From Struthio camelus (taxonomy: Eukaryota; Chordata; Aves; Struthioniformes; Struthionidae), in NCBI RefSeq assembly GCF_040807025.1, contig NC_090968.1:5941906-6005905 (forward strand): 64,000 nucleotides of DNA. The letters run 5' to 3'. The position numbers and the translations under genes were made by a program. The notes beneath the pieces were generated by a model that was not told the DNA's origin, did no database searches, and saw only the letters and a program-made list of their open reading frames with translations. Below are positions 1 to 64,000 of this stretch, in pieces. The number at the start of each line of letters is the position of its first letter. The first letter of the stretch is position 1.

Positions 1-3000
1 CACGCTTGCACCCTGCTATGTAGAGGCAGATGCAGATAATGGGCACCCACCATTGCCAAGGCGCATTTTCAGATCCTGCACTCTCAGCATCGTGGGTTTT
101 TTTTTCCAACCATTTTTACAGTGAGGGTGTCACTTTGCAATATGTCTAACATAACCATGGCTGTTGCCAATCATGCAAAAACCCTTCCAAAAATATGTAC
201 ATAAAATGACTAGGTTTTGGTTGGCTCAGCAAGCTGATCTGGCTCCCGAGGGAGTCGCGCGGTCACTAGATCTGACGCAGGGAAGACGTAAGCATGCGCT
301 ATTGAGGCTGAACAAGGAAGGGGGACAAGCCAGGTCCCTCCTTTCGGAGATTCCCTGAAGCTGGAGTACAAGCCTGAGCTCTTTGCTAGCCCGGACACGC
401 TTAGTTTGCTTCCCTGGGCTCCGAGTGGCCAGCAGTCTGGCTGTCTCCAGAGCCTTTTGCTTTCTGCTAACACTGTGCAGTGAATGCCAACTCCTCTACA
501 GTTTTCAAAACGTTCGTTTCTAAATCAAAAGAGGGAAGAAGAAGAAAAAAGTATACCCAACCCTCTCAGGCATGCGTAGGAGGGTTGGGATTGATTGAAA
601 CGCCTCCTGCCAAGAGACTGGAAAGTCCCAGCTAGCTCCCCCCGGCATTTCTCCTGTCTTCTGTAGGCACCCAAGAAACCAAGCGAGCATCCAAATAAAG
701 GGCCTGGCTGCTGCCTGGCAAGGTGCTCTGGCCACAGCTCCGCACCCTCCACCTGACAGCGAGCCTGGCTCCCCCCCAGCGGCAGGTCTGCCCACCCTCT
801 GCTGCTATTTGTTTTAGGTATCAAACCTCCCTGACACCTCTGCCATAGGTGTATGTAAATATAATGGCTGCTTTCCCCTCTCCCGCTCGCACATGTTGAA
901 TACTGTCTCTGTGATGCTGTAGCTATAGTTGGCAGCTTTTATGCTGTGACACTGCCTTTTTCTTTTACAGGCACATACACAAACGTGGTGTCGGGAACAC
1001 ATGCTCGCAGAGCAGGCTTCTGTGCCAATTATCCTGTTCCCTGTAGCTATTCCTCCTCCTCCATGCACATCATGCCTCTTACCCTGTAAAAATGAATGAA
1101 TCCAAAGTCGTTGATCACTTTTAACATATCAGCATCCAGGCAACAGTTCAGACCCTGGTTCTTTGCTTCTCTTAATTTCTCAAAAATGGATTTAGGGATC
1201 AAAGTAGATATTCCAGCTTCCTGGGCTTTTCTTTGACATTTAATCAATCTGGGTCCTCAGGGCACAGAAGAAAAGGCTTCGCAGGGATGTGATGGTGGCT
1301 CCGTCGGTAGGAGCAATTAAGAAGTCCATCAGGCAAAACCCTCCAGAACAGGTTGGAAACGGGATATGTCTGCGATGGGCTGGCAAAAGGCAGAGGTTAG
1401 CATGGCCTCTCTTTAACAGCAACACCCAAAGGGATCCCCAGGCTGGAGCGGAGCCGAGGCAGGACAAGCATGGTCCCCGGGAGGGCGTCCCCGAGCACTG
1501 CCCAGGCAGCAGCGTGGAGGGGAGCTGCAAGGAGGACGCCCTGGCAAGGAGTGCCAGGCAGCCCCCCCCACCTCTGTGCTCCTGCCTATCTCTTTCCCTG
1601 CAGGACGTAAGCCCTGCCCCCATCCTGGGGAGAGCTTTTACCCCTGGGCAGCCCTCAGCGCCTGCAGGAAGCCTGTTCAGACAACGGGACCCCCCGCAAA
1701 GCGGTGCACACCCCAGAGAGGAGATCCAGGCAATGCAACAGCCAGGCTGTGGAGGATGAAAGCTTTTAGCTATTTTGCATGCAGTGGAGAGCAGAAATGT
1801 TTCCGATTATTCACACTTCTAAAGTGACTCAGCCACGAAACAATTCCCCTCTCTCATCTTCCTGTGCAATCTGGATTTAGCTCATTTTGATTATGCTCTA
1901 ATTTCTGCCTACTAGCAGCTCTTTCCCCTTCTCCCCACCTCAGCCTTTAATTATCTAGATGGAAGGTGCATCTCCATTATAACCCTGACACTGGGAGCCA
2001 AGCATCGCAAAGGCCATGAGGAGCTGGGTTTCTTTTTTTTCCCCCCCTATAGCAGAGAATACGCAACACCGCATACCTCTGAACCATAATCACAATACTT
2101 AGCACATACATAACCCCTCTCGTCTTCTTAAGTGCTGCACAGACATTAAGTGTAATTAAGCCTCACAGCCTCCCTTTTCATGCAGGTTAAGAGGAGCACT
2201 GAAAATTGGAAAGAAATCAGAGAGGGACAGGATGATGCAGGAGAGGTTAAGGCGATTGCAGCTTGCGTGGCTGCCAGTCTGACAACCAGAACCATTGGCA
2301 CAGCACGAGCAGGAGGCAGAGGCACTTGTTGAAATTTGTATCTATCCCCTCTTAAGAATATAAAGATGACTACCAATCCCTTTTCCTCCCCTCCTTATTT
2401 TTAATTAAGGCAACAGCTGAGATTCCTTTGTAGCCACATAACCCCACCTGGTCTCATTTGTGCAGGCACCAAGATGCACGCACCTAAGGGTGCTTTGCGC
2501 TCAGCGTGTTAGCCACCCTCGAGGTGCTTTCCCTATCGACTGCCGAGGTGCAAAGGCCCAGGCGCTGCAGGACTAGCAACACGAGCGCCGCACGGCGCTG
2601 CATCCGCACTGCCAAGGGTCCCGAAGCAGCAGCCAAGCTGTGCTCGCCCTAGTCTGACGCTGAAGCAACCCGGCTCTGGCGACGAGGCTGTGGGCTTGGG
2701 CAGGGCCAGCGCCCGCGTCAGCCTTGCTGGCAGACGAGGCCTTCGTCAGCGATAACCGGGCAAGCGGGGAGCAAGCGTGGGCTGCCGCGGAGAGCGCGGT
2801 GTTCGGGATGAACTCCCCCAGCTCACCGAGGCCAGAGGCTGCCAAGGCAGGGGTGGCATCACCTTTCCCGGTGAGCCTCCAGGCGCGGGGCAGGAGGCAT
2901 CCAGCCCGCCGGGAACCGTGCCACGGAGGGTGGCAGCGCGGGTGGCCAGCCGGCCTGGAGCATGCCAGCAGCTTGTGGGAAGCTCCTGGAGCCTTCCCCA

Positions 3001-3442
3001 GTGGCAGGGGAAAGCTCTGCTCTTTCCCTGCGCTTCCTCGTCTGCCGCCCTCCCTCACGCAGGGCTTTTGCAGAGAGAAAAAAGGCACCCGTGGGCTGCC
3101 AGCCGGGTGCCTGCCTTGCTGCGCGGCTCCTTCGCCCTCTGCACGCACCCGAGAACCAGTGCATCTGTACAAACGCGCGCACACCCCACGGCACAAGCTG
3201 ACCAACCCTGGACACATGCAGGGAAGCACACACATGCTCTTCACACAAGGGCTCACGCCCTCACGTGCTGCTGCCAGCTTTCACCTAGACCGACGTGCCT
3301 GTGCAAGGGGCGTGCTTATGCACTCACACAGTCAGAAAACACACATCTCCTGCTGATACCCAAAATGTGGGCTCAAAACGGCGCTCCCCTAGCATACCTC
3401 CCAAACTGCTTTTTCTCATCCTGCTCTCTTTGCCTCCCTCAG
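1..3442. other. Sequence upstream of the LZTS1 coding exons, no gene seen
   Basis: No reading frame here resembles a known protein, and I see no RNA gene or interspersed repeat. The part from about 2540 to 3200 is GC-richer and contains several CpGs, so it could hold an alternative first exon or promoter of LZTS1, but no splice donor or initiator was convincing. In mammals LZTS1 has upstream non-coding exons far from the coding ones, so this stretch is probably intron or upstream region of that gene. Overlapping open frames at 2570-3530 on both strands are by-products of the high GC content. Confidence 0.5.
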
Positions 3443-3579
3443 GACTGCAGCTCTGGGGCGCAGGGAGATCTTTGCTATGATCGCAGCACCAGCCATCTCT
3501 ACCCACTCCCTGGCCACCTCCCTGCACAGTAAAGCCAGGGTCTCCTCTCTCCGCTATATGCCCCCAGCCCGGGAGCAGC
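3443..3579 (+). other. LZTS1: LZTS1 5' UTR part of the first coding exon
   Basis: A pyrimidine-rich tract ends in AG at 3441-3442, which gives a likely splice acceptor. The sequence from 3443 to the start codon at 3580 would then be the untranslated head of the first coding exon. It contains an upstream ATG at 3477 whose frame overlaps the main start. The acceptor is a prediction; an unspliced transcript starting nearby is the alternative. Confidence 0.5.

Positions 3580-3596
<17 letters not shown>
3477..3596 (+). promoter_or_regulatory. Upstream open reading frame overlapping the LZTS1 start
   Basis: An ATG at 3477-3479, with G at -3, opens a frame of 39 codons. It is in a different frame from LZTS1, contains a second in-frame ATG at 3558, and stops with TAG at 3594-3596, 17 bases past the first base of the LZTS1 ATG at 3580. 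The LZTS1 ATG itself has A at -3 and G at +4, a strong context. If the transcript includes 3477, ribosomes that use the upstream ATG could not reinitiate at the main start in the normal scanning direction, which would dampen LZTS1 translation. Confidence 0.4.
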
Positions 3597-7510
<3,914 letters not shown>

Positions 7511-8247
7511 CCCAGACATTCCTTCTCCTCCTCGCAAACAGGCATCTCTTCCAGGCAAGAAGTACTTCCTTGCAGCTCAGTTCGTGCTGGGTGCACCTTG
7601 TACAGTTCAGATGAGCCATGCATTTATTAGCTGAGCTGATTGCCTGGCCAGCTCGTGAGCCCTTCTCCCCTCCCAGTGTTGCACCATGACGGTGCCCTAC
7701 GCTGCCTGTCGTGTTAGAGGTGAACAAGCAATTTGTGCCAATGGTGATGTGTCCAGCATCTGCCCCTCGCGTCCAATGCGTCCTCAGCAGGATGCCTTCT
7801 GCTCATTTGTAGGATTAAGAAGCCAGAGACAGGGGCAATAAGGGAACAGGACTTTAGCAACAAACTTTCCTATCAGGTAACAAGATGATGCAAAATTCCC
7901 AAGGGATCTTCTCCCCACAGGGTGAACGCCAGAGCAATGACTCAAAGGGAACCCGTGAGTAGCACAGCTCTGGGAATGCGGATGCCACAGCCCTTCCTAC
8001 CTTGTTCAAGAGGAAACAACCAATGCCACATTTCCACCACTGGTCCCTGGCCCACAACCTGCAGAAAGCACTAAGCTGCTCTGAAATTTATTTATCTTTC
8101 TCCAGTTGATTCTGATTTCCAGAGAGCAGGTGGCCAGGGAGCCAGCTCGTAAGGAGCAAGAGGATTTGTATCATGCCATTGACCCAGGCAAGAAATCCTG
8201 CTCTGCTTCTTCATTCCTTCAGCTATCCTAGAGTGCCTCAGGAATGA

Positions 8248-8251
<4 letters not shown>

Positions 8252-8298
<47 letters not shown>
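8252..8298 (+). repeat. (AC)n microsatellite in the LZTS1 3' UTR
   Basis: About 23 uninterrupted AC units. The perfect array suggests it is likely to vary in length between individuals. On the minus strand it produces a meaningless CVCVCV open frame. Confidence 0.97.
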
Positions 8299-8300
<2 letters not shown>

Positions 8301-10624
8301 CACACGCTCATTCAAGACCAAGGAGGAATAGCAACCTTAGATTTATAGGGTTGACTCAGCTTTTTTTTCCCCCTAGTGCACACCACTGGAAAGCACCATC
8401 TTCTAAAAGGACTAGTGACTCTAAAAGCTCACTCCAAGATACCTTAAAAGAGGCCTGGGTTTCCATAAGGTGCCTCTTGGGAAACAAACTCCTTTCAACT
8501 TCCTGAAGTTGAACAGCAAGAATGTAAGCAGCCAGAAATCAGCAGAGTTTTAGAAAATCCCAAATTAATTGCTTCCCACCTTCTCCTTATCTCTACAGAG
8601 TTGCAGCAACCAAAAATATGGATCTTTTCACTTTCAGTTATCACAACAGTAACTGCCCCAGGCTGAGCGAGCATCTGGCAGTGAGCTCCTACCTTGTTCC
8701 TGCAAATATCCATGTCGTAACTGCCTTTCATTAACGATCGTGGTCCGTGTTGAATCTAAGCAGGTTTCCTATCCCTCACCTAGAGCTGCACCAGCACTTC
8801 CCTCCTGCAAGGCCAGGGATCTTCTCCTAACTTGCACTGTAAAACATATCCATGGCGAGCCATTGCTTCCATCTCTGAAGGACAAGGACTTAATATCCCT
8901 ATTCCCCAGCTGCTGAACTGGTAACTGGATTTAAGGATTAACGGAAATTTCCAAACTGCAGCCAGCCCTGAAGAATCAAGAGTGAAATCAATTTTATTTA
9001 CCCCAAGGAGGGACTTGGCCCAATGCACAGGCAGAAGGCAATGACCCGACATGCTCTCTCTTTTTCTGCTGTGACTGACTCCCTCCCGCTCTCTCCCCCC
9101 TTCAAACTCTGACTGCCTTATTTCCTCCGATGCCATTAAGTCTGCAGGTTCCTGCTGCAGCAGTTGACGGGAGCTGGTAAGAGAAAATGCTCTCATTTTG
9201 TTTTCTACCCTAGCTCTTTCCTGCCTTCAGCAAGCGAAAGAAAAGGCTCCACTGCAGCAGCAGGCTTCAGAGGAGTGTGCGCTTGCTGAGGGGCCCAGGA
9301 GCAGCCCCTTTCCCAGCCCCCTCGCTGCTCTGCACGGGCCGGCGGCCAGGAGGGAAATCGCCCACCACGCACCTCCGGCAGGTGCCAAACACCCTGCAAG
9401 TCAGCCGCTGATGTGCGATAATCGATGTCCCAAGAGCTGAGGCTTGGCAGGGTGGAGGTTTCTAGCTGGGACCACTTTGTACCAGTGCAATGGTATTTTT
9501 ATTGCAATATGTTTATTTATCCACTAGCAAGCTGGGCCAAACCCCACAAAGCCCTCTCTCCACAGGTTGTGAGGGAGCGTCACGTTGCTGTCCCTGATCC
9601 CCCCACAAATTCAGCCAAGGGCTCAAAGCCAGGCTGCCCTTGTGCTACCAGCCTCCCTGCAGCCAGCAGACTCGGAGCAAAAGGATTTCGCATCCCTCAC
9701 TCCACGCTAGCCTGACAAATGCAAAAGTTGGAAACCAATCTGTGCCTTCTGTACCTCCCCCTCGAGCAATCCCAAGCCACATGCCACCCCACAAGCAACC
9801 CCTGTCTGGGCGTCCCGGGCTGGGCACACAGCACTTGCCCATCCTTAGCCATCGTCTGCTGGAAAAAAGCAAACCTCAAATCCAGGTTTCAGCCCTACAG
9901 CTCTATGTCAGGACTAGGTCAGGTCACTTTTACTGCAAGCTACAGGGTAGGGGAGCAGTCCCAGCCTTTGCCCAAACCTGCTGAAAGGACAGTTTAGGAG
10001 GTCCAGAAGATCAAGGGCAAAAAGAGGATGGCAGACAGCTATCCAGTGCGCATCCGACTCAGCTCTGATTTGTGAGGCCAGAAGGGATTTTCTGCATCAT
10101 CCAAGCCATAGAGCTTCACTGAGCGGTTTTGTATCCCCCTCCGCATCCCGTGTTCGAGCCAGAGCACAGTTACTGGAAGCTGTTAAGCGTCAAATAAGTG
10201 AAAGGAACAGAAGGGAGCAGAGTTCTTCCCGACTGCTCCTTTTTAATAGCTCCTCACAAGGCATTGGCCTTCCCAGGCTTTCCAGCCCTGTTCCTGCCTT
10301 GCCCCTGAAGCCAACGGACTCCACTCCCATTGACTTTGAGGGCACCCCGTCCGATTTCCTCACAGCACCAGCCCCGTATCCTCACCAACAAGCGCTGTAC
10401 AATGTGATCGACTGGAGACATTGACTTGCTGCCTTTGCACAATGCTGTGTTTGACCGTATGCATCGCAGATGTGTCATTCCTTGGTGTGAGTAATGGCTG
10501 TCCTGCCCCGCTCCAGGAGAGGCCAGGGTTCAGTCTGTACATATAATTATTTTTCTGCAGGTTTTTTGGATGTTACTTCTGGTGACTGATGTAAACTACT
10601 GGTAATTTTATGTTTTTATTTATA

Positions 10625-10630
10625 AATAAA
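10625..10630 (+). terminator. LZTS1: LZTS1 polyadenylation signal
   Basis: A canonical AATAAA sits in an AT-rich context with a T-run directly after it. It lies 3.1 kb after the LZTS1 stop, at the point where the sequence returns to ordinary intergenic composition. Cleavage is expected about 15-25 bases downstream. Confidence 0.65.
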
Positions 10631-10650
10631 TTTTTTAAAACTTACTTCTC

Positions 10651-13600
10651 ACTCTGAACGATATGAGCTATTTGGCTTTTAAGACCAGAAGGCTGGTGGC
10701 CACGCTCACACCTGCGCTTTTGCAGCAGGCAGACCAAACTCACAGGCCAACACATTAACTGGCACCGAAGGCGATAGCTGTTAACACGCTGGGCTGTGTC
10801 CTGTGGCCCTGGGGGATCTGCCCCAGGAGTGGTGGCTGTCAGCAGGCTTTGGGGCAAGCAGTGGGGGCTGCAGAGCTGCCAGAGCCCAAATGACCTGCCT
10901 AGGTCAGAGCAGGGGATGGGAACTGGCCCTCAGCCATAAGCACTGCTCAAGTTGCCTGGTTCAGCACAGCTGCAAGCAGAAGCTGCTGGAGGAAAAATAA
11001 CCAAGGGCAAATTGTGCAGCGGTGCACAGACACGTGGGGAGATTGCAACAACACTTTGAGTGACATTTCAAGGGACACGCGCATGTGTGCGATCGATCAG
11101 TCCGTCAGCCAAGCCCCCTCCCACATGGTAAGCCTCCACGGCAGTTGGTACCAAGGTCTCCCCTGCACACAACAGGGATGTGCCAAAAGTTCATGCTTCG
11201 ATGGGGCCTGGGGCACTCTGACCACAGGCCCTGCTCCCATGTCTTTTAGTCAAACGGCTGCCCCCTCTTTTGAGGGAGGTGTGGGTACGACCGTCACTGC
11301 TTTGTGGCTGAGAAAAACAGATTTTTCATTCTTTTCGCACCCAGAAGACAGACACGTCTAGGGCTCCCATCGACTTTGCAAAGACAGAAATGGAAAATCA
11401 TGATGGGAAACACCAACGAGGGCCCTGTCTTCCCCACGCCAGGTTTGCGTTCCCATACTGACTCATTCATACGTATTTCAGGCCTTCACCAACTCCACAT
11501 CCCACTGAGGCAGATAAGCCCTCTCTTTGCAGCACTCCCTTCGTGTTTGCACGGCAAGCTAAGGAATTACCGAAGCAGGATGCTGTTCAACCAGCTGCTT
11601 CATCTTTCCCCTCGGTCTGTGCTAACAAGAGTTCTGTTGCTGGCAGAATTTGGCCCGTGGGAAAGGAGCCGAGACCCTGGCGCCACCTCCCTGGAGCTCT
11701 CTTCAGTCTCCCCTGGGACTCCCTGCACTCTGGCTGCTGCAGGGAGTCTCTGATTTTGGCTAGTGCCATAATTGCAAGCACTGCGGCCCAGGGACACCCC
11801 GTTTATGGACTTTTTTAGTCTCTGATCTCTGCAAACCAGCTTGCAGTCGCTGCCTGTGGCAGATGCTGCCCCTCACACACCTCTTTATTCACATCGCTCT
11901 GCCTTTGAGGAAGCCCCCCGGGCAATGCCGCGGCCCGTCCCCATCTGCCACCGGCAGCGGGAGCCAGCAGAGCAGAGCGTCTGACCTGCCAGTCACCAGC
12001 AGCAAAAACGCTCAAAAGCGAATAAAAGCTGCCAAACCAGGATGGCTCTTCCCTGCTCTGGGCATCACACGGGCAAGGCAACGAACGGGCTGCCTCTCGC
12101 ATGGCAATCCCCAAGCGCCTCAGCCCATCTCCCGGGCACAGCACCCTTCAAGCCCACAAAGGGTTTATCGCAGTGCCAGCCAAGGTCCCCTTTGGGGACT
12201 CTGTTCCACCTGGCCCTGTTTGTTTCCAGGCCTGTGAGCGCTTCGCGGTGTGGGCGAATGTCATTATCTCGGCTTCGCAGCTGGGATAACCCATGCATGG
12301 AAAAAAGGCAGCTTGCCTCAAGCATACATCAGGCTATCAGAGACAAGGAGATAATCCGCCTGGCCCGAGTCCCAGCCCTGCATGCCACAGGCTTCGCCTT
12401 CCCAGCTCTGCAGATTCGTTTGCGTCCCAACCCCATTCACCCCTGCTCCCCCAGCCCCGAGCTCGAGGGCCTGACCTGCCACCTTCTCCCCTTCCTTTGG
12501 CAGGGCTCCCAACCTGGGGGACCGGGAAAAACAATTACAGAGCAAGAGATAGAATGAAAACGCCTTAACAAAAGCCCGAGGACATGTTTTGACTATCGAA
12601 CAGGCTGTTTTTCCCCCCAAACTGATCTACCCAGAGCCTATTTGCACTGCACAGATCTGACTGTTTCACAAGTCTAAACAGCAAGTGACACTAGCAATGA
12701 AACCAGGAGCCCCAGAGAGGGGCAGCAAGAAGATCTGCAAAGCATCCTAATTGTCCACAGCACAGCCACATCCAGCCCAGCCGCCTCTCCCTCCCTCCCA
12801 CCCCTGCCCCTTTCAATTAGAGGCAATTGGGACTTCAGCAGTCTTCATAAGAAGCGACAGGTGAAGCAATCTGTATTCCCAGCACCAAAAATAACAGGAC
12901 AATCCATCACTAGCACCACTCAGAGACAGCTCCTTGGCTGCCCTATTAAAGGAGGAAGTTCAGGGACATGGCAAAAATATGGGGAATGCTCAAAGGGGAG
13001 TGGGGGGTGGGTGGAAATCACACTCCTGCAATTCACTCTGACTCAGCAGCCCCATTCCCTGCCAGGAGCCTGGCCCCACCATAGCTCAGGGTGAAGGTCT
13101 CGAGCCCACCCACAGGCTGTCTTTGCAGCCCCCTCCTCCAGAAAGCGTGGCAGGGAGCAGGTGGCAGGTACCAGGCACTGGGCTCCTGCCGATGCTTTCC
13201 AGGGAAGTCTTGGCTTTGCTCATGCTGCCTGAGGCATAAGGGAAGTTTATTTTTAGAGCCTTTGAAAACTGCTGAGGAGGAAGGAGATAGAAAACCACGC
13301 GCAAGATCTCTCCTTTTTCTCAACAGCACCTTCTATTACAAAATACCTGTCACATCCGCTCAGCTGCCTTCCGGGCTGTGAAGCCTGCTGCAGGAGACCG
13401 CCTGCTTGGCCAAGCCCTTTCCAACTTTTCCTAGGTCTGAGCATGTACTTGGATTACGACAAAAAAGACAAGGAGGCCCCTTGGGCTAGCTGCTATCCCA
13501 AGGAACAGGGATCATCACAGGGAACATCCCTGTCCCAGAAAGGTTACAACTGAAATATAAAGGACACGGCAAGCTAACAAAGCAGAGGAACTCACCCACC

Positions 13601-16600
13601 GCCATGCAGAAGCAGGAATTAGGTCTCATAAGCACAGCGCTGCATCCCTGAAAGGCTGGCCTTGAGGCAGACGTGCTGTAAGGACTGCTTCCCAGCAGAG
13701 CCCAGGCACCTCGTGAGGCTGTAGCCCCGCGGCTGTGCGTAGCTGTGTCCAGCAGCTCAGCTCAGCGCACTGCGGGGAGCCGCTCGCAGCCCAACGCAGG
13801 GCTGGGTCAGAATGGGATCCCCCGGGGGAAACCAGGCTGCTTCTTCCATAAAAACAGCTGAGAAGTCCACTCTTGCTCATTTTGCACCAAAACCCAATGG
13901 CTTTTTAATCACTTTTTAAAGCCCTCTTCATCTGTTTGTTGCCTTTTCCTTGGGGCAAACATCCCACTCACCCCATGATTAGATATGGGAAGGCACCTAG
14001 CAAGACCACAGTGCAGCCCTGAAGTACAGCCCCTCAAGGAGGGCTCAAGGGCTCTTGGGATAGCTTCATTTTAATGAGCTAACTGGCAATTACTGACACC
14101 ACTTGAGGAGGGAGCTTAGTAACAGCACAAGCAGCAGGGGTCAGGGAGGAGAAACTGGGAGAGAGCTAGAGGGAGCAGAGATCTGTAATTGTCAGGTCAA
14201 CCCAAAAGAAGCTAACGATCAGAAAAAGCTGCGTCCTCTAAGCAGGTGGAGCTCAGAGCACACTCTGCCTCAGGCAGCAGCAGAAGTTAAATACTCAGCA
14301 TTACAGAGTATTACCCTTTCCTTGCAGGGCTGTTATGCACCAGGAGCAGGACTCTGAGGCACAGCCCCAGTGGTAAGATGGTGTGACACACTGCAAGAAG
14401 GAAAGCAGGCTGAACAGTGTATCTCAGGAAAGAGGGTCCTGCAAGGCTTAGTGCTCTCCAAAGCACAGGCTGCAGAGCTGTGGCCAAATTGTGGACACAT
14501 CCAGCTGCCAAGGTGACCCGGTCCCAGCTGCAAGTCCTCCCCATTGCTCTTGCACCTGAGAGGAGGCAGGTTTTGGAAGGAGCAGAGGGCCCTGATAGTA
14601 CTGGGTTAAAGTAATTCCCTCTAAGGCTTCCCCTGTGGCAGGCTGAACATGAATGGGATGGCATCCGTGAGTGCCAGCTCACCAGCTGAGCTCGGGGTTC
14701 CAAGGCTAACGAAGCATCTAAACACAAGGGGCAAAGTTAGCTCCAACTCCCTTGCACCAAGCAATGGGATGCCATACAAGAGAAACAGCAATAGCTCCAG
14801 ATTTTCCTTCCACAATCAGTCATGCTTCCTGCTTCATCTGTGCTTTAGGCTAGCTCTGAATTCAGCCACTTCTCCAGCTGCCCTAGTGCTAACCACCACC
14901 AAACAGGAGAGCTGTTAAACTAATCAACTGACACAATTAAGCTTCAAGACAGAGGAAAGTCGATTTGCATCTTTTCTTAACACACCAGTGCAACTGCACC
15001 AGTTTTTGGCTATGGGGGGCTGAATCACACCTAAAATCTCAGCACAGACAAGACCAGATCTGCCTTTGAAAGGGCAATTAAATCAAGCCACCTTGTGCAC
15101 ACAGGGCGATAGAGGGTAAGAGGCAAAGCTTCTTTTGATGTGCAAATAACCTGCAGCCACTTTCCTAAGCACAGCAACTCTCCCCACCAGCACCGGCCCC
15201 TGCCTTACATCTGCCACTCCAAACTAAAAACCCAAGGGGAAGGGTGGGGGGAAAACACATCCAATGTTTGCTCTCCTCCCTTCCCTAAACCAGACGACAG
15301 CTGTTATGTGCTTCTCAGAGGGACCTGACTGACTGAAATCAGTTAGCAAAGGGGGATAAGACCCCCAGGCAGCCCTCATTAGTCATTACCAAAAAAAAAA
15401 AAAAAAATTAAGAAAACAGCATGTAAATGCACTAAGGCAGCAGATGTGAGATCAGCACATCCCATTTAGCTTAGTACCTGCTGTCTCCATGCAATGAAAT
15501 ATTGGTCTGTTTGTTTAGCACCCAGCTAAGCACCGGCTCTGTGAGGCAGGGGGAGCGAGACAAGGGGCTGACGGCTGCCGCGCTGGCTGCGCAGACAGGA
15601 GAAGCAAGCCTGGCTCGCTCTGGCACTAGCGGCCTGCTCCCTGCCTGCATCACTATGCCCACTCATGCCAGCTAAGCTGAAATACACCTTGCATTATGTT
15701 TTCACTGCAGGGAGTGTCTCTCACCTGGAGAAATAGCCTCAAATTGATGCTCCTAATATGGGGCTTATAAAGTACTCACCCATTACACAGCAGAGGAGCA
15801 GAAATAGTCCAGGATCTCACGTGATCAGTTGATCCCATACTAAGAGGTGGCCACACATCTCTGCCTGGCTCTCTCTTTTGCTTAGTAGCTACTTGCCGGC
15901 ACAGCGCAAGAGCAAGCAGGCTGCTAGTTCGCAGAGACAGCATTGCATCAAACGATGAAGGAAGCTGAAGACTGGGCTTGCCTGCTCTGGTGGCTGGAGG
16001 ACCCTACCCAAGCAGCTCAGCTTTCGCATCTAAAGAGGCTTTTCCTAAAAAAAAAAAAAAAAGGACGTACACACAGTGGGACTGCAGCACAAAACCAGGC
16101 AGGGAGAAGTGACCAAAGCTTAAGTAGTTTTAGAAGAATCCTGACAGCAAAGACTCAATTCTTACTAGTCTTTCCCTCTTTGGTACAGGTGGGGAAAGCA
16201 GGCGGATGAATGCTAGAGAGTTAGCACCACTGGACTGCTGCAGGACAGGCAGCAGCGGGCCCCTTCCTGGAGCAGCATTTATTTTCCTGTCAGCAACCTC
16301 TGGCTCAGGGTGCAACATGGTAGCTGTGGGCAGCATGGTCCCAGCTTGGGCTATGAGACACTGTTTCCAAAGGGCTTGCCTGCACCAGAAAGACTGGTGA
16401 CAGTTCCCATTACCACCAACCATCCTGCTGTGCACGAGGAGACAGGCTGTACAAGGACATGCCTTAGCTGTCACTGGTTGAGGTGAGCAACAGCTGATCA
16501 GTTCCTGTAGCTGAAGCCCTGCCTAGCAAAACTTAGCTTGCTCTCTGCTGGCAGTTGGGCAGCTGTATTAACCTCCTTTTCTACACACAATAATTCCTCT

Positions 16601-19600
16601 TTGTCTGTGGCTCATTTCATGATGATTGCAGAGCCTTAGGTCCCCAGCCACCCTCAGAAAACGTCCCTGCTGTCTGAGGCTGCTGAGCCCAGGGCTCACT
16701 GCCAGCATAGAGATCTTGTCATTCTCAGGACACCGGCTATGAGAGGCATCACGCACACTGCAGCCCAGCAGGGAAGCAAAAACCAAGCAGGCAGCAAGAC
16801 TACAGCTCAGCCCAACACGCCATTCACAGTGGCATCCCCTTGCTCCAGGTTTGTGAGGCCCCGTTCACTTTGCCACCCCTTTTTCCTGGGGAAGGTCTGT
16901 GTTCTCAGCTCAATGCTAGAATAGCTATGCAACAAGCCCCAGCCTGTGTCTATGGCCTCCGGCTGATGCTAGCTGAAGTTATTTTTGTCATTCCTCTCCC
17001 TGGGCCCTGGGCCAGGTTCAGGCTATTTGCTACCAGGATACCTGCTAGTCTGTAGGATAGGCTCTTTTGTAACCTGGGGGTACTTGCCCATATACAGGGT
17101 GACGATACCGTGCCCACGTTGACAGATGTGTTTCCTCCAGAAGCATGAGCCAGGAGGAAGATGGAGATTTCTGCCTCGCTCCTCCACTCCTTTCAGCCTG
17201 CGAGCCCAGGCCAGGCCAGCACTGCCGCTGCGTGGCTGCCTTGCTTCATCACACTGCTCTGCAGAGCTGAAAGCCTCTCCCAGGGAGCACCCTGCACACA
17301 CAGGAGCCTGAACACACAGCTCCTGTGAGCTGCAGACAACAGCTGTTTTGTCCTCAGTAAACCCAGGCTGCGGGCGACCATCCCAGACAAAACCAACCAC
17401 AATCACCCTCATTATTTAAATTCAGTTTCAACCTCTATTTGGCTCAGATCAGCCACGCTATCATTGGCGAGGCTTTGCTGATTAGCCTGCGTCTGAGCTT
17501 CTCGCTGGCCTGCTACTAGCCTTGGAAGAGCACGGAAGCTTCTTATTTTTTCCACTTTGTTCCCATAGAATGCAAATTAAAAAGTTTAATTGCAGAGAAT
17601 ACTCTTATGATTGCAGAAGTTATTTTGCTGTGTAACATAGCCACGTTCCAGGAGCCACTTTCATCAGTATACAAACACTTTCAGGTATCTTGTGAAAGGT
17701 AGCTGCTTCGCTCTCCAGCATTCAATGTCGTAGCAAAGATGGTCGTTCAATCTTTGTGTCCAAAACTTACGAACCATTAAAGGGCTTCCAGAATTCAGCA
17801 CTCATTGCCTTGTTGGTACCTCAAAATATTTTGCTCCCAAGATCAGCACTGGACTTGGGAATTTCTTCTCCTATTCAAGTTTTCAAATCAAGCCCAGCCC
17901 TACTATTCACAGGTATTACTGAACACTGACTGCTGCCACCTGCCAATTAAGTTATTTTAGTGGATTAACCATAGGCCTTCCCCTCAAGATGTAAAGCAAC
18001 TCTGGGATTCCAACAGTCTATGATGAATCTGTATCAGTCCCTCAGCATAGCTGACTGCTCTAAAAACGTTGAGCCTGTTTGACTCTGGGAAGGGATAACA
18101 AGATTTGGAAATGATGGGGCATTGGTGAAACCACCTTATACAAACCAGCTCCAAAGCTGGACATATGACAGTCCAACTTGAAAGACAGCCCAGTGGTCTA
18201 GTTTTAAAATCATTCTTTCCCCCTTTTTCCACTTACAGATTATAAAATATTTATTTAAAGCAGTTGCCATTATTCTAATTTTTTCAACTAGGTAAACTGA
18301 GGCACTTAAAATATTCAGCCATCTGAGCCAGTGGAACAGAACTCCATCCTGCTTGCTCCAACTTTTTAATTATTAAAGAAAAAACATGCTGCTTTCTAAC
18401 ATACTATATACCCTCCTTCCCCTTTCCCCACAGCATTAAATGAACAGTCTTTCAAGCTCTCTGGGACAATCAATCATAAAGCCATTACTACTACTGCGGA
18501 AACGGTATTTGTGATTTTGATGCTGTAGTGACTTCCAGCAAAAGACATATTGCAAGAACCAGTTTGGACATTTAAATGAGATTTTAAAAAAAAAATGAGC
18601 TCGTCTCTTTGTCTCCCTCAAGGACTACTTGTACTTCTGTACAAGAAACAGCTTCTATGAGTTTTATCATATAATGATATTTAATTGGGGAGAAGACCTG
18701 AGACAGCCTCAGGTTTTTATCAGTCAGAACAAACCCTTGTTTAGACACAGTGTCACTGCAGCTTGGGAAATCAGGGCACAGTTCTTAAAAGATGAATAGC
18801 CAAATCAAGAGAAAGAAAAGGTGTTCTCTTTCCTCATTAAGTGAATAAAGGATGTGCACATGTTGTTCAGTGAAGGAAGGTAAGTTTGGGTTTACCTCAG
18901 CTCTCTGGAGTACATCTAGGAGAGTCCTGGATCTCACTGTTTCACACTGTTCTCTTCTCAAATTCTGCCACCTTCACCAGACATGTGCTGCACTCCCCCA
19001 GCCTCCAGCAGGGAAACAGTTATGACAAAATAGTTAATTCACATGGAGGGACTTACACCAGTGATTTAAATAGCATCATGCCCCAGGCTGTATTTGCAGA
19101 CTACTATAATAAATCTACTCAGGCCCCATGGTCCCCCTTACTCTTAGTAAGATTTGTACAGAAAATGTAGAGTCAGCATGTCCCCTAAGCTGACTTTCAA
19201 AAAGCCTTTGAGGGATACTTCCCCAGCCTCTTCTAGTGCAAACTAACAATTGAGATTCAGGTGGAAACGCTGGTATCACATTACCTTCCAACATTCCTGT
19301 AATGTCTTTACCCTCCATTGCAACATTCCTTTCACCCACTTCACCAGCACAAAGCATTCAGTCCTAAAGCTGAAACCCATTCAAATCCTGACTACTGAAA
19401 GCTATCAACTCTAGTAACAATGTGGGGGTGTCCCCAGAGACCCTCTTTCTAGACACAGAAATGGAAGTGAAAAAACGTTTCTGTTCTTTTAGCAGATTAA
19501 GAATTATTTTCATGTAAACAGGAACCCCAGTGGCAAAGGACATCTAGGCCATTCCTGCAGCAAGACACTGCAGAATGACCCAAAGTTGCTTCTTACCACA

Positions 19601-19630
19601 GAATCACAAAAGCTTCCATTTCATTCAACA
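10651..19630. other. Gap between the 3' ends of LZTS1 and ATP6V1B2
   Basis: This 9 kb separates two convergent genes. I found no spliceable frames with protein similarity, no tRNA, snRNA or rRNA, and no recognisable interspersed repeat. There are only short homopolymers: about 17 A near 15391-15407 and about 16 A near 16049-16064. Open frames of 60-140 codons are scattered on both strands without homology or codon bias and are best read as chance. The left half is GC-richer than the right, which blends into the AT-rich 3' UTR of ATP6V1B2. Confidence 0.55.
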
Positions 19631-21175
19631 CCTTTCATATTTAATTTATTTAGATATTTTCTACATTAAAGTATTCTCATGCCAATACTTCCAACCTCCC
19701 ATCCCTACTTCAGGAAAAATAGACTTGACACAGCTTTAGGGTGGAATGCACTGGAATAAAGTTGCTACTGCATCCAAGTTACAGAGAACACTGAACAAAC
19801 TATAGAAAGAACTGCACACAAGGAAACATCAGGAAATTCTGGGGTTAGTACACTATAGTGTGAGCTACGTTAGCACCTTCCTAGACAAGCACTGAGGAAG
19901 TTGTTTAGAGAGGTGCAACACACTTTGGTTAGCTAAACCAGACCTTAGACTACATTAAGCCTGGAGGAGAAGGGGGGGAGGAGGAACAAAAAAGCAAGAA
20001 AGCTTGCCAGCACTGGGCTGTGAGCCTCATTTAAATCAGTCAAAAAAAAACCAAAAAAAAAACCACCACACACAACACAGAATTGACTAGCCAAGTTAGA
20101 AGTGTTTAGGAATGCTGAGCTCTCCTGGCTAGCCAAATCTGTGTCTGGAGTGCAATCCAGAGCAGTTTCAAACATGATTCAGGACCAGTGCCACCTAGAG
20201 CATGCTTTGTAACAGGATTCAAAATATCCATTCACACATTAAGTTTGCTCCTGTTGCATCATTTAGTACAAGACAGTTTAAAAATTGATCTCCCACCAGC
20301 ACAACTGTGTCAGGTTTCATAGTTTTTCATATCACACAATCCCCTTCAGTAGCAGCATGAAGCCTTGAATTATCTACAGTTTGCGCACTGGGACACTACT
20401 GACCTTGGAATGCTTTAGCCGCTGTTTTGTGTCTCTGGCACTTCTAGAATTCAAGGAATAAAATGGGTAAGTAGGAAACTTATTTTGCAAACTTCAATTT
20501 AAAACCTTTAATTCAGTAATCGAATCCTAACACGCTCCCCTCAGGTAGCAACCCACTGTCTGCGACCTCTGAAAAGACCCTTTGCTAGTGGAAAAGCACT
20601 AGTGCGTTGACTAGTGGCCTTATTTCATGCATGTCTAAGAATCTCAAGCAAAAGTTAAAGATCAGTGACCTGCATATTTCAAAGATGTATGTTGCACCAC
20701 ACTTTCCACATATTAGCCTGGTCTTCAAGCACAACAGCAGGACAGTAGAGTGCCATCTGTTCTACCATCAGCACAGCAACTGAATATGATAAGAGAGAGC
20801 AGATGCTTTGGACAAAGGAAGTCACCTGCTCCTTCATGTTTTCTAAACCACATGTTCTTGGTTTGAAAGTAAGGATTTGCAGTTTCTGATAATGCTTAGA
20901 CATTCTTTTAAAACGTCCACAAAAGGTCCAGTTCCAAAAAACAAGCGTCATGATAGCTATTGCACATCTGTAAGAGCTGGCCTAAAGATTTTCCTGACGA
21001 TCCAGGCTTTGGAAGAAGGGATATTTTAAAGACTGGTATCAGTGTACATAGGAACACTGGCACAAATGTCACCTATTCTTGGTTTTAATTACAAGGGCGA
21101 CAAGTAAACACCAACACATGAAGAAAGAAAACAAACAGCATTTCACAGAGCAAGGAGCTAGTGATGAAGCTGCGG
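19631..21175 (-). other. ATP6V1B2: ATP6V1B2 3' UTR (extent estimated)
   Basis: Downstream of the stop codon (complement of 21176-21178) the minus strand is AT-rich and non-coding. The first canonical minus-strand AATAAA (TTTATT on +) that gives a UTR near the usual 1.4-1.5 kb is at 19645-19650. A further signal at 18250-18255 could give a longer isoform. Confidence 0.5.
19645..19650 (-). terminator. ATP6V1B2: Candidate ATP6V1B2 polyadenylation signal
   Basis: Minus-strand AATAAA about 1.53 kb past the stop codon in an AT-rich context. It was chosen for its distance; no transcript evidence is available here. Confidence 0.45.
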
Positions 21176-29991
<8,816 letters not shown>

Positions 29992-30149
29992 CTTGTCCGC
30001 CGCCGCCGCCCGCCGCGCGCACGCGCACATATAGGCGCGGCCCGCCCCGCCCCCCGCGGCGCCGGCCGGCGCGCCCCGGCCCCCGGCGGGGGGGGGGAGA
30101 GGAGGGGGCAGGGAGCTGTCCGCGGTGCTGGGGCGGCGGAAGGGCAAGG

Positions 30150-30440
30150 GGGAAGGGGAAGGGAAGGAGGAAAACCGGGGAAAGCAAGAGAGACAGGGAG
30201 GAAGAAAGAAAAAACAAAGAAAATAAGAAAGAGAGAGGGAGGGACAGAGAGGAAGAGGACGAGGAAGGAGGAGGAGGAGGAGGAAAAGGAAAGAGAAAAA
30301 GGGAAAAGAAAAATAAAGGGAAAAGGAAAAGGAGAAGGAAAAAAGAAGAAGAAAGAAAGGAGAAAAAGGAGAAAAAGGAGAAAAAGGAGAAAAAGGAGAA
30401 AAAGGAGAAAAAGGAGAAAAAGAGCATAGGAAGAGTTAAA
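30150..30440 (+). repeat. Purine-only (GA-rich) tract
   Basis: Almost 300 bases on + consist nearly entirely of A and G, beginning right behind the ATP6V1B2 promoter. From 30357 to 30423 it is a regular tandem of about seven 9-base units (AGAAAAAGG). The complementary pyrimidine strand gives long meaningless Phe/Leu/Ser frames, which I do not call genes. Such homopurine tracts can form triplex (H-DNA) structures. Confidence 0.9.
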
Positions 30441-30449
30441 TGGCAAAGA

Positions 30450-33400
30450 AGGAAAGAGAAGCGGGAAGGGCTCTGCCGGGGCACAGACAGCCGTGGCCGC
30501 TCCGGGCGCCCCATCACTGTCCCCCAGCCCCACATGGGGCAGAGCCCTGCATGCGTGAGGGGCAGTTCGGGCTCCCTCTGCCCCCCCTTGGCCCCGGCGG
30601 GACACCCAGGTTGGGTCCTAGGTCTGAGCCTTGACACCCCTCAGGCTGTGTGGGTGTCCTTGTACCCCAGGCATGCTTTTACTAATATGCTCCAATATTT
30701 ACCAATATGCTCAAACACTTTGATCTAAGAGTGTAACAGAAGCTTCTTGGGGGAGACAGGAGAAAAGAAATAAAACACAAATGGGCAACGAGGCATTACT
30801 ATCAATGGAAAAACTCTACTTCGGTTGATACAGGCATACTTGCAACATCAAGGGCAGATGGGTGCATTTATATGTTTCAAGGAGAGAATGAGAGTTGCCT
30901 TATATCTTAAACTTTTAATTTAATAAAAAATGGCAGTTATCTGTAAACACCTTCATTCCAGGAAATCACTAGTGTGTCAACCTTCCACTTCCTTACAGAT
31001 TATCTATCTTCTCTCTTCACACACGTCAAATTTTAATAGCTGGTGCTTGTTTTCCTCCCTGCTTAGTAGTGGGATAGAATTACTCGATGCTGTGAAACAG
31101 TATTCTGCTAAAACTAGAAATATCTGGGGGGGAAATGCATTTTCAGAGAGATATTGGCAATTCTGTGCATGTTTGGAGGAGCAGCAAAGTACCAGCGACT
31201 GGTGAGACTGACAGAAAAGCTTAGCTATCAGACAAGGAATTGTTTAGCTAAGGAGGGAGTAAACACAGAATAAGTAATTCCCAGGCAAAGGGGCAACATA
31301 GTCTAGTGGATTAAACGTAAAACTAGGCTGCTTTTGCTAGGTTTCAGCTCTCCTTCCAATGCAGCGTGACCTTGAGCACATTACCTAGCTCTTCTGTTTG
31401 CTAACAGCCGAAAGGACTACACAAAATACAAAACAGTGTTCAGGACACACTGAACAACAACCTCTTGGGTTTCTTCGACGGTCACCATTTTGCAAACAGA
31501 AGCTGCTCCGACTTGCTCTCAAAGCCTAGCTAAAAGGTGTCCCAAGGATCCAGGGACACAAACTGCAATTGCTTGAGACAGCTCAGCTCATTTGTGCTCT
31601 AAATATTTTTAATCTGTTCTTACGATTCTCACAGGCTGAGAATATTTGCCTCGTCACCTAAAAATAAAATAGCATTTGACAAAACCATGCAAATTCACCT
31701 GCTATATATGCATATAGAGCACAAGGCAACGGGCAGCCTGAAGCAACCACCACAAGGCTAGCAATTTGTGTGGCGGGTAACATAAAACTGCCTTTATTTA
31801 ACAGCAAAGGAGACACTTAGCAGAGGCTCACTATAAAGAAAAGCACAGTTTTATGAGTGTCTGTTCCAATTTCTGTTTATGCAGTAGGGTTCAGCTGACC
31901 CACGGCTGCCAGTATTACATCTATAAACCATTTGTCACATGCCACTTTCTAAAATGCTGCTTTGTGCTGCTTTGTAATGATACACAGGAGCCCTTGTTGC
32001 ATAGCTAATATATTTTACTACACCTTTGAGGTGAGGCAGCAGCAGAGAGCAATCTAGCCAAGCAAAGCCTGTCATCAATTGAATTCACCAGGAGTGTGAT
32101 TAGCCAGTGGAGCAGTCGTGAGGTCTGCTATCAGTGATGTTTCAGGCCCACGTAGGATGGGCACGAGGCATCCTATAAAGTCTATTATACTTCCAGTATA
32201 TCAGAAACATTCATTACACTTTACTACTTCAGCCTAGCCAGCAGGAAAATTGTAGTCTTTTTTTCCATAGGGTTGTTGGAAAAAAAAATTCATTGCAAAC
32301 ATTTAGAATGGTTAAAAAAAAACCCTCAAAGAGAACTGCCTGGAAATGTCTGATGGACACATGCAAATATTTCCACAGCACATCTGAGTAAGCTTTCCTG
32401 TCCTGCAAAAGAAGTGACACAACACTGCAATTTGCTTTGGCTGCTTAGGTCTTCGCTCTGCCGAATGAGATGATGCCTTGACTTTGGGGCCTACAAGAGA
32501 AAGAAAACCCTTTGCCCCCACACAGCGCTCTTCACTTAAAGGGGAATCTGCCTGAAGTATTTTCTACACAGAGCCCATGGTATAGCTGAGCAATTCTGAG
32601 CTCACTCAGTAGATGGTAGTGGCGCACTACTCATCCTCTATCTACTCTGCAGATATTTAGAAAGTAATCTCTAGGCCTAGACATTCAATTCTCAGCTCAC
32701 AAAACATATTTAAAGGCTTCTACTTCTGCTCTAATGCACAACCAGGGAATTCCTTGGTAGGATGCACTCATCTCACGTTATTGACAAAAGTTTTTGGCTA
32801 TGTAGAAGTCAGATAAATGGCCTCAATGGCAGATTTACGTGTCAACAGAGAAAAGGTGAATATGTTTAGGATTTATTTTCTTTCACTGCACTAAATCTGT
32901 GTATCTTGAATGAATGATGGTCTCAAGTTAGGTTTAAAAAAGAAATCACAGGGCTTCATGTCAAAACTTTAAGAAAACAGAAGCAATGGAATAAAAGAGA
33001 TCCCATTTTAAACAACATTTGCAGTACCTCACTCGTGCATGGATATAATTTTCCATCCAGCTTTGCTTATGAGAAATCAGCCTTATTAGTCTGAGAAATA
33101 TCTCCTTCTCCCTGGAGATAAAGCAGACAGCACGACAGCCTAGGGAAAGGCTGCGTACGAAGCAGCCCACTGCCAGCACCCTTTGGCGGGCAGGAAGCAA
33201 GGGCAGAGCTTCGTATGTGGAGGGACCGTAGCCTTTCAGTTCTATTGCTATCCAGGGAAGAGGTGAGATTCACCCATATCGCTCAGAGATCATGGCCTAG
33301 ATCAGTGGATCCTGACCTTCAAAATTACATCCATCCACTGTGAACCCTTATCATCACACTTTTAATTTTGGAAATCCTAAAAAAAACTGATCTGCATTGC

Positions 33401-36160
33401 GAATTAGGTAAAGGCAGTTTGCCAGAGCCTTGTGGACAAGCCCACAGTTTGAGAATCTGTGACATAAGTATTTCTGTATTCCTTTTGAGGAAGAGCTGTG
33501 CACAGTTTTTTTTCTTCTAGTGCTAGACACACTCAGCATGTAAAGGGAAAACCTAGCAGAGAACGGATCCTTTGGAGTGAGCTCCCTGTACTACATCTCT
33601 TGGGAGAAGCAGCTCTCTTGTACTGCCTGTTGCAGGGATTATCTGACAGGCATCTCTTTATTCCCCATTTGTAGGCTTTAAAGGAACATAGATCTCACTG
33701 AAAGGCCCAAACACAGACCCTTAGCAAAAATCCATAGAGGCTGCTTTTTCCCCTGTGTGTCCTGAAGAATCCCTCTCCTCCACACCCATGATGAGTCCCT
33801 CCCTACTCCATCTGCAGACGCAGCCTCCCTCACCACGCACATGGTGCAGGCATGGTTTACATCCCCAGACACGCACGCACTCAGCCCACACATGGGCGCC
33901 CACTCCCAACACGCACCTGCTCAGCCCAGTCAACGTACGTATACCGTCCGTAGTGATGCACAGAAAGAGGGAGGGGGGAGAGCAACTGATGAAATATCCC
34001 TCTTTCTTAAAACTGTGTTCCCTGAATGAGGGATGATGGTTAACCCCAAATCCCCAGGGTGCTGCATGCCTTGCCAGTGTCATCTGCTTGTTTTTCCTTC
34101 AGGATGTGTAACATGAAGTCAAATTTGAACAAGGACAGCTGTATCAAAGACAAGCAGCTTTCAGCAGCAATAGAGCAAGTCCACCTCAGATCCTGTCTTT
34201 CCATTGAGTTGCACATCCCTACATGAAGAGTTAGATTTAGTTAGAGTTAGATTCACTGCCAGTGAGCAGTCCAGGTTACAGGGCCATTATAGAGAGGGGG
34301 CTGGAAACCAACAGCTAATGCTGTTTGTTGTCTGCTGTAAACACCAGGCTGAGAATTACCGGTCATCTCTGAAAGGTGCTGGAATAGCCACCAGATGAGA
34401 CTGGTCATCAGCCACTGGAAAGTAGTCCAAGGTCTACACTATTAGATATTTTAAAGATCCTTTTCCCATGACCATTTAACTAGGCTAGCCATCCCTCCTA
34501 ATGGATGAATTCATAAACTATTATTCATACATCGATTCATAAACTACCAGCCTTTGTGGTAGAGCAGACCTGCACACCATGGGAGAGAGGACTGAAGGCC
34601 CAGAGCGGCGTTCAGCATACTGAGACCCAGGCAAGAGTTAAGGTGCTTGGAGGGAGATAAGCATTGATAAAAGCCTGGAGAGCGGGTGCCTCATTCTGCA
34701 GATAAACACTGCATCCTCTCTCCTCCCCGCCCCGCTCTGCCCACCCCACCGTCCTGCCTCTGACGCAGAGGGAGCTGCAGGGCTGAAAGAAACTTGTTTG
34801 AGGTTCCAATTAAATCTCCATGGAAGAGGGACATTCATATCCTCTTCTGATAAAAGGTAACAATAAATCCTCCAGGAGCAGCGGTTTCAGACCACACTGC
34901 CACTACCACTCGCAGCAGCAGCCAGCTCCTCACCCCAAGATGCGCTCCAGGGTAAGAGTTCATTTTGCTCTGCTCTGTGCAATAGGTTTGCATTGAGATG
35001 GGGGACAGCGTGGCTTGAGATTTAAACACTGCATTAATCTACTTCACTCTCCTCATTTTACATGCTACTTTCTCTTTTTTCTCTCTCTCTGTGAATATAT
35101 ATACATATATCTTTAACATATCCTCTCGCATCAGTTACCTTATTTGGAATGTCTTTGCTGGGACTCGGTGGTACAGTGGGAAGCTGCCCCTGTTTCCCAG
35201 CTCAGTGACTTCTGTGGCACTCATGTTCGATGATAGAGGGTTTGGGGGGAGGGGGGGTTGCTCTTTTTTAATGAATATCACTGCCTGGGATTTCAGAAAA
35301 CAACAGGAGTGTAGGAAAGAGTGACAGTTCGGGCTCAGTTCCTTTCTTCTTGACACTTAGCCTCTGAAATACCTATGAGCTTTTAGCATGTAAAGGGCTA
35401 ATTTAACATACTTGTGGCTGATATTTTCAGTGTGACTGAGCAAGCAACCTTTCTCAGCCCCTCTTAAGCCCTGATCTCAATCACATATGTTAGGTTTTTA
35501 AGTCCTGTATCTGGCCATGACATTTCAATTAGATCAAATGAAAAGACATGTAAGGTAAATGAATTTCCTTTGAGACCTAATTTAATCTCCAAAGAACAAA
35601 CATGGAATATCAGATCTAGAGATTACTATAGATAAGCTACTGGCTTGATTTGTGCTTTGAGTCCTTGAAAGAAGACTTAAACGAAGCCTTGAAGCAGGGA
35701 CAAGATGTCTCAGGAGATTGGAAATGGGTTATAGAGTACTCCATCTCCTGACTACCGTTTTAAATGCAGGGTGGACAAAACTACTCTCTTTGGCAGCAAA
35801 GCTGGTGGTTCCAGCTCCCAGGGAATAGCACTCTTCTCTTACAGGACATAGACACTAACCGATCTCAGGAGTCACTTTCCCAAGGCAGAAGCCATTGGCT
35901 GTAGGAGGTCATAACCCAGAAAAAGACTCCTGGGACCTTGCGATGAGCTTCCTGGCTTTCCCTGCTCTGTTACCCTGACAAAAGAGCCTCTGAAATAAGA
36001 CACAGTTCTTAGAGATACAAGTTCATTAGAGATACAAGCTGATTAGAGATACAGACAACAGTCTATGAAGTGAATGGAAAGATTTCCTTTACCTTCACCG
36101 CCTGAGATGAAGCTGTATGTATCCACTGGACATTTTTGCAGTGTTCTTTAAAGGTTCTAG
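30450..36160. other. Divergent intergenic region between ATP6V1B2 and SLC18A1
   Basis: No coding exon or structural RNA is recognised here. A 30440-30660 segment still has moderate GC; the rest is AT-balanced. SLC18A1 has non-coding leader exons in mammals, so one may lie within the last 2 kb, for example ending at a GTAAGA donor near 34951, but nothing fixes it. Dense short CT and TA runs occur near 35075-35110. I see no recognisable mobile element. Confidence 0.5.
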
Positions 36161-36238
36161 GAGATCATCAACCTTAAGCGAAAGGAGGGACAGACGAGGA
36201 GCCACGAGGACTGAAACTGCCCACCTGGCTTTCCAGCA
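36161..36238 (+). other. SLC18A1: Likely SLC18A1 5' UTR portion of the first coding exon
   Basis: A possible acceptor (TTCTAG, AG at 36159-36160) precedes 78 bases that run without an upstream ATG into the start codon at 36239. The upstream boundary is a guess from the acceptor motif. Confidence 0.35.
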
Positions 36239-39200
36239 ATGCCCCAGCCCACAGAGCACGTCCCCTGGCGCTGGCTGAAGGAGGGCAGGGAGTCTCGGAC
36301 GCTGGTGCTGGTGGTGGTATTCGTCGCGCTGCTGCTGGATAACATGCTGCTCACTGTTGTGGGTACGTTGTGTGTTTTCTGCTGTGTTGTACGTGCTGCC
36401 TGTCAGGAATGTGGCTTCACAAGACTGTAGGTACCTGCAATCAGGGGAATGACTTCAGCTGGTCTCCAGCCCAGCCGAAAGAGCCCCAGCAGCCCTCCCC
36501 ATGAGAGCCATGGGGAGGGCTGGCAGCAGCGAGTTTCCAGGACGCCTACATCTAGCCAGTACTGATCAGTTCAGTTGTACATCAAACCAGAAAACTGACA
36601 AAAATCACTAACTAATCCCTCTCCTGGATTTTTTTTCCAGTACCTATTGTCCCCACCTTCCTTTATACAACTGAATACGAAGGTGCTAACAGCTCTGCTG
36701 CCCCAGACCAGATGGAGTCTGCTCCTTTGGCCTACAAGGCTCCTCCTTTCTCCTCCATGTTCTCCTATTTTGACAACACCACAGTGACTGTCTTGGACTA
36801 CTCTGCCGACAGCACCACGGAGCAGGCGAACATGACTGAAAGCAGCAGCTTGCCTCAGCTCCCTGACACCAGTCCACCACCAGAAAGCAGCTGCCTGGAG
36901 GGCGAGGAGTTCCTCACCAACGAAAATGTCCGTGTGGGGCTGCTGTTTGCCTCCAAGGCTCTCATACAGCTCATGGTCAATCCATTTGTGGGTCCCCTGA
37001 CCAACAGGTATATCAGAGAGTCGCTTAGCATGCCTAGTATCGTAACAGGTCTTAGCCTTTCAAGGACACTAGCCAAATGCTTCCTGCTAATGCAAGCACT
37101 CTTAGCTGAGCAGTAACGGTCTGTGCTACACATACGAAGCCACTGCAATCACACAAGTATAGGAAGCGGTGAGTAGAATAGCAAGGGGGAGAATATATGC
37201 ATCAAAAAGCTATGAATTTTACCTTTCTAAAAAATCTATGAATGATTTGCAGGTTTGCATTAAAAAATAAGCCTCATTAATGATCTTTTCAGGTGTGGAC
37301 TGATGCTATTTAATACCATTAACTGTCAAATAAACAAATAAATATTTGCAAGCAAACGACATTTCCACCCTGCTCTGAATACAGTATCTATACAGTAGCT
37401 ATTGTTCAGATTTTCTGTCCCCGAGCTTTTCTTTGCCTTTGCCTCTAAGAGACATGTGTGAGGCGGAGCTAGGCTTGGTTCTACTTGGTCTGGCAGGGCA
37501 GATGAGATGGCAAAGCAGAGCTGTGTCTCTGCGTGTGTTTGACAATATTGCACTGGAGGCTTCCAACACTCACAGGTACATCCACACTGTAGTCACTCAC
37601 GTTTCCATGTACAACTATAACTTAAGTGCACGGCATGCATATGCAAGCCATACTCACAAAAAGATACCGACTGACACAAACACCCCATGAACATACTTAA
37701 ATGCACACAGGCACACGTGTACTAAATATATTTCCCCATATACACATTCAGGACATGCTTACAGGCCTGCAGAGGCAGCTGTGTTAAGGCTGAGTAGCAA
37801 GATCCAGATCTTAACCTGATCTGAGGAATTTTCTTTGAGATCTTGCCTTTTTTCCCTTTCTAGGATAGGATACCACATCCCCATGTTCATTGGATTCGTC
37901 ATCATGTTTCTCTCCACAGTCAGTGAGTATTTCCCTTTGGTCTGCCTTTCATATCACAGCAGCATGCAGGCCAGGGACCCAGGCACTAACCTGAGGTAAG
38001 AGCAGCCCAGGACAAAATATACCCGGTCTATGGCTGCCCCACTGTCCTCCTGTGTAAGATGAGTAAAGAGTGAGAGCAGGACAACTGATCTCAGAAACAG
38101 GTAACAGGAAAGGCTAAGCGGCATCCAGTATCATACCACGTCCGAGCCAGGTGTAGGCTGAGGCCACTGCTCACCCTTTGGACCTCTCGGCGAGCCTGGG
38201 CTCTGTGGCCGTTATTTAAAGGCTCTAAGAAGGAAAGCCTTCTCTCTTTGAGGCTGATAACTTCCTTTCACATAGGGGAAGGGAAGATGGCAGCCCCCAG
38301 TCAGCTTCTAGGTTTGTCAACGTCAAGGGAGGTTTAGGGTCAATGAGGGTTTAACTCAAACCTGAACCACGTGCAATTCTGCCTGATGCTGTGTTTCTCT
38401 TCTTCTTAGTGTTTGCTTTCTCAGGCACCTATACCTTGCTGTTCATTTCTCGAGCACTCCAAGGCATTGGCTCATCGTTTTCATCAGTCGCAGGTAAATG
38501 TTTTAGCTCATTGCATGATGATACACTCAGTTTCGACTTCTGCCCTAGACCTTAGTGTCCTTTTCAGCTCTCCTTGTCCGGCTTCAACTGCTGTTTCACA
38601 AACGATCAGCAGCTCGGACGTGCCAGGAGACTGCCATGGCTTCGAATTCCTCCTCCTCGCTGCACCTGCCTGGCTCGTGCAGACAGAGCACGCTGAACGC
38701 AGCCTACCTGACAAGCAGAGAAATCCACAAGAAATGCCTGGGTTGGTTTCAGACAGGTGCCCAACAGCACGCCACAAGCCAGACTCACGTAGCTTCTGCT
38801 TTCTCTCTGCTCCCAGGCTTGGGCATGCTGGCCAGCGTGTATACGGATGACTCTGAGAGAGGCAACGCAATGGGGATCGCCCTAGGAGGCCTGGCCTTAG
38901 GTGTGCTGAGTAAGTAAACCTTGTTCCCAACAGGGTTTACACCAATGGCATCTCTGATTCCTTGCTGGCCATCACTTCCTGCTTTCAGTAAGCTTGGCTG
39001 TGCCCCTTCCCCAGCTTGCAGCTCCAAAGGCATCGCTGGCCCTTCCACCTACCTTTCTCATTCCCATCCTCTGCTCACTCTCCACAGCCACAGCCTACTG
39101 GTTCTGACACCTTCTCCTGGGACTATCACTCAACAGGCAGCTGCTTTAATATGACTCATCATTACATGCAAGCAGGGGGATTCAGAAAAAAACATGATGC

Positions 39201-42200
39201 CAGGATCCTAGTGCCTGCTGCCTGGATGTTCGTGGCAGGAATCCAGCACTGCTGCTGTGTGACAAAGCCTTTCCCTTGCAGTTGGGGCCCCCTTTGGAAG
39301 CGTGATGTACGAGTTTGTTGGGAAATCGTCTCCCTTCCTGATCCTGGCATTCTTAGCCCTGCTGGATGGAGGTGAGAAGCCAAATGGTCTAATCCAACCG
39401 CAAAAAAATGCTCATGAAAAGATTTAAATATGTCTCTCTGAGGAACAAGCTCTCAGCACTTGTGTGAAAGAAGAGGCAGATTAATATGAAACAGGTGATA
39501 TCATCAGTATCAATTATTCTGTTACTGCTAAATTATATATTTTCTATCACCAGATGCCTGACACAGTAACATACTAAGAATCAGTCCCTCATTACTTAAT
39601 AAACTACTTGATTGCTTTATTAAGGTTGAATAACTTGTTCAGTAAAGCTCTTTCAACTGAATAGTCTTTGAAAAGGCAGATTAGTACTTTCTGCAGTCTC
39701 TTCACCATAGCCACATATGAATTAGTCTTTGCCAGCGTAAATGGGGGTTCTTGTTCATTCCCAGATAGCTGTATTATAAATGCAGATCATGATAGCTTTC
39801 AGAGTGTAATGGCAAAGTTACAGACAGTGGAAATGTGCATTTTTAGAGGGAATTATTAAGCTAATTTAATTATAGTCACAGTTACCATCTTTGCCTAGAC
39901 GTAAAGTAAGACATCTTTAATGAAGCATGTAAGAGCCTTTGGAAAATGAAACATAGATCCCCTACATTTGGAACATTTTTTTTTAATCTTATTCTTTTCC
40001 ACGTCTAATTTCTGTCATGCTCTAGTTGTGGCTCCCTAGCAGGCAACCAGCAGCCTGACAGAGAGCATTTGCATCTTTGCCTGCTTCATGCCTTGATAAA
40101 GCAGCTCAAACACAATCGCTGGCTCCTGCTTCCACTTAAGTCAATGGGAATTTTGCTGCCAACTTCAGTGGAAGCAGACCTGGGACCTAACTCTCTCCTT
40201 GCCCGTTTGAATGATGTCCCACTGGCACATTCACTGCGTCCCTGGGGTCTCTGTCAATGAAAGGCGTCCTACTGAAGGAAAAGCCAGAGGAAAATGTGGA
40301 TTGAAGTGATGCCATCTCAAGAAGTAAGTAAACAACACTGTTTTTTCTGTAGCTTTACAGCTTTGCATACTGCAGCCCTCTAAGATCTTCCCTGAGGTAA
40401 GTACAAATGTGCGCACGCATGTGATCTCGTGCCAGATAGTGAGAACAAAACAGGCCTGGATTCCCCAGAGGGGAAGGCTGCCTGCTTCACACTGAGTATG
40501 GATCTGAACGCGCATGAGCGAGCGCGCAGCCTGGCGCAGCACGCTTGGCATTCACACTTTCCTTCTCTGATTGCCTCCGTTGTAAACCACTCCCTCCCTT
40601 TCCTGTCACACAGAGCACCAAAGGCACACCAGTATTTACCTTGCTGCGAGACCCCTACATCCTGGTTGCTGCAGGTAAAAGCAGATGTCAGCATGCCACT
40701 GTGCTTCTCTTTGGGCACCTGTGTCTGCTGATTAAAGAGACTTACTTGCGGCATCTGCTGTATTTGAAATAGCAGCAGGGGAAGGCTCAAGTAGAGCATT
40801 TCTCTTTTTTCTCCCCATCAGGAGCGCTCTGCTTTGCTAACATGGGGGTGGCCATGCTCGAACCCACCTTGCCCATCTGGATGATGCAAACCATGTGCTC
40901 CCCAAAATGGCAGCTAGGTAGGTGCCTTGCTTTGCAGTCTTCACTTGTGAATGACTGCTCAATACTGGTTAGCTAGAATAGGTCATGCTTTGGCACTGAG
41001 AGAGGGATTAAATGATTTCTTCAGTCCTATTTTCTATCTTTCTAAAAGCCAATAAACATATACTGTCACCTGCACAGACTGAGTGGTCCCAGGCTGTGCA
41101 TTGCTCCAATTTCAGCTGGAAACATCCTTAGCGGTTGCTATACAATGTGCTTTCTCTCTATTATTGCAGAAATTGTGTAGGATTAGACTCCCCACAACAG
41201 CAATAACACTGGAAGAAAGGCTGCTTCATGCAAGGCAAGCCTGTTGAATCCTGCATCCTGCCGGGCAGATAATCATATTGTGCTGGGGTAAAATCATGGC
41301 TGGCCAGATGGATTTTGCATAGGCAGCTTTAAGTAAACTAAGGCCATTTAGAGAGTCGCAGGGAGGGCAGGATGGCACATACTAATTACCATCTGCCTAG
41401 GAAATGTGATATGGAGATAGCATTGTCTGTGTTTGATACAAAAATAAAACTAATTGTTAAAAAATCCAATTGGCTGAGGAATGATCTGGGGGATGCCCCA
41501 GGCTACACTTAGTTCCCAAATTGAATTCCAACCTGGGAGCAGCAGGGCTGAGAAAGCTACTAATCGAGTTATTCTTCAGGCAGGCAGAAGCATCCATCCA
41601 GATAAGAGTCCCTGATGCTTCACATGAGCAAGTGACCGAGCAAGGATGGGTGAGGGCAAAGCAGACTCCTAAGCCTTCTGGCAGCAGGGAGAAGGGACAG
41701 CTTTCCTGTCGTATAGCTACAATAGTTATAGGCTGAGAAACGCCCTCAAAGCTACCCTGGTCACCACCGAACTCAAAGGGGATCTTTGCTGTGACTTAGC
41801 AGGAGGTGAAGTGACAGATGGGGGAACAAGAGGTTAGCAGACATCAAAGAAAATCCCAGATAAACTCACTAGATTTTTGGGTAGCTCAGATTTGGGAACA
41901 GTTTGGATTTAGATACAATTCCATCGAAAGTCATCGACCTAAAAAGCAATTATAAACTCTAGGGGCTTCTTTATTTGCATGCTTCAGTTTGCCCACTCCC
42001 ATAATTCTGGAAGAAACCAAAAGAGCTTGGACTAAACACACAGGATTAACTCTGTTTTATAGCTGTTAAAGAGAGGAAAGAAAATTAATCATAAATTGGT
42101 GTGTTTCAATAAGGAAGTTGTCTTAGTGAAATAGAGCTGATCAGCTTTCTTTATAGCCTCTGGGAGAGTATATTAAAAATAAACAACTGGTAAATCAGCA

Positions 42201-44658
42201 GGCAGTTCAAATATTTAATTTTGACTACATAATGATCCCTAAGCTTTTTATTTAAGCAGTTACGTTCCTCCTCCTTTTGTGAGCTAAAAGATGGAGGCAA
42301 AGGGAAAAAGGTGGAAGAGGAAGAAACTGTGCCAGAAGAAAAGAATGAACTTATTAAAGCAGTGGGAACAAAAAGTTCTGGCTTTAGTTTCTGGTTGTCT
42401 CACAGATCTTCTGGGTGAATAACTGCATCTCTGTGTGCCTCAGTTTCTCACCTCTGCGATAAGCAAACACACTTCCTTCTATGTCTCCCTCTGTCTTTAT
42501 ATAGGGATGCCACCCCATGTTTGTACAGGACCCAGAGCAACAAGGCAGCTAGAGCAGCTCTGCTGTAACACAGATATGTAGCAATGGTCATAGAGGAAAA
42601 AGAGAAGCACCATTGCATTTGAAGGGCACCCACAGCGTGTGCGCTGGACGTTGGTTTGCCTTGTCTGGTTCACATGCCAATATTCTCCAAACGAACCCTC
42701 CTAAAGTGGCAGTTAGCGAACGCTTTTGCAAATTCTTGATGATCCCTTGTATTTAAGGATTATACACTCTTTTTTTTTTTCCTCTCTCTCTCAGGGATGG
42801 CATTCCTTCCTGCTAGTATATCTTACCTCATTGGCACCAATCTCTTTGGGGTTCTGGCTCACAAAATGGGGCGGTAAGTGGAAAATAGGGATTTCAGAAC
42901 AGCCTGGTCTTGTGTTTTCAGCGTGACTTACGTTCATGCTGCTGTGAACGTCTTCCCTTTCCTAACTGTGGCCTCATTGCAGGTGGCTCTGCTCTCTCAT
43001 CGGAATGGTCGTGGTGGGAATTAGTCTCCTTTGCGTAAGTCGTAAGAGAGCTCCGAGATCCTTCTGTCGCAGGATCAGCAGGGGTAACGTGGGTGATGCG
43101 GTCCCTTCTGCAGAGACAGGAGAGTAAAGCCCCCAGCATTTACAAACTTCTCTTATGCACAGCAGTTCAGGTCATACAGGATTTTCTTCCATGCAACAAT
43201 AGCTTAACAAGCGGTGCCTGCTCTGCAGGACCTGAGACAGGATAAGCAGCGGGTATTGCGGATTAGAGTTAACGCATTCAGCCTATAGGAAACGCCCCAG
43301 GGTCCCTCTCTGCATCTCTAGCAGTAGTACAGATGCTGAGATACAGTGAAGGCAATGGGTACGAGGCTGCAAAGGAGAAATACGGAAGCTTCTCTCCTTG
43401 CACCAAGGCCTCTGATAATCGTGCTGTGAGGTTGAATCGTGGGCTCTGAAACTGGGTTACATGTCTAGCAGTTAGCAGATGTCCAGTGGCACTGTGCATC
43501 TGTTTCACAGATCTATATTACACCTCAAAGGACTTTCCACAACTCAGTTCTTCCGGCCTCATTCACATGTTCTCTCTTTCCTCTCAAAGGTACCTCTGGC
43601 AAAAAATATTTATGGGCTGATTGCCCCAAATGGTGGGCTTGGCTTTGCCATAGGTAAGGTGTCAGTGCTCAGTCTGGACAGCACAGTTCAAACACAGCTC
43701 CCATCACCACCCTTGGGGAAGGCAATGACTGATCAAGTTGTTCTTGCTTTGGGGCAGGAATGGTGGACTCCTCAATGATGCCTGTTATGGGTTACCTGGT
43801 GGACCTTCGCCACACCTCTGTCTATGGCAGCGTCTACGCCATAGCTGATGTCGCCTTCTGCATGGGCTTTGCTATCGGTATGGACTAACTCTTACCCATA
43901 TGACAACCTACACAGCGTAGATCTTCACTCAGTTTATCGTCCCCTCTTCTCTATCCAGTGTTCACAGGAAGCAACTAGCACTGCACTAGCACTAGTCTGC
44001 AATCCAGTGATCACAGATTTATTTATAGAGCCTCTCCAAACTGGAAAGGCACCTTTTGCTCTCTTTCTGTCATCTTAGCCATTTTTAATTTTTAAATGTA
44101 CAGGTCCATCCACAGGAGGTGCAATTGTACGAGCTATCGGGTTTCCTTGGCTGATGGTCATCATTGGAGTTATCAATATTGCTTATGCTCCTCTTTGCTG
44201 GCACCTGCGCAGCCCACCTGCTAAAGAGGAGAAGATTGTGAGTCTATCCTTAAAGTATAGGGTCTTGATAATCCAGAGATCATTTGTGGAACTAGAATAA
44301 ATTTGCCTAGGATTGTGCTTTCCCTTTTGGGCTCTACTCTTCCCTCAACAAAGGGACAGAAAACAGACAATAACAATCAGAAAAGTCTGGAGCTATAGTC
44401 CTTCCCCTAACTCGCAGGTTGTATTCCCTGTGCAAAAATTGTTAACTACTTTGGATTTCTCTCAAAGTGGTAATGTTCACATGCACTATTAAAATTAACT
44501 ACCATTTTTTTCCAAAGCATGATTTTTTTCTCTCCTTTACACAGGCAATTTTAAGCCAGGAATGCCCCATGCAAACCAAAAGCTACACCACACAGAAATC
44601 ACTGAGAGATTTCCCTCTCACAGATGACAGTGATGTGGAGACAGAAAACGCGGAATAG
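36239..44658 (+). CDS. SLC18A1: Vesicular monoamine transporter 1
   Basis: Fifteen coding exons: 36239-36362, 36641-37007, 37864-37922, 38410-38493, 38817-38909, 39282-39371, 40353-40396, 40614-40674, 40822-40917, 42795-42873, 42983-43034, 43590-43653, 43758-43877, 44104-44237, 44545-44658. They total 526 residues (human 525), all junctions in frame. It is a 12-helix MFS antiporter (DHA12) that exchanges lumenal protons for cytosolic serotonin and catecholamines in dense-core vesicles. TM1 carries the substrate-site Asp in [11 protein letters not shown]. The large lumenal loop after TM1 has N-glycosylation sequons at Asn58, Asn87 and Asn105 and Cys126, which with Cys333 corresponds to the known loop disulfide of the family. 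The ASVYTDD and [16 protein letters not shown] motifs are intact. The C-terminus is acidic ([11 protein letters not shown]), as expected for the trafficking tail. Identity as VMAT1 rather than VMAT2 rests on [13 protein letters not shown]-type residues and on ATP6V1B2 as neighbour. Confidence 0.95.
36808..36828 (+). promoter_or_regulatory. RE1/NRSE-like left half-site inside SLC18A1 exon 2
   Basis: CAGCACCACGGA matches the left half of the REST binding element exactly, and the right half is only loosely kept with shifted spacing. SLC18A1 is a neuroendocrine gene of the type REST silences. The site is within coding sequence for the lumenal loop, so it may be chance. Confidence 0.2.
40918..42794 (+). 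other. SLC18A1: Largest SLC18A1 intron (between coding exons 9 and 10)
   Basis: 1.9 kb with a GTAGGT donor and a strong polypyrimidine tract (T10 then CTCTCTCTC) before the CAG acceptor. No gene, structured RNA or recognisable repeat was seen. The other introns above 300 bases (37008-37863, 37923-38409, 38494-38816, 38910-39281, 39372-40352, 43035-43589) are likewise featureless. Confidence 0.75.
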
Positions 44659-45262
44659 CAAGTACCAGGATGCGCGCCCTGTTTTGAAGCTATATTATGT
44701 TTACAGAGCCATGGACATATTAGCCTCAAGAATAACAACCCAGCTTCTCCCAAAACTTGTGGACACAGGGTGGACATAGGAATCCTGGCCGTATCATTCA
44801 TCCGTTCTCTTGGCCACACGATCCACAGGAAAGAATAAAGAACGAGGATTTGAGCGCTCAATATATTCAGCTAAGCCACTCTTTTGCTGTGTGACCTCTA
44901 GGCAAGTCACCCAACCTCATCCTGTCTCATCCATAAAAAGGTTACAAAGATGGGAAAATCCTATCATCCTGTCCTACAGAAGAGCATTTGCCTGGGCACA
45001 GTCCACCCGTGTTTTAGGGGATGATATCAACATCTCTCCCAGAAAATTTCAGTGACATTTGTTAATGTCTTTAAAGTGCTTACTGCTCTTAGAAGAAAAG
45101 CAATGGAGAAGACTAATATAAAATCAGCAGCAGCAGCAGCAGCTCTGGAAGATTTCCTTCTCTGGAATTCTGCTAATCCTCAGCAGGAAATTTGTCTGTA
45201 ACAACAGGGCATCATCCATCTCTGTCACTGCCAGTCTGCCAATAAAGATATCATTATACTAT
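44659..45262 (+). other. SLC18A1: SLC18A1 3' UTR with (CAG)6
   Basis: Non-coding sequence follows the TAG at 44656-44658. An early AATAAA at 44834-44839 and a second at 45241-45246 offer two cleavage choices. A short (CAG)6 run is at 45125-45142. Confidence 0.6.
45241..45246 (+). terminator. SLC18A1: SLC18A1 polyadenylation signal
   Basis: Canonical AATAAA about 580 bases after the stop. The upstream AATAAA at 44834 would give a much shorter UTR. Choice between them is open. Confidence 0.55.
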
Positions 45263-46899
45263 TAATGTGCTCCATCCTCACCTGAAGTTTGCTTAACAAC
45301 AACAAAAAAAACCCTCCACCATTATCTTGGTATAGCTTTGTGTGCTGTGCTATTTACAAGCTACTTACGGATCTTTGGGCGCCTCTTCTCTCATTCAATA
45401 AATTAATTCATTTCCTTTGAGGAATTCTAAGAAAGTCAGGTAGAAATAAGGCTGAAACCAGTTTTAGACCCTTAGACATAGCCAGTGAAGCCAGTTAGAC
45501 CACTGGTGATGATAAGTGACTAATAGCAAATTTTAAAAAAATCACTGCGTCTCAGCTGAGACAGGGTAACAGACCGTCCTTGTTATCCCAGTCTACTGCA
45601 ATGAAAAGTACAATAGATTGGTTTAACTGCCATTTTGCAATTAACTAACCACACATTTAGAAACAGAGCAGCTGCACTACTTACATTAATCATTAAATAT
45701 AAAAACATTAAAAAGTATGGTAGTGATGTAAAGAGAGAGAGTTAAACAATAGAAGTCACCAAATTAATTATAGAAGTATCAGAGAAACTCCCATGATCCC
45801 ATTTTTTCCACTGTAACCTCAAACTCAGAACTTCTCCGGTTCCAGCGTTGGCAACACATGAACGTTCGTTTGTTTTGAATGAGGAGCTGTGTAATGCGCA
45901 GCCATTTTACTTGCCAGAAAGAATAGTTGATTCTGGAGCCCTAGAAGAACAATGTAGATGCTCTTGCCAGCATGGTAACAGGAGAATAACAATTCATCAA
46001 GATTTGGTACCTTATGACTCATGACCAAAGGTCATAAACAGCAAACAGCTATTGTCAGGCAAGCCCACGCTCATTATGGGCCTGCCTCACCTTGCATACA
46101 CAAGACGCAATTGTATTTCTTAGGCTGACTGGAAATGACTAATGCTAATCCTGTTCTCAAAAACTAGTTATTTTTATCTTCCACCTGTTTCCCTGTTTTG
46201 CCAAGATTAAAAAGAAAAACGTGTTTGCTTTCTGTGATGGAAGGAAAAAACTGAACCACTCTATGTGGGGATCTAGTCACTCCTCCACACTGCATCTCCT
46301 AGTTAAACATTAACTCTCAGCTTACATGCACGCCTGTGACTGGTTGCTTTGGAAACTCACCCCTTGTGACTAACGTGAAAGCAGACGAGCCTTTGATCCC
46401 TGCCCAGTGGGCTCCTTGCCAGCCAGCAGGGCTTCGCTGCTCAGATCAGGAAGGCAAGTCAGATTCCTTCCGCCAGCATGGGCGGTCAAGTCTCTGTAAT
46501 TAATAAATTAGTGGCAGCGCCAGTGATATGGATGGAGTTTCCCTGCTCTGAGAGGAGAGTTAGGTCACAATCTTTGAACCAAACGAACCAAAGCTTTTAA
46601 CGACGCTGCTGAAAGCACTGATCTGTCTAATTCTTGACTGCATTAACAGCGTTATAAACCGGTATCAGGGGCTTCAGGAGGTGGCGGGAGACAGCGGGGT
46701 GTCTCAGCAGCTCCCGGAGGAAAGGCTCCCCCTTGGGACCAGGCTTCGCAGACGGCCGTTTCCCTCATTTCAGTTTTGCCCTGAGCAGACAGGCTGCTAA
46801 GAATCAGCCGTCCTCTCAGTCCCTGTCACTGCGGCAGCTGCCGTTCCCTATTTCCAGGATCGCTGAGCTGCAGCGGAAGGGCAGCCACAGCCCGCGGCC
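45263..46899. other. Gap between SLC18A1 and MAK16, candidate synteny junction
   Basis: No gene is recognised. In human the neighbour of SLC18A1 on this side is LPL, while MAK16 sits more than 10 Mb away on 8p12, so this interval joins two blocks that are separate in mammals. The sequence is AT-rich to about 46650 and then climbs into the MAK16 CpG island. No repeat or duplicated flank that would explain the junction is visible. Confidence 0.6.
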
Positions 46900-47372
46900 A
46901 GACCCCTCTCCGCTGCGACCCTGGCGCCCCAAGCGAGGAGCAGGCCTCCGCCAGCGTCGCGACGGCCTGCGCTCCGCAGGGCCCGGCTGCGGCCCCCGGG
47001 CCCCCTCACAGCGCTCGCCCGGGAACAACGGCGTTGTAGGACACCACCGCGCCCTTTGGGTGGGCCAGGGCCCTGTCACAGAAAAGGCGCGTGGCTCAGA
47101 TCACCCCTCTGGTGGTTACAGCCGCGCACGGGCCCCTTTCTAAACGTTTTTCTTCCTACAAGCCGGGAAAAGGGCTGGATCCTGCGGGAGAACCTCGCCA
47201 CCCGAAGGAGAAACCCCAACCCGCCCCCAGCAGCCACGGCCGCCGCCATCTTAGCGCCCGCCCGCCTCCGCGCCCGCTCCGCTCTCGCGAGATCCCACTC
47301 TCTCGCGAGAGCCGCCGCCCCGCCCCGCCCCTTCCGGCCATGGCGGCGCGCTGAGGGCGCGGGGCTGCCACC
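46900..47372 (+). promoter_or_regulatory. MAK16: CpG-island promoter of MAK16
   Basis: High CpG density runs from about 46860 into intron 1. It contains a YY1-type motif in reverse (GCCGCCATCTTA, 47242-47253), two palindromic TCTCGCGAGA elements (47283-47292 and 47301-47310), and an ETS-type CTTCCGG (47331-47337) followed by a second YY1-like CCATGGCGGC. The start codon is at 47373 in a GCCACC Kozak context. No TATA box is present. This is the typical make-up of a ribosome-biogenesis housekeeping promoter. Confidence 0.75.
47283..47310. promoter_or_regulatory. Paired TCTCGCGAGA palindromes
   Basis: Two perfect copies of the 10-base palindrome, 18 bases apart start to start, 63 bases before the MAK16 ATG. 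This motif is a known core-promoter element of TATA-less CpG-island genes and is bound in methylated or unmethylated form by factors such as ZBTB33 and BANP. Tight pairing suggests cooperative use, which is inference. Confidence 0.75.
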
Positions 47373-51839
<4,467 letters not shown>

Positions 51840-52242
51840 CTCCTTCCTGGACTTGCATTTTGTACTGACTGACAGGACTCCAGATCTGTCACTAAAACTC
51901 CTCCGGTTTCCACCCATCTGAGCAGGACCCTCAAAAAATCCCACCCCCTGAGCATTCTAGGTAATAACTTTCTTTCTCCAAGAAGGATTTCTGTCCCACC
52001 CCAAGGGACTGCAGTGAGTTTGTGCAGTTCCTGCATTAAGTGCTGTTTAGTGAAGACTACCCACTTTCTTTGCAGCTACACTAGGCTGAGCTCGGACTGC
52101 TCCAGGAAAGAACCTGGACTGGGGACACCACTGCTTTGTTCTAAAGCTAGAAACACCTGGATGTGGCAAGGAAAACACAACTGTACCTTGTCTGGGGAGG
52201 TATGGGGCTAACAGAGAGGGAAGGACAAAGACAGTAACTTTA

Positions 52243-52248
52243 AATAAA
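52243..52248 (+). terminator. MAK16: MAK16 polyadenylation signal
   Basis: AATAAA in an A-rich stretch 404 bases after the MAK16 stop. Expected cleavage near 52260-52270 is only about 30-40 bases before the TTI2 stop codon on the other strand. Confidence 0.75.
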
Positions 52249-52255
52249 AAAATAG

Positions 52256-52261
52256 TTTACT
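52256..52261 (-). terminator. TTI2: Candidate TTI2 polyadenylation signal (AGTAAA variant)
   Basis: No canonical minus-strand AATAAA or ATTAAA is found between the TTI2 stop and the MAK16 last exon. The best candidate is the known variant AGTAAA, 37 bases past the TTI2 stop codon. Use of it would make the TTI2 and MAK16 transcript ends overlap by a few tens of bases. Confidence 0.4.
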
Positions 52262-52297
52262 ATACAAAAGCAGGGTGAACGTCGGATCAGCCATGCC

Positions 52298-55200
52298 TCA
52301 CGTGTTCTCTTGCACTTTCCTGATGCACTCCCGTACACGGCCCTCCTCACAGCTGCTGTACACTCCTTCCAGCAGGATCTGAAACAGGAAAAGCATCGGC
52401 TTTCAGTTCCTTGGCATACCCAGGTTTATGATTTTGCCTCCTCCCAGATATCTATTGGAGGAGAATGGCATCAAACATAGTATCTATAAGTGCCTTAACA
52501 CCTACCAAGTCAAGTGCTAATGTTGGGAGGTGGAACTGTGCTTTGGAAACAGTGTTGGACTGAGGAAGCAGGTGGGCTCGTGTCCCCCCCCCCTTTTTTT
52601 TTTTTTAAAAAGGGTAAGACAGCAGAGATTGAGCAGTAGTGCTGGGTCCCAGGCTCACCTTCACTTGCCCCTCAGAGCACCGATCCAGCAGGATGAGGCA
52701 CTCAGTGGCTCCCTGCAGCAAGGCTGCTTTTACTGGCTCTGGTGTTGAACCTTGGTCAGTGTGTACATCCCAGATCATCTTCAGGAGGGCCTTGAGGAGC
52801 ACAGGGAGCCTGCATGGCATTCTGCAAAGAAACAGGGCAAGTATTCATTATTCTAGATCTTCTTTGCGAGTCAAGGAAAAGCCCAGCCTTGCCTAGCAGT
52901 TCCTAGACAGTCCCCAGGAGAGCTGTTAGTTGCCATTTTGGATGTTAAGGAGGATTGTAGCTCTCCAGTGAGGCTGAAGGAAGCTGCCTCTTTCAGTATG
53001 CCCGCCAGAGGGAGGACACAGGCCCTGAACAGAGAGGACACCTAAGGACAGCATATCAAGAAACGCCTGTCAGCATCGAGGCAGCCTAATTCTCAGCACA
53101 GGACTTACTTCACAGTTTTGCCACACAGAAAACCTATAAGCATCACTTTGGAGAAAAACTAAATCGAACAGGCAAAAAAAAAAAAAAAAATCAGACCAAA
53201 ACAAGGACCCAGCTTAGCTTAACTATTGGGCCAAGTGCAAAAGGTTTTTGGCAAAGTTTTTTTAGTAAAGCAGTAGCACTAGTGATTCTTCCCTGTGACA
53301 GAGAGACTCTCTCAGGATTTCAGGGGCTTTTCCTCAGAAAACAGTAGCTTTGGCTCTGCAAGGGTTACAGCATTCAGGCTATGCTTTTACAGTATCATTC
53401 ACCCCAGAAAGGTACCTGGGCCAGGCATGCTCTATGGTGCATTGCAGTGTCTCCAGTATTCCCAGCCGAGCTTCCTCCTCAGGACCATCACAGACCTCTA
53501 GATACCCCAGGATAACCCGCTCCAGCCTCTTCAGGTGCCGGGCTATCTGGATGCCAAGTCTGCCAACACAGAGAAGTGCACACTGAGGAAGGCGGTACGT
53601 ACCAAGAAGGCAGGCCTCAGTCACCAAAGCCAAAAGGGAGTCACTGCAGGGCTGCCGTTGCTGCTCTCACCTCTGCACAAAGGCTGGCAGGGTCCTGGCG
53701 TACACCCGCCGCAGCGCAACACGATGCTCTGCCTCCATGTGGGTGAGAACCAGTTGCAAGACCTCATCGCAGGGGGCGGTTGGCCGGGCCTCCTTCTGGT
53801 GCCGCTGGGCTCTCTCCAGCACAGGCAGCAAGTCCAGCAAGCACAGCAGTACCGCCTGGTTCAGTACGAGACACAGGGAATGTGTGCAGCCTCTCAGATG
53901 TTCCCCCCAAAGCACTGTTAACTTCCAACCTCCCCAACCACACACAGCTGGAGCCACTCACCCAACAGACCTGACTGTCTCTGCTACCTGTTACCCCTGC
54001 GGCTGGCCCTCTTCAGTATAGCTGCCACCTGGAAGGGAACAGGCAGCAAGAGGTCTTCCTTCTCCCTTGTGATTTTCCTGAAATCTACCGAGTTATTTTG
54101 TCTCTTGGCAACAAGCATCAGCTAGTAATAACCCTAAGTTAGCCCAGGACTTCCTGCAAGGAGACAGAGGGTCTGCCTCCCTGTGTCTTGAGCTGTGCGC
54201 CTCATGGGATGGACATGCTATACTGTAAGGCAGATTCAAATTAAGCTCTGCTGTCCTACCTCGATGAGAGGGGCCTCACGCGAATAGAGATGGTTGTAAA
54301 GGGCATGGTACACCACTTGAGCTCTGTTGAACTGGCACAGATCAGCAGCCGGCTGCAACATCAGATAGAGCAACAGAACATTATTCCCATGCATCACATT
54401 CATCACCTGCTTAACCTAATCAAAGAGAACAGCCCTCACAAACCCAGGTTTTATTTAAAAAAAAAATCACCCTCTCAGATACTGCACATTAGGAGCACTG
54501 CTTACTTGTTAAAGGAAAGTGGGAGCAGGCTATAGGAGCTGCCGTTTATTTCCACGGTCTTATCTCCTAATGCTTTGCTCCTCAGATGTATGCTTTTTAC
54601 AGCATACATCACATTTTCACAGAATATTCACAGAGGCGGAAGAGATATTTATTGCCTCTGAGGTGCACTGGCAGACAAGTGAAGGGCCCAGCAAAAGGCT
54701 AAGCATCAGATTATTACTGCTACTAACCCAGTTCCCAGCCACAAGACAGTACATGCCCTCCCTCCTGCCCCCCAGCCTGTCATAAACAAAGACCAGGAAG
54801 GTAACCCAGGCAATAAGGCAGAACTGAACACACTTTAAGACTCAACTCAGCAGTTTTATAAATAGTGCTGACCAGCATTCCTTGGTTATGATTCACATGC
54901 AGGTGGACAAGGATGTTTTCCAATTGGCATATTAAATGCAGGTTGCGCTCCGCGGTGCATAGGAGCACCCACTTTCCCTCGCCTCACTGATTGCTGGTTT
55001 GCAGTTCCACTGCCACGCATTTAATACCCTGCCCTGCAAACCATTCTCAGGTTGAGCTACGAATCAGCTGAGTTCAAAAGATTGTAAGGCAATTCCTCGG
55101 TTAGCATAACAGATGCAAGAAATACAAACATGTGAATACAGAGGGACAGTATGAAAGATGCAGCAAAATCATGAGGTTAAAGGCAGAGCCAGGAACAGAA

Positions 55201-56839
55201 GTTAGGAATGGTAACAGGCCTCCAACCCATCCTTCCTTCACACAACCACCAGCAAGGGTTCTAATTTCTCAGCTCCTTACCACATTGAGAATGATATGAT
55301 GCAGGCAGCGCACACCCAGGATTTTATTCTCCTCCTGGTAGTCATCTGAGATGAGCAACGACGGCGGGAGAACACTCTCCAGGTAACGGCTGAGCCAGGG
55401 CCGGGTGATGTGAAGCAGCGTCCAGGAGAACACGTGCTTCGTGGCAGGGTTGCACTTCCAAGCGTCTCTGGAAACATAAACAAGCTCCGTGAAAACCGGA
55501 AGGAATGAATCCTCGTTTCCTATGGATTTGGGCCTCTCTGCTGGCAGCAAACTTTGACTGATTTTTTTTTCCCCCCCTCCATGACTGGAGTATTAGTAAA
55601 GTCTATCTCCCATGTTCATCGTCCAGTGTCTTGTAACACATGAAGTCACATAGCTACGTTCCCCCTGCTAGAAGGGCTCCGTCTTTACCCCGTTCTTTTC
55701 AGCAAACTCATGTAAATGTAATCATTTCTGAAGGCTCTGCCCCCCATCAGCTACGGCTTAACGGCTTGTCGGAGTCACAACAAAGATGGACTCACAGCTG
55801 ATGGCATCATCTTTGCTTCCTTAGGAACGCAGCCAATTCTCTGCAGAGCTCCTCGCGGAGCCAGCGGCGAGGCTTCCACTGCCTGCGCAGCATGGACCGC
55901 TGCACCCACACACTGTTACTCCAGGAAGCTCCCCGTTTACCTCAGAGATACTTGATGGACCAGGCCAGCTAACGCAAAGCCTCCCACGAGCCAGCGTTAC
56001 CTCCACGATCCCCACGACCTGCCCCACCTAAAAGCCTTGGTATTGCCTACGTAGAGGCATGCCGCCCTCTCCATCGCCGCCCTCCTTCCCTGTCCTACTC
56101 ACTTGGTCAGCTCCTGCTTCAGGAGCCCCATCACTGCTGCAAACCTTCCTTCCTCCTCTTCGTCCTGCCCGCGGAGGAATTCAGGCACCGAGCCGCAGCC
56201 CGTGGCCCGAAGCAGCCCCGCCAGCAGCTCCTGCGCCACCGACCGCGACCCGGGGGTGGTCCAGGGCCTCTCCGCAGCGTGGCTGGCCGCAAAGACGTAG
56301 GCGGGCCCCACCGCGGCGCGCAGGAGCGGCCCCACCGCGGGGCCCCCCCGGGACCGCTGCCCCTCGGCCGCCTGCAGCTCGGCCAGCAGGAGGAGGAAGG
56401 CGGCGCCCACGTCCGCCGCCCTCTCGGGCACGTCCCCAGCCTCCGGCTCCCGCTCCCGGGGCTCCCGGGGCGCCGCGTAGCCGCCCAGCGCCGCCGCCAG
56501 CGCGGCCAGCGCGGCGGGGCTCAGCCCCCGGCGGAGCCAGCCGCAGTCGGCCGCCTCCAGGCGGGCCCGCAGGCCCCGCACCGCCGCGGCCCGGGCCCCG
56601 CCGCTCGCCCCCTCCGACAGCAGCGGCCCGAGCTCCGGCGGGACCGGCTCGGGGCCGGGGCCGGGGCCGGGCTCGGCCCGGTGCCCGCCGGGGCTCGGGG
56701 GCCGCGACAGCCTGCCGAGCTCCGGGACCCGCCCGGGGCCCCCGCCGCTAACGGGCACCGCAAACCGCGCCGCGCCCGCGACACTGTCGCGAACACTGCC
56801 GTAAAGGCGGCGGGGAGGGGGCGTGGCCGCGCGGCGCAT
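52298..56839 (-). CDS. TTI2: TELO2-interacting protein 2
   Basis: Seven exons: 56839-56103, 55467-55281, 54352-54260, 53855-53671, 53559-53416, 52821-52659, 52378-52298. They total 1590 bases, 529 residues (human 508), with junctions in frame. TTI2 is part of the TELO2-TTI1-TTI2 co-chaperone that, with HSP90 and the R2TP complex, matures the PIKK kinases (ATM, ATR, DNA-PKcs, mTOR, SMG1, TRRAP). The protein is a stack of alpha-helical HEAT-like repeats. Recognised stretches include RPWTTP-type residues in exon 1, KHVFSW, ISDDYQEENKILGV, AVLLCLLDLLPVLE, and RHLKRLERVILGYLEV. Exon 1 is extremely GC-rich and Ala/Gly/Pro/Arg-biased. Its N-terminal 100 residues align poorly with mammals. Only one in-frame Met exists before residue 230, so 56839 is the start. 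The head lies 219 bases from SNORD13. Confidence 0.94.
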
Positions 56840-57057
56840 AAATTAGCATGTTTAACAGCGGGCGGCCGCGCCAACGCCGCGGGTCCCGGTGCGGAGCAGA
56901 GCGGCGCCGCGAGCCCCGAAGCGGGCGGACGAGGCGGGGAAGGCGCGGAGGGAGCGCGAGGTGGGGCGGGGGGGCGGCAGAGCGGCGGCCTGCCGCCTCG
57001 CCGTGACCTGGGGGCGGGGGGCGCGGCGGGGTGGGCGGCCCGCGGCGGGCGCGCGCC
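56840..57057. promoter_or_regulatory. Shared GC-rich promoter between TTI2 and SNORD13
   Basis: Only 218 bases separate the TTI2 start codon (minus) from the SNORD13 5' end (plus). The stretch is very GC- and CpG-rich with several GC boxes. The same head-to-head pairing is known in human on 8p12. The TTI2 transcription start must lie within it; a CATAAATTA-like AT island sits at the TTI2 ATG. Confidence 0.75.
56998..57010 (+). promoter_or_regulatory. PSE-like element upstream of SNORD13
   Basis: TCGCCGTGACCT differs at one base from the first part of the vertebrate snRNA proximal sequence element (TCACCNTNAC...). It lies about 48-60 bases before the SNORD13 5' end, the canonical PSE distance. 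There is no TATA box at -25, which fits RNA polymerase II snRNA-type transcription. The 3' half of the consensus (A-rich) is not kept. Human U13 is known to be an independently transcribed, capped snoRNA. Confidence 0.45.
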
Positions 57058-57153
57058 GATCCTTCCGGTTCATTGCGAATGATGAATGGGAGCGTCACGC
57101 GCATGCGTGAAATGTGCCGACCTGGTTACGACAGGGCACAGCCCCTTCTGAGC
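57058..57153 (+). ncRNA. SNORD13: C/D-box small nucleolar RNA U13
   Basis: It aligns end to end with human U13 from memory: start GATCCTT, GTTCAT, C box ATGATGA (57079-57085), a CACGC/GCGTG hairpin (57095-57108), the GAAATGTGCC segment, GGTTACGAC, GGGCACA, and D box CTGA (57148-57151). TGTGCC and GGCACA form a stem that presents the second antisense element. U13 is not a methylation guide. It pairs with the 3' end of 18S rRNA on both sides of helix 45 and directs NAT10 acetylation of a cytidine there. The length here is about 96 bases against 104 in human, with short losses after GATCCTTCCG and before GGTTACGAC. Location beside the TTI2 5' end matches human. Exact 5' and 3' ends are inferred from the alignment. 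Confidence 0.92.
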
Positions 57154-58565
57154 GGCCGGGGGATGTCGCATTGAGTCGTTTTCCCGCGGAAAAAAGGGGG
57201 GCGGGGGGGGTACAGTGCTTCCACGAGAAAGACTTTTGGAGGTGCAGGGACCCCCTCCTGCCTGTGCGCAGCTCGGGGGTCTGGCAGCAGCTAAGTGGGA
57301 CATGGCAGTGCGCTGTAGTGGGGTCACGGCTGGGTTAGGCTCTGGTGTGCAGCTGTGGGGGCCCCTGGGCACAGCATCTCCCCTGCGCACGGTCAGGGTC
57401 ACAGGCACAGCCGGATGGTGGCCCAGCCACAGTAAGCAGAGGGGTCCCCCAGGCACAGCTTTTGGGGAACCCCTTGGGAATGGGGCAAGGGGCAGGCACA
57501 GCTGGATGAGGGCCCTGAGCGCAGCTCCATGCAGGCCTGCGCCCTCCTTGCTGGAAACGGTCAAAACTGCCTGTGCGCTATTTCCAGCTCAACATTAACC
57601 TCTGCGCTACTTCCCGCTTGGGGCTATTTCCAGTTTAAGGCTATTCTGGGCAACTTTAGAAATTCATAGGCTGCATCTGGCTGCCGAGCAGCCATTCCCA
57701 GCCTGCCCCGACGGGGTTGCAGCCCCTCATGCAGCCTGGTTTTTGCTCCCAGAAAGCGCAGCGGGTTTTGGCCTCAGCAGGGGCCCTCAGCCCGCGAGCC
57801 CCTGCACCCTCTGCAATCAGCACAAAGCGCTGCCGGAGCTGCGCTGGGCTTCCTGCGCTCATGGGGACAGGCACAGGCTCCGCCGAAGAAAAGGGAGCTG
57901 AAACTCAGAGCCCTGCACCTAAAGAAACACCCCAGCCCTTAACTGTGTGGTCTGTTATACGTGATTTTTGCCTGCAAAATAACACTTTGTGTTTTGCTTA
58001 AACAAAACCATTCCTTTGTGCCAGGCAAGGAGGTACCAGCCTCCGTCTGCCACTTTTCTGGCTGTCTCTGTACGTGCAATACGGACACTTCACGCTGCCA
58101 GATGCCAGCACACTGCGGCAGCAGGGAAGGCATGTCCAAGTTATGTCTGTTCACCAGGGAACCGCTTGTGACTGCCGCATGTCCTGGAGGCTGCACATTA
58201 CTGCTCTGCCCGCAACTCTGCGAGGGGCTTTCTGGGCTGCTCAATGCCCTTTAGAAGCAACATCTGTTCATAAAATATTTGCTAGGTGCAAAGGCTGCCC
58301 TTACACTGTCGGTGCTGCTGGCACGACAACCTTGCCACACTGGCAGCTGGTGACATGGGGAGGGTGACTTGTCACTGCATCACCCCATGCTGCAGCAGCC
58401 CTGGACAAGCCAGAGAAGCCAGCCCAGACAAGCAGGGTCGGGGGTGGATGTGGTTAGGGCACAGCTTTGTCCCAAGCCTCTTGTTTCCTTAAGAAGCAAC
58501 AACATATTTTTTTCCCAAAACACTGCCAGGCCCCCCGGCCCTCAGCAAGCACTCACAGTTGAAAC
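57154..58565. other. Gap between SNORD13 and the 3' end of RNF122
   Basis: No protein-coding exon or RNA is recognised. The first 60 bases after SNORD13 contain a GTTTT then AAAAAAGG arrangement (57178-57197) that only loosely resembles the snRNA 3' box. The remainder is GC-moderate with short chance frames on both strands. Confidence 0.55.
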
Positions 58566-59109
58566 TGGCTGAGAAATCTTCCATTTAATCAGTGTTTTAC
58601 ATAAAACTGTACATCCCCCACCCTCCTGGGTGTGTAGGAAGCCTGAGACTGTCTGGAGAGGATTACGTACAAAAATACTATGTACAGCGAAAGGTGGTAG
58701 GAGGGAGACAGGGAGAGTGGGGGGACGAGCCCGCGGCCCAACGCCCTCTCCGCCTCCACAATGTGGCTTTGCTTTCCGCGTGCAAACCTGGAGCTGCCAG
58801 AGCAGTTCCCCTGCCCCGGGGTGTTCCTGGGGGGAAGCCCAGGGACATCTTGGGGAGGAAAGAAAAAAAAAAAAGAGAAGAAAAAACAAACAAACAACAA
58901 CCTCCAAGTTAAAAATCCCACCTAAACGAACCCAAACTGCACCTTAGAGACGAACCATTGAATCCTGGCTGCCCTGGGGGGCTGCAGGGCAGCTCTTGGC
59001 ACAGCTTGGCCCTTCGTGGCTGGCCCTGGAGAGCCCCTCGCTGTTCCTTGCGGGCAGACCCGGAGAGCCCCTCGTGGTCCGTCGCAGACCGCCGGGAGCA
59101 GAGGGTCTC
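58566..59109 (-). other. RNF122: RNF122 3' UTR
   Basis: Between the stop codon and a minus-strand ATTAAA (58584-58589) lie about 520 non-coding bases. On the minus strand it has a long T/C-rich run (complement of 58858-58905). Confidence 0.6.
58584..58589 (-). terminator. RNF122: RNF122 polyadenylation signal (ATTAAA)
   Basis: The common variant ATTAAA about 520 bases after the stop. It is the first plausible signal on this strand. Confidence 0.5.
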
Positions 59110-62100
59110 TCACACCAGCTCGTCCAGGAGGGTCCCGCTGCCCGCGCGGAGCTCCGCACCGCCCGCCATTGGCTTGTTGCACATGGGGCAGACGCAACGA
59201 ACCTCCAGCCACTTCACCAGGCACCTGCAGCCGGGAAAGCCAGAGGTAGGGAGGGGTGTAGGGTGCCAATCCCCACCGAGGAAACCCCCCGCCAGGCCGT
59301 ACTTACTTTCGGTGGAAGGCGTGCTGGCACGGCAGCACGCCCAGCTCCTCTCGCACTCTGAAATCCTCCAGGCACACAGCACAGGTCTGCTGCGGAGGCA
59401 ACACCGGGACGGTGAGGAGGGCCGGCACCGACACGCAGGACTCAGCGTGAGGCCTTCCCACTGTGCCACGTCCCAGGGAGCCCCTGGCCCCTCTCCAGGG
59501 TGTTTCCAGCCAGGAATTTGGCTCAGTTCCCAAACTACCTGCAGGGAGGGAGCTTCCCTCCCAATTCCCCAACCAGCACTGTTGTCACCTGGCCATGTTC
59601 TCCACCTGCGCGCCAGCCTGGCCTCGCTCTGCTTGCTAGCTGTGCCTGGCCCCACAAAGCAGCAGAGAGGTCACCCACAGGCAGCCGTCCCCATGAGCCC
59701 AATCCTCCCGGTGGCTCCAGAGGCCGCAGGCCATGCGGCTGCGAGGCCCCGCTCGTGGCCTCTGCCGAGCGGAGGGCCCCAGGCGCCTCGGAGTCACTGT
59801 CCCACTCACCCCGTGCACGTTCAGCTTCCTGGCATCGCCTTTCAACACCACCTGCACAAGAAACGGAGGTGACAGATTTAAATCTGACATGGACAGGAGA
59901 ACAATTCTCTGTTTTAATTAAGTGAGTGCTTAAACAAGCCCAGACCAGCAGCCCAAGCCCAGCCGTGGGCCAACAGGTCCCGCTCTCACCGGCACCCAGC
60001 CGGCAGCGTCACCCCGTGGGGAGCAGCCCCTTACCCTGCCACTGCCATCCCCAGCACTTTCTGACCCTCCTGAAAGACCCCAGCTCAGCCTCAAATCTCA
60101 GGGCACCCATTTAGGAGCCAACCATAAACTTTACCTCCTTGTATCCGAATCTTTCACTCTGAGCCTGATGCCGAAGTTTGCTAGTGAGGGAAAGAAAAAA
60201 CACGTAGTGAGTTTTAGAACATCCTCAAAGGAGCAGGTTAGTTGGTAACAGTCGCTTCTGGACAGTCCAGCCAAAAAACTTCATATTGTAGAGCCAACGC
60301 CTGTCAGTGCCCTGGTCATCACTCCGCGTGTGGCTGCCACGGCCCTGCGGCCCCGTGCCAGCTCTGGCGGGCCTCTACACGCTGCCTGTGCCGTGCAGTG
60401 CTCTGTGCCGCCGTGGGGTCCGCAGGAACTGGCGGCCGGCAGACAATAAGGTCCCACAGCCGCAGCCCCGATTGTTTCACTTCGGAAGTCGTTAGAGGTC
60501 CAGGAAGCGCTGTATTTCCAGCACCCGCCGGCAGCCGGCAGCTCCCAGCCAAGCCGCTGCGGCCTGGGGCTGAGCCGAAGGGGCTGGGGAAAAGTGTCCT
60601 GCAGGAAAATCCAGTGAGACGCTAACCCTGGGGGAAGGAGGCTGCCCACAGGCCTTTGCTTCTGCCACCAAGGCACTACAAGGTGCTGCCACTTGTACCT
60701 GTGCTGGGATTTCAGGATTTCACAACGACGCCTCTCGCCTGGGAGATGCCTTTCCATTAGCTCTGCAGAGCTGCTGCAGCAGCCCAGCAGGCCCTTCCCC
60801 AGTGACCACCCTCCCTCGGACTGGGCACGGGCTGGGGCACGGCTGGGCACGGGGCATCTTTGCAGTGGGCTCCACAGGCGAGCAAGACCAAACGCAGAGT
60901 ATTCCTCCAAAAACCAGTGTCTTGCTGCTACTCATGTGCACACAACCCACCCCGCAACCCCCTCTGAGCTCACCAGCTGGTTTATGTCAGCATAACCCAA
61001 GGGCTGGCCCAGGGCCGCAGCAGGGGGATGGGGAAGGGTGCAGGGAGCTACCGCACAGCACGAGCTCTCGCTGGCCCTGGAGGGTCCCAGGAATCAGGCC
61101 CGCTTTGCTCCCCATCGCTGGCAAAAGCCCTTTGCAGATGTGCACAGGGCAACGGCGGAGCTGAGGCATCCTGCAGTGAAGGACTGAGCTCCTTGGGCCC
61201 CAAAGGAAAAGCCAGCTGCTGCCTCAACTCTGAGCTTAAAAATAGCCCTCTCTGCACAGGGAGCGCAATGCAAAGACACATCCTCTCCTGCACAGCACAG
61301 CCCCGGCTGCTGCCCACACAATGCGGCCGTCCAGCGCGGCCCCTGGAAAACAGGAGCCCCTTCCTGCTGTTTCCGGCCCTGCTCTGGCAGAGCTCACAGG
61401 CGCCTGAGCCCCCTCCTTGGGGCAATGGTAAACTTCCCAGCACGTTAGGGGATAAAACAAGGAGGCACCAGCAAGGGCTGGGGGTGGCCCTGGCGTCCAA
61501 GCCAGTGCTGTTGGCGCTATTGGTGCCCCGGGTGCAGCCGAAGCCCTGGGCAGCGCAGCAGGACAAAGTGCTCCGGGCACCGCGGACACCTTGGGGAGCA
61601 CTTGGGGATGCCGCTCGGTCCCTCCCCATCACAGCTGCTCCAAGGTGGGAAAAGCTTGTCAAAAGTAAAAGGGAAACTGTTACTTGGAGCCAGCCCTTGA
61701 CATTTAACACCGCGGAGGAACACAACGCCTTAAGCCTGCCAGATAACTTTTGAGCTGCAGGCTGAGTGCTCCCCAGCGCCCTGCCACACGGTCACACATC
61801 GCACTGCCCCGGGGCCAGCAAGAGTTACCTCCAGCAGCTGTAATGAAACCAGGCACATGGCTCAAGTGGGGCCAACAGATCCTAGCAACACAGGGGGAAA
61901 ATAAATGCTTCTAATTTGCTTAATTAAAAAAATAGTTACCAGGATCTAAGTGGAAGTGATAGGAGGCCTTGGGGAGACTATTAACAGCAGCTAAAAATAG
62001 CCTCTGATCCCTTGGCTGCTGTTGGTGCCGTGCTCACAGCTCCCTGTGTGCCTGTGGCCATGCCCATGGCCACTCTGCCACTGGAGTCCCCGAGCGCAGC

Positions 62101-62547
62101 CCACTGGGATCGTGACAGCCCTCGGCTAAGCCCAAAGGCGCCTCCAAGCCACCAGCGGGACCAGGACCTCTGGCAGGGACATCTCACCCAAGCCATCGAC
62201 CTGCCCAGGCACTGGGAGGGAGATCAGCATCTCAGGCTGTGAGTATTGGCACTGTGGGCGGTCGCCACGCTCAATACGAGTCTCGGTTTTCTTTCAGTCA
62301 AATCCCAGCCAGCTGGCCACAGCGCCCTGTCTCCAGGCCGTGCGCATCCCGGCCACGCGGAGCCCCCTGCCCCAGCAGGCCCCAGCTCACCTGATGAAGT
62401 AGCAGCAGAAGATGAGGCTGAGCACGAAGACGAAGATGCCGGTGCCAAAAATGACCATGTAGATGTTCAGCGGCAGGTCTTGGAAAGTGATGGGAGGCAT
62501 CGTGCACGATTTATTGGTATAAATCAGCCCCAGACTGCAGAAGCACC
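59110..62547 (-). CDS. RNF122: RING finger protein 122, E3 ubiquitin ligase (5' end outside the window)
   Basis: Five exons are present: 62547-62391, 60180-60135, 59851-59810, 59389-59307, 59224-59110. They code for 146 residues, which is the human 155-residue protein minus its first exon (about nine residues), and that exon is not found up to the right edge. RNF122 is a small membrane-anchored RING E3 reported to act on CAML and on RIG-I. A Cys-rich N-terminus precedes one transmembrane helix (about residues 37-59, numbered as human). The RING-H2 has all eight ligands: Cys93, Cys96, Cys111, His113, His116, Cys119, Cys130, Cys133. The C-terminus ends in LLDELV as in mammals. The acceptor of the RING exon is a CAGCAG tandem (59392-59387). 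Minus strand, same direction as TTI2. Confidence 0.93.
60181..62390 (-). other. RNF122: RNF122 intron between the transmembrane and juxtamembrane exons
   Basis: 2.2 kb, GC-moderate, with no gene or recognised repeat. Several long overlapping frames on both strands (for example 61028-61753 on + and 61048-61725 on -) have no protein similarity and mirror one another, as GC-rich non-coding DNA does. Confidence 0.75.
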
Positions 62548-64000
62548 CTTTGTGGGGAGGAGAGAGAGAAAAAGCAGCATTTAGAATGAAAGAGGGGGAA
62601 AAGAGGGGAAGAATGGAAGAGGATTAAGACTTACCCTCTATCGTGCTATACAAATATCCAAGACAACCCAACATGCTCTGCAGGGAGCACAGAGGTAGAG
62701 ACGTGGGCTGCAGAGTGCCAGAGCCCCAGGCCAGCACGGGCTGCTGCATTTCTCCGGGCCCAGGACCAAAGGCTGCACAACAGCAGCTCGTTAGTGCACT
62801 CTGCGGGCTCTCGTTAGCCTCTGGAGACCCCGCAGGCAACTCCTCACATGCAGGCTGCTTTGTGGGTCGCACAGAGGGGCTACAAACCCTCCTGCTCCAG
62901 TTTCCCACAGCGGCACCCTCAGCTGACGGCAGCCATGCCGGGAAGCCGCAACAGGGAGCAGCCGCTCTGCACCCCAAGCCTTGTCCTCGCTTGCACCCCA
63001 GCTGCGCGGGGCTGGCCCTCGGAGCCACCACGGCTCCCGGGATCAATCCTGCCCGCTCCATCCCCTGCATCACCTAGCAAATTGCTATCCAGCATGATTG
63101 CAGATTTACTGTGAAAGCGGAGAGAGCCTGGGCTGATTACTAAGTCCCCTCTGGAGTGTGCAAAGTGGACAGAAAATATAAAACCAAGACATCACCCTGT
63201 GGCCTGTAAACTGAAGATCTCTCCAGGAGCAGCAACAGCCCCTTGGAGCAAGGCAGTGCCAGCACTGACAACAGCCGCTGCTGATATTACAATGACTAAA
63301 CCATCCTCCAGCAACATAAACGCACCCAGGCAGAATCCAGGCACCTGGAAGAAAAGGAGGCCCCATGTGTTCATCTCCACAGAAATACATGGAAGTCAAA
63401 AGGGGATTTATGCAAGGACAGAGGTGAAAAAAAAAAAAGCTTGAGAAATAAGAACAGTTGGCATGTGTCATTGCTTCGCAGGAGAAGCAGCAGAAGCAGC
63501 AAGTGACTGGGTCCTTCTCAGATCCAGAAGCAATGGGTCCGTGCATCCCAGCACCAAGAGCACGCGGCAGCACCCCTAGCAAATTCCCCTTTGGAGCAAA
63601 GACATGGCCCCTGGAACCCACTTGATGCAAGCTGCTACCTCAGCTGCTGCCTTTCCCTCCGAGTCTGACACCGCAGAGGAAACATGGAGGAGGGTGTTAC
63701 AAAAAAACCAGGAACAGCAAGAAAAGGTGAGAAGGGTTCACACCTAGCAAAGGAGGAAAAACACCAAATCCACTGCAAACTGCCTCTTCTGGGAATTGCT
63801 GCAAAATCAGATTCTAGCACAAAAAGCATAGTTTTTTTGTGTCTGAGAATCATGCGGACTCCACAAAACCAGGAGCTTTGATTTCATGTTAGATCTCGCT
63901 CACATGGGACTTTAAAGGAGAGCAGCCTCCGAAGGGAGGCCCCATCTGTGCTCTGGAGAGCATCTGCCCCCGCCCTTCCCGCTCCAGCACCCTCTGTTCC
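62548..64000 (-). other. RNF122: RNF122 first intron, running off the right edge
   Basis: Searching the minus strand for the expected short first exon (Met-His-Pro-Phe-Gln-Trp-Cys-Asn then a GT donor) found nothing, so the start of the gene lies beyond 64000. No other gene or repeat was seen. Confidence 0.65.

Follow-up and report, generated by a model that had tools for sequence, protein, structure and literature searches.

A working U13 (SNORD13) box C/D snoRNA gene of the ordinary kind almost certainly lies at 57058..57153 on the forward strand of the ostrich DNA analysed here, a 64-kb stretch that we call the window. The annotation is sound and of a kind already known. It holds little surprise and raises no new question about U13 itself. 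What it provides is an exact, promoter-supported site for a gene missed by protein-based annotation, in a very GC-rich island. The locus is presumably transcribed. The gene and its parts are as follows.

57058..57153, plus strand: U13 (SNORD13) snoRNA gene; the RF01210 match runs from 57059, and the G at 57058 adds one pair with 18S
57058..57067, plus strand: first of two segments antisense to 18S, forming 10 bp with CGGAAGGAUC close to the 3' end of 18S
57079..57085, plus strand: C box AUGAUGA, from the sequence (TGATGA at 57080)
57095..57110, plus strand: internal hairpin of 6 bp with loop GCAU, from folding
57119..57132, plus strand: second of these segments, with 8 bp and 5 bp separated by a G/A mismatch at 57124
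57148..57151, plus strand: D box CUGA, from the sequence

The original prediction named this gene from its letters and proposed beforehand a covariance search with the Rfam U13 model as its test. In that search, 57059-57153 (+) scored 54.7 bits with RF01210 (snoU13), above the gathering score of 46 and with E = 1.6e-8, and the identity stands. The alignment spans model positions 1-104 of 104, the full length. Its ends agree with the predicted start and end at 57058..57153, the one extra base being the 5' G that pairs with 18S. Among 4227 Rfam families, RF01210 gave the sole gathering-level match on either strand of the window, and refetched copies of the locus (L001 and L002) returned an identical 54.7 bits. 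Besides U13, a lax Rfam scan of 56000-58200 found one match, to an HIV element and at chance level (E = 0.88), with 12.4 bits where the gathering score is 104. A tRNA scan in its bacterial setting found none.

It is vanishingly improbable that the match is a chance resemblance within a GC-rich CpG island. The surrounding 56000-57200 is 76% GC, and the whole U13 RNA folds no better than its shuffles (z -0.92, 33/200 as good), yet the E value of 1.6e-8 already covers 64 kb, both strands and all 4227 families, and it belongs to a full-length match. A hand-written pattern (ATCCTT, C box, GTTACGAC and CTGA, in that order), composed with the U13 locus in view, occurs once across both strands of the window and in 0 of 100 dinucleotide shuffles of it. 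Chance was rejected on these two grounds, the strength of the RF01210 match and the absence of the element order from shuffles.

The anatomy is that of a U13 RNA. Both boxes were found in the box test, and the C box, D box and internal stem that had been proposed are present at 57079-57085, 57148-57151 and 57095-57110. Folded alone, 57093-57112 reaches -8.7 kcal/mol (z -2.60), with 2 of 200 shuffles as good. The 5' end of the RNA, GAUCCUUCCG, forms 10 uninterrupted base pairs with 18S CGGAAGGAUC, and the second segment (57119-57132) gives a duplex energy of -18.8 kcal/mol. The claim that both 18S segments are present in the right order therefore held, except that the second is not fully complementary, with a G opposite an A at 57124.

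The pairing was drawn against an 18S 3' end whose letters, like the C1842 numbering, were assumed, because the genome gave only two dispersed 18S fragments. Against this assumed end, the bipartite complementarity flanking the helix 45 cytidine is present, and by the assumed numbering the target cytidine, C1842, sits between the two paired 18S segments. Rfam recognises one of the two genomic 3'-end fragments (L040, G000:C11:16348312-16348357; L041, G000:C4:27447349-27447393) as 18S. The target of the first segment is intact in L040 and has one base changed in L041. Both fragments carry a T at the base that would be ac4C1842 in the assumed numbering. Deamination is the plain cause since the site is a CpG, and two copies prove nothing.

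Reasoning from human and yeast, we expect that the C and D boxes of the U13 RNA would recruit C/D proteins and that the RNA would pair with 18S to either side of the helix 45 cytidine, which is C1842 in human. This pairing would hold the cytidine unpaired, and NAT10 would then acetylate it. We infer the cap, the protein binding, the pairing in the cell and the role in 18S acetylation from orthology with human SNORD13 and from work on yeast snR45. In human SNORD13 knockout cells, 18S ac4C1842 is lost (PMC10464549). Yeast snR45 likewise pairs in two parts around the acetylated helix 45 cytidine and does the same job, and a passage of PMC5464676 calls it the functional orthologue of U13; it differs in belonging to another organism. 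A Northern blot has measured U13 in chicken DT40 cells, according to a supplementary figure legend of PMC4148344. The names U13, SNORD13 and snoU13 are absent from the main text of an avian RNA survey (PMC4378963).

With vertebrate U13/SNORD13 (RF01210) the ostrich gene shares the full-length model match, the C and D boxes, the hairpin and the two 18S antisense segments, as well as a TTI2 gene on the opposite strand (in mouse) and promoter elements of its own. Compared with the RF01210 consensus, its linker ahead of the second 18S segment is shorter, and the segment itself carries one mismatch, which the consensus lacks. Both departures could be read as signs of a silent copy of U13, either a pseudogene or a retrocopy. 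So could a genome-wide RF01210 scan in another mode, which scored the locus at 40.5 bits, below the cut-off, with a match two bases shorter. Two genome searches nevertheless returned no other copy. The RF01210 scan of the 1.45-Gb genome gave no second U13 at E up to 0.001, and the 96-base DNA query gave the U13 locus alone at E up to 10. "Single copy" here means that none was found, because the genome search scores the best candidates only; it also skips very common words.

The upstream region also bears on the choice between a working gene and a pseudogene. Two elements were recognised there.

56998..57018, plus strand: PSE-like element, where SNAPc would be expected to bind, starting at -61 from 57059; found with a matrix from the same genome
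56842..56849, plus strand: octamer-like DSE ATTAGCAT at -217; this variant was found twice upstream of U5

The PSE matrix describes a 21-base element and was built from seven promoters of U1, U2, U3, U4, U5 and U8 genes of this genome, with the alignment of its rows judged by eye and the U13 sequence at hand. Loci were fetched from the same genome for U3 (3/3), U4 (5/5), U1 (15/42), U2 (8/25), U5 (5/5) and U8 (1/1). We presumed as real genes the three U3, one U4 (L006), 15 U1, eight U2, two U5 (L034, L035) and the U8 (L039), and as retrocopies the weaker matches of U4 (L007-L010) and U5 (L036-L038). These labels are our own, by score and flanks, and six of the seven presumed retrocopies exceed the Rfam cut-off. 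The flanks of L008 and L009 are identical. Outside the promoter question, 27 equal-score U1 genes form one array at G000:C3:703427-851422, spaced by about 5.3-5.9 kb, and 11 high-scoring U2 genes are clustered on C35.

The element at 56998-57018 is similar to those of U5 and U8 and scores 16.9, the top position on either strand of the window; the next best, on the opposite strand at 57381, scores 14.3. When the 300 upstream bases were shuffled, the U13 score was reached anywhere in 1 of 2000 shuffles, and in the slot -66 to -51 in 0 of 2000. In 32 shifted slots upstream of U13 the score is at most 1.7. With its own family left out of the matrix, U8 scores 17.1, U5 16.1 and U3 9.0, followed by U2 (-0.0 to 6.6), U4 (4.5) and U1 (2.0). 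The U1 score falls elsewhere than the hand-picked U1 site, which the matrix misses. By these left-out-family scores, the matrix performs well on the U5/U8/U13 kind and poorly on U1, U2 and U4. All seven presumed retrocopies fall below zero (-18.1 to -1.1).

All nine listed promoters (three U3, two U2, and U1, U4, U5 and U8) have an octamer between -207 and -248 with no more than one mismatch. The U5 promoter carries the ATTAGCAT variant at -239 and -224, identical to that of U13 at -217. In 28 of 5000 shuffles, an octamer-like site fell between -260 and -190. A PSE-like element at -61 and an octamer-type DSE at -217 support a predicted pol II snRNA-type promoter belonging to U13 itself. The pairing of a GC-rich PSE-like element near -61 with an octamer at -207 to -248 is suggested as a discriminator between snRNA-type genes and retrocopies in this genome. 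Few vertebrate snoRNAs have their own promoters, and U13 is among those listed in a passage of PMC3349704. Human SNORD13 is among the SNAPc-bound pol II genes and has POU2F1 and GABP peaks and no ZNF143 peak (PMC3499247). The ostrich gene differs from human in that no GABP-like pattern was found; short patterns for GABP-type, general ETS and ZNF143-type sites gave no hit within 400 bases upstream of U13. A bacterial promoter and terminator scan, inapplicable here, found nothing.

Downstream, a canonical 3' box was not found within 200 bases of U13 (best score 1.0), a further point in favour of a pseudogene. The boxes of U1-U5 score 17.3-21.4, being themselves in the matrix, and U8 reaches only 3.6. 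The 3' box is a usual feature of snRNA genes and is not known to be defining for U13. The U8 (SNORD118) locus L039 of the same genome also lacks a detectable canonical 3' box and is a close parallel in other respects, with a PSE-like element closely similar to that of U13 and an octamer-like site at -223 (U13, -217); it differs in its RNA family, RF00096. By eye, a similar CCGC(A/G)GAAA..GGGG stretch occurs about 29-46 bases past the RNA end in both U13 (57184-57199) and U8 (L039 1653-1665).

The neighbouring gene is TTI2, for which two frames were identified.

56099..56839, minus strand: TTI2 first coding exon, an open frame from the only early ATG, head-to-head with U13
55272..55592, minus strand: frame with a further TTI2 exon (9wjy_B, E = 1e-28)

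TTI2 had been predicted to adjoin U13, and the matches of both frames to PDB chain 9wjy_B, TELO2-interacting protein 2, confirm it. The match of the 56099-56839 (-) frame has E = 1.7e-29 over residues 102-245, with no Pfam match at E 0.01. The 55272-55592 (-) frame also scores 24.4 bits with Pfam Tti2, just below the cut-off of 25.2. U13 and TTI2 lie on opposite strands, head-to-head and about 220 bp apart. They share one CpG island (56000-57200, CpG observed/expected 0.97). Human SNORD13 is, we presume, likewise placed beside TTI2.

In mouse, Tti2 adjoins Snord13 on the opposite strand, as stated in a passage on mouse chromatin in PMC5454292. The arrangement is probably old, since mouse has it too. 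That passage was the only joint statement on U13 and TTI2 among the literature passages covered; PMC8269103 also contains both names. The neighbour held in common with mouse is a third argument against a pseudogene, beside the failure of both genome searches to return a second copy and the promoter-like elements at the positions they occupy in real snRNA genes. On these grounds that reading was rejected, and we regard it as very improbable. The locus is best taken as a working U13 gene.

The only early in-frame ATG of TTI2 is at 56837-56839, and two bases separate it from the U13 octamer. Because of this position beside the octamer, the TTI2 start site probably lies within the U13 promoter region, unless an upstream exon exists. 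The same closeness raises the idea that U13 and TTI2 form one compact two-way promoter with a single Oct-1 site serving both, which we consider unlikely. If it were so, supply of the guide for 18S acetylation would be tied to supply of the TTT chaperone.

Further along the window lies MAK16, for which one frame is given here.

49273..49446, plus strand: frame with a MAK16 exon (8fkp_NM, Protein MAK16 homolog, E = 2.6e-27)

MAK16 frames, partly read by eye, occupy the plus strand at about 48.3-51.7 kb, with 48676-48945 and 49273-49446 tested; the gene is convergent with TTI2. It had been placed within 6 kb of U13, which is borne out by the last MAK16 frame (by eye), ending near 51.7 kb. The meaning attached to this nearness in ribosome production found no support, because TTI2 intervenes. 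Just upstream of the MAK16 frames, 47595-47957 is a tandem repeat with a 43-base unit, 8.6 copies and 94% matches. Elsewhere in the window, 6803-7507 has a strong Pfam Fez1 match (E = 7.1e-68), and we take this gene to be probably LZTS1. Two minus-strand frames match Pfam ATP synthase alpha/beta, 22099-22473 with 32 bits, above the cut-off of 29.5, and 25906-26394 with 20.1 bits, below the cut-off of 20.9. Both are probably exonic and come from a gene for a V-ATPase B subunit.
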